Source: an uncultured Lachnospiraceae bacterium (GTDB taxonomy: Bacteria > Bacillota > Clostridia > Lachnospirales > Lachnospiraceae). Taken from it: 64,000 bases of DNA. Below the pieces are notes generated by a model. It was given only the letters and a program-made list of their open reading frames with translations, had not been told where the DNA came from and did no database searches. How positions within the stretch are numbered: position 1 is the stretch's first letter; each line of letters begins with the position of its first letter. Position numbers and translations under genes: made by a program. The stretch spans positions 124,001 through 188,000 of the forward strand of contig CANRMI010000003.1 of NCBI GenBank assembly GCA_947631685.1, written 5' to 3'. Of the stretch, positions 1 through 64,000 are shown in pieces.

Positions 1-1099
1 CGTAATTCAGCTTTGGCAGGGTATCGTGTCCCCACCAGCCGTCATACGTAGGATTGTAGGGCCAGCGGTTTTTGTCATGGAACAGAAAATAACTGCTGTA
101 AGGGCTGCTCTCGGAAATGAACGCCCCCTTTTCATAGCCCGGGGCATTCTCATAAATGCGCTCCCTGTCCATCCATTTATTGAAGGAGCCGCAGTGATTG
201 AACACGCCGTCCAGGATTACCCGAATCCCCCTCTTATGGGCCTCCGCCACCACCTTGGCAAAAAGTTCGTTGCTGGCTTCCAGATTGGCCTTGTTGGTAA
301 CCCGGTTGATGTACTTTGTGGCGAAACGGTTCTCCCTCTGTCCCGGCTCCAGCAGTTCTCCGGCTTCGTTTACGATCTTTCCGATGTGCGGATCGATATA
401 ATCGTAATCCTGAATGTCATATTTATGATTGGACGGAGAAACAAAGAGCGGGTTAAAATAAATGACCTCGACTCCCAGATCCTCCAGATAATCCAGCTTA
501 TCCAGTACGCCCTGCAGATCCCCGCCATAAAATTCCCTGACGCCCATTTGAGCCGGATAGCGGTTCCAGTCCTCCACATGGGTAACCTGTTCGTTAATAT
601 AGCTGTACTCGCGGTTTTCCACGTCGTTGGTCTTATCTCCGTTGAAGAACCGGTCCACATAAATCTGGTACATGACCGCGCCCTTGGCCCACGCCGGCGT
701 CTTAAAACCGGGGATCACCACAAAATCATAGTAGGGATTCGCTTCCTGGTACAATCCCCTGACATCATAAAAGCCCTTGATCTTTCCTACGTTGATCTCG
801 AAATGATAAGAAATCTTTTCATTGTCCAACTGATAGGTGATCGCGTAATAGTCAAAAAGCGTATCCGAGCTTTCCTTTAACATGAGCAGGCGTTCATCCC
901 CGCAGATCAAAAACACTCTGTCAATATTGTTGACGGCGGTCCGGAAGCGAATGGTGATCTCCTCATATGGGTTAGGCTCTGCCGGGATCACATAGTCCTC
1001 CGTGGTATCACTGAAAAGTGCTCTTCTGTTCAGTACGGGACGCATGGAAGCAATATACATCTGATTATGTTCCGCACTCTTCAAAAAATTAAATTCCAT
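1..1099 (-). CDS. GH13 alpha-glycosidase (neopullulanase / cyclomaltodextrinase-like), 3' end outside window
   Basis: The minus-strand frame opens at ATG 1099 (MEFNFLKSAEHNQMYI...) and stays open for 366 codons to the window edge, so only the N-terminal part is seen. A beta-sandwich-like N-terminal domain of about 140 residues precedes the alpha-amylase barrel, which starts near AVMYQIYVDRFFNGD. The barrel contains GDLQGVLDKLDYLEDLGV and conserved region I, DGVFNHCG, with the invariant Asn-His. A substrate-binding N-terminal domain before a GH13 barrel fits enzymes that cleave cyclodextrins, pullulan or maltodextrins in the cytoplasm; no signal peptide is visible. The catalytic Asp/Glu/Asp lie beyond the edge, so exact specificity cannot be read. 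It is separated from upstream ftsH by a terminator and is probably its own transcription unit. Confidence 0.85.
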   Translation of the reverse strand, partial: MEFNFLKSAEHNQMYIASMRPVLNRRALFSDTTEDYVIPAEPNPYEEITIRFRTAVNNIDRVFLICGDERLLMLKESSDTLFDYYAITYQLDNEKISYHFEINVGKIKGFYDVRGLYQEANPYYDFVVIPGFKTPAWAKGAVMYQIYVDRFFNGDKTNDVENREYSYINEQVTHVEDWNRYPAQMGVREFYGGDLQGVLDKLDYLEDLGVEVIYFNPLFVSPSNHKYDIQDYDYIDPHIGKIVNEAGELLEPGQRENRFATKYINRVTNKANLEASNELFAKVVAEAHKRGIRVILDGVFNHCGSFNKWMDRERIYENAPGYEKGAFISESSPYSSYFLFHDKNRWPYNPTYDGWWGHDTLPKLNY

Positions 1100-1207
1100 A
1101 ATTCCCAATCCTTATATCCGTTGTAATAATTCTATTTTATAATATTCAGACCGCCCACGCAAGCAATTACGGTAAAAAGATATTTGCCGGTTAAAAAAGA
1201 ACAAAGT

Positions 1208-1235
1208 AAAAAAGACAGCTTGCACTGTCTTTTTT
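1208..1235 (-). terminator. Intrinsic terminator after ftsH
   Basis: The arms AAAGACAG and CTGTCTTT flank a short loop, with A-runs on one side and T-runs on the other. It lies 160 nt downstream of the ftsH stop and ahead of the GH13 gene, so it probably ends the tilS-hpt-ftsH transcript. It would also work in the other direction. Confidence 0.75.
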
Positions 1236-1394
1236 AGAGAAGGTATTTCTTCTTAATGGGGTATAGCAAAAAACTATAATGTATTGGGGGGTTACGAGTA
1301 TTATAATAACATAGCGCCCCCTGTAAATCCAGTTCTAAAATTCACAAATATTACAAATTGGCACTGCTATTTTTGGTAAAATTGCACAATGTTT

Positions 1395-3197
1395 CTATGA
1401 GAACAGCGCCGCAAATTCCTCGCCCGTGATCTTTTCCTTTTCCAACAGCAGCTTCGCAGCCCTGTGGAGCACCTCCTCATGGGCCAGAATGATCTCCTTT
1501 GCCTTCGCGTAGCACTCGTCTATAATGGATTTGACTTCTCTGTCGATCTCCCCTGCCACGGCTTCACTGTGGGAGCGGGGATGCGCCAGATCCCGTCCGA
1601 TAAACACTTCGTCCTCATCGTCGTCATAGTTGATGACACCGATATTTTCCGACATGCCGAACCGAGTCACCATCTTGCGGGCCACTTTGGTGGCTTTTTT
1701 AATATCGCTGGAGGCGCCTGTGGTAATATCGTCAAATATCAGCTCTTCCGCGATACGGCCGCCTAAGGACACCATGATGTCCTCCTTCATCTTGCCCTTC
1801 GTCAAAAACATTTCATCCTTTTCCGGCAGAGGCATGGTATATCCTGCCGCCCCTAAACCTGTGGGGATAATGGAAACCGTATATACGGGGCCCACGTGGG
1901 GCAGCACATGGAACAGAATGGCATGCCCGGCCTCGTGATACGCCGTGATCCTCTTTTCTTCATCGGAAATGATCCGGCTCTTTTTCTCGGTACCGATCCC
2001 GACCTTCACAAAGGACTTTTTAATGTCCTCCTGCTCCACATAGACACGGCCGTCCTTTGCCGCGTTGATGGCGGCCTCGTTCAAAAGATTCTCCAGATCC
2101 GCTCCGGTAAATCCTGCTGTGGTCTGGGCAATCTGCTCCAGATTCACATCGTCTCCTAACGGTTTGTTTTTCGCATGTACCTTCAGGATGTCCTCCCGTC
2201 CTCCCACATCCGGAGGCGCCACGGCAATCTTTCTGTCAAAGCGTCCGGGACGCAGGATCGCAGGATCCAGAATATCCACCCTGTTGGTGGCTGCCATAAC
2301 AATAATGCCTTCATTGACGCCAAAGCCGTCCATTTCTACCAAAAGCTGGTTCAGAGTCTGCTCTCTCTCGTCATGGCCGCCGCCCATACCCGTACCTCTG
2401 CGCCTTGCCACCGCGTCGATCTCGTCAATGAACACGATACAAGGGGAATGCTTCTTGGCATCCAAAAACAGGTCTCTGACACGGGACGCGCCCACGCCTA
2501 CGAACATTTCCACAAAATCGGAACCGGAAATGCTGAAAAAGGGAACGTTCGCTTCTCCCGCCACAGCCTTGGCCAACAGGGTCTTACCGGTGCCGGGAGG
2601 GCCCTCTAAGAGCACGCCCTTGGGGATCCGGGCTCCCACCTTTGTGAATTTTCCAGGCTCCTTTAAGAAGTCTATGATCTCCTCCAGCTCTTCCTTTTCT
2701 TCCTTTAATCCGGCAACATCCTTTAAGGTAATGCGCCCCTCTCCCATGGAAAGGCGGGCCCTGCTCTTGCCGAAATTCATCATCTTACCGTTGCTTCCGC
2801 CGCTGCCGCCCTGAGCGTTCATGATCACAAAGATAAAGACGCCGGCGATAACGACCACCAAAACCGGGAGCATATAGGTTAAGAACCAGTTCTCCCGCTG
2901 AATATCCAGCACTCTCGGCTCTATTCCCCCGCTGCGCGCCAGCTCTTCCATTTCCGTGACGTCCGTGGCGTACAGTGTCTTTTCCTCTCCCGTAGTCAGC
3001 GTGACCTCCAGATAACCGGTGGGGGCTTCCCCGTTAGGATGTATCAGCACTTCCTTTATCCGCCCCGCTTCCATATCCTGCAGAAATTCCGCCCGGGTAT
3101 AATCGTCTTCCCGGTTCTGGAAAGAATTGAGCAGGATCAGGCCCAAGAGCAGTACTATGATAATGACAAGATATTGATTAATACCCTTTTGTTTCAA
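1395..3197 (-). CDS. ftsH: ATP-dependent zinc metalloprotease FtsH
   Basis: 600 residues, typical for FtsH. Two membrane helices (about residues 9-25 and 107-127) flank a short extracytoplasmic domain. Then come the AAA+ module with Walker A GPPGTGKT (199-206), Walker B IVFIDEID, the second-region-of-homology RPGRFDR (316-322), and the zinc protease motif HEAGH (421-425). FtsH is a membrane-anchored hexamer that degrades misfolded membrane proteins and regulatory proteins. It is last in the tilS-hpt-ftsH operon, 14 nt after hpt, an order conserved across Firmicutes. The C-terminal tail is short. Identity is not in doubt. Confidence 0.98.
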
Positions 3198-3211
3198 AAC
3201 GCTTCCTCCGA

Positions 3212-3739
3212 TTAATCATCAAACTCCACTACCCCGATATAGGGCAGGTTTCTGTATTTCTGGGCATAGTCCAAGCCATAACCCACTACAAATTCATCAG
3301 GGATCTGAAATCCCGTATAATCCACATTGACCGGCACTACCCGCCTGTCCGGCTTGTCTAACAGCGTGCAGAGCCGCAGGCTGGCCGGTTCCCTGTTCTG
3401 CAGCATTTCCAGCAGATAGCTTAAAGTGCGGCCGGAATCCACAATGTCCTCCACTACCAGCACATCCTTGCCCTTTATGGTTTCGTCCAGATCCTTTACG
3501 ATCTTGACCACCCCGCTGGACTTGGTAGTGGCACCATAGCTGGAAACCGCCATAAAGTCCAAAGAAACGGGAACGGTAATCCGCTTGGCCAGCTCGCACA
3601 TAAAAAAGCTGCCCCCTTTCAGGACGCACACCAGATGTACCTGTTTTCCTTCATAGTCCCTGCTTACCTGCTCCCCGATGGCTCGTATCCTGTCGTTTAC
3701 TTCTTCCTCCGCCAACAATACTCTTACGTGCTCAGACAT
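3212..3739 (-). CDS. hpt: Hypoxanthine phosphoribosyltransferase
   Basis: 175 residues. The PRPP-binding signature [10 protein letters not shown] is at 96-105, and the N-terminal half carries the KGGSFF loop and the DFMAVSSYG segment typical of HPRT. It converts hypoxanthine (and usually guanine) plus PRPP to IMP/GMP in purine salvage. Its ATG follows directly on the TAA stop of tilS with no gap, which implies translational coupling. In Bacillus, HprT and TilS interact and affect ftsH expression; whether that applies here is inference from gene order only. Confidence 0.97.
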
Positions 3740-5176
3740 TTACCGTCCTCCTCTTAACCGTACCTGCAAAATACGCTTTGTACTTTCCTCTACCTTGTAA
3801 TGACCGCTGATGCGGTACCCGATCACCCAGAGAACATGGGAATCCTCCGCCAGCAGCCAGATTTTGTCCCTCTCCCCGCGGGGAATCTTTTCGTCCACCA
3901 TGTAATCCTGCAGGGACTTTTTTCCGCCGTCTTTAGACACAGTAAGATAATCTCCCGGTTTTCTGGTCCGCAGCACCAACGGTCTTTTTATTTTATCATA
4001 ATCCAACCATTTCGTATATGGGTTTTGTGGAATATTCATCGTTTTTTCATAAAACAGAAGTCTGCATTCCAGGACTTTCGCACCGTCAAGGGGGATTTCC
4101 ACAGCTTCTCCCTCCCGCAAAAGCGGCAGGTTTTTCTCCGAAAAGACGCTTTGCGAGTACGGTACGCTCCCTTCCCGTCTCCTGAACCATACGGTTTCAT
4201 ATTCCCGCACCGCTTCCAGGTCACAGGGCAGCTGTACGCTCCGGTTTCCACTCCGGGTAAACAGTTCATGCGCCGCGTCCACATGCACCGCCCCAATATC
4301 CCGTCTGCCCGGCGCCAGCTCCTCCATGCAGAGCAGTATCAGCTGTTTCTGTAAAAAAGGATGCAGCTTTAAAACCTCCTTTACAGAGAGTCCTGTGCCC
4401 CCTGCCTCACCGGCTGCACCGCACTGTCCCAGGGCCTTCCTTGTTTCTTTCGCCACATAATCCGCGGCCTCGCTTAAAATATCCGCCGTATTGCCCATAT
4501 GGGCTATGGCACCGCCCGCCACGGCTTCCTCCGCATAAGGCAGGATATGGTGACGGATCCTGTTTCTGGTATAAGTATCCTCTTCATTTGTGCTGTCTAT
4601 ACACCACTTTTCTCCAATACCGGTAAGATATTCCTCTATTTCTTTCCTGCTTACGCTTAAAAGAGGCCGGATTATATCCGGTTCCCCCTCGTTCTTCCGC
4701 AAGGGCTGAATGCTGCCAAGTCCTGTAAGGCCGCTTCCCCGAAACAGATGAAACAGCATGGTTTCCGCCCTGTCATTCAGGTTGTGGGCCACCGCTATCC
4801 GCTCTCTTCCTCCGCCCTTTCCCTCCCAGGTCCGCAGGATCCGGCGAAAGAACGCGTACCTGGCCTGTCTGCCCGCCTCTTCCGTGGAGCAGCCCTGCTG
4901 CTCCGCCAGTTTTCTTACATCCACCTCTTCCAGAAAAAACGGGATCCCCAGCCTCTTACACAGCGCCTCTGTAAAAAGAGCGTCCTCTGCCGCTTCCCTC
5001 CGGATCCCGTGATTGACATGGGCCCCCAGCAGGGTAAATGAAATCCTTTTCTGCATTTCACGCAGCATAAAAAGGAGGCACACCGAGTCGGCGCCTCCCG
5101 ATATGCCTGCCACCACGGTATCCCCCGCCTGCAGCATATGATATTTTTCCACATAGGCACTGATTTTTTCCAACAT
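3740..5176 (-). CDS. tilS: tRNA(Ile)-lysidine synthase TilS
   Basis: 478 residues. The N-terminal PP-loop ATP-pyrophosphatase motif SGGADS is at 26-31, followed by HVNHGIR and NLNDRAETMLF, typical of TilS. The C-terminal 200 residues contain the TilS substrate-binding and C-terminal domains (LRTRKPGDYLT, KKSLQDYMVDEKIPR). The enzyme converts C34 of the CAU anticodon of tRNA-Ile2 to lysidine so that AUA is read as Ile; the gene is essential in most bacteria. It starts the tilS-hpt-ftsH set and lies 44 nt after the SpoIIE-like phosphatase gene. Confidence 0.96.
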   Translation of the reverse strand: MLEKISAYVEKYHMLQAGDTVVAGISGGADSVCLLFMLREMQKRISFTLLGAHVNHGIRREAAEDALFTEALCKRLGIPFFLEEVDVRKLAEQQGCSTEEAGRQARYAFFRRILRTWEGKGGGRERIAVAHNLNDRAETMLFHLFRGSGLTGLGSIQPLRKNEGEPDIIRPLLSVSRKEIEEYLTGIGEKWCIDSTNEEDTYTRNRIRHHILPYAEEAVAGGAIAHMGNTADILSEAADYVAKETRKALGQCGAAGEAGGTGLSVKEVLKLHPFLQKQLILLCMEELAPGRRDIGAVHVDAAHELFTRSGNRSVQLPCDLEAVREYETVWFRRREGSVPYSQSVFSEKNLPLLREGEAVEIPLDGAKVLECRLLFYEKTMNIPQNPYTKWLDYDKIKRPLVLRTRKPGDYLTVSKDGGKKSLQDYMVDEKIPRGERDKIWLLAEDSHVLWVIGYRISGHYKVEESTKRILQVRLRGGR

Positions 5177-5220
5177 ACCATAATAATAGCCAGTTTGTCC
5201 TCAAAATGCAAGCCGAAGTC

Positions 5221-6417
5221 CTATGTATTTTCCCAAAGCCCGAATACCACCACCGTCATATCGTCCCGTATGTGCCCTCCGGTCTTCCGCAATACGAGCT
5301 GCAGCAGAACCTCCGCCAGTTCTTTGGGGCTCTCCTGCTCCAGATTTCCCAATATTTCGCAGAGTTCTTCCTTGTAATCACAGTTTTCCAGGGCATCCAC
5401 AATCCCGTCGGAGAGCAAAAACACATAGTCCCCGTCCATCAGCCTGCGCTTTACGCCCCCGGTCTCCACACCGCGCAGCACCCCCAGGGGCAGGCTGCCG
5501 GAAGAAATCTGCTCCACCATATGCCCCCGTTTAATAAATGAGGCCGCCGCCCCGGCCTTGATGAACCGGCAGGTGCCGTCATACAGATCCACCTCACAAA
5601 TATCCAGCGTAGACATGTTCTGCTCTCCGCCCGCCACCAGCGCGTTGTTGATCAGTTCCGCGGCCGCGTGCGGTTCATAGCCCGCTTCAATGAGCTTTTC
5701 CATCAGATCCAGCACCGATTCGCTGTCCGCGCAGGCCTTTTCGCCGGAGCCCATGCCGTCGGAAAGCAGCAGCGTCATCTTTCCCTTTTCCGATTCCAGA
5801 ATGCTGTAATTATCACCGGATTTGCTTTCATTTTCTTTGACTGCCTTGGCGGTACCCGTGAGCATGACATAGCGGGCTTCCTCCACAAAGGTATATCCCC
5901 GCACCCTGCTGTCGATCAGATAGGGGCAGTTCATGGAAGGTGTAAACCGCAGATCCAGAAGTACGGAAAGCATGTCCGCCACTTCCTCCGCCCGGATGCC
6001 CCCCTGTCTCTGTGTCCGCATGGTGAGATTGATCTTCATCCGTCCCACCTGCTGCTCTATGTAATACAGGTCGCTGATCAGTACGCCCTCGCCCTGCAGC
6101 GCCTGCACGATCTGCCGGGCCTTCTTTACGGGAACCGGCTTGTAAGAGAACACCTCCCCCGCCACCTGGGCCATTACGCCGGCCATTTCGTTCAGATTTT
6201 CCGCCAGCAGGCACCGGCTTTCCCACTGTATCCTGCTGCAAAGCCTGTTTTCTCTTGTATCGGGGCCTTCTTCCCCGCCAAAATCCTGTTCCAGGGTCTT
6301 TGCCAATTCTTTAAAAGAATCCGCATAGGCCAACAGCTTCTGCCTGCCGTATTCCGACAGCAAAAAAATCCGTTCCGTTTCCGGTTCACTCAATAATTTT
6401 CTCATACTTCCTCTCAT
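5221..6417 (-). CDS. SpoIIE-family PP2C phosphatase lacking the membrane domain
   Basis: 398 residues ending in a PPM/SpoIIE-type phosphatase domain: LLSDGMGSGEKACADSE, DICEVDLYDGTCRFIKAGAAAS, GDYVFLLSDGIVDALE and HIRDDMTVVVFGL hold the metal-binding Asp/Gly positions. Its place between divIC and tilS is the syntenic place of spoIIE, whose product dephosphorylates SpoIIAA to activate sigma F in the forespore. Canonical SpoIIE has about 800 residues with ten N-terminal membrane helices. Here no hydrophobic segment is visible, and only 181 nt separate the start from divIC. The start at 6417 has a GAGG seven nt upstream; an in-frame ATG at 6405 is an alternative. It could be a diverged SpoIIE or a soluble relative that replaced it. 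Confidence 0.8.
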   Translation of the reverse strand: MRGSMRKLLSEPETERIFLLSEYGRQKLLAYADSFKELAKTLEQDFGGEEGPDTRENRLCSRIQWESRCLLAENLNEMAGVMAQVAGEVFSYKPVPVKKARQIVQALQGEGVLISDLYYIEQQVGRMKINLTMRTQRQGGIRAEEVADMLSVLLDLRFTPSMNCPYLIDSRVRGYTFVEEARYVMLTGTAKAVKENESKSGDNYSILESEKGKMTLLLSDGMGSGEKACADSESVLDLMEKLIEAGYEPHAAAELINNALVAGGEQNMSTLDICEVDLYDGTCRFIKAGAAASFIKRGHMVEQISSGSLPLGVLRGVETGGVKRRLMDGDYVFLLSDGIVDALENCDYKEELCEILGNLEQESPKELAEVLLQLVLRKTGGHIRDDMTVVVFGLWENT

Positions 6418-6537
6418 TCCGCCGCCTCAGCAGCCTTTCCGCGCTACATTGTCTATAGGAAACCGCCTATCTATTATAGAGGAAGCCCGCTTCTTTTTCT
6501 GTCGGATTTTCTGTGCCTGTCCGTAATTTTTTACGAC

Positions 6538-6563
6538 AAAAGGCGCCTTTTGGGCGCCCTTTT
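6538..6563 (-). terminator. Candidate terminator between divIC and the spoIIE-like gene
   Basis: GGCGCC arms around a TTTTG loop, extended by A/T pairs (AAAA before, TTTT after). It lies 36 nt downstream of the divIC stop and suggests that the spoIIE-like gene may have its own promoter. Confidence 0.6.
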
Positions 6564-6598
6564 AATCTTTCTTTTGGATTTATTCTATTCTTTACAGC

Positions 6599-6916
6599 CT
6601 AGTTATTCTGCCTGAAGATGATCTCTCCCTCATACACCAGCCCCAGCTTATCGTGGGCCACTTCTTCCACATAAGCCTTCGTGTGCGTGTACTTTTCGTA
6701 TTCTTCTATTTCCTCGGCCCGGGCATTCTCGTCTTCGATCTGCTCGTTCAGCTGCTCTATCCTGGCCTGATAGGTCTCCTGCTTGGCTCCAAGCTCCACC
6801 CGCTTTATCGCCACCATGACCAGAATCATGACCACTACCAGAGAAACTAAAAACATACTGAACCGGTTCTGACGTCTTTTCTTGTATACAGCCTTTCTCC
6901 GCTTTCCTCCTGCCAT
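6599..6916 (-). CDS. divIC: Septum formation initiator (DivIC/FtsB-like)
   Basis: 105 residues. A basic N-terminus (MAGGKRRKAVYKKRRQNR) is followed by one membrane helix (about 19-38), then a coiled coil (about 45-85) rich in Glu and Gln, typical of DivIC/FtsB. The protein acts at the division septum with FtsL and DivIB, linking Z-ring assembly to peptidoglycan synthesis. It lies between yabQ and the spoIIE-like gene, the usual Firmicute position. Confidence 0.88.
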   Translation of the reverse strand: MAGGKRRKAVYKKRRQNRFSMFLVSLVVVMILVMVAIKRVELGAKQETYQARIEQLNEQIEDENARAEEIEEYEKYTHTKAYVEEVAHDKLGLVYEGEIIFRQNN

Positions 6917-6947
6917 GCTTCTCTCCTATACGTAAACCTCTCCACCA

Positions 6948-7436
6948 TTAATGTTTACATAAAACCATTTTAAGCAATTTTACAGTATCCGTCAACCTCT
7001 TTTTCACATATCCGGCCGCTTTTTTCCCTTTTTTTGCGGCTTTTTTCCCCGCCGCCTTCCCCTTGCCGGACAAAATATGAAGCGGCTTGAACAAAAAGCG
7101 CAGGAGCTTTTGAAATCCAATCAATATTTTCTGCAGTCCAAAGGACACCCATTTCACAAAAAAAGCGCTGACGGTCTTCTTGTACAGAAGCATTCCTGCC
7201 AGTGCCCCCAGTATGGCAAACCAGCGCATGGTGCCGTTGCTTTCCCTGTGCATCAGGTAAAAAACGGCTATGGCGCAGAAAAACCAGAACAGGATGTCCT
7301 CCAGAGAAACCCAGAAGCCGCTGTGCGCGCGCACCCGCCGCAGGATCCGCAGAATATCGTACACAAAAGTAATAAAAATGCCCATACCCAGGGAATAGAG
7401 CAAAAATATGTTTTCACTGATGACCGGACTGCTCAT
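6948..7436 (-). CDS. yabQ: Spore cortex biosynthesis membrane protein YabQ
   Basis: 162 residues with three or four hydrophobic segments (about 8-28, 48-64, 72-90) and a strongly Lys-rich C-terminus (AAGKKAAKKGKKAAGYVKKR). The size, the segment GMGIFITFVYDILRILRR and the neighbours yabP and divIC identify the YabQ family. It is needed for cortex formation and localises to the membranes around the forespore. Only 31 nt separate it from divIC and 25 nt from yabP, so the three are probably cotranscribed. The poly-Lys tail is longer than I would expect. Confidence 0.85.
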   Translation of the reverse strand: MSSPVISENIFLLYSLGMGIFITFVYDILRILRRVRAHSGFWVSLEDILFWFFCAIAVFYLMHRESNGTMRWFAILGALAGMLLYKKTVSAFFVKWVSFGLQKILIGFQKLLRFLFKPLHILSGKGKAAGKKAAKKGKKAAGYVKKRLTDTVKLLKMVLCKH

Positions 7437-7461
7437 AGCCTTCCTCCATATGCGGCTGCCG

Positions 7462-7752
7462 CTATTTCAGCAGCCTTGCCAGGAAGGATTCTCCTTTTTT
7501 GCCATAGTTCGTATTTTCCGAATAGGTGAGACTGTCGATCCTGCCGTCCACGTCCACTTCACCCTTGTCCAGTGAAAGCCTGCTCACATGCAGCTCGTCT
7601 CCCTTGATCATCAGCATGCCCTGCTCGGTCTCCAGCAAAACCTCATGAATATCAAACGAAAGTACGTCATTTACTCCATTGATCGTACAGGTCCGGCGGT
7701 TGGTCAGCATAATTTTATGTACCCGCTTGTTTGCACTGTTCAAATCTTCCAT
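7462..7752 (-). CDS. yabP: Sporulation protein YabP
   Basis: 96 residues. The sequence NRRTCTINGVNDVLSFDIHEVLLETEQGMLMIKGDELHV is laid out like the YabP/YqfC family: a short beta-rich domain with 'GV.DV.SFD...V.L.T..G.L.I.G..LHV'. YabP is made in the mother cell under sigma E and works with YqfD-like partners or YabQ in spore envelope assembly. It lies between rqcP and yabQ, the conserved position. Confidence 0.92.
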   Translation of the reverse strand: MEDLNSANKRVHKIMLTNRRTCTINGVNDVLSFDIHEVLLETEQGMLMIKGDELHVSRLSLDKGEVDVDGRIDSLTYSENTNYGKKGESFLARLLK

Positions 7753-7822
7753 GAAAATACCTCCCTGCCATACTTTATAACAGTATATTAGGGAGGCTTG
7801 GCAGTTAGACCAGGATCCGGGA

Positions 7823-8062
7823 TCAAATATACCGGAAAAGTTCTCCTGCCTCTTCTTTCTTTATAGGTTCCCGCACACTTAAAACTTCCACCTTCACTTC
7901 CCTGTTGCCGAAGGAAACCGTGAGCACATCCCCCTCCTTTACCTGGGTGGAGGCTTTTGCCTCCCTGCCGTTCACCAGTACCCTGCCGCCGTCACAGGCC
8001 TCATTTGCTACGGTTCTGCGCTTTATCAGGCGCGATACCTTTAAATATTTGTCCAGTCTCAT
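7823..8062 (-). CDS. rqcP: S4-domain ribosome-associated quality-control protein RqcP (YabO)
   Basis: 79 residues from ATG 8062 (MRLDKYLKVSRLIKRR), with AAAGG about nine nt upstream. A longer GTG start at 8080 is possible but has poorer ribosome-binding spacing. One S4 RNA-binding domain fills the protein (LDKYLKVSRLIKRRTVANEACDGGRVLVNG). RqcP works with RqcH on obstructed 50S subunits to add alanine tails to stalled nascent chains. It lies between hup and yabP, as in Bacillus and clostridia. Confidence 0.93.
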   Translation of the reverse strand: MRLDKYLKVSRLIKRRTVANEACDGGRVLVNGREAKASTQVKEGDVLTVSFGNREVKVEVLSVREPIKKEEAGELFRYI

Positions 8063-8107
8063 GCCGTCCGCCTTTCCCACCTTCCCGTCGTTTTTCCGAA
8101 AAACAGA

Positions 8108-8135
8108 AAGAGAACCTGCGCGTACAGGTTCTCTT
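8108..8135 (-). terminator. Terminator after hup
   Basis: Perfect 11-bp arms (AAGAGAACCTG / CAGGTTCTCTT) around a CGCGTA loop, followed on the minus strand by T-rich sequence. It lies 35 nt after the HU stop codon and separates hup from rqcP. Confidence 0.85.
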
Positions 8136-8169
8136 AAGCTCTTCTGCCATCAAAATTATGTAGAAACGA

Positions 8170-8442
8170 TTAGTTGACAGCGTCCTTTAATGCCTTGCCG
8201 GCTTTAAACTTAGGAGCCTTGGAAGCAGCAATCTTGATCTTAGCGCCAGTCTGAGGATTCTTGCCCTCTCTAGCCTTTCTCTCGCTGATCTCAAAGGTAC
8301 CGAAACCAACCAGCTGAACCTTTCCGCCCTTCTTTAACTCTGCGGTAACGGCGTTGGTGAAAGCGGTTAATGCCTTCTCAGCGTCCTTCTTGGAAATTTC
8401 AGCCTGCTCAGCAATTGCTACAACTAATTCTGTTTTGTTCAT
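8170..8442 (-). CDS. hup: HU-family DNA-binding protein
   Basis: 90 residues, the canonical HU length. [25 protein letters not shown] forms the helical dimerisation half, and [21 protein letters not shown] is the HU/IHF signature leading into the beta-arm with its Pro tip. HU is an abundant nucleoid protein that bends DNA and helps replication initiation. It has a strong GAGGAGG ribosome site and its own terminator, as expected for a highly expressed single-gene unit. Confidence 0.97.
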
Positions 8443-8589
8443 GTTGAACTCCTCCTCTTAAAATGAGTTTGCTTTATGGTAATAAAACCGTAGATGTTCC
8501 GCGTTGAAACGTCTATACATATTTATAGCGGTTTTTCATGCCTTTGTCAAGGCATTTTCGGATTTTATGGCTTTTTTGCCTGATTTTCC

Positions 8590-9903
8590 TTAATTTGCCA
8601 CCAATTCCGCAAAAGAATACGTAACATCCTTGTCCTCGCCGTCCACCTGAACCGTATAACTGCGGGTTTCATAGCCCGTTTTCCGCAGGGTGATCACATG
8701 GGGGCCTTCTTCTTTTTTAAAGCTGATCGGAGAAATTCCGATGTAGTTGCCGTCCAGATATACCTCGGCTCCCTCCGGCGCGTCCACATACACCTGATAG
8801 TATTCCGCCACGGTATTGGCGTTTTCGTCGGAAACACTCTCCGTCCCTTCATCTTCAGAGGCCGTTCCCGATTCCGTTTTTTCCAGAGTCAGCTCGATCC
8901 CTCCCGATTCCTCGCCCACCTTCAGGTAGCTGGTAAGCGTATTGTAACCGTCCGCCCTGGCGATCAGCTGATGGATCCCGTACTGCAGGACCACGGGTTC
9001 GGATGTATCCACCTTGCTGCCATCCACATAGAGCGTCGCCGTAGAGGGTGTCATGGCAAAAATAACCTGTCCAAACTTGGGTTCTTCTACCGTTAAATCG
9101 CTGATGTCCAGCTCCACCTCTTCATTGCGGTTGATGACAACGCTCTTTGTGCCGCCGCCCCCCGCAGTGCTTATCTGCACCTGATAGCTTCCTTCCGGTA
9201 CCGTTAAGAGCATGTCCTCCGTAATGGGATGAATGATATTCTGCCCCACTTCGATCCAGCCGCCAATAAAGTTCTCATCCCCTTTAAGCCTCAGATAGCC
9301 GTGTCCCTTTTCCACCACAATACTGTAAACCGTCTTGTCAATTCCCTGAAATGTAAGAATATCCGTATCGTTAATGTCCATGATCTCGATCTGCCGGCCC
9401 TGGGAAAATACCTTTGTATCTTCCGTTATCTTATAAATTTCCTCTCCCACGGTCACATCGTGGGTATTGGTGTTAAAATGGTAGCGTTCCACCTGGGCGT
9501 TGCTCCAGCCGGAGGGCGAAAGCATGAGCGTCGCCAGCTTCTTCTTGCTTTTTAAGAACGTGACGTCAACGATGTCTCCCTCCCTTATCTGCTCCAGACT
9601 TAAAGGGGAGCCGTATTTGTCCGAAAACACAGTGGTTTCGTCGTACTGCAGGGTGTAGTTTCTGCTTACGATCAGGTTCAAAAAGGTAATGGTCCCCTCG
9701 CCTTTATCGATATTGACCACGACCGCCGTATCTGCGGAATCATAGCTTCCCGGCCCGGTCAGCACAAACCCCGTGTCATTTCCCTGGGCCGGAGAGGTCT
9801 CCTCCGTCCTCTGCTCTGCAAAAGCGCAGCCTGCCAGTACGCCTGCTGCCAGCAGGGCACACAGAATGCCGATTCCCTTTTTTCTTATGTTCAGCCGTTT
9901 CAT
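8590..9903 (-). CDS. PEGA-domain lipoprotein
   Basis: 438 residues from ATG 9903, chosen because AGAGGAG lies seven nt upstream and the product starts with a clear lipoprotein signal (MKRLNIRKKGIGILCALLAA..., lipobox LAGC). The open frame runs further upstream but overlaps cotS. After an acidic linker, the middle is beta-rich. Two PEGA-type repeats follow: one around FAMTPSTATLYVDGSKVDTSE and one near the C-terminus (VYVDAPEGAEVYLDGNYIG, LRKTGYETRSYTV). A Ser/Glu/Thr-rich linker separates them. PEGA domains are surface-associated; function here is unknown. It lies 32 nt after cotS and probably shares its transcript. Confidence 0.82.
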   Translation of the reverse strand: MKRLNIRKKGIGILCALLAAGVLAGCAFAEQRTEETSPAQGNDTGFVLTGPGSYDSADTAVVVNIDKGEGTITFLNLIVSRNYTLQYDETTVFSDKYGSPLSLEQIREGDIVDVTFLKSKKKLATLMLSPSGWSNAQVERYHFNTNTHDVTVGEEIYKITEDTKVFSQGRQIEIMDINDTDILTFQGIDKTVYSIVVEKGHGYLRLKGDENFIGGWIEVGQNIIHPITEDMLLTVPEGSYQVQISTAGGGGTKSVVINRNEEVELDISDLTVEEPKFGQVIFAMTPSTATLYVDGSKVDTSEPVVLQYGIHQLIARADGYNTLTSYLKVGEESGGIELTLEKTESGTASEDEGTESVSDENANTVAEYYQVYVDAPEGAEVYLDGNYIGISPISFKKEEGPHVITLRKTGYETRSYTVQVDGEDKDVTYSFAELVAN

Positions 9904-9935
9904 ATGACTCCTCTCTTGTACCCGCGAATCCGCTG

Positions 9936-10946
9936 TCAGGACAGGGTTCTGAAAACCTTTTCCAGAAATTCCTGCTTCGCTTTCTCCTGGGCTGCCAAAA
10001 TCTCCAGCTTCTCCTGGTTCCGCTCCGGTATCCAGGCCTTGCCGGAATTGTAATAAAAATTCGCTATCTTCCAGAACTTTTCCGGATAGGCCAGCCGGTA
10101 ATACAGCTCTACAAAGGAACGGGCCGAAATGGGCCGGATGCTGCCGTAGGCCTCCAGCAGACCATCTCCTAACGCCGGGGACCAGTCGTTTTTCTCCAGC
10201 AGCTTTCGCATAAAAAAGCACAGATCCCTGATACCGTCGTCCATAATACAGCGTTCAAAATTAATAACGGCAAATTCTTCTCCCGTCCGGATGATATTGT
10301 GGTACTGGTAATCTCCATGGCAGATGCTCCCGCACTCCCGGATATACTCCAGATCATCGGCCCGGGTAAAGTCCCGCCAGGCCTCCGTCACCTCTGCCGC
10401 CTGCTCCAGATAATAGTCATATTCCCGCAAAAGCGCGGATTCAAACAAGGATTTCTGGCTCTTTTTGCGCAGATAGCGCCACACCTTGCGCAGCTCCTTG
10501 TTGTGCTTTTCGTATTCCCTGTCTATCAAAAAAGGCGTAAGCCCGAAAGTCTCCACTTCTTTAGGCGCAAGACGCAGCGCATTGTGGAGCTTTGCCAGCG
10601 TTCTGACTGCCTCCCTGCATTCTTTCTCCTGGGAAAGATCGCATTCCCTGTTATCAAAATACGTTTTCAGGAAATACCTCCTGCCGTCCCCGTCTTCTAC
10701 CCAGAGTGCGCCTTCCCTCGTGGGGATAAGCAGCTCCGCCTGCACACTGCCGGAAGCGGATACTTTCTTTAAAAGGCAGTCCTGCAGCAGCAGCTTTTCC
10801 GGATTGCCGGTATATTCCTTAAAAATAAAGCAGCCCTTTTCCGTGTCGCAAAGTATGGCTCCCCGCCCTTTTCTTGTACGGATCACATCTATGTCATATT
10901 GGCTTAACAGACCAACCGCCCTGTCGTTCAATTCGATTCCTCCCAT
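9936..10946 (-). CDS. CotS-family spore coat protein (kinase-like fold)
   Basis: 336 residues with the aminoglycoside-phosphotransferase/choline-kinase fold of the CotS family: an N-terminal lobe (GAILCDTEKGCFIFKEYTG), the catalytic-loop motif HGDYQYHN at 210-217 and the next motif INFERC at 228-233. In active kinases the latter is usually I-D-F with a metal-binding Asp; here Asn replaces it, which suggests loss of activity or a structural role. CotS proteins are deposited in the inner spore coat. It lies 64 nt downstream of cca and ahead of the PEGA lipoprotein gene. Confidence 0.85.
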   Translation of the reverse strand: MGGIELNDRAVGLLSQYDIDVIRTRKGRGAILCDTEKGCFIFKEYTGNPEKLLLQDCLLKKVSASGSVQAELLIPTREGALWVEDGDGRRYFLKTYFDNRECDLSQEKECREAVRTLAKLHNALRLAPKEVETFGLTPFLIDREYEKHNKELRKVWRYLRKKSQKSLFESALLREYDYYLEQAAEVTEAWRDFTRADDLEYIRECGSICHGDYQYHNIIRTGEEFAVINFERCIMDDGIRDLCFFMRKLLEKNDWSPALGDGLLEAYGSIRPISARSFVELYYRLAYPEKFWKIANFYYNSGKAWIPERNQEKLEILAAQEKAKQEFLEKVFRTLS

Positions 10947-11010
10947 ACTCCGGTTCCGCCTCCCTTATGAGGTTTCTAACCTATCATATGAGAAAGGGCG
11001 GGAAAGTATG

Positions 11011-12384
11011 TTAGGCTTCTTTCATGACTTCAAGGGCTCTCGAAAGCAGATAGTCCCTGGTGTTTTTCTCCGGCTCCTCCAACACTTCCTCCAGCAGAAG
11101 CTCCAGCACTTCACCTACTTTTCTGCCGGAAGGCAGGCCGGCGGCAAGCAGATCCCTGCCGCTTACCGCAAGCGTCTTTAAGGACACGCATTCTCCCTGG
11201 GACAGGATCTCCTCGTAGCAGCGCTTCCATTCCTCCAGATTGTGAAGCTTCTCCTGCCTCAGATAATCGCTCTGCGCCAGAATGTCCGCCCGCTTTACCA
11301 TCAGCAGCAGAGGAAAGAGGTCCTCTCCGATCTTATTTACGGCCCGGCGCACCCATTTCTTGTCCGGCGCAGCTCCGTTCCCGTAATCGTGATACCGTAC
11401 CAGCCTGCTGACCTTATTTATGGTATCATTATCAAATTTCAGCCGCCGCAGGATCTCTTTTGACATCGCTTCTCCCTTTTGCGCGTGTCCGTGAAAATGT
11501 GTGACACCGTTGCCATCTACTTCCATGGTATCCGGCTTCGCAATATCATGCAGCAGCATCGCCAGGCGCAGCACTTTCTGCGCAGGTACTTCCGGCAGGG
11601 AATGGAGAATATGCTCCCCTACGCCATAGCAGTGATGGGGATGGTTCTGCGGCGTCTGCATGGCTCTGTCCCACTCGGGGAAAAACACACTTGTGACGCC
11701 AGTGTCATATGCAATCTTCAGATATTCCGGGTGCGGCGATACCAGCAGCTTCACCAGCTCCGCCTGGATCCTCTCCGCGCTGATGCGGGAAAGAGTAAAG
11801 GAGAGCCTGCTGATGGCCTCCTTTGTCTTGTCTTCTATCCTGTAACCCAGCTGCGCGGAAAAGCGGATCGCCCGCAGCATCCGCAGCGCATCCTCTTCAA
11901 ACCGTTCTTCTGCCCTGCCCACACAGCGGATGATTCCCTCCTCCAGATCCTGCCTGCCTCCGAATATGTCCACCAGGCCCTTCTCTTCATTATAGGCCAT
12001 GGCATTGATCGTAAAATCCCTTCTCCTTAGATCCTCCGTCAGGGAATCCGTAAAAGACACATTCTTCGGATGTCTGCCATCCTCATACTCTCCGTCGATC
12101 CGATAGGTCGTTACCTCAAAGCCTTCCCTGTCCACCAACACGGTTACGGTTCCATGCTGAATACCCGTATCCACCGTATGCCGAAACAGCCCCTTGATCT
12201 CCTCCGGTCTGGCCGCGGTAGTAATATCCCAGTCGTTTGGCACCCGGCCCAGCATACTGTCACGTACGCAGCCGCCCACCGCATAGGCGTCCCATCCGGC
12301 TTTTTGTATGGTCTCTATAATATATTGTACTTTTCGGGGCAGCTCTATCCGAAAAGAGGGTCCCGATTTTCCTGTTAAATTCAT
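11011..12384 (-). CDS. cca: CCA tRNA nucleotidyltransferase
   Basis: 457 residues from ATG 12384. Class II features are visible: VGGCVRD, the catalytic DWDIT (51-55), RRDFTINAMAYN and a tRNA-binding head domain. An HD-type domain follows (LAMLLHDIAKPDTM, HFHGHAQKGE), as in many clostridial CCA enzymes. It adds or repairs the 3' CCA of tRNAs; the HD domain may remove 2',3'-cyclic phosphates. The frame extends 23 codons further upstream into the preceding gene; I chose the ATG 2 nt after that gene's stop because homologues begin close to this point. Confidence 0.93.
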   Translation of the reverse strand: MNLTGKSGPSFRIELPRKVQYIIETIQKAGWDAYAVGGCVRDSMLGRVPNDWDITTAARPEEIKGLFRHTVDTGIQHGTVTVLVDREGFEVTTYRIDGEYEDGRHPKNVSFTDSLTEDLRRRDFTINAMAYNEEKGLVDIFGGRQDLEEGIIRCVGRAEERFEEDALRMLRAIRFSAQLGYRIEDKTKEAISRLSFTLSRISAERIQAELVKLLVSPHPEYLKIAYDTGVTSVFFPEWDRAMQTPQNHPHHCYGVGEHILHSLPEVPAQKVLRLAMLLHDIAKPDTMEVDGNGVTHFHGHAQKGEAMSKEILRRLKFDNDTINKVSRLVRYHDYGNGAAPDKKWVRRAVNKIGEDLFPLLLMVKRADILAQSDYLRQEKLHNLEEWKRCYEEILSQGECVSLKTLAVSGRDLLAAGLPSGRKVGEVLELLLEEVLEEPEKNTRDYLLSRALEVMKEA

Positions 12385-12386
12385 CC

Positions 12387-12947
12387 TCAAGCCAGGCCCG
12401 CATCGTATACGGCCCGTTCTCCTCCGATATATTTCGCCCGGGTTCTGGCGCATACCACATTGGCTGCCCCGATTTTCTTTACACTGATCCGGACCGGTAC
12501 CGCCACTTCCTTCAAATGCATCCCTATCAGAGTATTTCCAATATCCATCCCCGCCGCGGCCTTAATATGCTCCACCGCTGCAGGCTCCCTTAAGTACTGC
12601 CATGCCATAGCTGCAAAGGAACCGCCCGCTTTGGGCATGGGCACCACATTCACTCTTTCGTAACCAAACTTTTCCGCAGCATCCCTCTCTAGGATCAAGG
12701 CTCTGTTTAAATGCTCGCAGCATTGAGCCGCCAGATAAACCCCGTTCTCCTGGGCCGCCATGTAAACCCCCGCAAAGACCGCCTCCGCGATCTCCGGGCT
12801 GGAAGCGGAACCGATTTTTTCTCCCGCTACTTCGCTGGTGGAGCAGCCCACCACAAAAAGGCTTCCCTGCTCCGGTCTGGCCGCTGTCAGCAATTCTCCT
12901 GCCGCCCTGTAGGCCGCTTCCCCGATTTCCATAATATCCTGTTCCAT
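12387..12947 (-). CDS. TIGR01440 / UPF0340 (YwlG-like) protein
   Basis: 186 residues with the conserved segments LFVVGCSTSEVAGEKIG, LAAQCCEHLNRALI and PMPKAGGSFAAMAW that define the UPF0340/YwlG family. The biochemical role is not established. No signal peptide or membrane segment is seen. It is directly upstream of cca with 2 nt between stop and start, so the two are translationally linked. Family assignment is by recognition of the motifs. Confidence 0.88.
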   Translation of the reverse strand: MEQDIMEIGEAAYRAAGELLTAARPEQGSLFVVGCSTSEVAGEKIGSASSPEIAEAVFAGVYMAAQENGVYLAAQCCEHLNRALILERDAAEKFGYERVNVVPMPKAGGSFAAMAWQYLREPAAVEHIKAAAGMDIGNTLIGMHLKEVAVPVRISVKKIGAANVVCARTRAKYIGGERAVYDAGLA

Positions 12948-13030
12948 ACGCGCTCCTCACAATCATTCTCTCTTTTGTTATACTATGCGCAGGGCCCTTT
13001 TGTAAAGCCCCGTCCCTTTTAAATATCATA

Positions 13031-13063
13031 AAAAGGGAACCGGCGCTTCCGCGTCCGGTCCCT
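13031..13063 (-). terminator. Terminator after the zinc-ribbon membrane protein
   Basis: The arms AGGGAACCGG and CCGGTCCCT pair with one bulge, followed on the minus strand by TTTTTAT. It lies about 57 nt after the stop of the gene at 13120. Confidence 0.8.
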
Positions 13064-13119
13064 CATCATTCCTTTATACCCGATCCAGTTCCAGCCCTTT
13101 TGCAGGAAATATCTTTTCC

Positions 13120-14721
13120 TTAATCGAACCATTCTATTCCCAATTTTACAGGCTCCTTGCTTTCTAAGTAATAAGCGGCACTTTCGTCATCCCCCTCTTC
13201 TGCCACGCAGCCCACACCGTTTATAAGCCGCCTTATTTCATAGGCATCCTCTATTACTTTTTCCTTGGATTTGGCCGTTGTGCCCGCATAGCAGAGGGTA
13301 TCGTTTTCCAAAAAGCATACCTTGCCCATAGCGTCATTGTAGACGACATCATAGGTATTGGACAGATCGTTGGTAATCCGCTCCATCTTTTTGCTGTTCT
13401 TAACATAGTACAGCTCATCATCACATACTACATATATTTTGGAAAGATCCCCGCTGGCCACAAAATAGTCCACGTAATCCGTATCGCTGTCATAAACCGG
13501 TTTGGCTTCCATTTCTTCGTTCAGCCGGCTGATCTTATAGACTTCGCCGTTCTGGATATAGGCGAAAGACTTTCCGTCTTCGCTGATCTGATATTCGTAA
13601 ACATAGGAGTCGGCTATTTTTACGGAATCCGTTCCGGTTTCATTGAGCCAGTACAGCCCGGAATCCGTATCCATTACACAGCCTTTCAGGGTGTCCAGGC
13701 CATATATGGTGCTTTCATAGTTGGTGCCCCAGGTATACGCCACATCTGCAGGCGTTACCACCCAGCCGCATGCTCCGCCGCATACTTTGGCCGGCTCCTC
13801 CATTTTGCTCGTATAGTAGTAGGTTTTCCCGTCTTTCACAAACAGTATTTCGGAATTATCATTATTTAAGTAAAAGCTATGGTAGGATACATCCGAGCTT
13901 ATCTTCTCAGAGTCCTTCCCGTTATACAGATACAGCTTGTAATTGTCCGTAACATAATACAGCTCTTTTCCGTTATCCTTTACTCCAATGGGCTGGCAGC
14001 CGTCCTTATCGACCTTCTGACAGTCTATCTTGATTCCCCCCAGCCACAGCTCGTTATCGTTTTCACTCTCATAATCTTTTATATAAGCCACTGCCGTTCC
14101 TGAAGGAGAAAGGCAGTAAGTATAGGGATATACATCCGTATCGATCATGGTACGCTTTTTGTCTTTCACGCTGTACAGGTATAAATCCCCTGCCATATCG
14201 TCTTTGACATCTTTCAGGTAGGCGATATAGTCACCGCTGCTGCTGATCTGGCAGACAAAATGCACATCTTCCTCTACCAGGACAGGATCCAGCTCCTTGT
14301 CAATATAGTACAGATCATAGCACATATAGCCATCGCCGCTGCCATTGTACTGGGTGCAGACATAGATGCTGCCGTCCATATTACTTCTCACTATATCCAG
14401 GTAATCCTCAAATTCATAAGTTTCGCCCTGCAGATTATAAAAACAATTGGACGCGCTCTGATAAAAAATGCGGTTTTCCGCATTATAGCGGATTGCAGTC
14501 ATGCCTCTGCCGCCTAACGCCAGAATAACAACCACAAGAACCACCGCTACAACTGCCACTCCCGCTGCCGGCACTACTATTTTAAACGGAAACCCTTTTT
14601 TCTTTTTCGGCTCCTTTTTTGCTCCGCCCGCTTCCTTCACGAGGCTGTCCGTCTTCGCCCCGCACGCCGGACAAAACATCGCCTCATCCGGAATCTGCTT
14701 TCCGCACTGATTACAAAACAT
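13120..14721 (-). CDS. Zinc-ribbon membrane protein with a beta-propeller-like C-terminal domain
   Basis: 533 residues from ATG 14721, preferred over an ATG five codons upstream because GGAGGG lies at the right distance. A zinc ribbon CNQCGKQ...FCPACGAK at the N-terminus is followed by a Lys-rich linker, one membrane helix (about 45-72) and a long outer part. That part has many short blocks with aromatic and Asp residues (YYVTDNYKLYLYNGKD, ILFVKDGKTYYYTSK, FAYIQNGEVYKISR), typical of TolB/DUF5050-like beta-propellers. Cytoplasmic zinc ribbon, single anchor and outer propeller suggest a surface sensor or binding protein. I do not recognise a specific function. It has its own terminator. Confidence 0.78.
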   Translation of the reverse strand: MFCNQCGKQIPDEAMFCPACGAKTDSLVKEAGGAKKEPKKKKGFPFKIVVPAAGVAVVAVVLVVVILALGGRGMTAIRYNAENRIFYQSASNCFYNLQGETYEFEDYLDIVRSNMDGSIYVCTQYNGSGDGYMCYDLYYIDKELDPVLVEEDVHFVCQISSSGDYIAYLKDVKDDMAGDLYLYSVKDKKRTMIDTDVYPYTYCLSPSGTAVAYIKDYESENDNELWLGGIKIDCQKVDKDGCQPIGVKDNGKELYYVTDNYKLYLYNGKDSEKISSDVSYHSFYLNNDNSEILFVKDGKTYYYTSKMEEPAKVCGGACGWVVTPADVAYTWGTNYESTIYGLDTLKGCVMDTDSGLYWLNETGTDSVKIADSYVYEYQISEDGKSFAYIQNGEVYKISRLNEEMEAKPVYDSDTDYVDYFVASGDLSKIYVVCDDELYYVKNSKKMERITNDLSNTYDVVYNDAMGKVCFLENDTLCYAGTTAKSKEKVIEDAYEIRRLINGVGCVAEEGDDESAAYYLESKEPVKLGIEWFD

Positions 14722-14893
14722 AACCCTGCCCTCCATTATTTTCCTCGATAAAATACCAAAAACACCCGGTTCTTTCAGTAAAATTATAACATCTTGTCAT
14801 TTAATGTCAACCGGGCTTTTCCGCCTGCCATACTTACAAAAATCTTGACATCCGCCGCTTCCTATTGTATTATTTTACTGTTCAGCATAAGGA

Positions 14894-14967
14894 CGGCGCG
14901 TGGCTCAGCTTGGTAGAGCGCCACGTTCGGGACGTGGAGGTCGCGTGTTCGAATCACGTCGCGCCGA
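14894..14967 (+). tRNA. tRNA-Pro (CGG anticodon)
   Basis: A full cloverleaf can be drawn: acceptor CGGCGCG pairs with CGCGCCG and discriminator A follows; D arm GCTCAGCTTGGTAGAGC; anticodon stem CCACG/CGTGG with loop TTCGGGA, anticodon CGG; T loop TTCGAAT. CCA is not encoded. It reads the Pro codon CCG. Confidence 0.96.
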
Positions 14968-14969
14968 TT

Positions 14970-15000
14970 AAAAAAAGCCCTGGAAACCAGGGCTTTTTTG
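14970..15000. terminator. Bidirectional terminator between tRNA-Pro and a lipoprotein gene
   Basis: AAAAAAGCCCTGG / CCAGGGCTTTTTT around an AAA loop, a near-perfect hairpin with U-tracts on both strands. It serves the tRNA (plus) and the convergent lipoprotein gene (minus). Confidence 0.93.
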
Positions 15001-15014
15001 TGTAGTCAAATCAA

Positions 15015-15845
15015 TCAGCGATACTGTTCCATCTCCTCCGGGCTCATGTACGCGATACTGTCTATCACCGCCATGGCCTCTTCTTCGTTAAATAAGCTCT
15101 CTTCCACCAGATACTCAAACTGATAGCCTTCCATCCTGTCCGGATAGTCTATAAAGTACGCGTATCCCCGATAAGAAGTGCCGTTTTCTTCATAGGAAAC
15201 CTCAAAGAGAACGCTGTAGAGCGTATCGCTGTCTTCCACCACCTGATAAGTGTCTTCCACCGCGCTTCCCAGCATCCAGGTCATAATATCTCCTTTGCTG
15301 AAATTCTTCATCAGGTCGTTTTCATCGGCAAATAATCCCGCATGCCACAGATAAAGCACATGCTTGTCACTGCTGTCCGAAACGCAGAAATTATTGCCGT
15401 CCGAAGCAAAACCGCCCCTGCTGCCCATACCTGCCGGTCCCACCCAGGTCGCGGACAGAATATTGCGGTCAGCATTTTCCGCATAAACAAAGCCTCTTGC
15501 CAGGGCCGTGTCCTCCGTTAGCGGATACGCCTGGATTTCAGCATTTCCATGATTCTGGTCATACTTCCAGACATTTCCGTTTTCCATATCCAGATTCCAG
15601 GTATCCAGGACAGTCTCTTCCAAAGTCTCCGGCACAGAAGGTTCCGCGCTTTCCGCCGCCTCCTGTGTTTCACTTTCTTTGCTCTCCGGTGCCGATTCCG
15701 GTACCGTGGCAGGTCTTACATCCAGCGGTGCCGGGGAAGCCCCGTTCCTTTCCACAAGGGGAATCTCTCCCGTTCCGCATCCGGCAGTCCCTGCCAGCAG
15801 CGCAGCCAGCAGCGCGATCAGAATCTGGCGTTTTTTCCCTTTCAT
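15015..15845 (-). CDS. Lipoprotein of unknown function
   Basis: 276 residues. The signal is short and hydrophobic (MKGKKRQILIALLAALLAGTAGC, lipobox TAGC). About 70 residues of low-complexity Pro/Glu/Ser linker follow (SAPESKESETQEAAESAEPS), then a globular domain of about 180 residues with WNLDMENGNVWKYDQNHGN and repeated acidic motifs. The product is probably anchored on the outer face of the membrane with the linker crossing the wall. I recognise no family. It is convergent with tRNA-Pro and divergent from the NiaR-type regulator. Confidence 0.75.
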   Translation of the reverse strand: MKGKKRQILIALLAALLAGTAGCGTGEIPLVERNGASPAPLDVRPATVPESAPESKESETQEAAESAEPSVPETLEETVLDTWNLDMENGNVWKYDQNHGNAEIQAYPLTEDTALARGFVYAENADRNILSATWVGPAGMGSRGGFASDGNNFCVSDSSDKHVLYLWHAGLFADENDLMKNFSKGDIMTWMLGSAVEDTYQVVEDSDTLYSVLFEVSYEENGTSYRGYAYFIDYPDRMEGYQFEYLVEESLFNEEEAMAVIDSIAYMSPEEMEQYR

Positions 15846-15971
15846 TTTCCGTAATTCCTCCCTAGTTGTAAAAATACATTCCTATTGTACACTAAACTCT
15901 CCGTCCTGTCCATACGGGAATCTGCCGGCTTCCCCGCCGCCTTTCCTGAAAAAGCAACAAGCTCCTGCCCG

Positions 15972-15998
15972 CACAAGCGTTGAAAATCCACGCTTGTG
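15972..15998. promoter_or_regulatory. 27-bp inverted repeat overlapping the -35 of the NiaR-type gene
   Basis: Perfect 9-bp arms CACAAGCGT and ACGCTTGTG with a 9-nt spacer, extended by further partial pairing outside. The right arm covers the -35 hexamer of the downstream promoter, a place where a bound repressor would block transcription. Autoregulation by the adjacent 3H-domain repressor is inference; the repeat also lies in the divergent gap to the lipoprotein gene. Confidence 0.55.
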
Positions 15999-16022
15999 GG
16001 CAGACTCTCAAAATGCTATAAT
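15994..16022 (+). promoter_or_regulatory. Promoter of the NiaR-type regulator
   Basis: A -35 TTGTGG at 15994-15999 and -10 TATAAT at 16017-16022 with 17 nt spacing; a TG two nt before the -10 makes it an extended -10 promoter. The ATG is 45 nt downstream. Confidence 0.7.
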
Positions 16023-16066
16023 CATTTTACAAAATACTTATCTCAACAGGAAACGGATCGTTTAAA

Positions 16067-16612
16067 ATGGATGGAAAAGCACTGGATGGTTCTCAAAGAA
16101 GGAGCAATATCATAGCATTTCTGGAAACGCGTTCTGCGCCGGTTTCCGGTACCGAGCTGGCCAATCTTTTCGGCGTCAGCCGTCAGGTCATCGTGCAGGA
16201 TATTGCCCTGCTGCGGGCGGAAAACCGGAACATCCTTTCCACCAACAAGGGGTACCTGCTGTTTCATCCCCTGCCCGATAAGAATTTTTTTAAAGAAGTG
16301 CTCTATGTCAGACACACCTCCGAGCAGATCTTAGAGGAAATGACCGCCATAGTGGAGCTGGGCGGCCGTATGCTGGACGTTTCTATTGACCACGATTTAT
16401 ACGGGCAGATCCGCTCTGACTTAGTCATCAACAATATGGAAGACGCCCGGGAATTTCTCCGTAAAATGCGACAGAGCTCTGCCCGGCCCCTCTGCCTGCT
16501 GACCGGCGACTATCACTATCATACGATTGCGGCGCCCTCTAAACGCGCGCTGGAGCTTATCAAACAGGAGCTAAAGGACATGGGCTTCCTTATATCTTCC
16601 GTATCTCCTTAA
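16067..16612 (+). CDS. NiaR/NadR-type transcriptional repressor (HTH plus 3H domain)
   Basis: 181 residues. The N-terminal winged HTH (about 10-65) has the recognition region VSGTELANLFGVSRQVIVQDIALLRA. The C-terminal 3H domain holds its three His signatures in YVRHTSEQI, IDHDLYGQI and GDYHYHTI. The family (YrxA/NiaR) represses NAD synthesis or niacin uptake genes when nicotinic acid binds the metal-containing 3H domain. No nad or niacin transport gene is nearby, so its targets are elsewhere, plus possibly itself through the inverted repeat at its promoter. It stands alone on the plus strand among minus-strand genes. Confidence 0.88.
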   Translation: MDGKALDGSQRRSNIIAFLETRSAPVSGTELANLFGVSRQVIVQDIALLRAENRNILSTNKGYLLFHPLPDKNFFKEVLYVRHTSEQILEEMTAIVELGGRMLDVSIDHDLYGQIRSDLVINNMEDAREFLRKMRQSSARPLCLLTGDYHYHTIAAPSKRALELIKQELKDMGFLISSVSP

Positions 16613-16636
16613 CAATATCAGGCGTTTTTCCGCTTT

Positions 16637-17401
16637 TTAGAAAGAAGGGAGCATCAGCATCCCCACCACTCCCATCAGCATTCCCAGCACAATTTCTGCA
16701 ATACCGATCACAATAGCTATGATGCAAAGAGTTCTCGCGGCTTTTCCTTTCCCTGCGGTGGTATTCGTCAGACGGCATCTGTTCAGCCCTATCGCGCCTA
16801 TCAGGATTCCCATGATGGGCATCAGAATTCCCATGATAATGCCTATGATCCCCATCACCAATCCCGCTTCGGCCGCAAAGGAATCCGGCCTGCCCGCAGG
16901 CATTCCCCCGGGCATTGCTCCCGGTATTGTTCCAGACATATTTCCGGGCATGCTGCCCTGCATATTACCGGGCATGTTGCCCTGCATGCTGCCGGGCATG
17001 CTGCCCAGGGTTCCGACCGGCATGGCAAAGGACTGCTGGTGCTGCTCTTCGCTATGTAAAAACGGATCCTGTCCGATATATCCTACGTTCTCCACGTTTC
17101 CGGAATGCTCCCGCAGCCGCTTCAAAAGCGCTTCCAGACTTTCCCGATAGGCTTTGGCGCCGCCGTTTAAACCGCTTTCTCCGCCAAAAAGCCCTTTCAC
17201 CCACGCCTCTAAATGCAGGATCCCGCTGGCATACGACCATATGAGATACTTTTCCTTTCCGCGCGCATCCCGGCTGCAGTAAACCGGCTCTCCGTTCCAG
17301 TCCGTACGTACAAACCGATTATGGTAAATATAATCCTCCATTACCATACTGACTACGTCAATGGGCTGATCCAGGCTCGCGTCTTCTATATATCTTGCCA
17401 T
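16637..17401 (-). CDS. Membrane protein with a Met/Pro/Gly repeat linker
   Basis: 254 residues in three parts: a globular N-terminal region (about 1-125) with no recognised motif; a low-complexity linker (about 130-170) made of about nine units of the type G-x-[MI]-[PQ]-G; and a C-terminal pair of hydrophobic segments (LVMGIIGIIMGILMPIMGIL, then IIAIVIGIAEIVLGMLMGVV). The C-terminal layout resembles DUF4190-type small membrane domains. Function unknown. The repeat is visible at DNA level as imperfect 12-15 nt units, so its length may vary between strains. Confidence 0.7.
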   Translation of the reverse strand: MARYIEDASLDQPIDVVSMVMEDYIYHNRFVRTDWNGEPVYCSRDARGKEKYLIWSYASGILHLEAWVKGLFGGESGLNGGAKAYRESLEALLKRLREHSGNVENVGYIGQDPFLHSEEQHQQSFAMPVGTLGSMPGSMQGNMPGNMQGSMPGNMSGTIPGAMPGGMPAGRPDSFAAEAGLVMGIIGIIMGILMPIMGILIGAIGLNRCRLTNTTAGKGKAARTLCIIAIVIGIAEIVLGMLMGVVGMLMLPSF

Positions 17402-17488
17402 ACCTTTGTTCCTCCTTAAGTTGTTTTATCTATCATTTATTGGTCTCAAATTATGAAAAGCCATTCCTATGATCTTATCCATACAATC

Positions 17489-19123
17489 TTATGCTTTCAG
17501 ATCGCTTTCCCTGACCGCTTTTCGCAGCAAAAGAATCTGTCCGGGCGGTACGGAAAGCTCCGTAACCCCCATTTTCAAAAAGGTTTCCGTCAGGGCAGTA
17601 TCCGCTCCCAGTTCGCCGCAGATTCCCACCGGAATCCCTGCGGCAGCGGCATTTTTTACTGCCGTTTCTATCATGGCAAACACCGCCGGATGATACTTGT
17701 CATAAAAGGCTTCCAACCGGGGATTCTGTCTGTCCGCCGCCAGCGCGTACTGCGTCAGATCGTTGGTGCCGATACTGAAAAAATCCACCTCACGGGCAAG
17801 TTCTGCGCTGATCATAACGGCCGCCGGCGTCTCAATCATGATCCCCTGCCGGATATTTTCACAGGAAATGCCTTCCTCCGCCAGCTCCTTTCTTACCTGG
17901 GCCGCCATTTTTTTGGCCTGCTGCACCTCTTTTAGGGAAATGATCATGGGATACATCACTGCCACATTGCCGTACACCGAAGCCCTGTAGATTGCCCGCA
18001 GCTGCGTCTTAAACACCTCCGGCCTCTCCAGGCACAGGCGGATACCCCGTAAGCCCATGGCCGGGTTTTCCTCTTTCTGCAGTTTCAGATACGAAGCCTG
18101 TTTGTCCGCGCCGATGTCCAGCGTGCGGATAATCACCGGCTTGCCTGCCATCGTCTCCGCCACTTTTTTATAAACGGAAAACTGCTCTTCTTCCGAGGGA
18201 TAATCCTGTCTCCCCAAATACAAAAATTCACTGCGCAGCAAGCCGATTCCACCGGCGTCGTTTTCCAGCACTGCCGGCAAATCTTCCGCTCCCCCGATAT
18301 TGGCGTAAATTTCGATCTTCCGCCCGCCGGAGGTGATATTTTCTTTTCCCCGCAGCAGATTTATCTCTTCCCGCATTCTTTCTTTCTGCTTCGCATGTTC
18401 CTGCAGCTCTTTTAAAGTCTTTTCGTCAGGCTCCACATATAATATTCCCGCCTCTCCGTCCAGAACAGCCGGCTTTCCATCCAGGCTTTCATCCAGGGGC
18501 AGTGCCGCGCCCACCAGTGCGGGAATGTTCATGCTTTTGGCCAGTATGGCCGTATGGGAGTACAAGGAACCCTTTACCGTTACAAAAGCCAGGATCTTTT
18601 CTTTCGGAAGGCCTATGGTCTCACTGGGCGAAAGGTCCTCCGCCGCTAAGATGACGGGTTCCGAAAACACCTGCCTGCTGCCGGCATTCCTCTCCCGGCA
18701 CAAAATCTCCAGCAGTCTGTCCGCCACATCCTTAATATCCGCGGCTCGTTCCCGCATATACGCATCGTCCACCTGAGAAAATTTCCTTTGCAGGCTTTCC
18801 GACACCTTCTCCACCGCGTATCCGGCATTGCTGAAATTCTGCGTAATCTCTGCCTCCACCGCGGCTTTAAAGCCCTCGTCTTCCAATAGCATCCTATGGG
18901 CTTCCAGTATTTCCCCGCCAGATGCCCCCGTCGTTTCCAATGCCTCGCTTTTAAGCTGTTCTATCTGCAGTACCGCTTCCTCGACCGCCGCCTTGAATCT
19001 GGCGGTTTCTCCGGCGGCATCGGACACTGTTTCTCTGCTTATCCGCGGTTTTTCTTTTCTGTAAATCTGCAGCCTGCCGGCGGCTATACCGTCCGTGACA
19101 CTCTTTCCCCGAAATATCCGCAT
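17489..19123 (-). CDS. ptsI: Phosphoenolpyruvate-protein phosphotransferase (PTS enzyme I)
   Basis: 544 residues. The N-terminal HPr-binding helices are followed by the swivelling domain with phospho-acceptor His190 in GSLYSHTAILAKSMNIPALV. The PEP-binding barrel holds GIGLLRSEFLYLGR, IIRTLDIGADK, FFSIGTNDLTQYALAADR and the active-site Cys in PVGICGELGAD. The enzyme takes phosphate from PEP and passes it to HPr, feeding all PTS sugar permeases. No ptsH lies next to it; instead a PfkB kinase gene is 15 nt upstream in the same operon. Confidence 0.96.
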   Translation of the reverse strand: MRIFRGKSVTDGIAAGRLQIYRKEKPRISRETVSDAAGETARFKAAVEEAVLQIEQLKSEALETTGASGGEILEAHRMLLEDEGFKAAVEAEITQNFSNAGYAVEKVSESLQRKFSQVDDAYMRERAADIKDVADRLLEILCRERNAGSRQVFSEPVILAAEDLSPSETIGLPKEKILAFVTVKGSLYSHTAILAKSMNIPALVGAALPLDESLDGKPAVLDGEAGILYVEPDEKTLKELQEHAKQKERMREEINLLRGKENITSGGRKIEIYANIGGAEDLPAVLENDAGGIGLLRSEFLYLGRQDYPSEEEQFSVYKKVAETMAGKPVIIRTLDIGADKQASYLKLQKEENPAMGLRGIRLCLERPEVFKTQLRAIYRASVYGNVAVMYPMIISLKEVQQAKKMAAQVRKELAEEGISCENIRQGIMIETPAAVMISAELAREVDFFSIGTNDLTQYALAADRQNPRLEAFYDKYHPAVFAMIETAVKNAAAAGIPVGICGELGADTALTETFLKMGVTELSVPPGQILLLRKAVRESDLKA

Positions 19124-19138
19124 GAAAATCCCCGCTTT

Positions 19139-20041
19139 CTACATTTTTTTCAACAGCGCCTCCACATCCTCCAGGGTAGCGAAATTTTCGGAAAAAGCAC
19201 TGGCACTCCCCGACGCTATGCCCATCCGGAAAGCCTTTTCATACTCTCCGGATTCCAGAAATCCGGCCAAAAATCCGGCCACCATAGAATCTCCTGCGCC
19301 CACGCTGTTCACAAGCACGCCTTCCGGTGCTCCCGCCATATATACCCGGCCATCCTCTGCCGCTAAGACCGCTCCTTTTCCGCCCATGGATACCAGCACA
19401 TTTCGGGCTCCCATTTCCTGCAGCTTCCTGGCATAAGGTACAATCTCCTCCGGCGTGTCAAATTCCCTGCCAAAAATCTCTCCCAGCTCATGATGATTGG
19501 GCTTTATCAGAAAAGGCGCCTGAGGCAGTACCTGCGTCAATAACTCCCCCGCTGCGTCCACCACTACGGAAACTTCCTGCCCCTCCAGTCTTTTACAAAT
19601 ATCCCGGTACAGCGTTTTGGGCATGGACGCGGGAACGCTTCCCGCCAATACCAGTATGTCCCCGCTCTGCAGAGTATCTAATTTCTCTAAAAACAGCTTC
19701 AGATTTTCCGTATCAATATCCGGCCCTCTGCCGTTAATTTCCGTACCTTCGGTATTTTTTAGCTTCACATTGATGCGGGAAGCGCCCTTGGGCAAAGTTA
19801 CAAACTCCGTATGACAACCAGCTTCTTCCAGCCTCCGCTCAATTTCTTCCCCCGTAAATCCGGCCACAAAACCCAACGCGGTGCTCTCCTGCCCCAGATT
19901 CTTTAACATCAGGGACACATTGATCCCCTTCCCTCCTGCCAGCAGGAGCTCGCTGTCCGTCCGGTTCGTCCGTCCCAGCGCAAAACCTTCCACCGACACA
20001 ATATAATCCAGCGCCGGGTTAAACGTTACGGTATATATCAT
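19139..20041 (-). CDS. 1-phosphofructokinase-family sugar kinase (PfkB)
   Basis: 300 residues. The N-terminus TVTFNPALDYIVSVEGF and the GGKGINVSLMLKNLG motif are typical of FruK/LacC. The C-terminal PfkB signature NSVGAGDSMVAGFLAGF holds the catalytic Asp and anion hole. It phosphorylates a phosphosugar, most often fructose-1-phosphate, to the bisphosphate; tagatose-6-phosphate kinase activity is an alternative. No fructose permease is adjacent, but co-transcription with ptsI supports a role in PTS sugar use. Confidence 0.9.
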   Translation of the reverse strand: MIYTVTFNPALDYIVSVEGFALGRTNRTDSELLLAGGKGINVSLMLKNLGQESTALGFVAGFTGEEIERRLEEAGCHTEFVTLPKGASRINVKLKNTEGTEINGRGPDIDTENLKLFLEKLDTLQSGDILVLAGSVPASMPKTLYRDICKRLEGQEVSVVVDAAGELLTQVLPQAPFLIKPNHHELGEIFGREFDTPEEIVPYARKLQEMGARNVLVSMGGKGAVLAAEDGRVYMAGAPEGVLVNSVGAGDSMVAGFLAGFLESGEYEKAFRMGIASGSASAFSENFATLEDVEALLKKM

Positions 20042-20154
20042 AGTATTCCTTTCCTGTCCGCAAAGAATCCTTTTCTTTCATTTTCCTGCCTTATCCGTAT
20101 AAAGTCAATAGAAAAAATATTTGCCAAGTCCGACATAACAGTCAAACGGAAGCC

Positions 20155-20186
20155 GTTCACAACAAAACAAGGTCTGTTTACAACAA
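20155..20186 (+). promoter_or_regulatory. Direct-repeat pair upstream of the two-component operon (LytTR-type operator)
   Basis: GTTCACAACAA (20155-20165) and GTTTACAACAA (20176-20186) are spaced exactly 21 nt start to start, two helical turns. LytTR regulators such as AgrA bind 9-bp direct repeats with this spacing. The second copy lies just upstream of where the -35 element would be, the position of an activator. The same pair occurs again at 22407-22438. Confidence 0.75.
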
Positions 20187-20210
20187 CCCTTATCAGCCGC
20201 AGGCTCTTTT

Positions 20211-20221
20211 TACGATATAAT
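20211..20221 (+). promoter_or_regulatory. -10 region of the two-component operon
   Basis: TACGATATAAT contains a consensus TATAAT at 20216-20221. The sequence 17 nt upstream (TCAGCC) is a poor -35, as expected for a promoter that needs an activator. The spacing from the repeat pair is nearly equal to that at the second site. Confidence 0.6.
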
Positions 20222-20277
20222 CATATAATAAAAATGTTGTTTTAGCGAAAGAATTTTGATACGAGGATGTGAAAACG

Positions 20278-21063
20278 ATGGAAAATCTGATAGGCAAGGT
20301 GACAGACAAAACGGGCGGCGCACCGATTTTGGCGCAGGATACCCTCCGTGTGGCAATCTGCGACGACGAGAAGCCGATCCGGGATATGCTGGAGGAAAAA
20401 GTAAAGGAAATGTTCCCGTCTGCTGTGACGAAAACCTTTTCTTCCGGGAAGGAACTGCTGAAAAGCAAAACAGAAGCGGACATTTTGTTTCTGGACATTC
20501 AGATGCCGGGAATGGACGGGATGGAGACGGCAAAGCTGCTTCGCAGGGAACATACGGACACGCTGATCCTGTTTGTCACGGCGGCTCCGGAATATGTATT
20601 TGACGCCTTTGACGTAGGTGCGTTCCATTATCTGGTCAAGCCGCTGTCGGATGAAAAGTTTTGCGAAGTGTTCGGAAAAGCGGTATGGGAAGTTAAAAAC
20701 CGAAAGCGCAAAGCCGGAAAAGAGGACGAGGAATATATGATGATCCAGTCGGGAGGCGTCCATACAAAAATACTTCTGAAAGATATAATTTATGCGGAGG
20801 TGTTCAACCGCAAGGTCATCATCCATACCGTAAACGGCGATACGGAATATTACGGGAAGCTGACCGATCTGGAGAAAAAAGCCGGGGAGGATTTTTTCCG
20901 GACGCACAGGTCTTATCTGATTCATTTTAAATTTGTGCAGAAATATGATGCGGAAACCATTGTCATGCAAAAGGGTACGGCGCTGATTGCCAAGCAGAAT
21001 TATCCCGAATTTGTCAGACAGTATTTGAAATATAACCAGAGGAAAGGCAGGGAGATCAAGTGA
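20278..21063 (+). CDS. LytTR-family response regulator (AgrA/LytR-like)
   Basis: 261 residues from ATG 20278, chosen over an in-frame GTG at 20269 because ACGAGG then has proper spacing. A receiver domain (about 23-140) has the acidic pair CDDE, phospho-acceptor Asp73 in LFLDIQMPGMDGME and the conserved Lys in HYLVKPL. A LytTR DNA-binding domain follows (about 155-255: IIYAEVFNRKVIIHT, FFRTHRSYLIHFKFV). LytTR regulators bind tandem direct repeats. An N-terminal extension of about 22 residues precedes the receiver. Its stop overlaps the kinase start by 4 nt. Confidence 0.93.
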   Translation: MENLIGKVTDKTGGAPILAQDTLRVAICDDEKPIRDMLEEKVKEMFPSAVTKTFSSGKELLKSKTEADILFLDIQMPGMDGMETAKLLRREHTDTLILFVTAAPEYVFDAFDVGAFHYLVKPLSDEKFCEVFGKAVWEVKNRKRKAGKEDEEYMMIQSGGVHTKILLKDIIYAEVFNRKVIIHTVNGDTEYYGKLTDLEKKAGEDFFRTHRSYLIHFKFVQKYDAETIVMQKGTALIAKQNYPEFVRQYLKYNQRKGREIK

Positions 21064-22403
21064 GCCCGATAGAATTATGTTGGAATATAACCTCTTATCT
21101 GTTCACGCTTATACAGCTTGCCGCTGCGGGCGTCTGTCTTGGAATCTTCGTATCGCCCTATCTGCGAAGCAGGAGCAAGGCAGTCAAAACCGGCGCCGTA
21201 TATGGCGTTGTCATGGTCATCTTATATGTCATGCCGCCCCAAATTGACAATATACTTGCCTATTTCATCGGCACACTGGCGGCGTTTCTCGTGATGTACG
21301 CGGAGGACAGGCACAATATCAATCAAAAAATATTTTTATCCGTCACGTTCTTTTCAATGCGCTGGCTCTCTGCTTCCATGTTAGGGATTTTAGATCACTA
21401 TTTGGACCGCATCCTTCTGGCTCCGGAAATTATAGCACGAATCTGGCTGAATTATGGCGTATATGTAGTGATACGCTTTGTGGCTATTGTGCTTAGGACG
21501 TTGAATCTGCTTTTAGCCATTTGGGCAATTAACAAAGCCTATAAAGGAAAAAACAGATACATGGAAAAGCGCGAACTTTTGCTGCTTTCCGTACCGTCGC
21601 TCTCCGGTGTGATTGGTTATGCGGTATACCATTTTTATCAATTCAGAAATGAAATGCCGGAATTTTATGATTTGCTGTGCTTTTTCTACTATCTGATTTC
21701 CATACTGGCAGTTCTTGCTATTGTCGTAATCTTTCAACGATGGAAAACATCGCAGGAAGAACAGGCGGGGCAGCAGCTTTTGGAAAGCCAGATCGACAAT
21801 ATCAAGGCGCACCTCGAAGGAGTGGAAAAGCTGTACGGGGATCTTCACTCCCTGCGCCATGACATGGGGAACCATATTCAGATGATCGAGCGCCTGATGG
21901 CGGCGGGAAACAGCGCCGAGGCATCCGCCTATCTGGAAAGGCTGAAAGGCGAATGGCAGGAGCTTACGCCTGAGATCCGGACGGGAAACCCGGTCGTAGA
22001 CATGATCCTTTTGGAAAAGAAAAAAGAAGCCGAGGCGAGGGGCATCCGGTTTGAATGTGATTTCTGCTATCCAAACGGAACAGGGCTGGATGCTTTTGAT
22101 GTCAGCGTCCTGCTATATAATGCGCTGAACAACTGCCTGGAATCAGTAAACGGGGAAGATCCCTATATCAAGGTTCAGGCATTCCGCAAAAACAGTGTCT
22201 TTATGCTGATCATCAGCAACAGCTTTACGGGCAGGCTCCAGATGGATGCGGCGGAGGGACTTCCCTTTACGACAAAAAAGTGTGCCGGGCATGGGATCGG
22301 CTTAAAAAATATGCGCCGGGTGGCAAGAAAGTATATGGGCGATCTGTCCTTTGAGCAGGACAAAGATGCGGTAACGGTAGGAATCATGCTCCAGATTGCT
22401 TAG
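21060..22403 (+). CDS. GHKL sensor histidine kinase (AgrC-like)
   Basis: 447 residues with a GTG start overlapping the regulator's stop (GTGA). Six or seven hydrophobic segments occupy residues about 12-226, then a dimerisation region with LHSLRHDMGNHIQ, where His267 is the likely phospho-acceptor. The ATPase part has the N-box LLYNALNNCLE (351-361) and G-box GHGIGLKNM (410-418). This is the layout of AgrC/ComD-type kinases that sense peptides or other extracellular signals. No agrB/agrD pair is present in the window, so the signal is unknown. The kinase ends 3 nt before the second repeat pair. Confidence 0.92.
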   Translation: MSPIELCWNITSYLFTLIQLAAAGVCLGIFVSPYLRSRSKAVKTGAVYGVVMVILYVMPPQIDNILAYFIGTLAAFLVMYAEDRHNINQKIFLSVTFFSMRWLSASMLGILDHYLDRILLAPEIIARIWLNYGVYVVIRFVAIVLRTLNLLLAIWAINKAYKGKNRYMEKRELLLLSVPSLSGVIGYAVYHFYQFRNEMPEFYDLLCFFYYLISILAVLAIVVIFQRWKTSQEEQAGQQLLESQIDNIKAHLEGVEKLYGDLHSLRHDMGNHIQMIERLMAAGNSAEASAYLERLKGEWQELTPEIRTGNPVVDMILLEKKKEAEARGIRFECDFCYPNGTGLDAFDVSVLLYNALNNCLESVNGEDPYIKVQAFRKNSVFMLIISNSFTGRLQMDAAEGLPFTTKKCAGHGIGLKNMRRVARKYMGDLSFEQDKDAVTVGIMLQIA

Positions 22404-22406
22404 GGG

Positions 22407-22438
22407 CTTCACAACAAAAGAAGGGCGGTTCACAACAA
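22407..22438 (+). promoter_or_regulatory. Second direct-repeat pair, upstream of the target operon (LytTR-type operator)
   Basis: CTTCACAACAA (22407-22417) and GTTCACAACAA (22428-22438) match the pair at 20155-20186 and have the same 21-nt period. The region TTACGATAAACT (-10-like, 22463-22474) follows at almost the same distance as TTACGATATAAT in the first promoter. This links the two-component system to the operon that begins at 22493. Confidence 0.75.
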
Positions 22439-22492
22439 GTCTGTTGATTCCGGTAAATTTTCTTACGATAAACTTTACAGAAGGATGCCATT

Positions 22493-22588
22493 ATGGCAAG
22501 TGGCAGCAATTGCAGCAGCAGTTGCTGCAGCAATGGGAAAACAGAAACGGATTTCAAAGCAATAAAATTCAAGGAGGATCTATCATGA
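22493..22588 (+). CDS. 31-residue Cys-rich peptide, first ORF of the LytTR-controlled operon
   Basis: ATG 22493 has AGAAGG eight nt upstream, an ideal ribosome site. The frame encodes 31 residues starting MASGSNCSSSCCSNGKTETD and ends in a TGA that overlaps the next gene's ATG (ATGA, 22585-22588), a sign of translational coupling. Three Cys and many Ser lie in the first 13 residues, and the C-terminal half is charged. There is no hydrophobic signal sequence. It could be a small effector, a signal precursor, a metal-binding peptide or a translated leader that controls the next gene. No family is recognised. Support comes from start, spacing and coupling only. Confidence 0.5.
   Translation: MASGSNCSSSCCSNGKTETDFKAIKFKEDLS
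22544..22577 (+). promoter_or_regulatory. Conserved leader element, copy 1
   Basis: GAAACGGATTTC at 22544-22555, then AAGGAGG at 22571-22577, 30 nt before ATG 22585. The same 12-mer or a one-base variant precedes three more genes in this window (26923, 27755, and 34279 on the minus strand). Confidence 0.7.
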
Positions 22589-23391
22589 CAATTAACGGAA
22601 TTAGCGGAGCAAACACACAGACAGCGCAGATGGGGATGAATCAGGCGATGGATTCCTACAGCAAGAACCTTCAGAACCAGATTGCCAATGCGCAGAAGCA
22701 GTTACAGGAGCTTTCTTCTCATGAGGGAATGTCACTGGAAGAAAAGATGAAAAAGCGGCAGGAAATACAGCAGCAGATCAGCGATTTGAATATGCAGCTC
22801 AGGCAGCACCAGATGGAACAACGCAGAGCGGAACGCTCGGAAAAGCAGCAGGCGAAAGGTTCTTCTATGGAGGAGATGATCGGCGGGACAAATGCGAAGA
22901 CAGACAGTAAGAGCGCCGGACTTTCACAGGCAAGCATGACGGCGATGCTTTCCGCAGACACATCCATCAAACAGGCAAAGGTACAGGGCCGGGTTGCAAC
23001 AGAGATGGAAGGCAGGGCCGGCGTTCTAAAATCAGAAATTAAATTGGACGAAGCTCAGGGTGGTGATACAACGAAAAAGAAAGAAGAGCTTGCAGATGTG
23101 GAACAGACAGCCATGCAGGCGACCGCTTCCCAGATGGAAGCTCTTGGCGGCGCAAACAAGGCGATAAAAGAAGCCGCTGAAGCAGACAGCAAAGACAATA
23201 AGACTTCTGGTACAAAACAAGCAGATGAAAAAGACACTGTATCGGAAAATACGCAGCCGGGCAGTGTGGATGCAAATGATAATGAAACGGATAAAGATAC
23301 TGACGTTCCCGCAGCGAAATCAGTTTCAACAGCGGACGCTCCTGCGGAACAAGAGAACGCTGCATACACCCATGTAGACGTGCGCTTATAA
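22585..23391 (+). CDS. Coiled-coil protein of unknown function, no signal peptide
   Basis: 268 residues from ATG 22585 (strong AAGGAGG eight nt upstream; the open frame continues upstream without a better start). It begins MTINGISGANTQTAQMGMNQ. Residues about 25-90 are a Gln/Lys/Glu-rich coiled coil (IANAQKQLQELSS, LEEKMKKRQEIQQQISDLNMQ). The middle is Ala/Lys/Glu-rich helix, and the last 80 residues are acidic and probably disordered. No membrane segment and no Cys. The N-terminal I-N-G pattern recalls flagellin-type export starts. It lies under the LytTR-type promoter and is followed by the FliD-like gene 15 nt later. Confidence 0.75.
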   Translation: MTINGISGANTQTAQMGMNQAMDSYSKNLQNQIANAQKQLQELSSHEGMSLEEKMKKRQEIQQQISDLNMQLRQHQMEQRRAERSEKQQAKGSSMEEMIGGTNAKTDSKSAGLSQASMTAMLSADTSIKQAKVQGRVATEMEGRAGVLKSEIKLDEAQGGDTTKKKEELADVEQTAMQATASQMEALGGANKAIKEAAEADSKDNKTSGTKQADEKDTVSENTQPGSVDANDNETDKDTDVPAAKSVSTADAPAEQENAAYTHVDVRL

Positions 23392-23481
23392 CGAGGAGGG
23401 AGATTTATGTCAAGAATAAATGATTTCAGCGATTTTAGTGACTATGCAAGTAAATATAATACTAAGTTTGATTAAGTCACC

Positions 23482-23504
23482 AACCACCACTTCAAGTGGT
23501 GGTT
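23482..23504. repeat. Transposon end hairpin (transposase 3' side)
   Basis: Perfect 11-bp inverted repeat AACCACCACTT-C-AAGTGGTGGTT. In IS200-type elements such imperfect or perfect subterminal hairpins are recognised by TnpA as single-stranded DNA. Confidence 0.85.
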
Positions 23505-23581
23505 TGATTTAGCCCCCCTAGGGGCCTTTATTACTTGCACGCCTGAAAGGCGGGTGCTGCAAGCTTTGTTACTAGCCGCCG

Positions 23582-24010
23582 CTAGAAAGCGGCTCCCTCA
23601 CTATCTTCTTTTCTTGATTCTTCTGATTGCTCTGTTATATATTTCTTGATGGCTTCTTCTGTCACATTGCCTATTGTTGCGACATAGTAGCCCCTTGCCC
23701 AGAATGCTTTGTTCCACTTATTCTGCAAGTTCGGATGCCTGTCATATATCATCAGAGTACTTTTCCCCTTTAGATATCCCATGAAAGTCGAGATGCTCAT
23801 CTTTGGCGGTATGCTTACACAAAGGTGTACATGATCTATGCACACAGCCCCTTCGATTATCTCAACGCCTTTATATCTGCATAACGTCTGAATGATTTCA
23901 CGTACATCGGCTCTTACCTGACCATATAAACTCTTTTTCCTATATTTGGGAATGAAAACTATATGGTACTGGCATTTCCATGTAGTGTGTGATAAACTGT
24001 TCTTGTCCAT
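23582..24010 (-). CDS. tnpA: IS200/IS605 family transposase TnpA (Y1)
   Basis: 142 residues, full length for the group. The HUH motif His60-Val-His62 in AVCIDHVHLCVSIPP binds the metal, and the catalytic Tyr124 lies in EAIKKYITEQ. The enzyme excises and integrates the element as single-stranded circles. The frame is intact, so the copy may be active. It is transcribed against the interrupted gene. Confidence 0.95.
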   Translation of the reverse strand: MDKNSLSHTTWKCQYHIVFIPKYRKKSLYGQVRADVREIIQTLCRYKGVEIIEGAVCIDHVHLCVSIPPKMSISTFMGYLKGKSTLMIYDRHPNLQNKWNKAFWARGYYVATIGNVTEEAIKKYITEQSEESRKEDSEGAAF

Positions 24011-24112
24011 GTGGACGCCTCCTATTCTTTGAGTTTGGCTTGCAACACCTTACTCATTGTATCATAGGAGGCTTTTTATTGTTGTCTTTAACGCCCTTGC
24101 TTACTCTATTCT

Positions 24113-24129
24113 CCCCAGCATAGCTGGGG
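24113..24129. repeat. Transposon end hairpin (transposase 5' side)
   Basis: CCCCAGC-ATA-GCTGGGG, a 7-bp stem with a 3-nt loop, about 100 nt upstream of the tnpA start. Confidence 0.75.
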
Positions 24130-25111
24130 GATTAGGGTTTTCATTCAGCGTTATTTGGCGGCGGCACCCCTTATATGGATAGCGGCATAAGCGGTTTCAA
24201 TGTGTCGGACTATGCCATGATCAAAAACGGGAGCTATGGAAAACTGATGAAAGCATACTATACCAAACAGGATGCGGACAGCTTATCCCGGACAGGTGAT
24301 TCCAAAAAATCGCTTACCCTGATGCGTTCCAGTGCAGATTCCCTGAAAAAATCGGCGGAAACACTAAACAATGCATCTCTCTGGGAGAAAAAGAAGCTGA
24401 AGAAAAAGAACGAGGAAACCGGAGAAGAAACCGAAGTCTGGGATTACGATTGGGATACTATTACGAAAGCAGTCAAGACCTTTGTTGACGATTATAATTC
24501 CGTGGTAAAACAGGCCGGCAACTCCGACACCAGGAATGTACTGCGGAATGCTTCATGGATGACGGAAATGACGGAGAAAGCCGGCAAACTCCTTTTAAAG
24601 GTGGGAATTACTATCGGAGCCGGCAATAAGCTGGAATTTGACGAGGAAACATTGAAGAAAACAACAACATTGGGGAAAAGCAGCGTCGAGATGGATAATA
24701 TCTCTACGTTGAAAACCCTGTTTACAGGTTATGGCTCCTTTGCGGATAAGGTCTCGCAAAAAGCGCAGGGTATTTCAAGGGCTTCAGCCAATGCAGCTGC
24801 CAAAGCAAGCGCGCTTGGATCGGCATATACCAAAAATGGCACTTATTCCGATACTTTGTCCAAACTGTTTTCCAGTACGATCGACGAAAAAGTAGGCGAT
24901 AAAGACAAGAATAAATCGTGGTGGGAAAAAGAACTGGAGAAAAAGGAACAGGAGAAAAGAGAAGCTTTTAAACCGATAACCGATACAAAAAAAGACGAGG
25001 ATAATGAATCCTGACAGTCAGCATTTTTTAGGAGATGGTATTTGCCTTGCTTTCTTATACCGCATTGATTCGAGTATATACAAATGCGGCATACCATTAA
25101 AACAACAAACA

Positions 25112-25137
25112 TTAACAAATTTAGGAACGGTTGTTAA
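25112..25137. promoter_or_regulatory. Inverted repeat upstream of the BlaI-type gene
   Basis: TTAACAA and TTGTTAA, 7-bp arms with a 12-nt spacer, about 60 nt before the BlaI-type start and upstream of a -10-like TATACT at 25159-25164. BlaI-family dimers bind short dyads at their own promoters; the match to a known BlaI/MecI site is not clear, so this is a candidate operator only. Confidence 0.4.
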
Positions 25138-25196
25138 CATTTCAGGCTTTTTCTCCGATATACTGAATAAAATCATTGCGCAGAGGAGATAAAAGC

Positions 25197-25607
25197 GTGG
25201 AAAAAGAAACAATCCCAAGCCAGAGCGAATGGCTGATTATGGAGATTTTCTGGGCGGAAAACAGGACGATGACAGCGAGGGAGATCATTAAAAAAATGCA
25301 GGAAACCTCGGATATGTCGCCCCGCATGGTGCGTGTCCTCCTTAACCGCTTATGGCAGAAAGGCGTGTTAAGCTATACCGTGGACGAACACGATACAAGG
25401 GTGTACCACTATACCGCAGAAAAATCCAGAGAGGACTGCCAGAAAGAGAAAAGCCGGAGATTTGTGGACAGTTATTTCGGGGGCAGCGAAAAAAACGCAA
25501 TGGCGGCGCTGATCCAGAGTACAGAGCTGACCGAAGAACAGTACCGGGAACTGGAAGAAATTCTGCAACAGTGCAAGCCGTCTGCAAAGGATAATACGAA
25601 ACAATGA
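25197..25607 (+). CDS. BlaI/MecI/CopY-family transcriptional repressor
   Basis: 136 residues from GTG 25197, with AGAGGAG eight nt upstream (an in-frame TTG at 25176 is less likely). The winged-helix part reads PSQSEWLIMEIFWAENRTMTAREIIKKM and MVRVLLNRLWQKGVLSYTVDEHDTRVYHYTA, typical of BlaI/MecI. The C-terminal helix contains the dimerisation region and the area where the BlaR1 protease cuts. Its stop overlaps the metallopeptidase ATG by 4 nt (ATGA). It would repress this pair and perhaps the downstream genes until inactivated. Confidence 0.92.
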   Translation: MEKETIPSQSEWLIMEIFWAENRTMTAREIIKKMQETSDMSPRMVRVLLNRLWQKGVLSYTVDEHDTRVYHYTAEKSREDCQKEKSRRFVDSYFGGSEKNAMAALIQSTELTEEQYRELEEILQQCKPSAKDNTKQ

Positions 25608-26842
25608 CAGCGGGGGAATGGGCAGAACACATGACAGAGCTTTGGGACTTCTGCTCTCTTTACTACACCATACAGCTTGTGCGGTGTGCGCTGGTTTCCT
25701 CTGCGGTGTTTGCAGTCGTTTTTCTCCTGCGGAAAACGCTGTTCAAAGACAAGATATTTCTAAAAGGCGCATTGTGGAGCCTGTTTGTTCCGGTGCTGTT
25801 TGCCGGGAAAATGAAATTCTTTTATGAAAATGCGGCGGGCAGCTTTGTGTTTTCCTCATGGACAGGGCTTTTGAACCGTCACAGATGGATGAACTGGCTG
25901 TATTTTGGCGTGATGTTCCTGTATGCTATCCGGCTGCTTGGCAAAAGGAGAAAGCTGCACAGGCTTGTCGCAGGTATGGAACGGCGGCAAGTGGACGGCG
26001 CATCTGTTTTTGTGACAGAGCTTCCCGTTACGCCATACACGATTGGAGTGCTTTGCCCCAAGATCATTCTGCCGCAGGCAATACTGGAACAATACAGCGA
26101 AAAGGAGCTTCGGGCGATCCTGCTCCACGAAAAAGAACATATTCGGTCAGGGCACCTTTTGTTCTATTTTTTGTGGGATATTCTTAGGGTGCTGTTATGG
26201 ATCAATCCGCTGTTTGCCATCGGCACAAAGCAATTTCGTGAGGATATGGAGGAAATATGCGACTGGATGACCATCCGGAAAAACGGGGCGGGCGCATATG
26301 AATACGGACGGCTTTTGTTAAAGACCATGCGGCTTTTGCAGGCGGAAAGCAAGGACTTTAACCTCTATGCCACATTCGCAGGCGATCAGGAATACCGAAG
26401 CATCCGGCAGAGAGTGACAAGGATCGCAGGCTATAAGCCCTATAAGCGGTCTGCGGCATTTGGCGTATTTGCAGCCGCCATCCTGCTTGCAATCGTATCG
26501 GCAACAGGAATAAGCGCAGGCTCTTATGGCAGATACAATGAGAATGACAGTATGCTTGTCTATGGATTTGACGGAAAGGTCGTGACCTTTTCAGATACAG
26601 GAAACAGTGCTGCCCTGCATCAGATGATTTCCTATGATGACAGCTATGTGTATGTGGACAGGAAGGCATTTGAAGCATACCTGCGGGAGCATGGAACAGG
26701 GGAAGATGCCTATATTGTGTTCGGCGGTTTTTATAAACTCCCCGGTATGGGCGGGTATGGTTATTCCTGCTATTATGAAGCGGACGCAGGGGAACAGACG
26801 GCAAAAATCCCATATGATAATCAGGACAGCGACTGTGGGTAA
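25604..26842 (+). CDS. BlaR1-like M56 membrane metallopeptidase without a penicillin-binding domain
   Basis: 412 residues. Membrane helices are at about 24-42, 52-68, 97-113, 184-202 and 286-306. The zinc protease motif HEKEH is at 175-179 (LLHEKEHIRSGH), with EEICD downstream. In BlaR1/MecR1 the outer C-terminal domain is a beta-lactam sensor of about 250 residues. Here only about 100 residues follow the last helix (VYGFDGKVVTFSDTGNS, EAYLREHGTGEDAYIVFGG), and no SxxK penicillin-binding motif is seen. It probably senses another extracellular or envelope signal and inactivates the adjacent BlaI-type repressor. Confidence 0.88.
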   Translation: MTAGEWAEHMTELWDFCSLYYTIQLVRCALVSSAVFAVVFLLRKTLFKDKIFLKGALWSLFVPVLFAGKMKFFYENAAGSFVFSSWTGLLNRHRWMNWLYFGVMFLYAIRLLGKRRKLHRLVAGMERRQVDGASVFVTELPVTPYTIGVLCPKIILPQAILEQYSEKELRAILLHEKEHIRSGHLLFYFLWDILRVLLWINPLFAIGTKQFREDMEEICDWMTIRKNGAGAYEYGRLLLKTMRLLQAESKDFNLYATFAGDQEYRSIRQRVTRIAGYKPYKRSAAFGVFAAAILLAIVSATGISAGSYGRYNENDSMLVYGFDGKVVTFSDTGNSAALHQMISYDDSYVYVDRKAFEAYLREHGTGEDAYIVFGGFYKLPGMGGYGYSCYYEADAGEQTAKIPYDNQDSDCG

Positions 26843-26879
26843 GCCTTATGAAACGATTGTAAACGATGAAATTGGTACA

Positions 26880-26915
26880 GAAACGGATTTCAAATCATTT
26901 TAAAGATCAAGGAGG
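26880..26915 (+). promoter_or_regulatory. Conserved leader element, copy 2
   Basis: GAAACGGATTTC at 26880-26891, followed by AAAGATCAAGGAGGAT, 32 nt before ATG 26923. The tail AAAGATCAAGGAGGAT is also found in copy 4 on the minus strand. Confidence 0.7.
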
Positions 26916-26922
26916 ATTTACT

Positions 26923-27693
26923 ATGGCAATGGAGATTAACGGGAATCTTCTTGACTATTCCGCCAACAAGCAGAATTACAACGCATATGAGAATACCTAT
27001 GCGGCACAAAAACAACAGGGAAAGGCAAAACAGAAAGCTGCTTCCAAACAGGAAATATCGGAAATGGCGGCTGCACAGAAAAATTCCGGCGCAGAGAGCA
27101 GCAAGGCAAAAAGCACAGCGGAGTATATGAAGGGATTGGAAAAGCTCGCGCCAAGTGCAGAATTTCGCCTGGGGAAAGGATGTGCCACCGATAAAAGCGG
27201 CATAACGCTGACAATCCATCCGGATATTTTGAAAAAGATGCAGAATGATCCTGCAAAGGAAAAGAAAATGAAAGAGCTAATTGGCGGCGTGGAGTCTATG
27301 CTTCAACTATGTGAGAGAATGAACAAAGCCACAGGGCGCACCACCGTATTTCAGCACTGTTACATTGACGCGAATGGAAATTTTACCCAATATGTGCAGA
27401 CAATCAGAAAGGACGAATTAAATGAAAAACTCCGTAAGGAAGCAGAGGAAAATGCCAAAAAGCAGATAGAAAAAACCCGCGAAAAGGCCCGTAAAAAGGC
27501 GGAGCAGCTTACGGAACAGTTAGAAGAAAAAGCCGAAGAAGCAAAAAAGACGGAAGACAGCCAGGATCAGGGCAGTAAGGTTGTTGTCAAACCGGATACT
27601 GCACTGGATGCGGCAAAAGAAGAGGCACAGAAACAGCCCGATAAAGTAAAAAATCCGGTTGTGGCAGGTAATAATTTTGATATGCAGATATAA
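26923..27693 (+). CDS. Signal-peptide-less protein of unknown function with C-terminal coiled coil
   Basis: 256 residues starting MAMEINGNLLDYSANKQNYN. The first 60 residues are polar and Gln/Ala/Lys-rich. A compact domain follows (about 65-160: ITLTIHPDILKKMQNDPAKEK, MLQLCERMNKATGRTTVFQH, YIDANGNFTQYVQTIRK). The last third is a charged coiled coil (ENAKKQIEKTREKARKKAEQ). No membrane helix or signal sequence. I think it belongs to an uncharacterised clostridial family (possibly DUF6033-like, not verified). It has leader copy 2 upstream and follows the BlaR1-like gene after 80 nt. Confidence 0.75.
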   Translation: MAMEINGNLLDYSANKQNYNAYENTYAAQKQQGKAKQKAASKQEISEMAAAQKNSGAESSKAKSTAEYMKGLEKLAPSAEFRLGKGCATDKSGITLTIHPDILKKMQNDPAKEKKMKELIGGVESMLQLCERMNKATGRTTVFQHCYIDANGNFTQYVQTIRKDELNEKLRKEAEENAKKQIEKTREKARKKAEQLTEQLEEKAEEAKKTEDSQDQGSKVVVKPDTALDAAKEEAQKQPDKVKNPVVAGNNFDMQI

Positions 27694-27713
27694 AATTTTT
27701 GAATTGAAAACGG

Positions 27714-27746
27714 GAAACGGATTTCAAGTTATTAAGCACAAGGAGG
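27714..27746 (+). promoter_or_regulatory. Conserved leader element, copy 3
   Basis: GGGAAACGGATTTC (12-mer core at 27714-27725), then AAGGAGG at 27740-27746, 30 nt before ATG 27755. Confidence 0.7.
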
Positions 27747-27754
27747 GACAGACT

Positions 27755-28585
27755 ATGAGGATCAATAGAAATTTATTTAATTTTATGAACAGCAGTTTCT
27801 TTAACCGTTCTTCTATGGTTTCAAAGCTGCTTGGAAGCAGGAACGCTGGGAATGTGAATATACCGGACAGGAGCCGTGTCGATAAGCATTCCCAAACTTA
27901 TATGAAGGACGGCGTTTTTTACCAAAAAGGAAACCGTACAGAATCGAAGCTTTATACAAGGTGGGGAACTTGGACAGACGCAAGACCGAAACAGAATCCG
28001 AACCGAAGAAACGCATTCCGTCCACTTCGTGAAGACCTGAAAAAGGTGCATTTCGACGCTGCGTTGGGAATCATCCAGCCCAAGGAGATGTCCGTGAAGG
28101 ACAACGAGGTGCGCTTTGACGACAACTCATGTTATCAATTTACGGGGAAAGACGGGAAGTCGCATACGGTGCTTTCGGCGAGCGGGCTCCTAAGCGCGGA
28201 TGTTTTTGGAAGAAAAGGACCCATTGACGAGGAAGCGGCGGAGTATGCTGATTTTTGGCAGCGACTGGCGCATAGCGTTGGACCTCACGCAAAGTACAGT
28301 CAGGCTGAAATCAGGAATAAACTGGCAGAAGCGGGCATACAAAACGGATTTTTCACGGTATCGGTGGGCAATCATTCCCATACCTATTTCCTTTCCCAAG
28401 AGGAAGATGCAGTTGCGGTTCGTACAAAGGAAGCATATGACAAACGGTACAATGCGCTGGTCAGCGGAGAGGCATTTGAGTCTGGTAACTACCAGCCTGG
28501 GCAGACGGTGTCAGTCGGCGGCAAAGATTATGTCCTGAATGAAAACAAAGGAATTGACATTGCGTATGGGGCAGAAATCTATTAA
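27755..28585 (+). CDS. Signal-peptide-less protein of unknown function, flagellin-like N-terminus
   Basis: 276 residues starting MRINRNLFNFMNSSFFNRSS, close in style to the M-R-I-N-x-N start of flagellins, but with no flagellin domain after it. Residues about 50-85 are basic and aromatic (DGVFYQKGNRTESKLYTRWG). The rest is a mixed globular domain with QFTGKDGKSHTVLSASG, AKYSQAEIRNKLAEAGIQNG and a Tyr-rich end. No Cys-rich motif, signal peptide or membrane helix. It follows the previous gene by 61 nt with leader copy 3 between them, and a hairpin follows its stop. Function unknown. Confidence 0.75.
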   Translation: MRINRNLFNFMNSSFFNRSSMVSKLLGSRNAGNVNIPDRSRVDKHSQTYMKDGVFYQKGNRTESKLYTRWGTWTDARPKQNPNRRNAFRPLREDLKKVHFDAALGIIQPKEMSVKDNEVRFDDNSCYQFTGKDGKSHTVLSASGLLSADVFGRKGPIDEEAAEYADFWQRLAHSVGPHAKYSQAEIRNKLAEAGIQNGFFTVSVGNHSHTYFLSQEEDAVAVRTKEAYDKRYNALVSGEAFESGNYQPGQTVSVGGKDYVLNENKGIDIAYGAEIY

Positions 28586-28906
28586 GGTTTAAAATAAAAC
28601 GGGATATGTTTTTCTGATATCCCGATTTGTTATAAGATATACGCTTTCAAACGCCAAACCCGAAATTACAGTGACAATTCCAGTCGTAATATCTTTGGTG
28701 AAAAAATGACCGATTCCCCATGTAACAGCAACGATATTCCGCCATAAGGAATGTTGCGTTTATGAAACCACAAAGCGCCATATAGAATTGGCTCTATTTC
28801 AAAGGCTAACTGGAACTCCCAGCCCAAACTTGCAAAAGCGAAATGTCAGGGAACAGTCTTCGCGTAAACGCTGCCGGCAAGGATATTCACGGCCTCATTC
28901 ATCTGT
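28586..28906. other. 321-nt stretch without a clear gene
   Basis: It contains the hairpin at 28600-28624. On the minus strand, 28589-28759 is open for 56 codons without a start and reads like the end of a membrane protein (NIVAVTWGIGHFF, LAFESVYLITNRDIRK). A second minus frame is also open for a similar length, so a decayed gene is possible but not shown. Nothing else is seen. Confidence 0.3.
28600..28624 (+). terminator. Candidate terminator at the end of the accessory operon
   Basis: CGGGATAT and ATATCCCG, 8-bp perfect arms with a 9-nt loop, followed by ATTTGTT. It lies 15 nt after the stop of the last island gene. Confidence 0.65.
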
Positions 28907-30079
28907 TTACCACCTTACTTTCCAGCGTTCCACAAGACTTTCAGCATTTTCAGGAATATTGGTGTCCGCTTTTTTTACGGTTTCATTCAGGCAAAGCTTA
29001 CGCAGCCTCTCCTCAAACTCGCGCTCGTTTATTGGCAATTCCGTCCACGCGTCGTTCCATGAGGACAGATACGCGGCATTTGAGAGCATAAGAGAATTTA
29101 TGCTCTCCCTGCCATCGGCTATAAGCTCTTTTCCTTCCAAAATCGCCTCAGCAAAATTTTCAAGCAGAATAGGATGGCCATCAGGCTCTTCCATCGAAAA
29201 TTCCTCGTAATCTGTTTGGGGAACATAAAAGCCCTCTTTGGAGGAAAAACAAAATTCTCTTTCAGGCGAAGAAAGTTTCCATTGTTTCAGTTTGCCATCC
29301 TCCAGTACCAGCTTCCCCAGATCACCGGAGATCTCAAGGCGATTGGTACCGGGAGTTTCACCCGTAGTGGTAATAAACACTGCAGATGCGCCGTTATTGT
29401 ATTCGCCGTAAATAGTAACATCGTCCTCTACGCCTATAGTGTGATACTTCCCGACCGAGCAGAAAGCCCTTATCCTTTTGGGCATACCAAATATCCACTG
29501 CCACAGGTCCAGGTTATGAGGCGCCTGATTGAGCAGAACACCGCCGCCCTCGCCGTTCCATGTGGCACGCCAGCTGCCGGAATCGTAATATGCCTGGGTA
29601 CGATACCAGTTTGTTATTATCCATACAAGGCGTTTGGGTTGTCCTATACCGCCGCTTTGGACTATTTCATGGGCTTTTCTAAACAGAGGACTCGTTCTTT
29701 GATTGAACATTATCGAAAATTTTACTCCGCTTTTTTCGGCAGCAGTATTCATCTCCCTGACTTGACTTGTATACACCCCTGCAGGCTTTTCAAGCATAAC
29801 ATGAATACCTCGTTTAAAACATTCTATCGCATATTCCGGATGCCCGTAATGTGGCACAGCGATAAGCGCCGAATCTATAAGGCCACTGTCCAGCATATCT
29901 ATCGGGTTTGAAAACGCTGCCGCGCTCGGCTGCATATTTTTCGCCCGCTCCAGCTTTTGCGCGTCGATGTCAGCGAAAGCTGTGACTTCTATTTTAGGGC
30001 AAAGACCATTCTTTATGTAATTCAGATGACCTGTACCCATGTTTCCCATACCGATTATGCCCAGTTTTATTTTTTCCAT
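28907..30079 (-). CDS. Gfo/Idh/MocA-family oxidoreductase
   Basis: 390 residues. The Rossmann motif GIIGMGNMGTGHL lies at residues 8-20, and EKPA at 97-100 is the signature of the family with the catalytic Lys. The C-terminal domain has the usual beta-sheet arrangement (GGVLLNQAPHNLDLWQWIFGMP, containing the His-Asn-x-Asp type active-site segment). Such enzymes use NAD(P) to oxidise or reduce sugars, inositols or their derivatives. It lies 26 nt downstream of the broken isomerase gene and divergent from an AraC regulator, suggesting a small carbohydrate-use unit. Substrate unknown. Confidence 0.92.
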   Translation of the reverse strand: MEKIKLGIIGMGNMGTGHLNYIKNGLCPKIEVTAFADIDAQKLERAKNMQPSAAAFSNPIDMLDSGLIDSALIAVPHYGHPEYAIECFKRGIHVMLEKPAGVYTSQVREMNTAAEKSGVKFSIMFNQRTSPLFRKAHEIVQSGGIGQPKRLVWIITNWYRTQAYYDSGSWRATWNGEGGGVLLNQAPHNLDLWQWIFGMPKRIRAFCSVGKYHTIGVEDDVTIYGEYNNGASAVFITTTGETPGTNRLEISGDLGKLVLEDGKLKQWKLSSPEREFCFSSKEGFYVPQTDYEEFSMEEPDGHPILLENFAEAILEGKELIADGRESINSLMLSNAAYLSSWNDAWTELPINEREFEERLRKLCLNETVKKADTNIPENAESLVERWKVRW

Positions 30080-30105
30080 TTCACATTCTCCCTAATATAT
30101 AAATG

Positions 30106-30936
30106 TTAAATGTCCCTCAAAAGCTCCTTAAGGGCGTTGACCGCCGCATCAAACGCCGCCCGCGAAGATGAGTAGCAGTATTCGTTTATGCTCGTTTTTT
30201 CTTCTTTTTCCAGACTGTCAAGCCCGTCAAACACCGAAAGGTGCGGCTCAACGGTAAGGATCTTTCCCTTATACTGTGACAGAATATAGGGTATAGCGCC
30301 TATCCCCTTTCCTGCCGGAACCACCGTTTTGTCCGCAAGCGCATCTTTTATATGCAGATATTCAATATAAGGACTGAGCCGTTGCCAGGCCTTGATCGTA
30401 TCTTCCCCGCACTGAATAAAATTCGCAGGATCAAATACGGCTTTTATTGACGGAAATTCTTTGTGTATATTCTCACATCGCCCTGCCGTATCTCCGTATA
30501 TTCCTTTTTCGTTTTCATGACAGAGCATTATTCCGCTGTCCTTTGCCGCAAGTGTGAATTGTTCCAGCCGCTCCATGACCTCATCATGGTATATTTCCGC
30601 TTCCCCTTTTGGAACATAGAAGCTGAACAAGCGGATATGCTTTGCGCTCAAAATATGAGCAAGCTCCAATCCGCGTCTGAATTTATCAAGGTGAGGCAGA
30701 AAATCCTCGGTTATTCCAATCTTTCCGTAAGGCGAACCCAGCGACTAGACCATTATCCCTTCATTATCAAGGCGTTTTCGTATTTCCTTCGCTTTATTTA
30801 CAGTCATATCGGAAATATTTTCCCCGTCAACACCCCGTATTTCCAGAAACCGTATGCCGTTTTCAAGCATTGCGGCTATCTGTTCGTCAAAAATACTGCC
30901 TGCCTCGTCAGCAAACGCAGAAATCTCAAATTTCAT
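30106..30936 (-). pseudogene. Sugar phosphate isomerase/epimerase (TIM barrel), in-frame amber codon
   Basis: One reading frame spans 30936 to 30106 (276 codons) but holds a TAG after NEGIMV. The continuing text reads SLGSPYGKIGITEDFLPHLD. Relatives of the AP-endonuclease-2 barrel family usually have Trp in this place (V-W-S-[IL]-G-S-P), so a TGG to TAG change is the simplest cause. Later motifs are intact: CHENEKGIYGD, KAVFDPANFIQCGED, YLHIKDAL, KILTVEPHLSVFDG. Both halves are otherwise undamaged, so the lesion is recent, an error, or suppressed. It precedes the oxidoreductase and is divergent from the AraC gene. Confidence 0.85.
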
Positions 30937-31059
30937 TTTTCATCCCTCCTGCTTGAATTGTATTGCAAAAAATTTGCAATTTCCATTGCCATATCAAGCA
31001 TCATATATTGTAAATTCGCGCATTATATACTATAATAGCCGCAAAGGAAGATAGAGACC

Positions 31060-31881
31060 ATGGATATATTGCGGGAATATTCGACGGATAATGTATACAT
31101 AAGATACGCTGTTGATGAAACTCCTGATGACAGAAATTTTATTATGCACGTTCATGAGCAGTTTGAGATATATTATTTTATTTCGGGAAATGCGGAGTAT
31201 CTTGTGGAAGGCTCGCGTTATCCGCTTTACAGTGGGTGTATACTGATAATGCGGCCGTCAGAATCACATCGTGTGAAAATTCTGGGAAGCACAAAGTACG
31301 AAAGATACGCAATCAATTTTTCATTGCCGTTTGTGAAGAATATCGACTCCCTCGGCAGACTTTTGAGAGCGTTCAATGACCGGCCTCTGGGCCGTGGAAA
31401 TTTATATTATCCTACCGAAACAGCGGGAAAAAATATAAGCAATATGTTTTCAGAAGTATTTGCGGTATCGGATGATTATGAAAAAAGTCTCCGGATAACC
31501 GCTTTGCTTTTTCTGCTGCTGGACATGATTAATAAAGAGTTTTTGAACCGCACTGATTTCACGTATCCCCCTCCCAAAAGCATTGCGGAAAAAATAGTAT
31601 CCTACATAAACACTCATCTTTTCGATACGCTGACAGTATCTGCATTGTCGAAGCGCTTTTTCCTCAGTACATCCCAGTTTGGCAGAATCTTCAGACAGGC
31701 TACCGGGACATCCCCATGGGAATATATTACGATAAAACGCCTCACGGCAGCAAGAGAAAAAATCCGTGGTGGGATGACCGCCCAGAATGCGGGAGTATGC
31801 TGCGGATTTAAAGACTATTCGTCTTTTTTCCGGGCTTATGTAAAATATTTTGGCAACTCGCCCAGAGAGGATAAGGGATAA
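31060..31881 (+). CDS. AraC-family transcriptional regulator
   Basis: 273 residues. A cupin-like N-terminal domain (about 1-150: FIMHVHEQFEIYYFISGNAEYLVEG, ILIMRPSESHRV) is followed by two HTH motifs typical of AraC (about 175-268: LTVSALSKRFFLSTSQFGRIFRQATGTSPWEY and AGVCCGFKDYSSFFRAYVKYFGNSP). Such regulators activate sugar-use genes upon ligand binding. It is divergently transcribed from the isomerase/oxidoreductase pair (124 nt gap), its probable target. Confidence 0.93.
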   Translation: MDILREYSTDNVYIRYAVDETPDDRNFIMHVHEQFEIYYFISGNAEYLVEGSRYPLYSGCILIMRPSESHRVKILGSTKYERYAINFSLPFVKNIDSLGRLLRAFNDRPLGRGNLYYPTETAGKNISNMFSEVFAVSDDYEKSLRITALLFLLLDMINKEFLNRTDFTYPPPKSIAEKIVSYINTHLFDTLTVSALSKRFFLSTSQFGRIFRQATGTSPWEYITIKRLTAAREKIRGGMTAQNAGVCCGFKDYSSFFRAYVKYFGNSPREDKG

Positions 31882-31900
31882 ACGGCTATATCTGTCACAA

Positions 31901-31932
31901 AAAACGGCGCAGCCCGCAAGCTGCGCCGTTTT
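31901..31932. terminator. Bidirectional terminator between the AraC gene and hsp20
   Basis: AAAACGGCGCAG and CTGCGCCGTTTT, 12-bp perfect arms with an 8-nt loop and flanking A/T runs. It serves both convergent genes. Confidence 0.93.
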
Positions 31933-31943
31933 CTAAAAACACC

Positions 31944-32405
31944 TTATCCTTCAATGGCAATATATTTCTTCTGTTCCACCTGTTTGGCCTCTTTCTTGGG
32001 GACGGTCAGCTTCAGGATACCGTCTTCATATTTCGCGTGAATATCCTCTTCCGTAACAGCGTCTCCCACATAAAAGCTTCTGCTGCAGCTTCCGGAGTAA
32101 CGCTCCCTGCGGATATATTTGCCTTTCTCATCCTTCTCCTCATTGCTTTCGTTCTTAGAAGCGGTTACCAGCAGGCATCCGTTTTCCAGGTTGACGGAAA
32201 TTTCTTCTTTTTTGAATCCCGGCAGGTCAATGGCAACTTCATACCCGCCCTCATGTTCCTTTACATCGGTTTTCATCAGATTCTTGGCATTTTTTCCGTA
32301 CAGCGCGTTCTTCCCGCTGCTTCTTTCATCCCAAAAGTCCTTTCCAAAAGGAAAATCAAACCAATCGTCAAATAAATTCTCTCCAAATACGCTAGGCAGC
32401 ATCAT
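31944..32405 (-). CDS. Hsp20/alpha-crystallin small heat shock protein
   Basis: 153 residues. The alpha-crystallin domain (about 48-145) holds VAIDLPGFKKEEISVNLENG and the family's near-terminal motif YEDGILKLTVPKKE. A flexible N-terminal region contains FDDWFDFPFGKDFWDE. Small Hsps bind unfolding proteins without ATP. A CIRCE operator 84 nt upstream of the start places it under HrcA repression, so expression rises on heat stress. Confidence 0.95.
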   Translation of the reverse strand: MMLPSVFGENLFDDWFDFPFGKDFWDERSSGKNALYGKNAKNLMKTDVKEHEGGYEVAIDLPGFKKEEISVNLENGCLLVTASKNESNEEKDEKGKYIRRERYSGSCSRSFYVGDAVTEEDIHAKYEDGILKLTVPKKEAKQVEQKKYIAIEG

Positions 32406-32488
32406 AATTCATTCCTCCATTCTATTCTGCGCCGTATCTCTGATACGGTTCTGTTTTATTTGTTCTAGGTGTAATATAACACCTATTG

Positions 32489-32515
32489 TTAGCACTGTCA
32501 AGCGGCGAGTGCTAA
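32489..32515. promoter_or_regulatory. CIRCE operator (HrcA site) for hsp20
   Basis: TTAGCACTG-N9-GAGTGCTAA, matching the CIRCE consensus TTAGCACTC-N9-GAGTGCTAA with one mismatch at the last base of the left arm. HrcA binds this element to repress heat shock genes. Confidence 0.93.
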
Positions 32516-32612
32516 ACTTTTTATAAAATTGGTGAGAACAATTTATAATTATTTGCCGATTTTATTTTATTATACGCAGCACAGGATATAAATCGCCAAA
32601 ACAGGAGCTCTT

Positions 32613-33332
32613 TTACAGAATCGGCAGAATGATCAGATGATAGATCACCGGTCCTAAAATGGCCGGCAGCATATTCGCGAGCCGGATCCCTTTATGAAAG
32701 ATCAGGTTGATGGCCACGCCCGTGATCAGTACAGAACCGATTAAGGAAAGATCCCCAATGAGCGCCTGGGTAAGAAACGGCGAGATCGCATGCGCAAGCA
32801 GCGTAATGCTTCCCTGATAGATTCCCAGCGGGATAGCCGCAAACATTGCGCCGATCCCCATAGTAGAAACAAAGATCAATGTGATCACACAGTCCAGCGC
32901 GGCCTTTGCCGCCAGCATGGAAAAGTCACCGGTCAGGCCATCCTCTAACGCTCCGATTACTGCCATCGCGCCAACGCAGATGACAAGGGTATTGGCCATA
33001 AAGCTATCCACAAATTTTGTGTCATTTGTTGCCCGCGCCGCTTTTTTGATGCGCTCTCCCAGATTTGTCAGATGATCTTCAATGTGAAGCAGTTCGCCCA
33101 CAAGCGTCCCGGGTACCATAGAAAAAATGATCATCATGGTCCCGCGCGTTCCAAACACCCCGTCCGTATACGTCAGCATCCCGGAGATTACACCGCCTAT
33201 CCCAATGAACAGTGTACAAAGCCCCAGCGCGTGCATCAGGGACTCTTCATGTTTTTTCACCGCGCCGGCATTGAGAAATTTGCCCAGAATGCCTCCCATA
33301 ATGACAGCCAGTACATTGATGAGTGTGCCCAT
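32613..33332 (-). CDS. DUF554 family membrane protein
   Basis: 239 residues with about seven hydrophobic segments. The start MGTLINVLAVIMGGILGKFL and the later LGLCTLFIGIGGVISGM are characteristic of DUF554 (YdfK-like). The biochemical function is unknown; a transport role is often assumed. It is a single gene with a hairpin upstream and about 200 nt from hsp20 downstream. Confidence 0.9.
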   Translation of the reverse strand: MGTLINVLAVIMGGILGKFLNAGAVKKHEESLMHALGLCTLFIGIGGVISGMLTYTDGVFGTRGTMMIIFSMVPGTLVGELLHIEDHLTNLGERIKKAARATNDTKFVDSFMANTLVICVGAMAVIGALEDGLTGDFSMLAAKAALDCVITLIFVSTMGIGAMFAAIPLGIYQGSITLLAHAISPFLTQALIGDLSLIGSVLITGVAINLIFHKGIRLANMLPAILGPVIYHLIILPIL

Positions 33333-33370
33333 GGTTGTCCACCTTTCCTCATAAAAATTCCGTACTCACA

Positions 33371-33400
33371 TCAGGGTGCAGCAAACTGACTGCACCCTGA
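33371..33400 (-). terminator. Hairpin after the coiled-coil gene
   Basis: TCAGGGTGCA and TGCACCCTGA, 10-bp perfect arms with a 10-nt loop, between the coiled-coil gene and DUF554. No strong T-run follows directly on the minus strand, so it may be a weak or Rho-type site. Confidence 0.5.
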
Positions 33401-33478
33401 ATAAAATATACATGAAATTTTTAACATCTGTATGCCAAAACTTGCCGCTTCCTTCCCCGGCTGCGCGGTGAAAACTTC

Positions 33479-34279
33479 CTACAGCTGTTCGTCCACCTGC
33501 GCACCTTTTATGTCTTCTTCTATCAGCTTCATTTTGTCCAGCATGTCGTTTATTTCCCGTTTTACATCATCCATGGAAGAAGCCTCTTTGACAAGCTCAA
33601 CAAACTCTTCCTGCTCCTTACGCTCCTCCCTGGCCTTTTCCAGTTTCTCCTCCTGCTCTTCCTTCTTTTCGGCCGTTTCCTCGGCTTCCTCGACCTTCTT
33701 CTCCTGCTCTTCGTCGACATGGTCTTTCGCTTCCTGCCACAACATGCCTATGACATCCTGACTGGCCGATTCCAGAATTCCGTCCGCCGTCTCCTGCGCC
33801 TTTTCCATGGGATTGCTTTTGAGCCGGTTTATTTTGGAAGAAGTAAGGGAGTGGCCGATCCCTTCTATCTGCGCCTCCAGCATATTCTGCTGTGACCGAT
33901 ACTGCCTCAGGGATTCTTCCCTTTCGGCACGCATCTCCTCCGTCATTTCTTCTTCGGGCATATTTTCATAGGAGGATATAAGCCCCTGCAGCTCATTCTT
34001 CTGAGCGGAAAGCTCTTTCATCTCTTCCCGGCTCTCATCCATTCCCGCATCTATTTTCTTATCCGCGGCAAAGGTATCCCCCACTATTTTAAGCGCTTTT
34101 TTGCGGGCAAGCTGTTTCTTCATCAGGATATTGTCCTCCTGCCCGTTCTTCATCATAGCTCCTGCGTTTATGCTTATGCTTTTCCCGCCGGCGCTTTTCT
34201 TAAGCTGCGCTTCTTCCCCGTGGCGTAAGCCCTTTTCATCCTGCCCTGCGTAGATCGCCGTATTCCTGTTTACCTGCAT
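33479..34279 (-). CDS. Glu/Lys-rich coiled-coil protein, related in layout to the 20-28 kb island
   Basis: 266 residues starting MQVNRNTAIYAGQDEKG. Nearly the whole protein from about residue 75 is helical and charged (SREEMKELSAQKNELQGLIS, EEETAEKKEEQEEKLEKARE). No signal peptide, membrane helix or Cys. Its layout (short N-terminus with V-N-R-N, Met/Gln/Glu coiled coil of about 60 residues, acidic tail) parallels the protein at 22585-23391, and it has leader copy 4, so it is likely a detached member of the same group. It lies 97 nt after the DHH gene. Function unknown. Confidence 0.7.
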   Translation of the reverse strand: MQVNRNTAIYAGQDEKGLRHGEEAQLKKSAGGKSISINAGAMMKNGQEDNILMKKQLARKKALKIVGDTFAADKKIDAGMDESREEMKELSAQKNELQGLISSYENMPEEEMTEEMRAEREESLRQYRSQQNMLEAQIEGIGHSLTSSKINRLKSNPMEKAQETADGILESASQDVIGMLWQEAKDHVDEEQEKKVEEAEETAEKKEEQEEKLEKAREERKEQEEFVELVKEASSMDDVKREINDMLDKMKLIEEDIKGAQVDEQL

Positions 34280-34287
34280 TCTGGCAT

Positions 34288-34319
34288 CCTCCTTGATCTT
34301 TCCGGGAAATTCGTTTCCC
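34288..34319 (-). promoter_or_regulatory. Conserved leader element, copy 4
   Basis: On the minus strand GGGAAACGAATTTCCC (34319-34304) is a perfect 6-bp hairpin with a CGAA loop, followed by AAAGATCAAGGAGGAT before ATG 34279. It matches copies 1-3, with A for G at one loop position. Confidence 0.7.
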
Positions 34320-34375
34320 TTCCGCCATGATATTTCATGACCTTTATTACTATATCGGCTTTGAAACGCGTCTCC

Positions 34376-35296
34376 TTAACTGTTTGCCATTTCACAGAGC
34401 TCCTGCAGCATTTTAGGCAGCTCCGTCTTCATAGTTTCATCGGTAAACTGGCAGGTTCCCACTTTCCTGTGGCCGCCACCGTTATATTTTAACATTAAGC
34501 TGCCCACGTTGACATTGGAGGTTTTGTTTAAAATACTGTAGCCTACCGCCGCGGAACAGCCCTGTCCGCCCCGTCCGCTCACGATCCACGCGGAAATGTT
34601 CTGCTCAGGATACATACTGTAGATCATAAAACGGTTGCCCGTATAAATGGGATCCACCCCTCTTAAATCGGAAATGATTACATTTCCTTCCACACGGGTA
34701 TATTTCTTCACCATTTCCTTGAATTTCTCTGTCTGCTCATTGTAGACTTCAATCCGCTCCTGCACGTCGGGCAGCGCCAGGATCTCTTCGGTTGACATAG
34801 TGCGGCAGGCTTCCATCAGCTTCTCCATCAGCTGATAATTGGAAATGGAAAACTGGCGCCACCTGCCCAGACCGGTTCTGGGATCCATTAAAAATCCCAC
34901 CAGGATCCAGCCCTTGGGATTCATGATTTCATCTATGGTCAAATTTCCCGAGTCTACTTTGTCCACGGCTTCCATCATGTCATCAAACTGGGGAAAGCGC
35001 TCCTTTCCTCCGTAATATTCATATATGATCCTCGCGCAGGAAGGCGTGATCCTGCTTTCGCCTTTATACTTTCCCTGCAGCTCCAGTCTTTCATGTTCGC
35101 TGGAATGGTGGTCAAACCACAGCCCGCAGCCCTCCACAAAAGGCACATTCGCCAGGCAGTCATTTTCATTTATTTCCACAAGCCCATCCTGAAGATCCTT
35201 GGGATGCGCAAACTTCCAGCTGTCAATAATTCCTGCCTCCAATAACAGCGCGCCGCAGGCCAGACCGTCAAAATCCGAACGAGTTACTAATCTCAC
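34376..35296 (-). CDS. DHH-family phosphoesterase-like protein
   Basis: 306 residues. The N-terminal motifs RSDFDGLACGALL (residues 6-18) and FDHHSSE carry the Asp and His residues that bind metal in the DHH superfamily. The C-terminal end has GGGHRKVGTCQF, like the DHHA1 GGGH motif. Members include exopolyphosphatases, RecJ, NrnA and c-di-AMP phosphodiesterases. The spacing of motifs is closest to proteins annotated as exopolyphosphatase-like in clostridia. Substrate cannot be assigned from sequence alone. Confidence 0.82.
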   Translation of the reverse strand: MRLVTRSDFDGLACGALLLEAGIIDSWKFAHPKDLQDGLVEINENDCLANVPFVEGCGLWFDHHSSEHERLELQGKYKGESRITPSCARIIYEYYGGKERFPQFDDMMEAVDKVDSGNLTIDEIMNPKGWILVGFLMDPRTGLGRWRQFSISNYQLMEKLMEACRTMSTEEILALPDVQERIEVYNEQTEKFKEMVKKYTRVEGNVIISDLRGVDPIYTGNRFMIYSMYPEQNISAWIVSGRGGQGCSAAVGYSILNKTSNVNVGSLMLKYNGGGHRKVGTCQFTDETMKTELPKMLQELCEMANS

Positions 35297-35371
35297 CGAT
35301 ATTTCCTCCTCTTATTAGGTTCTTTCATTATAAAAATTCCTCTGTCAGTGTACCACACTTTTCTGCTTTCT

Positions 35372-38300
35372 TCAATGAGGCTGTTCGCCTGATCTGCGAT
35401 TTTTTCTGTTCAGCAGACACAGGTATCCCATCAGGGAGCCCAGACTGAGACAGAACAGGACTACCCACAGATAGAAATAATCCCCGGTCTGCGGCACTTT
35501 GTCCCTTCCTGCGGAAAGGACAGTCCCGCTCTCCTTTAACGGCGCCGGTGAGGGCAGCGGGCTTACCTGCAGCTGTATGGGCGGCGCGGCCTTCGGCGTA
35601 GACGCAGGGGAAGGCGATGGCGCTGCCGGCGGCTGGGACGGCTGGGGAGAAGGAGACGGCTGAGAAGTATTTGGCTGTTTTTTGGGCTCTCTTTCATAGG
35701 TATTGGTAAAAGTAACCACCGCTCCCTGTGTGCTGCTGATCTGTGCCCTTGCGGTCTGGCCGCTGCCTCCTCCGGAACCGGATACATCTGTTACGGTATA
35801 GGTTGTAACGTACCCGATACAGCCTTCCGGCTTACCCGCGGTTTCCGTAACGGTATAGGTTTTTTCCGCGTCCAGTCCGGTAACGGTATACGAATAAACG
35901 CCGTCGCCGTCATTATCCGTGAAAATATCCGAGGAAGGGGAAATGGTCCTTACCGTCCTTCCGCTTTCATCCGTAATAGTAAAAGAAATCGTGTCCTTTA
36001 CCTGGTTCCAGCCGATAACCTCACTGTTGGGATCTTTCCTGCTCACTTGTTTTTGGATCACAAGGCTGCCTTGGGTACTGGTGTAGGTATCCGTAAATTC
36101 CGCCTGCGTCTCGTTATCTTTCGTTATCTCTACACGCGCCTGCAAACCGGTTCCGGAACTGCCTCCGGTAACCGCGTAGGTGATTCCTGCCTGGTAATTC
36201 GTAATATCATAATCCGACTCCGTAATCGTATAGGTGCCGGTAGGCAGATCTTTGATCTCACAGATATATTTCCCGCCCTGTTCCGAAAAAGCCGCGAGCG
36301 TACGGGTGTATTCTATCCCTGTTTCCACGTTTTTCACAACAAACCGGAGCTTTCCGCCGGCAATGGCTGCCTGCAATTCCTCCGCCCTCAGCCCGATCAC
36401 CGTCTTGGTCAGCTTGAGGGAACCTGTATCCCGTTTATAGGTATTGGTAAAGCTCACGGAGGCACTGCCGGACGCTTCGATCTGGATATTTGAAACCGTC
36501 TGCCCTGTCCGGCTTACAGAACTGCTGCCGGCCTCTACCGTATAGGAAACCGATTCCAGGGTATAGCCAGCCACATCCCTGCAGGATTCCGTTACCGTAT
36601 ACATGCCCGCGTCAAGGGAAAGCGTTTTCTTATAACTGCCGCTTGCAATGTCATAGCTCCATCCCGCGTCGCTGCCCCTTACCGTAATGGTATCCGCACC
36701 GTCCTTTATTTCAAAAGTCAGAGTGTCACGTACCCTTTCCCAGGCTTCCTGGGGCGATACCAAAACTCCTTTTTCCTGAATGCCTGTGACTGTCTTTTCC
36801 AGTACCAGCTTTGCGCTGTCGGAAGCAGAAGGAAAATTCTGGAAGAAAATGGTTGCAGCGGAGGCATATGCCTTCACACCCATTGCCTCCATGGCCTCCG
36901 TATCCGTATCCTCATCCGGAATCACAAAATAAACGGCCTCTTCGCTTCTGGCATATCCCGCAGGCGCCTGTGTCTCCGTCAGTTTATAGATCTGCCCCCG
37001 TACCAGCTTCACCGGACTGCTGCCGGGCACACTCACCATGCCGTCGCCTCCGGTAACCGCATCCCAGGAGCTTCCTCCCTCTTTTACAATAAAGCCGCTG
37101 CCGGACGCTTCCACTTCCTCAATATGGAAATGGGCCCCGGAGAGCGGTTCCATGGAGCCTCTTTCGTCATGATACTTATAGATCTGTATACTGGCCGTAT
37201 CCCCTACCGCCCATGCGCTGGGTCTGATGATCGCGGTTCCTATCCGGCTTTTGCTCTCCAGCGCGTCGGCGCTGTGTCCGCTTATGCTAAAGGTATTGCC
37301 GGAGTTTTCCTCATTTAATTTTTCATTGTTTCCGCCCGCAGAATAATGCAGAGAAACCGCCGCCCTGTATGTTATTCTTAAATGTTTTCCATCCGGCAGC
37401 TTAAAGGTCAGGGAATTTTCTTTCAGGCTGTAGGCGTACTGATAGTCCGCGCCTTTTGTCAGTTCCTGCTCGCTTCCGTCCTTCTTTACCTCCACTACCT
37501 TTATGCTGGTCAGGTCATAGGACAGGGCGCTGCCCAGCACATCTTTGCCGTCCAGCCAGTCCCCGCTGGAAAGATCTAACGCCCCGGGATTGATCTCCAC
37601 CGTATACTCCGCATAGGGCGCCGTGGTTTCATCATATTTCGCCGTCTTGCTCACAACGGGCTGGGGCGCCAGCGTGGTAGCCGCCTGCGCCTCTCCTATG
37701 GAACTTCCTCTGAAAGTGCCGGAAGCCTGATTTACAAATTTCCTCTCCCGTACAAATGCCGCCTCATCCGATACCTTCAGCGTATACTCCACAAAAAGAT
37801 GGGGTACACAGGTGGAAAAATCCCTTACCTCCTGAAGCTTGGCTATCTTCAGGATATTGGCATCCACCGGTATCCGGAAAACTATTTCTCTGCCGCTTTC
37901 CTGCAGTGTATAGCCCACGGCAGCATCGGGCAGCGCTGTTGCCCCTGCCTGCTGTACTGCCCACAGATTCAGCTCCGCTTCCCTAGTACCGTCCACATAC
38001 ATCGTTTTCAGTTGGACCCCTGCCGTCTCGTCCAGCACAAGTCCCTCCGGCAGCTTATCCACCAGGACGATCTCATCCCCTGGCCTCAGTCCGCTCTCCT
38101 CCGGCAGATCCAGCTTTGTCAGATCCAGCTTCAGGGTGTACCGGATGGCGTTGGCTCCTTCCACCGGCACTCCTGTCTTGGAAATCGCAGACTTGCTCTC
38201 CCACTCTGCAGATACCTCAGGAGAAGTCTTTTCCCCCACAGCGTCCTGGTACTTCACCTGCGCGTAATTCTTAAATTTGTGGCCGCTCAGAGAGCTGTCC

Positions 38301-39995
38301 GTTACCTTTGTGGTGTAATAGATTTCCACCGTCTTCCCGGCCAGGGAGTCCTGCAGATGAAGTCCTTCCCAATCTACACGCAAAACTCTGTCCTCGTCCA
38401 CCACGGTTCCGCCCAGTCCATGATAATTGTCTTTGGAAATGCCGGACACGGCAAGCCGCTTGTCCCCATCCACTGACAGATAGAGATCGCCAGTCAGTTC
38501 ATGCTTTCCCTTATCACCGCTCTCATCCACCCAGTCTGTCAAAACAATATTTTTCACATCGGTGGGAATATTCAACGTCACCTTCCAGTTTAACAGCGTA
38601 TTTCCTTCACCATCCTGGATGCATTCCACAAATTCCTTTGAGATCCAGTCCTTTCCCTGCAGAGAGTAAAAACCGGTATCAGAAAATTCCCCGCCGTTTT
38701 TTGTCTGTATCTGTGCCTTGTTGGAAATCGTATTCTGTCCGGTGCTGTTTAAATAGGCCTCGGTAATCGTTGTGGTATAAGTATAAGTATAAATGCCGGA
38801 ACCGGGCGGCGTTTCCGTAAACAGACTCTTATCCAGATTCTGGGCCACTTCCGCGTTTTCCAGTCCTACCCCCGGTATATCCGTTATGGAGGTAATATCC
38901 TCCCATTTTGTCCCGTTTAAATGAATGGTTATCGTCCATGTGATCGTCTTTCCATCCCCGGAGAGAACTCCGTCGCTCTTGTCTATGGAAGGCTGGCTGC
39001 TTGCTACCACCGCGGAAGCGGATTCCGTCTTCGTTTCTTTCTTATTGTTGGTATAATGCAGCGTCGCTGTATTTTTATATTCCTCGCCCGGCGTACTTTG
39101 CAGCGCTCCCGATTTATAACCTTCCTTTACATCCGCGGTATAGGTAAAGGTTATCGCTTCCTGTCCCGAAAGAGAGCCCAGACTCTGTCCCTGCAGCTTT
39201 TGATTGAGTTCCTCCAGGGTATAGCTTTCTCCCGGCTTAAAAAGCTCACTGCTACTGCTTTTCACCGTGAATTTGGACATGTTCTCCAAACCTTCGCCCA
39301 GTGTATCCTCAATCGATACCTCTGTGACCGCCCCGCTGTTCCACCAGGATTCTATCTTCAGTTCGTATTCCTGCCTGTATACCCCCCCCGTCTACGATTT
39401 CAAGATTTCCTATCGCCTGCTTCTGGACATACGCTCCGCTGACCGGCTCGCCTGTGTTAAAAGTGGGATGGACCGTGGCATCTCCTATCTGAATGTCCGC
39501 TTTCCCTCCGTCTTCGGTATTTTCCACCTTAACGGTGCCGGTAATCGTGGCACCTCCCTTTCTTTCTCCAGTATGCTGAATATAATCCGGATCAGTCAGC
39601 AAAATATGCAGTTTGTTGTCTTCCACCCAGTATTCGCCGATCTTTTTATTTCCGTTGTTCACATCCGGCAGGTCCCTGTGAGAGCTGTCTCCCAGCAGAA
39701 TGCCCGCCAGCGGGGTAATATCCGCCACCAGTTCAGTGGAGGTATCCCCATTTGCCAGCTCCCAGTTAAAAGTGATCCGCAATTCATCATCGTTCCTGAC
39801 CGTGTGACCGTCCGTAAGCGCTTCCCAGCTTCCCGCGCCGTTTTTGATCTCTATTGTATACCCCGTTAATCCAATGGAGCCGTTACCTATCGCCCCTTCT
39901 GCTTTCACCGGCATCGTGGCCACTGAACCTATAGCCGTTACCAACGTACAAAACGCCAGTAGATACGCCGTCAGGCGCTCCTTTAATCTTCCCAT
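35372..39995 (-). pseudogene. Large LPXTG-like surface adhesin, frameshifted at a G8 tract (possibly phase-variable)
   Basis: Two overlapping open frames form one gene of about 1540 codons. The first (39995-39309) has a signal peptide (YLLAFCTLVTAIGSVATMPVKA) and an N-terminal domain, then shifts at eight G (39382-39389 on the plus strand as C8). With seven G the text reads VDGGVYRQEYELKIESWW and joins the second frame, open to 35372. That part holds repeated DUF11/collagen-binding-like beta domains, a SpaA/Cna-B type domain with LTETQAPAGYA, three similar DUF5979-like repeats and a Pro/Ser stalk. It ends in the sorting signal VPQTGD, a hydrophobic helix and basic tail. A sortase would anchor it to peptidoglycan; none is in the window. 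Confidence 0.85.
39382..39389 (-). repeat. Homopolymer G8 tract at the adhesin frameshift
   Basis: Eight C on the plus strand (G on the coding strand). The product is truncated at 228 codons with this length; loss of one G restores the full reading frame. Homopolymers of this kind are classic sites of slipped-strand phase variation. Confidence 0.8.
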
Positions 39996-40057
39996 CTATT
40001 CCCATCCCTTTCATAGATGTCCCCTTGCAATTTATTGTATCACTTTCCGCCCGTTTA

Positions 40058-40438
40058 TCAAGTCCGGCTCATGTAAAAAAACACTGTATTTTCCTGCAAC
40101 CTGCACAGCTCGTCGTACTGCCGGTACATTTTCTGGACCTCATTTTCCAATATATAGTAGTGCCGGATATAAGGGATCAATAGTACTAGTATGACAGCCA
40201 CCAAAAGAAAAACCGCCGGGTCCGGACTTAGCCGCGCCAAAAAAAGCGCCAGCATTTCTAAGATTCCAAATGTTACGGTAACGATCAGGTGCACAAGTCG
40301 CTCATGCTGAAAAAAAGACACCTGCGTCAGATGCTCTTTTTTTCTTTTTTCCAGTTCTTCCGGGTTGCAGGGCGCCTCCTGTAATTGCCGTATCATTTCA
40401 TCCATAAACTTTCTGTATGCCAAAATTCTTTTTTCCAT
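40058..40438 (-). CDS. Small membrane protein of unknown function
   Basis: 126 residues. The first 45 are charged and helical (ILAYRKFMDEMIRQLQ, EELEKRKKEHLTQ), followed by two membrane helices (about 49-66 and 72-90) and a charged C-terminal helix. It looks like a two-pass protein with both ends in the cytoplasm. No family recognised. It is 62 nt downstream of the adhesin start and transcribed in the same direction toward it, so the two could share a promoter. Confidence 0.65.
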   Translation of the reverse strand: MEKRILAYRKFMDEMIRQLQEAPCNPEELEKRKKEHLTQVSFFQHERLVHLIVTVTFGILEMLALFLARLSPDPAVFLLVAVILVLLIPYIRHYYILENEVQKMYRQYDELCRLQENTVFFYMSRT

Positions 40439-40542
40439 GTCAGTCAGCCTCTCTTCCGCGCCTTTTTACGCCTTTTGTACGTTTCAGAATATTGCGTTTT
40501 TTATGTCATTTCCCGATTGTCCGATTGTATATTTCCGCAATT

Positions 40543-40556
40543 TATATTATAATTGT
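40543..40556 (+). promoter_or_regulatory. Candidate -10 region before the PocR-type gene
   Basis: TATAAT appears at about 40545-40550 within an AT-rich stretch, about 35-40 nt before ATG 40587. A convincing -35 is not visible. Confidence 0.4.
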
Positions 40557-40586
40557 ATTATATTACGAAAAGGGGGGCAATTCTAT

Positions 40587-41366
40587 ATGGAACTGAAAGA
40601 TTTTATGGATCTATCCAAGCTGCAGCAGATACAAGACGCGTTTTCCGACGCTACCGGCCTTGCGGCTATTGCGGTGGGTACGCATGGGGAATATCTGACA
40701 GAAGGGAGCAACTTTACGGACTTTTGTATGAAATATACCCGCGGCTCCGCGGAGGGCAACCGCCGCTGTGTAAAATGCGATAACGAGTGTACCGGCACAT
40801 ACTTCTGCCACGCCGGTCTGATGGATTTTTCCATCGATATTTTGATTGGAGACGAAAAGGTAGGTGCCATTATCGGCGGACAGGTACTTCCCAATCCTCC
40901 CGACGAGGACACTTTCCGCAAGACGGCACAGGAGCTGGGCATCCGGCCGGACGATTATATCGACGCCCTGAGAAAGGTTCCTATCAGTACCGAAAAGCGG
41001 ATCCGGGCGGCGGCCTCCCTGCTGGGTACCATTGTCAATCAGCTTGTGAATCTGGAATATTTTAAATACCTGAATACCAGCAGCCTGGAAACCCTGAAAA
41101 CGGAAATCCAGCATTCCACCGAAATCATCCACAAGATCAACAGCAATACCGGCCAGCTCAAGACAATCGCCAATAAGCAGAAGATGCTCTCTTTGAACGC
41201 CAGCATCGAGGCAGCCAGGAGCGGCGAGGCAGGTGTCGGATTTTCCGTTGTGGCAAAGAGTATGCAGGATCTTTCCTCCCAGTCGGCTATTATATACAAC
41301 GACATTGAACAGTCTGTTGCGGAGATTACCCAGACCACTTCCGTACTTTCTTCACTGTTCGAGTAA
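40587..41366 (+). CDS. PocR-domain sensor with a short methyl-accepting-type segment
   Basis: 259 residues from ATG 40587 (GGGGGG ribosome site). The N-terminal PocR ligand-binding domain (about 8-165) carries Cys47, Cys61, Cys64, Cys68 and Cys74 (RCVKCDNECTGTYFCHAGL) and VGAIIGGQVLP. A linker and a shortened chemoreceptor-like signalling part follow (about 180-255: KMLSLNASIEAARSGEAGVGFSVVA). No membrane helix is seen, so it is a cytoplasmic sensor. PocR domains bind small hydrocarbon derivatives such as propanediol in known cases. The aquaporin gene follows in 36 nt and may be cotranscribed. Confidence 0.85.
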   Translation: MELKDFMDLSKLQQIQDAFSDATGLAAIAVGTHGEYLTEGSNFTDFCMKYTRGSAEGNRRCVKCDNECTGTYFCHAGLMDFSIDILIGDEKVGAIIGGQVLPNPPDEDTFRKTAQELGIRPDDYIDALRKVPISTEKRIRAAASLLGTIVNQLVNLEYFKYLNTSSLETLKTEIQHSTEIIHKINSNTGQLKTIANKQKMLSLNASIEAARSGEAGVGFSVVAKSMQDLSSQSAIIYNDIEQSVAEITQTTSVLSSLFE

Positions 41367-41402
41367 TATATTTTAATATTATCAATTTTTAAGGAGGTTG
41401 CG

Positions 41403-42089
41403 ATGAAAAAATACATTGCAGAATTTATCGGAACGGCAGTCCTCGTGATCATGGGCTGCGGAACGGCCATGCTGGTAGGATGTGACGCGGCGGCAGGCTG
41501 TGGCTATCTTTTAACCGCTCTGGCATTTGGTCTTGTGATCGTTGGAATGGCATACTGCGTAGGAAATATCTCCGGCTGCCATATCAACCCCGCGGTTTCT
41601 CTGGGCGTACTCCTTAACGGCGGTATGGATGTAAAGGACTTTGTGGGCTATGTCGTTTCCCAGTGTTTAGGAGCTCTGGCCGGTGCCGGCATACTGGCGG
41701 CGATTTTCGGTCTCGGAAACGTCACCGATTTAACCGGCGGCTTTGGTTCTAACGGACTGGCCGGCGTAAACGGCAGCGCTGTCGCAGGTCTTTTGGTAGA
41801 AGTGGTGCTTACCTTCATCTTCGTGCTAACGATTCTGGGTGTTACATCCAAAAAGGCCGGCCACGGATCCTTCGCCGGCGTTGTAATCGGTTTTACGCTG
41901 ACTCTGGTGCACATCCTTGGAATCGGGCTTACGGGAACTTCCGTCAACCCTGCCAGAAGCTTTGGCCCTGCTCTTGTAGCAGCCCTCACCGGAAATACCG
42001 CCCCTATTTCATGCCTGTGGGTATTTATCGTGGGCCCGCTGGCAGGCGCCGCTCTGGCCGCAGTGGTTTACAAGGCTCTGGAAAAATAA
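41403..42089 (+). CDS. Aquaporin (MIP family, AqpZ-like)
   Basis: 228 residues with six hydrophobic segments and two half-helices. The first NPA motif is CHINPAVSLG; the second is TSVNPARSFGP. The Arg after the second NPA and the small side chains nearby fit a water channel (AqpZ) rather than a glycerol facilitator, which would have Asp after NPA-R. It has a strong AAGGAGG site. Its position after the PocR sensor suggests joint expression. Confidence 0.93.
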   Translation: MKKYIAEFIGTAVLVIMGCGTAMLVGCDAAAGCGYLLTALAFGLVIVGMAYCVGNISGCHINPAVSLGVLLNGGMDVKDFVGYVVSQCLGALAGAGILAAIFGLGNVTDLTGGFGSNGLAGVNGSAVAGLLVEVVLTFIFVLTILGVTSKKAGHGSFAGVVIGFTLTLVHILGIGLTGTSVNPARSFGPALVAALTGNTAPISCLWVFIVGPLAGAALAAVVYKALEK

Positions 42090-42125
42090 TATTTCCGCGA
42101 AAACAGAATCTTGGTGACTAAACAT

Positions 42126-43292
42126 ATGAAGAATAAGAAAAACCTCGCATTTGCGGCAGTAATCGTGACATTGTCTTTGGCTGGCGCTATAATTCGTTAT
42201 CTGGGACTGCCCTATGAAGGCGTTGACTATCGGGACTGTCTTCGTCCATGGTTTGACGCGCTAAAAGCCAATGGCAGCCTGCACGGGCTGGCAGAATACA
42301 AAGGCGATTACAACATGTTCTATGTAACCATGCTGTATTTTTTGACCAAAATACCGGTTTCTTCCCTATTCAGCATCAAAATGCTGTCGATTCTGTTCGA
42401 TTATCTGATAGCGACACTGATATTCTTTATGATACAGGAAGTGGCTCCGGAAGGAAAAAAGCGGCTCTATGGGTGTATCGGATACGGTATCGCATTGGTC
42501 AATCCGGCCGCGGTCATTGACAGCGCCTATCTTGCCCAATGTGAAAGTATCTGGGCCTTTTTCTCTCTGTTTTCCTTTTGGCTGTTTTGGAAACACCATC
42601 CTGCATGGGGAAGCTTTGTCTTTGGCCTGGCTTTAGCGATGAAACCACAGGGAATATTCATTCTGCCCATTATCCTCATTTATTATTTTAAAGAAAAGTC
42701 ATTTTCTATTTTCCATTTATTATGGTCCGCCGCCGGCATTCAATTGACCTGTGTGCCGGCAATTCTTGGCGGGTGCGGGTTTGATATTTTTATACGGCGC
42801 TTCCTCTACATGATGGGGAGGTATCCGCATGTATATTATTACTATCCAAATATTTGGATATACCTTAAAAACGCGCCCTACTATGTGTATGGTAAGGTAG
42901 CGATTTTTTCAACTTTTACGGCACTGCTTTTGTTTATGGTTCTGTTCTTAAAAAGCAAAAAGAAAGCCGCCTTTCAGGAAATGCTGGAATATGCGGCCTG
43001 GACGGCCATGACCTGCGGAATGCTCTTACCCTGTATGCATGAGCGCTACAATTATTTAGGAGAAGTCCTCTTTGCTGTCTCTTCCATTATCAATAAAAGG
43101 TATCGTTTTCCCGCATTGCTGCTGCTGTTGGTCAGTGCTCAGTGCTATGGGCAAAGCTATTTAAGCTGGCCGTGGATATCCCACTATGTCCTCGCCGCTA
43201 TCAATATCATCATTTATATTTATCTTACTTTATGTTGTACTGTCCGGCTGTATAAAGGCGGATTGTCCGAGAAAGGGTTAGAAAATGCTTAA
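42126..43292 (+). CDS. GT-C-like integral membrane glycosyltransferase
   Basis: 388 residues from ATG 42126; GTG 42114 or TTG 42111 in frame are possible, and no strong ribosome site marks any. About nine to eleven hydrophobic segments. The first loop contains GVDYRDCLRPWFDALKANG with an Asp pair typical of GT-C catalytic loops, and later segments include AYLAQCESIWAFFSLFSF and LAMKPQGIFILPI, as in GT87/ALG6-like proteins. It would transfer a sugar from a lipid-phosphate donor on the outer face. The next gene overlaps its end by 8 nt and encodes a similar protein. Confidence 0.75.
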   Translation: MKNKKNLAFAAVIVTLSLAGAIIRYLGLPYEGVDYRDCLRPWFDALKANGSLHGLAEYKGDYNMFYVTMLYFLTKIPVSSLFSIKMLSILFDYLIATLIFFMIQEVAPEGKKRLYGCIGYGIALVNPAAVIDSAYLAQCESIWAFFSLFSFWLFWKHHPAWGSFVFGLALAMKPQGIFILPIILIYYFKEKSFSIFHLLWSAAGIQLTCVPAILGGCGFDIFIRRFLYMMGRYPHVYYYYPNIWIYLKNAPYYVYGKVAIFSTFTALLLFMVLFLKSKKKAAFQEMLEYAAWTAMTCGMLLPCMHERYNYLGEVLFAVSSIINKRYRFPALLLLLVSAQCYGQSYLSWPWISHYVLAAINIIIYIYLTLCCTVRLYKGGLSEKGLENA

Positions 43293-44160
43293 GATCGAAC
43301 GCAAACTGATTGATTTTTTGGATAAACATATCTGCCTGCTGTGCATGCTTCTCGTGACCGCATTGGGATTATGGCTCCGACGGCTCGCGGTTTGGTGGAG
43401 CTATGACAATGTAGCCGCCTATTTTGATATGCATGCACACAGCCCTCAGGGGGCAACCTATTCTCTTCTGGTATTTCTTCTGCAATACTTACCTAAACTG
43501 CCTTTGCACAGCGTCAAATGGCTGGCCGGTCTCTCAGACATCGGCGTCGCCATCCTGATGGCTTCTATGCTGGGAAAGAACGCGGCTCCCACAAAAAAAT
43601 TGATTTTTTATGTAGTAAGTTTATTTTCCCCGGTGCTTTTTTTAAGAGGTATTACCCTGGGACAATTGGATTCTATGGCTATTCTTTTTTTGCTGGTGGG
43701 CTATGCCCTTTATGAAAAGTACTGGAATGTCTGCCGCCTTCCTATGCGGGGAATCATTGTATTTTTTACAGCTTTCTCCATAGCCTTATATCCCTGTCTG
43801 CTGTTTGTCGTATTCTTCTTTCTTCTTCAGCAAAAGAAATCCCAACAGGCCTTTTGGTGCGAACTTCTCGCGCTGTTGGCAGGCATTGGACTATTACAGT
43901 CTATCAGTGTTCTCGTCTTAAAGCTTCCGTGGACAGAAGGCATATACAGTCTGTTTCACTATTTGACCTATCATCCGGAAACCGGTGAATTATATCAAAA
44001 TGCTGGAGAGTGGCTGCTGTACATGGGTATTCAATGGGGTGTCGCCGCTTCTATGCTTTCCCTATTGGCAGCGGGACGGCACAAAATAAGCTATGCGTGG
44101 GCCATTGGAATACAGATTACAGCCTCCGTCCTTTGCGGGGAGTTTCTGTTCAAGGCATAG
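43285..44160 (+). CDS. Second GT-C-like membrane protein
   Basis: 291 residues with about eight hydrophobic segments. Its first loop reads WWSYDNVAAYFDMHAHSP and a later one LGQLDSMAILFLLVGY, parallel to the previous protein (AQCESIWAFFSLF), so the two are probably related. It is about 100 residues shorter, perhaps lacking part of the C-terminal helices. ATG 43285 overlaps the upstream stop; translation is coupled. Joint action of both in surface polysaccharide or lipid glycosylation is inference. Confidence 0.65.
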   Translation: MLKIERKLIDFLDKHICLLCMLLVTALGLWLRRLAVWWSYDNVAAYFDMHAHSPQGATYSLLVFLLQYLPKLPLHSVKWLAGLSDIGVAILMASMLGKNAAPTKKLIFYVVSLFSPVLFLRGITLGQLDSMAILFLLVGYALYEKYWNVCRLPMRGIIVFFTAFSIALYPCLLFVVFFFLLQQKKSQQAFWCELLALLAGIGLLQSISVLVLKLPWTEGIYSLFHYLTYHPETGELYQNAGEWLLYMGIQWGVAASMLSLLAAGRHKISYAWAIGIQITASVLCGEFLFKA

Positions 44161-44191
44161 AAAATTTTTATAAAAAAAGGAGATAAAAAAC

Positions 44192-44671
44192 ATGAGCAAA
44201 ACATTAGTCGCTTATTTCAGCGCCAGTGGAACAACGGCGCAGGTTGCAAAAGAATTAGCACAGGCTGTGGGGGCGGACATTTATGAGATCAAGCCCGCTG
44301 TGCCGTACACGCAGGAAGACCTCAACTGGATGGACAAGAAATCCCGCAGCTCGGTGGAAATGAACGACAGATCCAGCCGCCCTGCGCTGGCGGATCAGGA
44401 CGCTGACATTGCCGCCTATGACACCATCCTGCTGGGGTTCCCCATCTGGTGGTATGTGGCCCCGACCATCATCAACAGCTTTTTAGAGAGCTATGATTTC
44501 TCCGGTAAGAAGATTGTGCTGTTTGCCACCTCCGGCGGCAGCGGATTCGGAAAGGCCGCAGCCGGACTGAAGCCTTCCGTGGCAGCGGACACCGTAATCA
44601 CCGAAGGAAAAGTGCTGAACGGCCAACAGACGGCAGAGAGCCTGAAGGCCTGGGCGGAGACGGTTCTTTAA
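44192..44671 (+). CDS. Flavodoxin-like protein
   Basis: 159 residues. The N-terminal FMN phosphate loop LVAYFSASGTTAQVAKELA and the later LLGFPIWWYVAPTIINSFLE and VLFATSGGSGFGKAAA segments match the flavodoxin-4 type. Such proteins carry electrons for reductases or act as oxidoreductases themselves. It has AAAGGAG before ATG. It probably forms a pair with the threonine aldolase gene 48 nt downstream, though a direct metabolic link is not evident. Confidence 0.9.
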   Translation: MSKTLVAYFSASGTTAQVAKELAQAVGADIYEIKPAVPYTQEDLNWMDKKSRSSVEMNDRSSRPALADQDADIAAYDTILLGFPIWWYVAPTIINSFLESYDFSGKKIVLFATSGGSGFGKAAAGLKPSVAADTVITEGKVLNGQQTAESLKAWAETVL

Positions 44672-44719
44672 AGGGGGCCCGCCGGATAAAGTACGCGAAA
44701 TTAGAGGAGCATATCCGTC

Positions 44720-45745
44720 ATGATCTCATTTGAAAGTGATTACAACACCGGCGCGCATCCGCAGATACTGAAGCGTCTTGCGAAGACGAACCTTGAGGCG
44801 CTTTCCGGTTACGGAACGGATCCTTACTGCGAGAGCGCAAGAGAAAAAATAAAGGCAACCTGCCGCTGCCCGCAGGCGCAGGTGGAGTTTTTCATTGGAG
44901 GCACGCAGACCAACTCCGTCATCATTTCCACCATACTGCGGGATTTTGAAGGCGTCATCGCCGCACAAACCGGACACGTCAGCATCCACGAGGCCGGGGC
45001 CGTCGAGTTTACCGGTCATAAGGTGCTGGAAGTCTCTCAAAAGGACGGAAAAATCGAACCGGCCACGCTGCGAGGATTTATGGAAGACTTTTACGCAGAT
45101 GGAAATCACGAGCACATGGTGTTTCCCGGAATGGTCTATATCTCCCATCCAACGGAATACGGTACCCTCTATACAAAAGAGGAACTGTCGGAGATTTCCG
45201 CGATCTGCCGCTCTTTCCGGGTTCCGCTCTATCTCGACGGCGCCCAGCTCGGCTATGGACTGATGAGCAGGGAAACCGACGTAACCCTGCCTGAAATCGC
45301 AGAACTCTGCGACGTATTCTATATTGGCGGCACCAAGGTCGGTGCGCTGTGCGGGGAGGCCGTCGTCTTTACAAAGCAAAACATGCCGGCCCATTTCATG
45401 ACCTCCGTTAAAAAGCGTGGGGCTCTGCTGGCAAAAGGACGCTTACTCGGGATTCAGTTTGATACCCTCTTTTCCGACGGCTTGTATTTTGAAATCTCCC
45501 GCCACGCCATCGAGATGGCAGAACAGATGAAAGCCATCTTCCGTCGAAAAGGGCTTACCTTTTACCTTGAGTCTCCGACCAACCAGCAGTTTATTATCCT
45601 GGAAAACAGCCACCTTGAGCAGCTCAGAAAAAATGTTGCCGTAAGCTTCTGGGAAAAGTATGACGATAGTCATACCGTCGTCCGCTTCGCAACAAGCTGG
45701 TCAACAACGAAGGACGATCTAAGCGCTTTGGAAGAACTCCTTTAA
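44720..45745 (+). CDS. ltaE: Low-specificity L-threonine aldolase-family PLP enzyme
   Basis: 341 residues of the beta-eliminating lyase / threonine aldolase fold type I. Visible are IGGTQTNSVII, His90 in HVSIHEAGA stacking over PLP, Asp173 in YLDGAQLGYG and the PLP-binding Lys206 in YIGGTKVGALCGEA. It cleaves threonine or allo-threonine to glycine and acetaldehyde. Length and motif spacing fit full-length enzymes. No terminator directly follows on the plus strand except a hairpin shared with tRNA-Arg. Confidence 0.92.
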   Translation: MISFESDYNTGAHPQILKRLAKTNLEALSGYGTDPYCESAREKIKATCRCPQAQVEFFIGGTQTNSVIISTILRDFEGVIAAQTGHVSIHEAGAVEFTGHKVLEVSQKDGKIEPATLRGFMEDFYADGNHEHMVFPGMVYISHPTEYGTLYTKEELSEISAICRSFRVPLYLDGAQLGYGLMSRETDVTLPEIAELCDVFYIGGTKVGALCGEAVVFTKQNMPAHFMTSVKKRGALLAKGRLLGIQFDTLFSDGLYFEISRHAIEMAEQMKAIFRRKGLTFYLESPTNQQFIILENSHLEQLRKNVAVSFWEKYDDSHTVVRFATSWSTTKDDLSALEELL

Positions 45746-45840
45746 TCATGGACTATGGCCTCATTATCTGCCGCAGGGCTTAGTCCTTTTGAACCCCGGC
45801 TTTATTAGCAGACTCGAAGGAACGGCCAAAAACAAAGAAA

Positions 45841-45872
45841 GCCGAAAGCCTTGATCTTTCAAGGTTTTCGGC
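45841..45872 (-). terminator. Terminator of tRNA-Arg (and possible plus-strand terminator)
   Basis: The arms GCCGAAAGCCTTGA and TCAAGGTTTTCGGC form a long hairpin with one internal mismatch. On the minus strand a T-rich run (CTTTCTTTGTTTTT) follows, so it ends the tRNA transcript. Confidence 0.75.
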
Positions 45873-45880
45873 GTATTTGC

Positions 45881-45957
45881 TGGCGTCCGCGAGGTGACTT
45901 GAACACCCGACCTACCGCTTAGGAGGCGGTCGCTCTATCCAACTGAGCTACGCAGAC
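45881..45957 (-). tRNA. tRNA-Arg (CCT anticodon)
   Basis: The minus strand folds into a full cloverleaf: acceptor GTCTGCG with CGCGGAC (one G-U), anticodon stem ACCGC/GCGGT with loop CTCCTAA and anticodon CCT, T loop TTCAAGT, discriminator G and encoded CCA at 45883-45881. It reads AGG. Confidence 0.96.
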
Positions 45958-46001
45958 ATTTACAAAATGAAATTATAGCAAAAATTTAAAGTCCCGTCAA
46001 T

Positions 46002-46898
46002 CTATTCCGGGAAATTAATAAATCCCTGAAGCCAGATGATTCCCTTAAATCTGCGGCCGATCTGAGGCTCGCCATACAGATCCTTTACATTGATGCACAC
46101 ATCAAAAGTCAATTCGTTGCAGCAGATACTCATATGGTAAATTTCTTCTCCCGTCATGTTGTTGGTAATGACTCTGCATTCCATGATCTCACCCAGAATA
46201 GAATACTGGTCACACTCCACGCCATAGGGCATACAATAGGTATCTACCAGACTGAACACATCTTCCTTCTGAATCTTGCGGGAAATGAGGGTGTACATGT
46301 CCATATCTTCCAAGGTCAGCGTTTCAATGGCTTCCTCGTCCCCCCGCCTGGCTGCTGCGATAAGATTGCTGCGGTTATAAGCTTCTTTCTGGCTCTTCTT
46401 CTTTTGATGCTCATCCTTCTGAATCGGCAGCATAATATTTCCCTTAATGGAAAGCGCGGAAAGAGTCAGGGTAGTTCCCTTAATGGGCAGTCTGCCCTGT
46501 ACCTGCGCTTTCACATAGGGAATCCGGTTCTGCAAATAAAAGATAAGCGAAACGCCCACTTTTACATCGTCACAGACACCTGCATAGGACTCCTTTTCCG
46601 CATGACGCTCCACGGAAACATCCTCCAGGGTGGTGATCCCTCTGCCCCGCAGATAGGGGTAATAATAATCGTAAATGAATTTATCCCCGTGTTCCTCGTC
46701 AAATTCCCCGCATACCGCGATGCCCATATTTTCAGCAAAATCTCTGCAAAATTCCCCCAGCAATACGTTGTCTTCCCCCGTGGTACAAGCCCGGGATGTA
46801 GCGTTTATGATCACATCAACCAGCAAATCCTTTAATTCGTTTCTGCTGGCAAATTTACTGAAGCCAATGGCTCTTAAATATTTATGCAAAGATTTCAC
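46002..46898 (-). CDS. Uncharacterised protein next to serS (DUF3881-like)
   Basis: 298 residues starting MKSLHKYLRAIGFSKFASRNEL. No signal or membrane segment. Visible features are an N-terminal helical region, a middle with beta-type segments (GTTLTLSALSIKGNIMLPI) and a C-terminal domain (YSILGEIMECRVITNNMTGEEIYHMSICCNELTF is the core, ending IIWLQGFINFPE). I believe it matches the DUF3881 family that accompanies serS in Lachnospiraceae, but this is from memory. It lies 33 nt after serS. Role unknown. Confidence 0.75.
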   Translation of the reverse strand: MKSLHKYLRAIGFSKFASRNELKDLLVDVIINATSRACTTGEDNVLLGEFCRDFAENMGIAVCGEFDEEHGDKFIYDYYYPYLRGRGITTLEDVSVERHAEKESYAGVCDDVKVGVSLIFYLQNRIPYVKAQVQGRLPIKGTTLTLSALSIKGNIMLPIQKDEHQKKKSQKEAYNRSNLIAAARRGDEEAIETLTLEDMDMYTLISRKIQKEDVFSLVDTYCMPYGVECDQYSILGEIMECRVITNNMTGEEIYHMSICCNELTFDVCINVKDLYGEPQIGRRFKGIIWLQGFINFPE

Positions 46899-46931
46899 CT
46901 TCTTTCTGTTTAAAGTTTACTGTAACGAGCT

Positions 46932-48209
46932 TCAGCCGATTTTGGCCTTTCCGCCCATATAGGGACGCAGCGCTTCCGGAATATTTACACTGCCATCCTC
47001 ATTCACATTGTTCTCCAAAAACGCGATCAGTCCCCTGGGTGTCGCAAGTACGGTATTATTTAAGGTATGCACATAGTAAGTCCCTTTTTCCCCTTTGGTG
47101 CGGATACCCAGCCGCCTTGCCTGGGCGTCTCCCAGGGTAGAGCAGGAACCCACCTCAAAATATTTCTTCTGTCTGGGGCTCCAGGCCTCTACATCACAGG
47201 ATTTTACTTTCAGATCCGCCAGATCTCCACTGCAGCATTCCAGCGTGCGGACAGGAATATCCAAACTTCTGAAAAATTCTACCGTATAGCTCCACATCTT
47301 GTTATACCAGTCCATGGAGTCCTCTGGTTTACATAATACTACCATTTCCTGCTTCTCAAACTGGTGTACACGGTATACGCCTCTCTCCTCTATCCCATGG
47401 GAGCCTACCTCTTTTCTAAAGCAGGGAGAATAGGATGTCATGGTAATGGGCAGCGCAGCCTCATTGACGATCTGTCCCTTGAACTTACCGATCATGGAAT
47501 GCTCGGAGGTTCCGATCAAAAACAGATCCTCGCCCTCGATCTTATACATCATGGCTTCCATTTCCGCGAAACTCATCACACCGTTTACCACGCTGCTGCG
47601 GATCATGAAAGGAGGAATACAGTAGGTAAAGCCTTTGTCGATCATAAAATCCCTGGCGTAACTGATCATGGCAGAATGGATCCTGGCAGCATCGCCGATC
47701 AGGTAATAGAATCCGTTGCCGCTGGTCCGGCCGGCACTTTCCTTATCCAGGCCGTTCAGCTTCTCCAAAATATCCGCATGGTAAGGCACTTCAAAATCCG
47801 GAACCCTGGGCTCTCCGTAGCGGGTGATCTCCACATTCTCACTGTCATCCTTTCCAATGGGTACGGACGGATCTATGATCTGGGGAATCTTCATCATAAT
47901 ACCGGTAATCTTTTCCTGGTACTCCGGCTCCTTGGCTTCCAGCTCGGCAAGACGCTTGGACTGTGCCGCCACCTCCGCTTTTTTGGCCTCGGCCTCTTCT
48001 TTTCTTCCCTGTGCCATCAGGCCGCCGATCTCTTTGGAAATTTTATTCTTATTGGCACGAAGTTCATCCGCTTCCTGCTTGATCCTGCGGCTTTCCGCAT
48101 CCAGCGCGATCACTTCATCCACCAACGGCAGCTTCTCTTCCTGAAATTTCTTCCGGATGTTTTCTTTCACCGCTTCCGGATTCTCTCTTAAAAACCTGAT
48201 GTCTATCAT
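46932..48209 (-). CDS. serS: Serine--tRNA ligase
   Basis: 425 residues. The N-terminal tRNA-binding coiled coil (about 25-105, rich in Lys/Glu/Ala) precedes a class II catalytic core: SPCFRKEVGSHGIEERGVYR (motif 2) and NTVLATPRGLIAFLENN (motif 3). It charges tRNA-Ser and tRNA-Sec with serine. The start MIDIRFLRENPEAVKENIRKK is typical. It is 14 nt after the HD-GYP gene. Confidence 0.97.
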   Translation of the reverse strand: MIDIRFLRENPEAVKENIRKKFQEEKLPLVDEVIALDAESRRIKQEADELRANKNKISKEIGGLMAQGRKEEAEAKKAEVAAQSKRLAELEAKEPEYQEKITGIMMKIPQIIDPSVPIGKDDSENVEITRYGEPRVPDFEVPYHADILEKLNGLDKESAGRTSGNGFYYLIGDAARIHSAMISYARDFMIDKGFTYCIPPFMIRSSVVNGVMSFAEMEAMMYKIEGEDLFLIGTSEHSMIGKFKGQIVNEAALPITMTSYSPCFRKEVGSHGIEERGVYRVHQFEKQEMVVLCKPEDSMDWYNKMWSYTVEFFRSLDIPVRTLECCSGDLADLKVKSCDVEAWSPRQKKYFEVGSCSTLGDAQARRLGIRTKGEKGTYYVHTLNNTVLATPRGLIAFLENNVNEDGSVNIPEALRPYMGGKAKIG

Positions 48210-48223
48210 GGGTAGACGCCTCC

Positions 48224-49276
48224 TTAATCATCCAACGTTTCCTCTATGAAAACATGATGTATTTTTACTAAATCTTTCAATATCTCTTTCTGCGGCTGCA
48301 TACCGCTTTTATCTTCCAGGATACGCAGCACAGGTCTTTCCGGAAATTCTTTGTTCTGGCGGACCACGATCCCTATCTCTCCCTCATTGGTCCGTACCCT
48401 GCTGCCTGTGGGGTAGACAGCTACAAACTTCAAAAAGGTATCTACTATTGTAGCACCAAACTTTATATTTTTAAAGGTTTTTAAATATTCTACCGCTTCA
48501 TACACCTTGCATTTCCTGCAGCCGATGCCACAGATCATCTCATCGAAGGTATCACACACGTTCACGATCTGGATGGCCTCTGTGAGAGAGGCTGCCCGCA
48601 GCGGATAACCTGTTCCGTCCAGACGTTCGTGGTGGTAGAGGATAATGCTCTTTCCCGTATCGGAGATCCAGTTCTCATCCTTTAACGCGGAATAGCCATA
48701 TACCGGATGCTTTTTAAATTCTGCCATATCCGCTTCCGATAGAGAAGAAAGATTTTCTCCGGAGTAATCGATGGCCAAGTACCGCAGACCAATATCGTGG
48801 AGAAGACAGCCGACACCGATTTCATGCACCATATCCTGGGGCATGTTCATTTTCAAAGCCGTCAATACCGCCAGTGTACAAATACTCAGAGAGTGCTCAT
48901 AAATATCCGCGCTTCTCTCTTTTACATCGAATACCTGCTCCGCGACCTCATCCTCCTGCACAATGCTGACAATGATGTTGTCCGCGGTTTCACAGAGCTG
49001 CATCAATTCTTCATTATGGTGATAGGTGTGATGCTCTAAGACCTCTTTAATTTTCTTGCGGGCTTCCTGCTCCATCTCGCTTTTTAAGATCAGGATACTT
49101 TCTTCTTCGGCGTCATCCTTGATATATACTTTCTGAATCTCCAGCTCCCGCAGCTTTTTAATATAGCTCGGTTTTAAAACGGCGCCTTCCGGCAGGATAA
49201 TACAAAAGTCCTCCGCCATGACGGGTTTTGCCAAAATTTCGTATCCCTGCAATTCATCCAACGTTCTGCGGTGCAT
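48224..49276 (-). CDS. HD-GYP domain phosphodiesterase
   Basis: 350 residues. The HD pair His160-Asp161 (LLHDIGLRYL) and the GYP signature YHHERLDGTGYP (about 215-226), with CDTFDEMI downstream, place it in the HD-GYP group that hydrolyses cyclic di-GMP or related nucleotides. A 120-residue N-terminal region has a DUF3391-like layout (LAKPVMAEDFCIILPEGAVL). The Gly-Tyr-Pro and most metal ligands are present, so activity is likely. It is between DUF4446 and serS, 5 nt from the former. Confidence 0.88.
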   Translation of the reverse strand: MHRRTLDELQGYEILAKPVMAEDFCIILPEGAVLKPSYIKKLRELEIQKVYIKDDAEEESILILKSEMEQEARKKIKEVLEHHTYHHNEELMQLCETADNIIVSIVQEDEVAEQVFDVKERSADIYEHSLSICTLAVLTALKMNMPQDMVHEIGVGCLLHDIGLRYLAIDYSGENLSSLSEADMAEFKKHPVYGYSALKDENWISDTGKSIILYHHERLDGTGYPLRAASLTEAIQIVNVCDTFDEMICGIGCRKCKVYEAVEYLKTFKNIKFGATIVDTFLKFVAVYPTGSRVRTNEGEIGIVVRQNKEFPERPVLRILEDKSGMQPQKEILKDLVKIHHVFIEETLDD

Positions 49277-49281
49277 AGCTT

Positions 49282-49791
49282 CTATTCTCCCATTGCCATA
49301 GCAAGCGCTTCCTGTTCTTCCTCCCCTAAAGAAATTTCACATGCCCCGCTTTTTATCTCTTTTGTGTAGGTATAGCAACCCTCAGTACTGTGAACCGAAT
49401 TCAATACGAAACCATCGTTATTTTCATCCAACAGTGCCAGCGAAAAACTGAGCTGTCCTCCCATTTGCTTGAAAGCGTCATACTTTACGATTCCGATTTT
49501 CTGGAACGTTTTCTCCATATTTTTATACAGCGTTCGAATATCCTTTTTGTTCTTGTCCACGCCCACCTTCAGGAACTTATTATCCTCATACAATGCGATA
49601 ATATCCTTTTCCAGGCTTTTTCCGTCTTTTCCCAGTACAAATTTGTCCAGCCTCTTCTTCATAAGAGAGGTCTTTCTGATCTGCACTGCCAGTAAGACGA
49701 TCAAAATTATATTGATAACAAATATGGCGATAAACAGATACCCAATATCCAGGTTGTCCAATCCCATATTATGAAACAATTCACTCACCAT
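49282..49791 (-). CDS. DUF4446 family membrane protein
   Basis: 169 residues. One membrane helix (about 18-38) is followed by a coiled-coil-prone region (about 45-100) and a beta-type C-terminus (DAFKQMGGQLSFSLALLDENNDGFVLNSVHS), the typical DUF4446 core. The family is commonly located after spo0J in clostridia; function unknown. It is 13 nt from parB. Confidence 0.88.
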   Translation of the reverse strand: MVSELFHNMGLDNLDIGYLFIAIFVINIILIVLLAVQIRKTSLMKKRLDKFVLGKDGKSLEKDIIALYEDNKFLKVGVDKNKKDIRTLYKNMEKTFQKIGIVKYDAFKQMGGQLSFSLALLDENNDGFVLNSVHSTEGCYTYTKEIKSGACEISLGEEEQEALAMAMGE

Positions 49792-49804
49792 ATCATTTAC
49801 ACCC

Positions 49805-50704
49805 TTACTTCATTAAAATATCCATGAGTCTGTCCAAATCGGCGTGGCTGTAAAACTCGATCTCGATCTTACCGGCACCGTCTTCGCCCTTGGAGGAAAC
49901 TTCTACCTTGGTGCTTAAAGTCTGCTTCAGCTTCTCTTCAATATCCCTGTAGATCAATTCCAGGGCCTTGCTGTCCTGCTTCTTCGGCTTGGCGGGTTTA
50001 TGCAGATTCTTTACCAGCTTTTCCACTTCCCGCACGCTTAATTTCTCGTCAAATACTTTCTGGGCCAGGATGTACTGTTCCTCCGGATCTTCTACTGCCA
50101 GCAACGCTCTGGCATGACCGGTACTGAGCATATCGTTGATGACCATTTCCTGCACATTTTCACTCAGCTTTAAAAGGCGCATGGAATTGGTAACTGCCGT
50201 TCGGCTCTTGGATACCCTTTCCGCCACTTCATCCTGCTTTAAGTTAAATTCCGTCAAAAGACGCTTATAAGCCTGGGCTTCTTCAATGGGATTCAAGTCT
50301 TCCCTCTGAATATTTTCAATCAGGGAAATCTCCACAATTTCCTGCTCGGTGTAGTTCTTGATAATAACAGGAACTTCTTTTAAACCGGCCATTTTCGCGG
50401 CCCGCCATCTGCGCTCGCCCGCGATGATCTCATAATGATCTTTCCTGTCCTGAACCACAATAGGCTGAATGACACCAAACTGTTTGATGGAATCCGACAG
50501 CTCCAGGAGCGCGTCCTCATCAAAATTTTTTCTGGGCTGTTCCCTGTTAGGCTCCACCCTTGTGATCTTTACCATGACTTCACTGCCCTGTTCACCTGGC
50601 TGCTCCTGTAACACCGGATTCTTTTTTACAGCATCCGAACTGCTCGGCGGAATCAACGCGTCCAGACCTTTTCCCAAACCTTTTCCTAATCCTCTCGCTG
50701 CCAT
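49805..50704 (-). CDS. parB: Chromosome-partitioning protein ParB (Spo0J)
   Basis: 299 residues. The N-terminal arm (GLGKGLGKGLDALIPP), the ParB/Srx CTPase domain with GERRWRAAK and ISLIENIQREDLNPIEEA, and the HTH with VAERVSKSRTAVTNSMRLLKL are all present, followed by the C-terminal dimerisation domain. It binds parS and spreads as a CTP-dependent clamp, loading SMC. Two perfect parS sites lie 0.9 kb upstream. It follows parA by 12 nt. Confidence 0.96.
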   Translation of the reverse strand: MAARGLGKGLGKGLDALIPPSSSDAVKKNPVLQEQPGEQGSEVMVKITRVEPNREQPRKNFDEDALLELSDSIKQFGVIQPIVVQDRKDHYEIIAGERRWRAAKMAGLKEVPVIIKNYTEQEIVEISLIENIQREDLNPIEEAQAYKRLLTEFNLKQDEVAERVSKSRTAVTNSMRLLKLSENVQEMVINDMLSTGHARALLAVEDPEEQYILAQKVFDEKLSVREVEKLVKNLHKPAKPKKQDSKALELIYRDIEEKLKQTLSTKVEVSSKGEDGAGKIEIEFYSHADLDRLMDILMK

Positions 50705-50716
50705 ACCCTTCTCCTT

Positions 50717-51487
50717 TTACATCTGTTTATTGTGCTTGATCACTTCATCCGCCAGTTTCATATATGCTTCCGCGCCTGCTGATTTCGGATCATATATATG
50801 GATCGGCATTCCGTAACTGGGAGCCTCCGCAAGCCGGATATTCCGGGGAATCATAGTTTCATAGACCGTCTGATTCAAATGACTCTTCACATTTTCCACC
50901 ACCTGCATGGACAAATTGGTTCTGGAATCATACATGGTAAAAACCACGCCCTCCATATCCAGTGCCGGATTCAACCGCTCCTTTACCAGGTTTACGGTAT
51001 GTATTAACTGGCTCAATCCCTCCAGCGCGTAGTATTCGCACTGAATCGGCACCAGTACAGTGTCAGCGGTTGTCAGCGCGTTGATCGTCAGGGAATTTAA
51101 GGAAGGTGGGCAGTCTATAATAATAAAATCATATTTATCCCTAACCCAGTCAACCTCGTTTTTTAATATATATTCTTTTTTATCCACACCGATCAATTCT
51201 ATTTCCGTTGCGGCTAAATTGACATTGGAAGGAAGTATGTCCACATTTTTGACAACCTCTTTCAGGATACAGTCCTGAATAGAGCTTTCCCCCAGCATCA
51301 GATCGTAAATCGTAGTATCCAGGTCGTTTTTATCTATACCAAATCCACTGGTAGTATTTCCCTGTGGATCCGTATCTATCACCAATACCTTTTTCCCTTT
51401 TTCCGCAAGAGAAGCCGATAAATTGATAGATGTTGTAGTTTTACCTACGCCTCCCTTTTGGTTCGCGATTGCAATTACTTTACCCAT
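50717..51487 (-). CDS. parA: Chromosome-partitioning ATPase ParA (Soj)
   Basis: 256 residues from ATG 51487 (MGKVIAIANQKGGVGKTTTS), which has GGAG at the right distance; the frame extends ten codons further but no better start exists. Deviant Walker A KGGVGKTT, DTDPQGN and IIIDCPPSLN define the MinD/ParA group. It acts with ParB in origin segregation and, in Bacillus, controls DnaA. Confidence 0.96.
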   Translation of the reverse strand: MGKVIAIANQKGGVGKTTTSINLSASLAEKGKKVLVIDTDPQGNTTSGFGIDKNDLDTTIYDLMLGESSIQDCILKEVVKNVDILPSNVNLAATEIELIGVDKKEYILKNEVDWVRDKYDFIIIDCPPSLNSLTINALTTADTVLVPIQCEYYALEGLSQLIHTVNLVKERLNPALDMEGVVFTMYDSRTNLSMQVVENVKSHLNQTVYETMIPRNIRLAEAPSYGMPIHIYDPKSAGAEAYMKLADEVIKHNKQM

Positions 51488-51682
51488 AGAATCTCCATTC
51501 GTCCAAAGATTTTTCATCCGTCATCAAAGCTGTTTTCTCATGACTTGAAAAGCTCTTACGCCATTATATCATTAAATATCCTCTTTATCTACATGAATTT
51601 TATGGAATTTATGTGAAACATTTTAAGGTTTCACGGCTTTTAAAAATGTTTCACGGTTCCGCTTCAACATCTGGGGTCAAAA

Positions 51683-51698
51683 TGTTTCACGTGAAACA
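51683..51698. promoter_or_regulatory. parS site 1
   Basis: Exact TGTTTCACGTGAAACA, the 16-bp Bacillus/Firmicute parS consensus. It lies between parA and the DegU-type gene. Confidence 0.97.
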
Positions 51699-51718
51699 TT
51701 ATCTTGTGTTTAAAAATA

Positions 51719-51758
51719 TATAGTTCAAAATGTTTCACGTGAAACATTTTGAACTATA
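51719..51758. promoter_or_regulatory. parS site 2 inside a 40-bp perfect palindrome
   Basis: The exact parS 16-mer at 51731-51746 is the centre of a perfect inverted repeat of 40 bp running from TATAGTTC to GAACTATA. The outer arms go well beyond what ParB needs. It sits 20 nt after the stop of the DegU-type gene, so its hairpin could also terminate that transcript. Confidence 0.95.
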
Positions 51759-51778
51759 CTCATGTTTCTTTTGTTTCC

Positions 51779-52423
51779 TCATAATTTAATTAAATTATTA
51801 CGGATTGCAAAAACAGCAGCCTGAGTTCTGTCCGCCACACATATCTTTTTAAAAATATTGGAAATGTGGTTCTTTACAGTTCGCTCACTTATATCCAAAG
51901 TAGCAGCAATTTCTTTATTGGACATTCCGTTCGCGATTTTCACAAGCACTTCCAGTTCCCGTCTTGTCAAAGAATCTATCTTTTCTTTGTCTATATCTCG
52001 GGCGATCAGTCTGGAATTTAATAGAGGAATTAAGGCTGCCTGAATATAGTTCTCATTATTTATTACAGAATAAATTGCTTTTCGCAATTCTTCAGAAGTA
52101 GAGTCCTTCATCAAATAGCCATTCACTCCTATATCCACTGCTTTTAATAAATACTCCACCTCATTATGAACGGTAAGAATCAAAACTTTCGTATTCAGAT
52201 TTCTGTCCCGGATTTTTTTCAATACCTCCAAACCGTTTTGCCTGGGCATATTAATATCCAGTAATAGTACATCAGGGTTAATGCGTTTGAGCTTTTCCAA
52301 ACATTCCACGCCGTCACCTGCTTCGGACACAACTTCAATATTTCCGTCCAATTCCAATAGCTGCTTTAATCCCTCACGGATCAACTCGTGGTCATCCGCA
52401 ATCATCACTCTAATCTTATCCAT
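51779..52423 (-). CDS. NarL/FixJ-type response regulator (DegU-like)
   Basis: 214 residues. The receiver has the acidic pair Asp10-Asp11 and phospho-acceptor Asp56 in VLLLDINMPRQNG. The C-terminal LuxR-type HTH reads LTRRELEVLVKIANGMSNKEIAATLDISERTVKNHISNI. Pairing with the soluble kinase upstream matches DegS-DegU, which controls exoenzymes, motility and competence in Bacillus. Whether regulatory targets are alike is unknown. It is 37 nt after the kinase. Confidence 0.9.
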   Translation of the reverse strand: MDKIRVMIADDHELIREGLKQLLELDGNIEVVSEAGDGVECLEKLKRINPDVLLLDINMPRQNGLEVLKKIRDRNLNTKVLILTVHNEVEYLLKAVDIGVNGYLMKDSTSEELRKAIYSVINNENYIQAALIPLLNSRLIARDIDKEKIDSLTRRELEVLVKIANGMSNKEIAATLDISERTVKNHISNIFKKICVADRTQAAVFAIRNNLIKL

Positions 52424-52460
52424 GTTGTGAATTGTGCTCCTCGTCTACTGTCAAAAGTTT

Positions 52461-53423
52461 TCAAAGCGGAATCTCTATTCTGATTTCTGTACCTCCGCCG
52501 GACACGGTATCATAATGAATTTTCCCGTCCAGCAGATTTACTCTTTCACGCATAATGGCAACTCCAAAATTTTTATTTTCTCCATCGGATAAATCTTCAG
52601 GAGAAAATCCCTTACCATTATCCCTTACCACTATTTTACAACATTTTTCTTCTTCTGCAATCCATATTTTTAATTTATTTCCACCGGAATGTTCCAACGC
52701 ATTCATGCAGGCTTCCTGCACAATCCTGTATATGGCAATTTTCATTAATTCTTTTTCACAAGTAATGGGACCGATCTGCGTATCAAAATCAAATTCTTTA
52801 TAGTTTTCTTTTAACACAGTAAACAATCTTGAAAAAGCTTCTTCCAGTCCCAGGTCATCGAAGGACATGGGGCGCAGATCAAATATCACATTTCTGATGT
52901 CCTCAATAACAGACTTCAGACTCTTATTCACTGTCGCCAATTCCAGCTTGGCCTGCACCGGATCCCTGTCAATATAAGCGGAAGCCAGCTCCACTTTATG
53001 TACCAGATGTGTAAGATTCTGCAGGGAACTGTCATGTAAGTCCCTGGCGATTCTCTGCCTTTCTTTTTCCTGTACATCCAGGATCTCCCACTTATTAAAA
53101 GAAACTTCTCCCTCCATGGCTCTTTGAAGCCCTTTCGCAAAAACAGATATGTTATTCAATTTGCTTTGAAGTTTTCTATTTTCTTCCTCTAGGCGTTCCT
53201 TTTCTTCCTGCTGGATCGCAATACTTTCCTTATGTACTTCTTCCACATTTCTCGGAGAAAAAATCTGTGCATCATCTTCCTGCTTATTATGCAAAAGCTG
53301 CAGATAAGCGTCTATTTCTGAAATGCGGAGATGATTCTGCTTTAACTCCCTGCTCAGTTCGCCCTCCTTTTCTAAAAGAGTAATATACATCTCATTCAGT
53401 GAAGTGTATTCTTCTCTTGACAT
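52461..53423 (-). CDS. Soluble sensor histidine kinase (DegS-like, HisKA_3)
   Basis: 320 residues without membrane helices. A coiled coil (about 15-105) precedes the HisKA_3 dimerisation domain with phospho-acceptor His130 in RIARDLHDSSLQNLTH, and an HATPase domain ends the protein (VQEACMNALEHSG; VRDNGKGF; FGVAIMRERVNLLDG). This matches DegS, a cytoplasmic kinase. It lies between rsmG and the DegU-type gene, inside the otherwise housekeeping origin block. Confidence 0.9.
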   Translation of the reverse strand: MSREEYTSLNEMYITLLEKEGELSRELKQNHLRISEIDAYLQLLHNKQEDDAQIFSPRNVEEVHKESIAIQQEEKERLEEENRKLQSKLNNISVFAKGLQRAMEGEVSFNKWEILDVQEKERQRIARDLHDSSLQNLTHLVHKVELASAYIDRDPVQAKLELATVNKSLKSVIEDIRNVIFDLRPMSFDDLGLEEAFSRLFTVLKENYKEFDFDTQIGPITCEKELMKIAIYRIVQEACMNALEHSGGNKLKIWIAEEEKCCKIVVRDNGKGFSPEDLSDGENKNFGVAIMRERVNLLDGKIHYDTVSGGGTEIRIEIPL

Positions 53424-53487
53424 AATTCAATTTTCCCCTTTTCTCTTCAGTCTTATATCCTGTTCCGTCACAAAATCCAATACACAA

Positions 53488-54222
53488 TCATAATGAAAGT
53501 TTTTTACACAATGGTTCTTTTAGGGCCATCCCCGCCTTTCTTGGAAAATATTTGGGTGTTGCTTTTATCTTTTCTATAACAAAAAGATTTCTAAATATAT
53601 CGGAATTGGGGAGATACATTTTAACCTGCTTCTCCACCTTTCCGCCCAACTGCTCAATAGCCCATTCCGCCTCCTCTATTTCCTCTTCGGCCTTTTCGGA
53701 TTTATAGGAAATGAACTTTCCGCCTATCTTAACAAAGGGCAGGCAATATTCTGACAATACTGTCATATTTGAAACAGCCCTGGAAACACAGACATCAAAC
53801 TGTTCCCTTCTGTTTTTCTCTTTCGCAAAATCCTCTGCCCGCCCGTGAAAAGCTTCTATCCGGGTAAGTTCCAGTTTTTCTATGAGAGTCTGTAAAAAAC
53901 GAACTCTTTTATTTAAGGAATCCAAAAGCGTTACTTTCAGATTCGGAAATACGATCTTTAAGGGGATGCCTGGAAAACCGGCGCCGGTCCCTATATCCAA
54001 AAGCGTCAGATCACCTGTCAGATCAAGAGCTCTTACCGCGGAAAGGCTGTCCACAAAATGCTTCTTCATGACCTCCTCGTATTCCGTAACCGCAGTCAGA
54101 TTCATAAATTTGTTCCATTCCGTCAGTATTTCATAATACTGCAGAAACTGTTCCAGCTGTCTGTCCGACAGAACAATATCCCATTCCAGAAGATCTTTTT
54201 GAAATTGTTCCGTATGATACAT
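53488..54222 (-). CDS. rsmG: 16S rRNA (guanine527-N7)-methyltransferase RsmG
   Basis: 244 residues from ATG 54222, preferred over ATG 54231 because AAGGA is then nine nt upstream. The SAM-binding motif LLDIGTGAGFPGIPLKIVFP and the family segments NLTAVTEYEEVMKKHFVDSL and SRAVSNMTVLSEYCLPFVK are clear. It methylates G527 of 16S rRNA. It follows the 78-residue gene by 2 nt. Confidence 0.95.
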   Translation of the reverse strand: MYHTEQFQKDLLEWDIVLSDRQLEQFLQYYEILTEWNKFMNLTAVTEYEEVMKKHFVDSLSAVRALDLTGDLTLLDIGTGAGFPGIPLKIVFPNLKVTLLDSLNKRVRFLQTLIEKLELTRIEAFHGRAEDFAKEKNRREQFDVCVSRAVSNMTVLSEYCLPFVKIGGKFISYKSEKAEEEIEEAEWAIEQLGGKVEKQVKMYLPNSDIFRNLFVIEKIKATPKYFPRKAGMALKEPLCKKLSL

Positions 54223-54224
54223 TT

Positions 54225-54461
54225 TTACCATTCCTTTTTTAATTCGGAGGGTTCTATGCCATATCTTTCCAGAAAAACTTTTTTATCTTCTTCTCCTGTG
54301 ATCAGCATAACTTCTTCAAAATGCCCTGTTTTCAAGTCTTTAAAACCGGCTACCTGTTCTCCCGTACAGATGCTCGCCCGGATAAGGGGTATCTTATTTC
54401 CCCTGTCATAGCTCTCCCGACGGGGTTCTTTTTCTCTGCCTTTTCCAAAAAGAAACTTCAT
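54225..54461 (-). CDS. Small conserved protein between mnmG and rsmG
   Basis: 78 residues: a basic N-terminus (MKFLFGKGREKEPRR), then PLIRASICTGEQVAGFKDLKTGHF and a Glu/Leu-rich end. It is flanked by 1-2 nt gaps on both sides, so it is certainly translated with rsmG and mnmG. I recall similar small proteins in the same place in Lachnospiraceae but no function. No motif for activity is seen. Confidence 0.75.
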   Translation of the reverse strand: MKFLFGKGREKEPRRESYDRGNKIPLIRASICTGEQVAGFKDLKTGHFEEVMLITGEEDKKVFLERYGIEPSELKKEW

Positions 54462-54462
54462 A

Positions 54463-56391
54463 TCAGTTTTTTCCCTTCCTATGCTCCAAATATACCAGAA
54501 GTACAGAAATATCCGCCGGAGATACTCCGGAAATCCGAGATGCCTGTCCTACGGAAACAGGACGCAGGTTTTTCAGCTTCTGCCGCGCCTCTATCCGCAG
54601 GCTGGGAACTTCGTCATAGTCCAAATCCTGGGGAATCTTCTTTTTCTCCATTTTCTTAAACTGTTCTACCTGGCGAAGCTGTCGTTCTATATAACCCTCA
54701 TACTTGATCTCAATCTCTACCTGTTCGATAACACTGTCCGGAAGTTCTTTTCTGCCAGGATCGATTTCCCCCAGCTTTTCATAATCCAGTTCAGGCCGGC
54801 ACATCAGTTCAGCAAGGCTCGTTCCCGTTTTTAAGGGAGAGCTTCCGTACTTTTCCAAAAATATCTGATACTTTTCAGAAGCTCCTATGGTAACTGATTT
54901 TAATCTCTGTATTTCTTCCTCTATCTGGGACTTCTTTTTTAAAACAGCTTCGTATTCTTCTTTGGAAACCAGCCCGATGCGAAATCCCTTTTCCCGCAGA
55001 CGCAGATCCGCATTGTCCTGACGAAGTAAAAGGCGGTATTCCGCGCGGGAGGTCATCATCCTGTAGGGTTCAAAATTTTCTTTTGTCACCAGGTCATCAA
55101 TCAATACACCGATATAGGCCTCCGACCTGTCCAGCACAAGAGGCTCCCTTCCCAAAAGGGACATGGCCGCGTTAATTCCCGCGATCAGCCCCTGTGCCGC
55201 CGCTTCCTCATAACCGCTGCTGCCATTAAACTGCCCTCCGGCAAAGAGTCCTGAAACCTTTTTAAATTCCAGAGTTGGATAAAGCTGCTGCGCATCGATG
55301 CAGTCATACTCTATCGCATAGGCATTTCTCACTATCCTGCAGTTTTCAAGTCCCGGCACTGTGCGGTACATGGCAAGCTGTACGTCTTCCGGAAGAGAAG
55401 AAGACATTCCCCCCACGTACATTTCGTCCGTATGAATACCTTCCGGTTCAATAAAAACCTGATGACGCTCCTTATCCGCGAATTTCACCACCTTGTCCTC
55501 AATAGACGGACAGTACCTGGGGCCTGTTCCCTCGATAATGCCCGCGTAAATAGGAGAGCGGTCTAAATTGGCCCGAATGATTTCATGGGTTCTTTCGTTG
55601 GTATAGGTAAGATAACAGGAAACCTGCTCTTTCTGTATATCCTCCGGATTTGTGGAAAAGGAAAAAGGCACGATCCTTTCATCGCCAAACTGCTCCTCCA
55701 TTTTGGAAAAGTCAAGGCTTTTCTTTTCCATCCTGGCAGGAGTTCCTGTTTTAAATCTCCGCAATTCAATTCCCATATCTTTCAGGGAATCGGTCAAATG
55801 ATTGGCAGCCTGCAGCCCGTTAGGTCCGGTATAGGTAATGCTTTCCCCGCAAAGGCACCTGGCTCTTAAATAAGTTCCGGTACAAAGGACTGCTGCCTTA
55901 CATTCATACACCGCTCCGGTAAAAGTCTTTACGCCTTTTATTTTCTTTATGGAAGTTTCAGGATCTTCTTCCCAGATCAAATCGGTAACTTCCGCCTGCT
56001 TGATCGTCAGATGCTCCTGCTTTTCCAGAACCTTACGCATGGAACGGGAGTAATCCGCCTTGTCCGCCTGAGCCCGAAGTGAATGTACCGCAGGCCCTTT
56101 GGATCTGTTCAGCATTTTGGACTGGATAAAGGTTTTGTCAATGTTTTTACCCATCTCGCCGCCAAGAGCGTCCACTTCCTTGACCAGATGTCCTTTGGAG
56201 GAACCTCCCACGTTAGGATTACAGGGCATTAGGGCAATACTGTCCACGCTTACGGTAAAGATCACCGTTTCCAGCCCCAGTCTCGCGCAGGCCAAAGCCG
56301 CCTCACAGCCGGCATGACCGGCCCCGATAACGCAGACATCCACTTTATCCATTAAAAATTCCTGCATCTGAGACATATCCTCTTCTCCCAT
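54463..56391 (-). CDS. mnmG: tRNA uridine-5-carboxymethylaminomethyl modification enzyme MnmG (GidA)
   Basis: 642 residues. FAD-binding GxGxxG in [46 protein letters not shown] (family signature, near start), [21 protein letters not shown] and the C-terminal MnmE-binding helices are present. With MnmE it makes the cmnm5U34 modification of several tRNAs. The start is uncertain: ATG 56391, 56376 and 56352 are all in frame, and the last has AGGA at good spacing. Next to mnmE in the usual order. Confidence 0.96.
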
Positions 56392-56420
56392 AAACAGATA
56401 TTCCGCAACAGATCAAACGG

Positions 56421-57818
56421 TTATTTTCCCATACAAAACTTGGAAAATATCTCTTCCACCAGATCATCGGAAATCTCTTCTCCAATGATCTTTCCCAGAG
56501 AAACATAGGCTCCCATTAAGTCGATAGAATAAAAATCCTCCGGCAGATTCTCCCTTAAACTCTTTTCCACCATGAGCAGAGAAGTCTTCGCGTCCTGTAA
56601 AGCTTCCTTGTGGCGCAGATTAGTAATATATACCTCATTTTCAAAGGAAATTTCACCTTTAAAAAACATTTCCTGAAGCGCCTTTTCAAATTCTTCCACG
56701 CCGACGGATTCCCTCGCTGATATTTTAATGATAACGGGTTCTCTTTCCGCTATATCATAAAAGGCTTTCCGGATCATATCTTCCGTAACCACCGGTTTTA
56801 AATCCGTTTTATTCAAAAGAACAATGCATTTTTTGGAAGAAGTGAGCCTGATGATCTCTTCGTCATTCTCATCCAAAGGAACCGAACTGTCCGCCATAAA
56901 GAGGATTAAATCGGCATTTTGGGCATATTCCCTTGCTTTTTCCACTCCGATCTTCTCCACCGCATCTTCCGTGAAACGAATGCCCGCGGTATCGATCAGT
57001 TTCAGATCCATTCCTTTTAGCAAGACATGCTCCTCCAATATATCCCTGGTAGTACCTGCTATATCCGTTACAATGGCTTTATCTTCCCCAAGGAGCAGAT
57101 TGAGGAAAGAGGACTTTCCCGCGTTGGGTTTTCCTACAATTACGGTGTGGATCCCTTCTTTTAAGATCTTACCGTCATCCGCGCCGGAAAGCAGTTTGTC
57201 CGCTTCCGTAAGCAGTTCCTTTAATACCTTTTCCAAATGCTCTTTGTATCCGTTTAGACTGATATGCTCCGGATCATCCAAAGCCGATTCTATAAACGCA
57301 GTTTCATAAAGGATCTTTTCTCTTAATTCTTTGATCCTGGAGGATACCGCTCCCTTTAACTGGCTTACGGAAGATTTCAGGGCCAGTTCATTTTCCGCCC
57401 CGATAACGTCCATGACCGCTTCCGCTTCTGTCAGATCGATCCTGCCGTTTAAAAAAGCGCGTTTTGTAAATTCTCCCGGCTCCGCCAGTCTGGCGCCGCT
57501 TTTTATAACCAACTCCAACACACGATTTAAAAGAAGAATCCCTCCATGGCAGTTGATCTCCACGGTATCTTCCGCGGTAAAGCTTTTAGGACCTTTCATA
57601 TAAGAGACCATGACTTCATCCACAGCCTCACCCTTTTCGTCCACAATAAAACCATAGTGTATGGTATGGCTTTTCATGGAATGCATGGTCTGAGATCCGT
57701 TTTTATCCCTGTATATCTGATTTACTACATGAACCGCCTCTTTACCGCTAACTCTGATAATGCCTATTCCGGAATTACTTAAAGCAGTGCCGATAGCAGC
57801 GATGGTATCCGTATCCAT
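56421..57818 (-). CDS. mnmE: tRNA modification GTPase MnmE (TrmE)
   Basis: 465 residues from ATG 57818 (GGAG seven nt upstream; the frame extends 17 codons further). The N-terminal tetrahydrofolate-binding domain (IAAIGTALSNSGIGIIRVSGKEA) is followed by the G domain with GKPNAGKSS (G1), DIAGTTRD (G2/G3 area), DTAGIR and LLNKTDL, and the C-terminal CxGK motif FCMGK. Works with MnmG in U34 modification of tRNA. Terminator lies upstream of the start. Confidence 0.96.
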   Translation of the reverse strand: MDTDTIAAIGTALSNSGIGIIRVSGKEAVHVVNQIYRDKNGSQTMHSMKSHTIHYGFIVDEKGEAVDEVMVSYMKGPKSFTAEDTVEINCHGGILLLNRVLELVIKSGARLAEPGEFTKRAFLNGRIDLTEAEAVMDVIGAENELALKSSVSQLKGAVSSRIKELREKILYETAFIESALDDPEHISLNGYKEHLEKVLKELLTEADKLLSGADDGKILKEGIHTVIVGKPNAGKSSFLNLLLGEDKAIVTDIAGTTRDILEEHVLLKGMDLKLIDTAGIRFTEDAVEKIGVEKAREYAQNADLILFMADSSVPLDENDEEIIRLTSSKKCIVLLNKTDLKPVVTEDMIRKAFYDIAEREPVIIKISARESVGVEEFEKALQEMFFKGEISFENEVYITNLRHKEALQDAKTSLLMVEKSLRENLPEDFYSIDLMGAYVSLGKIIGEEISDDLVEEIFSKFCMGK

Positions 57819-57893
57819 ATCCAGTCTCCGTGCCCGATCATTTTTCACCCTCAAAACAAACCATAACAATTATACAACATATTGTTCATAAAT

Positions 57894-57925
57894 AAAAGCG
57901 CCAGTGAAAACACTGACGCTTTTTT
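57894..57925 (-). terminator. Terminator after jag
   Basis: GCGTCAGTG and CACTGGCGC with a TTTT loop followed by TTTTAT on the minus strand, 16 nt after the jag stop. It separates yidC-jag from the mnmE operon. Confidence 0.85.
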
Positions 57926-57940
57926 GCGGCTGCTTTTCCT

Positions 57941-58720
57941 TTATTTCTTCAAAGAAACAACAACCCTTCTGAAAGGTTCTTCTCCTTCACTGTGGGTGGT
58001 CACGTATTTATCATTCTGCAGCGCGGAATGGATAATACGCCTTTCATAAGGATTCATAGGCTCCAAAGACACAGGCCTCTTGGTTCTCTTGACTTTGTAG
58101 GATATATTTTTTGCGAGATTCTCCAGTGTTTCTTTTCTTCTCTGTCTGTAATTTTCTGTATCAACCTTTACCCGAATGTAATCTTCTTCTCCTTTGTTTA
58201 CCACCAAAGAAACCAGATACTGTAAGGAATCCAGAGTTTGTCCTCTCTTACCGATGAGAACACCCATTTCTTCTCCACTCAGTTCAATATCCATATTCTT
58301 TTCGGCTTCATCATAATTTACATCCACCGTAACAACCATATTCATGGCAGCAAAAACACTGTTTAAGAATTTCTTTGCTTCATCCTCCAGAGGACCTTCT
58401 GTTTTGAGTGATTTTGTCGCGAGTTTCTTTCCTTCAGCCTTTTCCTGCACCGGTTTTCCTGTTTCAGCCTTTGCTTCAACCGGTTTTGCGCTTACGGATT
58501 TTGTTTCAACAGGCTTTGCGCTTACGGGTTTTTCTTCCATTTCGGATTCTTCCTTTACTCTGGCCCTTATCACTGCAGGTTTAGAGCCTATTCCTAAAAA
58601 TCCTGACGAACCCTCTTCCACAACTTCATAATCCAATTTAGCGCTGACTACCAGAAATTCCTGACATGCTGCTGTAATGGCGTCTTCTACTGTTTTTGCT
58701 GAAAATTCCTTATATTCCAT
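57941..58720 (-). CDS. jag: RNA-binding protein Jag (KhpB)
   Basis: 259 residues. The Jag_N domain (about 1-52) is followed by a variable linker with tandem S-A-K-P-V-E-[TA]-K repeats (about 60-105). The KH domain with LIGKRGQTLDSLQYLVSLVVN (about 155-190) and the R3H domain with PMNPYERRIIHSALQ (about 220-255) complete it. KhpB pairs with KhpA to bind RNAs linked to cell division and elongation. It is 27 nt after yidC, as in other Firmicutes. Confidence 0.94.
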   Translation of the reverse strand: MEYKEFSAKTVEDAITAACQEFLVVSAKLDYEVVEEGSSGFLGIGSKPAVIRARVKEESEMEEKPVSAKPVETKSVSAKPVEAKAETGKPVQEKAEGKKLATKSLKTEGPLEDEAKKFLNSVFAAMNMVVTVDVNYDEAEKNMDIELSGEEMGVLIGKRGQTLDSLQYLVSLVVNKGEEDYIRVKVDTENYRQRRKETLENLAKNISYKVKRTKRPVSLEPMNPYERRIIHSALQNDKYVTTHSEGEEPFRRVVVSLKK

Positions 58721-58747
58721 TTTAATTCCTCCTTTTCAAGTACGCTC

Positions 58748-60040
58748 TTATTTATTGTTGCGCTCATTATATTCCTTTACCAGATTAGCCTTGGCCATAA
58801 GGCTTCCGGGTTTGGCATTGCCGGAAGTGGGCTTTGCGGAAACAGAAGAAGCTTTTTCAGAAATACTGGCCGCCTCTTTTGCTTTCTGAGTATAATTTTT
58901 GGTATTTGCCGCAGCGATACTTTTGGTATTCATATTGGCATATTGCTGGAGTTTTGCCTGATTCTCCTTCATCTTCTCCATTTTTTTAGCGCTTTTTTCT
59001 TTGTTCTTTTCAATAAGTTCATTCAGATCTATCTTGTCCATATGCTTATTGATAATGACCTGCTGGATACTTCTGACTACAGAACCCGCAACCCAGTAAA
59101 GACCAAGACCGGCAGGCAGCGTATAACAGAAAAACGCTGACATAATGGGCATTACCATATTCATGGTCTTCATAGAAGCAGCCATGGTATCCTGCGCATC
59201 ACCGTTTTTATTACCGCTATCCTGCTTCGGCATAAGCAGTACGTTGATCCACTGGGTAACAGCGGACAAAACCGGAATGGAAATGGCTAAAACCACCATC
59301 ATAACGGTAACATTTCCTGCCGCGTTATTCTTAAAAAAGGTACTTACAACGGAAGAGGGCGAGTTTGCAAGGTTGAAGCCTTCTATTAAGAAAGAATTAT
59401 ACCTGCTGATATCCGCCAGTCCCGCCGTAATACCATGACTTTCCGCAAAAGAGGAAAGGTCGGAGAAATTTACTCTGTTTAAAACATCAATAAACTGGTT
59501 TACGGTAATATTCTCCACATCCCGGATATATGCGGAAGCGTTTCTCACCGTATCCTTAAATTCCACCAGTAAATTCCCGTTCATGATCTCGGAAGCCAGC
59601 GCATTGAAAGCATTTCCGATCTTGGGAACATAAGCGGGCATACGGTACACTACCTGATACAAAGCAAGCAGGATGGGCATCTGAATCAGAAGCTGCACGC
59701 AGCTTCCTGTAGGAGATACGCCATATTTAGCATAGACCGCCTGAATCTCGGCATTCATCTGCATCTGAGATTCATTGTCATTGCGGTTTTTGTACTTTTC
59801 CCTGATTACCTGCATTTCCGGATTCATCTTGGCGGAAAGCTTGGAAAATTTCTGCTGCTTGATAGTAAGGGGAAGCATTAGTATATATACGATAATAGTA
59901 AACAAAATAATGGAAAGGCCGATATTGGGAATGCCTATCATATCCAATACATTAAAAATGATTTCCATTATTTTACCTAACAGGCTGGCAACCCAGCCAA
60001 TGATAGGAATAGTGCTTTTTGTCAATAAAATACCTGTCAT
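58748..60040 (-). CDS. yidC: Membrane protein insertase YidC
   Basis: 430 residues from ATG 60040 (AGAGG five nt upstream; an ATG four codons earlier is less good). The five-helix YidC/Oxa1 core is visible (LSIILFTIIVYILMLPLTIKQQ; MPILLALYQVVYRMP; AFFCYTLPAGLGLYWVAGS). The first helix block is not cleaved as a lipoprotein signal, unlike in Bacillus SpoIIIJ. A long basic C-terminal tail (about 60 residues, Ala/Lys-rich) probably contacts the ribosome. It inserts membrane proteins with or without SecYEG. Confidence 0.95.
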   Translation of the reverse strand: MTGILLTKSTIPIIGWVASLLGKIMEIIFNVLDMIGIPNIGLSIILFTIIVYILMLPLTIKQQKFSKLSAKMNPEMQVIREKYKNRNDNESQMQMNAEIQAVYAKYGVSPTGSCVQLLIQMPILLALYQVVYRMPAYVPKIGNAFNALASEIMNGNLLVEFKDTVRNASAYIRDVENITVNQFIDVLNRVNFSDLSSFAESHGITAGLADISRYNSFLIEGFNLANSPSSVVSTFFKNNAAGNVTVMMVVLAISIPVLSAVTQWINVLLMPKQDSGNKNGDAQDTMAASMKTMNMVMPIMSAFFCYTLPAGLGLYWVAGSVVRSIQQVIINKHMDKIDLNELIEKNKEKSAKKMEKMKENQAKLQQYANMNTKSIAAANTKNYTQKAKEAASISEKASSVSAKPTSGNAKPGSLMAKANLVKEYNERNNK

Positions 60041-60087
60041 GTTACCTCTCAATCTGTCATGTTAAGACATTCTTACATTTTCAAAAG

Positions 60088-60297
60088 TCAGGGAACAGGA
60101 TCGTACCCTCCTTTTGAAAAAGGATTACATCTGAGTATCCTCCAAAAAGCAAGCGCCCCCCCTTTCAAAGCGCCGTATTTTTCCACGGCTTCCAGACCAT
60201 ACTGGGAACAGGTTGGATAGTAAGGGCATTTTGTCCTCTTTAAAGGAGAAAGATACTTTCTGTAAAATTTTATCATTCCAATTAAAATTTTTTTCAT
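60088..60297 (-). CDS. yidD: Membrane protein insertion efficiency factor YidD
   Basis: 69 residues: [20 protein letters not shown], then [19 protein letters not shown] and [14 protein letters not shown] with the family's conserved Cys residues. It aids YidC-dependent insertion. The start overlaps the rnpA stop by 4 nt. Confidence 0.96.
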
Positions 60298-60638
60298 AGA
60301 TAAACTCTGATTACTTCATGCAGTTTTGCCAAATGCAGGAGAGATTTTTCTATTTCATAGAAATCTGCTTCTCTTGTTCTCTCCCTTGCAACGATTACCA
60401 TATCCAAACCACTATTGAATACGTTTTCATGTAACCGGTAACTTTCTTTTATGAGCCGCTTTACACGATGCCTTACCACGCTGTTGCCGACTCTTTTGCT
60501 GACGCTTATTCCAATCCGATTCATACCCAGGCCATTTTCCTTTACATACATAACAAGGTATTTATTCGCATAAGACCTTCCGTTCTTATACACGAACTGA
60601 AACTGGCGGTTTTTCCTCAATGACTCTGAATTATTCAA
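60294..60638 (-). CDS. rnpA: Ribonuclease P protein component
   Basis: 114 residues: [21 protein letters not shown] and the RNR motif region [28 protein letters not shown]. It binds the RNase P RNA and helps 5' processing of tRNA precursors. It follows rpmH with a hairpin between them, as often seen. Confidence 0.96.
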
Positions 60639-60662
60639 TTCCCACTCCTAATCTTTCAGAGA

Positions 60663-60687
60663 AAAAAAGGTCACATTGCTGTGACCT
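60663..60687 (-). terminator. Terminator or attenuator between rpmH and rnpA
   Basis: AGGTCACA and TGTGACCT with a short loop, followed by TTTTTTT on the minus strand directly after the rpmH stop. It would lower rnpA relative to rpmH expression. Confidence 0.85.
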
Positions 60688-60820
60688 ATGCTGATAATTT
60701 ATGTCTTCCTTTTGCACGTCTTGCTTTCAAAACCTTTCTGCCGCCTGCAGAACTCATTCTGGCTCTGAATCCGTGAACTTTAGACCTTGACCGATTTTTA
60801 GGCTGAAATGTCATTTTCAT
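60686..60820 (-). CDS. rpmH: 50S ribosomal protein L34
   Basis: 44 residues from ATG 60820: [20 protein letters not shown], then [20 protein letters not shown]. This is the standard size and sequence type of L34; a longer open frame upstream is spurious. GAGGAGG lies about ten nt before the start. The gene starts the minus-strand side of the origin. Confidence 0.97.
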
Positions 60821-61328
60821 GCTGAAACACCTCCTCTTCCATAACCTTATATAGTGTTTATATAAAGGCATCAAATTGTCATATTATTGGAAAATAGCAT
60901 ATTGATTGTACTGGATAACAGCCGGAATGTCAAGTAAAATCAGGTATAAAAATTTTTATTTAGAAAATAAAAACAATTTTAAAAAATTTTTTATAAGTTA
61001 TCCACATTATTTGACAAAAAATCAATTTACATAATATAATCCACATTTTGTGAATAATTTGTGGATAGTTTCCGTATAAGTCATGAATCAATTGTGTAAA
61101 AAACAGGATTATAAGGATTTTCAAATACTTTTCAGCATGTGTATAAAACCAGGATTATTCACATTTCCATGTTTCATTTCTATAAATATGTCAACTTATA
61201 AGCATAGTTATCAACAAAATGTGGATAATTTGTCATCCAAGTTCTATTTGAAATATTTTCATATTTATATTAATATGGTATATAAGGCGAAGTTTTGGAA
61301 CTAACTTTCCTTAGTTATGGAGGATGAT
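60821..61328. other. oriC: Origin of replication region (oriC) between rpmH and dnaA
   Basis: 508 nt without a gene and AT-rich. DnaA boxes seen: exact TTATCCACA at 60998-61006 and, reversed, at 61220-61228; one-mismatch boxes TTATTCACA (61155-61163, and reversed 61049-61057), CTATCCACA (reversed, 61060-61068) and TTATCAACA (61208-61216). A/T-only runs at 60955-60996 could be the unwinding region. Promoters for the divergent rpmH and dnaA must also lie here. Confidence 0.9.
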
Positions 61329-62696
61329 ATGGATACTGACAACATAAGGGAACAATGGGATCACATAAAAGAAGTAATGCGCCAGGAATATAACATGATG
61401 GACATTACCTTTGATACATGGATCGCGCCCTTAAAATTCCATGAATTGGCGGACAATGTGGTTTATATTATCGTTCCCGACGATAAAGCCAACGCTTTTT
61501 CTTATATTTCAAACAAATATAAGGATTTCTTTCAGGTTACCATATCTGAAATGTTCAACCATACCTATGACGTTATGTTTGTGCTGGAAAAAAATATATC
61601 CACCCCGGCGGACAACAAGGAAAAGCCGGTTTCAAAACCTGTTTATAATATCAACTACGAAAACGCGAATTTAAATCCCAGATATAAATTCGATACCTTT
61701 GTAGTAGGAAGCAACAACAAATTTGCTCATTCCGCTTCCTTAGCCGTAGCGGAATCCCCCGGAACAGTATACAATCCTCTCTATTTATATGGAGGAGCCG
61801 GTTTGGGCAAAACGCACTTAATGCATTCCATAGGTCATTTCATCATGGAACAGAATATGCAGACAAAGGTACTCTATGTAACTTCGGAAGAATTTACCAA
61901 TGAAGTAATTAATTCTATCCGAAGCGGTAACGCTGCCGCCATGACTAAATTGAGAGAAAAGTACAGAACCGTAGATGTACTCATGATAGACGATATACAA
62001 TTTATAATAGGAAAGGAAAGTACACAGGAAGAATTTTTCCATACTTTCAACGTACTCCATTCCGCCGGCAAACAGATCATCCTTTCTTCGGATAAAGCGC
62101 CGAAAGAAATGGAAACTTTGGAAGAGCGCATCCGTTCCCGTTTTGAATGGGGCCTTATTGCGGATATACAGCCGCCTGATTATGAAACCAGAATGGCTAT
62201 TTTGTGGAAAAATGCCGAATTTTGTGATTTTAATATTGATGAAGAGATCATCAAATACATTGCTACCAATATTAAATCCAATATCAGGGAGTTAGAGGGC
62301 GCCTTTAATAAAATAGTAGCCTTTGCGAAATTAAATAAAGTAACCCTTAACCTGGAATTGGCGGAAGAAGCGCTGAAGGATGTTATTTACCCGGACAAAC
62401 CCAGACAGATTACTCCCAGCGTCATTATTAATGTAGTTTCCGAGCATTTTGGAGTGGATCCGGAAGATATTACTTCCATTAAAAGAAATTCCGAATTTGT
62501 GCAGCCCCGCCAGGTAGTCATGTATCTCTGCAGGGAAATGACAAATACTTCCTTATCCAATATAGCAAAGCTGCTTGGAAAAAAAGATCATACCACTGTG
62601 ATCCATGGAATCAACAAAATATCGGAAGAAATGAAAACAAATGAAGAACTTAAGAACAAAATAGATACTATCAAGAAAAAAATCACACCCACCTAG
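61329..62696 (+). CDS. dnaA: Chromosomal replication initiator DnaA
   Basis: 455 residues from ATG 61329 (GGAGGATGAT upstream; an ATG four codons earlier overlaps that ribosome site). Domain I (about 1-85) is followed by a short linker and the AAA+ domain with Walker A GGAGLGKT (155-162), VLMIDDIQFI (Walker B) and RFEWGLIADIQPPDYETR. The DnaA-box-binding domain IV at the end has the signature KDHTTVIHGINKI. It binds the boxes upstream and opens the origin. Confidence 0.98.
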   Translation: MDTDNIREQWDHIKEVMRQEYNMMDITFDTWIAPLKFHELADNVVYIIVPDDKANAFSYISNKYKDFFQVTISEMFNHTYDVMFVLEKNISTPADNKEKPVSKPVYNINYENANLNPRYKFDTFVVGSNNKFAHSASLAVAESPGTVYNPLYLYGGAGLGKTHLMHSIGHFIMEQNMQTKVLYVTSEEFTNEVINSIRSGNAAAMTKLREKYRTVDVLMIDDIQFIIGKESTQEEFFHTFNVLHSAGKQIILSSDKAPKEMETLEERIRSRFEWGLIADIQPPDYETRMAILWKNAEFCDFNIDEEIIKYIATNIKSNIRELEGAFNKIVAFAKLNKVTLNLELAEEALKDVIYPDKPRQITPSVIINVVSEHFGVDPEDITSIKRNSEFVQPRQVVMYLCREMTNTSLSNIAKLLGKKDHTTVIHGINKISEEMKTNEELKNKIDTIKKKITPT

Positions 62697-62722
62697 ACTT
62701 ATGCACCTCTTGTGCATATCTC

Positions 62723-62747
62723 AAAAAGAGAAAGAAAGCCTCTTTTT
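62723..62747 (+). terminator. Weak hairpin after dnaA
   Basis: AAAAAGAG and CTCTTTTT with a 9-nt loop, followed by T residues, 26 nt after the dnaA stop. Only three G-C pairs, so efficiency is doubtful; dnaA-dnaN may be partly cotranscribed. Confidence 0.4.
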
Positions 62748-62753
62748 TGCACC

Positions 62754-62762
62754 TGTGAATAA
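62754..62762 (-). promoter_or_regulatory. DnaA-box-like site between dnaA and dnaN
   Basis: TGTGAATAA, the reverse of TTATTCACA (one mismatch to the consensus). In Firmicutes a second box cluster can lie between dnaA and dnaN; only one clear candidate is seen here, with a further gap of about 200 AT-rich nt holding nothing else. Confidence 0.45.
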
Positions 62763-62958
62763 GTTTTAAGTTTTTCTGAAGTTATTCTTCCTTTTGCACA
62801 AGCTTTTACTATCATTTTTTCCTGATAAATGTTATAATGAAAGTGGTTTTGCACATATCTACACCTGTTATTATTAAGAATATGAAATTCTTTTATATTT
62901 ATTATATATATGCGTTTTTTTGCGCTCTACATTTTAAATCGAAGGGAGTTATGCACAA

Positions 62959-64000
62959 ATGAAGTTAATATGTAACAAGACAAACCTTTTAAGCGGAGTC
63001 AACATTGTATCGAAGGCTGTTCCTAATAAGACTACCATGTCTATATTGGAATGCATACTGATAGATGCTTCCCAGAACCAGATCAAATTGACGGCAAATG
63101 ATATGGAGCTGGGAATCGAAACGATCATAGAAGGAGAAATCGTTGAAAAAGGTATTATCGCTCTGGATGCGAAGTTCTTCTCAGAGATTGTGAGGAAACT
63201 GCCTGATAATGATATTACCATTGAAACGGACGATTCCTTTAAGACTGTCATTACCTGTGAAAATTCTGAAATTACCATTATAGGAAAGTCAGGAGAGGAT
63301 TTTTCTTATATCCCTAAAGTAGAAAAGGAAACCGGCGTTGTAATTTCCCAGTTTACTTTGAAGGAAGTAGTAAGGCAGACCATTTTTTCCATAGCGGACA
63401 ATGACAACAATAAAATGATGACGGGTGAGCTCTTTGATATAAACGGCGATGAAATGAAAGTAGTTTCTCTCGACGGACACAGGATCTCCATTCGTAAGAT
63501 TAAATTAAAGAACAGCTATGAGCCCAGAAAAGTAATCATTCCCGGAAAGACTTTAAATGAAATCAGTAAGATTTTGTCCGGAGATACGGATAAGGATGTG
63601 AGCATTTTCTTCACCCAGAAGCATATCCTGTTCGAGTTTGATAATACAGTGGTAGTTTCCAGACTCATAGAGGGAGAATACTTTAAGATAGAGCAGATGC
63701 TCTCCGGTGATTATGAAACAAAGGTTAAAATAAACAAAAAAGAACTTTTAAATTGTATAGACAGATCCACTCTTCTCATCAAAGAAGGGGATAAAAAGCC
63801 CATTATCATCAATATTCAGGACGGTTCCATGAATCTGAGGATGAATTCTACCGTAGGAAGCATGAATGAGAATATAAACATTGAAAAAGGCGGCAAGGAT
63901 ATGATGATAGGCTTCAATCCTAAGTTCTTAATAGACGCCCTCCGTGTAATAGATGATGAGAGCATTGATATTTATCTGGTAAATCCCAAGGCGCCCTGCT
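62959..64000 (+). CDS. dnaN: DNA polymerase III beta sliding clamp, 3' end outside window
   Basis: The frame opens at ATG 62959 (GGGAG upstream) and stays open for 347 codons to the edge; the usual length is about 370. Beginning MKLICNKTNLLSGVNIVSKA, with the inter-domain features SLDGHRISIRKIKL and LIKEGDKKPIIINIQDG. It forms the ring that tethers polymerase to DNA. Position after dnaA is universal. Confidence 0.96.
   Translation, partial: MKLICNKTNLLSGVNIVSKAVPNKTTMSILECILIDASQNQIKLTANDMELGIETIIEGEIVEKGIIALDAKFFSEIVRKLPDNDITIETDDSFKTVITCENSEITIIGKSGEDFSYIPKVEKETGVVISQFTLKEVVRQTIFSIADNDNNKMMTGELFDINGDEMKVVSLDGHRISIRKIKLKNSYEPRKVIIPGKTLNEISKILSGDTDKDVSIFFTQKHILFEFDNTVVVSRLIEGEYFKIEQMLSGDYETKVKINKKELLNCIDRSTLLIKEGDKKPIIINIQDGSMNLRMNSTVGSMNENINIEKGGKDMMIGFNPKFLIDALRVIDDESIDIYLVNPKAPC

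Follow-up and report, generated by a model that had tools for sequence, protein, structure and literature searches.

Known LytTR-family sites, including those of AgrA at P2/P3, those of HdrR/BrsR and the VirR boxes, consist of a pair of short direct repeats that directly precedes a promoter. The S. mutans LRS operons (HdrR/BrsR) are autoregulated; their 9-nt repeats are in most cases separated by 12 bp and lie 4–11 bp from the −35 element (PMC6193735). C. perfringens VirR boxes lie just upstream of the −35 element with helical phasing (PMC2838878). Published work gives the sigma28 −10 element of Lachnospiraceae as CCGATA/MCGATAa (PMC3720852), describe E. coli flxA as FliA-dependent and without an obvious role in motility (PMC4183435), and report for the Bacillus subtilis CsrA–FliW system that CsrA covers the Shine–Dalgarno sequence of the flagellin (hag) message (PMC6529632). 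A LytTR repeat pair, a sigma28 promoter and a CsrA-type hairpin are each already known. The stacking of these three layers on one flagellum-related operon in gut commensals was undescribed in the literature titles and abstract openings searched.

We analysed a 64,000-nt stretch of DNA from an uncultured Lachnospiraceae bacterium (the window). The features of the locus, including two promoters designated P1 and P2, are as follows.

20155–20186, + strand: repeat pair 1 (P1 repeats), GTTCACAACAA (20155–20165), 10 nt and GTTTACAACAA (20176–20186), period 21; putative LytTR regulator site
20211–20221, + strand: P1 composite −10 TACGATATAAT, sigma28-type CGATAT overlapping sigmaA TATAAT, 24 nt past repeat 2
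20281–21063, + strand: response regulator with REC and LytTR domains (Pfam PF00072, 1.9e-19; PF04397, 2.1e-15; over cut-off)
21060–22403, + strand: sensor histidine kinase with GHKL ATPase domain (PF14501, 3.8e-21), N-terminal half hydrophobic by eye
22407–22438, + strand: repeat pair 2 (P2 repeats), CTTCACAACAA (22407–22417), 10 nt and GTTCACAACAA (22428–22438), period 21
22444–22448, + strand: P2 −35-like TTGAT, position conserved in relatives
22464–22471, + strand: P2 sigma28-type −10 TACGATAA, 25 nt past repeat 2; compare TCCGATAT of flagellin promoters
22493–22588, + strand: ORF of 31 aa with many Cys residues in this genome; its stop overlaps the FlxA start (ATGA); coding status uncertain
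22544–22556, + strand: leader hairpin GAAACGGATTTC(A) before FlxA, CsrA-type with ANGGA loop
22585–23391, + strand: FlxA-like protein (PF14282, 1.3e-20)
23408–23476, + strand: FliD-like gene, first codons
24175–25014, + strand: FliD-like gene, remainder (PF07195 FliD_C, 1.3e-6)
26880–26892, + strand: leader hairpin, copy 2, preceding the DUF6033 gene; the genome contains just 3 exact copies
26923–27693, + strand: DUF6033 protein (PF19498, 4.4e-7)
27714–27726, + strand: leader hairpin, copy 3 (exact), preceding gene 27749
27749–28585, + strand: protein without Pfam match; relatives recur in the module (L019, L021–L023; a weaker one in L016)

The kinase gene overlaps the regulator gene by 4 nt. 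The initial annotation had read the repeat geometry as that of AgrA-type LytTR sites; the LytTR family and the site geometry stand, but with the NCBIfam AgrA equivalog profile NF046049 the regulator scores 40.4 bits, far under the cut-off of 400. Neither agrB nor agrD was found among the 10 window proteins run against Pfam. Comparison favours a LytTR-type site in which 9-nt repeats, separated by 12 nt, lie close to the upstream side of the −35 element. This geometry is textbook LytTR, and its pairing with sigma28 looks new: unlike in known LytTR sites, the word here is TTYACAACA, P2 is sigma28-like, and the predicted targets are FlxA/FliD-like. P2 resembles Lachnospiraceae sigma28 late flagellar promoters in its −10 element, and the FliA gene is present; unlike those promoters, it has a TTGA-like rather than a TAAA −35 and an adjoining repeat pair.

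Both direct-repeat pairs were confirmed with exact 21-nt spacing, and the repeat word as annotated fits three of the four copies, the first copy of pair 2 having an initial C (one mismatch). At ≤3 mismatches the window contained 2 pair matches, against 0 in 100 dinucleotide shuffles. The same two period-21 pairs, and no third, were found at this threshold across all 24 contigs (2.34 Mb) of the genome, where a reversed-pattern control gave 0; with periods of 20–22 and zero mismatches, the genome search recovered pair 1 alone. The word CACAACAA matched five times in the window, three times within the pairs. Because the other two matches, at 10498 (−) and 36335 (+), are single, the word does not have this role elsewhere in the window, as had been stated. 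Both pairs are almost certainly docking sites of the signal-responsive LytTR regulator.

Conservation was examined in 80 loci. One class comprised the Lachnospiraceae loci with regulator identity of 56% or more; it was chosen after inspection of the conservation table and favours our main reading. In this class the upstream pair was kept in 24/24 loci with left flank, and the pair following the kinase was kept in 21 of the 24 with enough right flank. The three loci of this class without the second pair also lack the downstream FlxA operon, and two of their genomes (G104, G105) have no FlxA match. Where the state could be decided, all 20 loci of the class that have FlxA downstream contained the second pair, and the 3 that do not have it all lacked the pair (Fisher 5.6e-4; the loci are not independent). 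Because both positions retain their pair and the second pair is missing where the FlxA operon is, comparison supports the prediction that the LytTR two-component system autoregulates and activates the neighbouring FlxA operon. The 55 loci below 56% identity had the upstream pair in 9 cases and the second pair in 7, and all 80 loci held 16 other pair matches in 1.61 million strand-bases. The best period among 20–22 was 21 in 24/24 P2 and 23/27 P1 sites, and 22 in the remaining four P1 sites. Both pairs were found in Roseburia inulinivorans, R. faecis and Butyribacter intestini, and with 2–3 mismatches in Eubacterium plexicaudatum; rumen loci L035–L037 keep a diverged word (5 mismatches), and L033 and L047 contain only candidate pairs, at 4 and 6 mismatches. 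Five FlxA copies outside the main locus were examined, of which two, both beside further kinase genes, keep the pair plus CCGATA (L195, L197). No nearby pair was found at L196 or L199, nor at L026, where FlxA lies 1 kb past the kinase. In the genome of L005, the FlxA module L189 lacks a pair, and its hairpin is imperfect.

A −10-like element follows each pair at nearly equal distance (24 and 25 nt), as annotated. The accompanying statement that a good −35 is lacking holds for pair 1 but not for pair 2, where the −35 reads TTGA in the window, 16 nt from TACGATAA; the reference sigma28 −35 is TAAA at 15–17 nt. For motif counts, identical −10 windows were merged into distinct promoters, and the −10 and TT[GAT]A counts were compared with plain letter shuffles of these short windows. 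The P2 counts comprised 24 loci (13 distinct promoters) without the distant L035, L036, L037, L038, L039, L041 and L043, which were in the matrix scan, and the P1 counts left out L024 and L026. At P2, 12/13 distinct promoters contained CCGATA with at most 1 mismatch (shuffle mean 0.69, maximum 4), and TT[GAT]A lay 5–7 nt past repeat 2 in 12/13 (mean 1.76, maximum 7). Exact TATAAT was found in 0/13 and TATAAT at ≤1 mismatch in 2/13, below the shuffle mean of 4.86. Some P2 promoters read GCCGAAA. At P1, TATAAT was exact in 16 and CCGATA present at ≤1 mismatch in 15 of 21 distinct promoters, with TT[GAT]A at the P2 −35 position in 0/21.

The training set of a sigma28 matrix comprised 12 of the 20 upstream regions of flagellin genes; because these 12 were selected by their −10 pattern, the matrix is not blind to the −10 element. 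Its scores exceeded the 95th percentile of the shuffles for 17/28 P1 and 10/24 P2 (antisense, 0/28 and 1/24); the remaining 14/24 P2 did not exceed it, and the best match lay elsewhere in 4/24. All 28 P1 rows had their best −10 match 22–27 nt past the repeat, and in 20/24 P2 rows it lay 25–26 nt past it. The sigma28 pattern was seen in only 1 of 3 flagellin regions of the window's own genome. Plain sigma28-like promoters without pairs were found at the DUF6033 paralogue L153 and at window gene 33479–34279 (−). We read P2 as a sigma28-like promoter and P1 as a sigma28/sigmaA composite, rather than both simply as sigmaA promoters without a −35. FliA was over the cut-off in 28 of 30 genomes searched (own genome, E 5.2e-79) and flagellin was found in 30/30; G117 (genome of L021, where P2 is present) had no FliA over the cut-off, and G126 had FliA as two pieces only. 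In the genus, flagellin was found in 88/101 genomes (19/19 with a close regulator versus 69/82 without, p 0.055), and this weak association led us to reject flagellin presence as proof of sigma28 use.

The promoters could instead be weak sigmaA promoters with odd −10s that the regulator activates, their likeness to sigma28 elements being coincidental. The window's TACGAT matches TATAAT at 4/6 positions, P1 largely keeps TATAAT, and suboptimal spacers occur in AgrA-activated promoters (PMC4227749). In addition, in genome G011, with FliA present and a flagellin match absent, three pairs precede other genes and two or more of these pairs have TATAAT/TATGAT-like −10s, so the repeat word is not tied to sigma28. 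However, the P2 promoters lack exact TATAAT, yet have CCGATA and a positioned TT[GAT]A; the same genes carry flagellin-like hairpins, and two related genes have plain sigma28-like promoters. We therefore regard regulation through sigmaA alone as unlikely. G011 was also considered as a flagellin-less natural experiment and set aside: its FliA gene is present, its regulator pair is diverged and followed by CCGATAATAT, and the −10s of its other pairs are mostly sigmaA-like.

The direction of control is not readable from sequence, and repression by AgrA is possible where its site lies downstream of the promoter (PMC4227749). A regulator that binds the pairs but represses, or competes with polymerase, is nevertheless quite improbable, as both pairs lie upstream of their promoter at near-constant distance, the activating position for AgrA, VirR and HdrR (PMC4227749, PMC2838878, PMC6193735). 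That the repeats are a coincidence or the site of another protein appears very remote. The word is A/T-rich, and among 101 genomes of the genus 12 of the 29 pair matches lie away from a close regulator, but 17 adjoin a regulator orthologue, a reversed-pattern control gave 5 matches in the same genomes, and both places are conserved across many Lachnospiraceae with a 21–22 nt period. Counting against our main reading, an adjoining pair at ≤1 mismatch is present in 12 of the 19 genus genomes with a close regulator. The initial annotation had proposed that random genome-wide positions would refute it; the searches of the own genome and the genus spoke against randomness.

Many leaders of the downstream genes place ANGGA in a hairpin loop near the Shine–Dalgarno sequence, as expected of a CsrA-regulated leader. 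ANGGAT was held by 38 of 52 module leaders and lacking from 14; because these leaders were hand-picked from earlier tables, some were known beforehand to hold the hairpin. Distinct ANGGAT sites had at least 3 further pairs in 29/30 cases in these leaders versus 107/2177 elsewhere, and in 9/12 cases in flagellin upstream regions. Three stem pairs of the leader hairpin vary, the pair-type counts using only sites with at least 2 outer pairs. A hairpin scan was positive at 47 of 516 ORF starts, a few of which were not module genes (e.g. L022 1438, L039 86, L058 10678). CsrA was found in 18 of 20 genomes searched, including the own genome with two matches. Comparable to the B. subtilis hag message with its CsrA-covered Shine–Dalgarno sequence, flagellin and module leaders here contain ANGGAT hairpins plus AAGGAGG, putative CsrA sites; unlike in that system, the hairpins extend to the non-flagellin FlxA/FliD/DUF6033 genes.

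Our main reading, with a probability of about 0.68, is that a small flagellar side-operon under sigma28/CsrA control is gated by a LytTR two-component system. Its sites, spacing, promoter classes, hairpins and genes come from sequence comparison. The regulator (20281) and kinase (21060) would form the two-component system, and the activated regulator would bind each repeat pair as a dimer adjoining the promoter. At P1 it would drive its own operon in positive feedback from the composite −10, readable by sigmaA (TATAAT) and perhaps by sigma28 (CGATAT). At P2 it would aid sigma28 (FliA) RNA polymerase at a promoter with a weakened −35 (TTGA versus TAAA/TTAA), and therefore the FlxA-like/FliD-like operon would need both the late flagellar state and the kinase signal. 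Because the messages carry ANGGAT hairpins ~30 nt before their start codons, as flagellin messages do, CsrA would presumably hold translation until freed. The operon products would then be candidates for export by the flagellum, and their inclusion in the flagellar programme of gut bacteria may depend on a signal from outside. More tentatively, this could be a widespread design of gut Lachnospiraceae in which the flagellar sigma factor and the CsrA checkpoint are both co-opted by a LytTR system, the FlxA/FliD/DUF6033 set, probably flagellum-exported as an alternative cap or secreted passengers, being released only when outside signal and growing filament coincide. The locus offers a lead to what FlxA-like and DUF6033 proteins do, and it may be a case in which an activator works with sigma28. 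Sigma28 promoters are usually described as having no need for an activator. Flagellin preparations of related species stimulated interleukin-8 secretion by human cell lines (PMC3720852), and regulated flagellum changes could therefore matter for host contact.

The downstream operon had been annotated as starting at 22493. An ORF does start there, but it has only 31 codons of uncertain coding status, and the first firm gene is the FlxA-like one at 22585. ORFs beginning MASGS are listed in L003, L004, L021 and L022 and not in L008–L018; as they have no Cys run, a Cys-rich signal peptide at 22493 was rejected. A PDB sequence search with the FlxA profile gave no match, and one with the FliD-like profile gave FliD only (E 0.33). 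Foldseek with an AlphaFold model of the FliD-like protein of modest quality (pLDDT 68.6) gave no match below E 0.001; ranks 1–8 were all flagellar cap/filament-assembly complexes, weakly matched (E 0.011–0.30, TM 0.31–0.35). The FliD-like gene is broken in the window by an IS element, an IS200-type insertion that cuts off the first codons, and the gene start is continuous in relatives such as L004.

The initial annotation described two matching direct-repeat pairs with exact 21-nt spacing, and direct reading of both sites bore this out. One pair belongs to the promoter of the regulator gene (P1) and the other to the promoter that follows the kinase gene and precedes the FlxA-like operon (P2).

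20155-20186: P1 repeat pair, GTTCACAACAA and GTTTACAACAA, period 21
start 20281: REC-LytTR response regulator gene
start 21060: GHKL kinase gene
22407-22438: P2 repeat pair, CTTCACAACAA and GTTCACAACAA, period 21
22493-22588: 31-aa ORF, stop overlapping the FlxA start codon (ATGA)
start 22585: FlxA-like gene
23477-24150 (approximate): IS200-type element (Y1_Tnp, 2e-41), transposase at 23582-24010 (minus strand)
25200-26842: genes for a BlaI-type repressor and an M56 (BlaR1-like) peptidase, flanked by the FliD-like and DUF6033 genes

The P1 and P2 sites are identical at 30 of 40 bases. Allowing up to three mismatches, the pair pattern matched twice in the window and not once in 100 shuffles, and the P1 and P2 pairs were the only period-21 pairs in the 2.34-Mb genome. 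As the pairs are rare genome-wide and conserved beside the regulator, random placement is refuted, and a predicted site for the neighbouring REC-LytTR regulator is the simplest reading. The LytTR site geometry proposed in the initial annotation is already known and was matched at both promoters: each repeat pair lies directly upstream of the promoter, as described for the activators AgrA (PMC4227749) and VirR (PMC2838878), and for HdrR, whose 9-nt repeats are mostly separated by 12 bp and lie at a distance of 4-11 bp from the -35 (PMC6193735).

Conservation was assessed in the best 80 of 365 loci from a species-genome scan, counting pairs with period 20-22 and at most 3 of 18 positions off. 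When the regulator was at least 56% identical (close class), an upstream pair was present in all 24 loci having a left flank, and a pair followed the kinase in 21 of the 24 with sufficient right flank. The 55 loci below 56% (distant class) had an upstream pair in nine cases and a pair after the kinase in seven. Other pair matches over all 80 loci numbered 16 in 1.61 million strand-bases. The close-class loci without the second pair (L005-L007) are exactly those without FlxA downstream, and FlxA was in the following operon in 20/20 decidable close-class loci with the second pair (locus L014 ends too early). Genome searches found no FlxA match in the genomes of L006 (G104) and L007 (G105); in that of L005 (G103) the FlxA module adjoins another kinase, with an imperfect hairpin and no pair (L189). 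Among five FlxA copies examined outside the main locus, two next to further kinase genes (L195 and L197) retain the pair and CCGATA; near the other three (L189, L196 and L199) there is no such pair. The pair-FlxA link was looser in the distant class: in L026 FlxA lies 1 kb past the kinase and no pair is present, and the only candidates in L033 and L047 are at 4 and 6 mismatches, respectively. Rumen loci L035-L037 carry a diverged, TTCACGT-like word with unchanged spacing.

The -10 region of P1 typically reads (C/A)CGATATAAT, in which CCGATA, the type used by the flagellar sigma factor FliA (sigma28), overlaps the sigmaA element TATAAT. Among 21 distinct P1 promoters, CCGATA occurred within one mismatch in 15 (shuffle mean 1.09, maximum 5) and exact TATAAT in 16 (shuffle mean 1.39). 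Among 13 distinct P2 promoters, CCGATA occurred within one mismatch in 12, five of them exact (shuffle mean 0.69, maximum 4); no P2 promoter had an exact TATAAT, and two had it within one mismatch (shuffle mean 4.86). TT[GAT]A lay 5-7 nt past the second repeat in 12/13 P2 promoters (shuffle mean 1.76, maximum 7) and in 0/21 P1 promoters. Flagellin promoters from the same genomes showed T(T/A)AAG, about 15 nt and NCCGATAT in most of 12 regions, which were chosen from 20 by their -10 pattern; one of the three own-genome flagellin regions had the pattern. The Butyrivibrio sigma28 promoter is given as TAAA (N16-17) MCGATAa (PMC3720852). The best match to a matrix built from those 12 regions fell 22-27 nt past the repeat in 28/28 P1 rows and 25-26 nt past it in 20/24 P2 rows, with scores above the shuffle 95th percentile in 17/28 and 10/24, respectively (antisense, 0 and 1).

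FliA was above cut-off in 28/30 genomes; below-cut-off matches, which could be other sigma factors, were excluded. It appeared as two adjacent pieces in E. plexicaudatum (G126), and none was above cut-off in the genome of L021 (G117). Flagellin was found in 30/30 genomes searched, and in 19/19 genus genomes with a close regulator vs 69/82 without (p 0.055); this is weak support because flagellin is common across the genus anyway (88/101).

Pairs within one mismatch numbered 29 over the 101 genus genomes and came from 21 of them; 17 adjoin a close regulator orthologue and 12 lie elsewhere (reversed-pattern control, 5). Of the 19 genomes whose regulator counted as close (E <= 1e-69), 12 had such a pair beside it. 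Three pairs in one genome, G011, precede an ABC transporter, a lipoprotein-like gene and another gene (L171, L181 and L185). As at least two of these precede sigmaA-like -10s, a strict link between the word and sigma28 is disfavoured, and in G011 TTYACAACA may serve another LytTR regulon.

Exactly three copies of GAAACGGATTTCA occur in the genome, all at this locus, 28-30 nt 5' of the FlxA-like, DUF6033 and 27749 start codons and followed by AAGGAGG; seven one-mismatch copies lie elsewhere. Relatives have identical or compensated stems (GTAAACGGATTTAC, TAACAAGGATGTTA, ATAGGAAACGGATTTCCTAT, GGTATGGATACC and others), with several pair types at each of stem pairs 1-3. These ANGGAT hairpins fit the CsrA consensus. 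ANGGAT was present in 38 of 52 hand-picked module leaders, and at least three further outer pairs flanked 29/30 distinct module sites vs 107/2177 other ANGGAT sites. Flagellin upstream regions had a site in 11/20, with at least three further outer pairs at 9/12 sites. CsrA genes were found in 18/20 genomes, and several relatives, such as G107, G113 and G114, have CsrA copies next to flagellins. Related features lie elsewhere in the genome:

contig C15:15847: DUF6033-like gene (L153) with TAAAG-N15-GCCGATAT and a one-mismatch hairpin copy; a flagellin match lies about 5 kb away
contig C15:20291-20440: CsrA-family match, upstream of the flagellin gene at C15:20727 by about 0.3 kb
34352-34359 (minus strand): plain sigma28-like promoter TTAAG-N15-GCCGATAT with a GGGAAACGAATTTCCC hairpin, before an unclassified gene at 33479-34279 (minus strand)

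Relatives of this last gene sit just upstream of the regulator in the distant loci L038, L039, L043, L048, L049, L051, L052 and L057.

From these sequence patterns, we put at roughly two in three the probability of a joint scheme in which the regulator would exert positive feedback on its own operon at P1, P2 would need both sigma28 and the regulator, and translation would then be under CsrA-type control. The FliD_C match (1.3e-6) of the FliD-like gene and weak cap-like fold matches of its product in structure comparison suggest that the operon products may be exported by the flagellum. E. coli flxA is FliA-dependent with no obvious motility function (PMC4183435); the shared name is a weak tie because Pfam FlxA matched none of 14 control genomes. 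Among the matches listed from open-licence PMC literature, titles and abstract openings held no description of the gene set, sigma28 pairing or hairpin layer on this operon, and their combination appears new within that scope.

After the kinase, the gene order is FlxA-like, split FliD-like, BlaI/M56 pair, DUF6033 and the unclassified gene 27749. The IS200-type element sits about 22 codons into the FliD-like gene, the start of which is uninterrupted in, for example, L004. An M56 end likewise precedes DUF6033 in L062, from the same MAG as L003. L003, L004, L021 and L022 have ORFs starting MASGS; the Cys-rich stretch of the 31-aa ORF, with palindromic TTGCTGCAGCAA, was seen in the own genome only.
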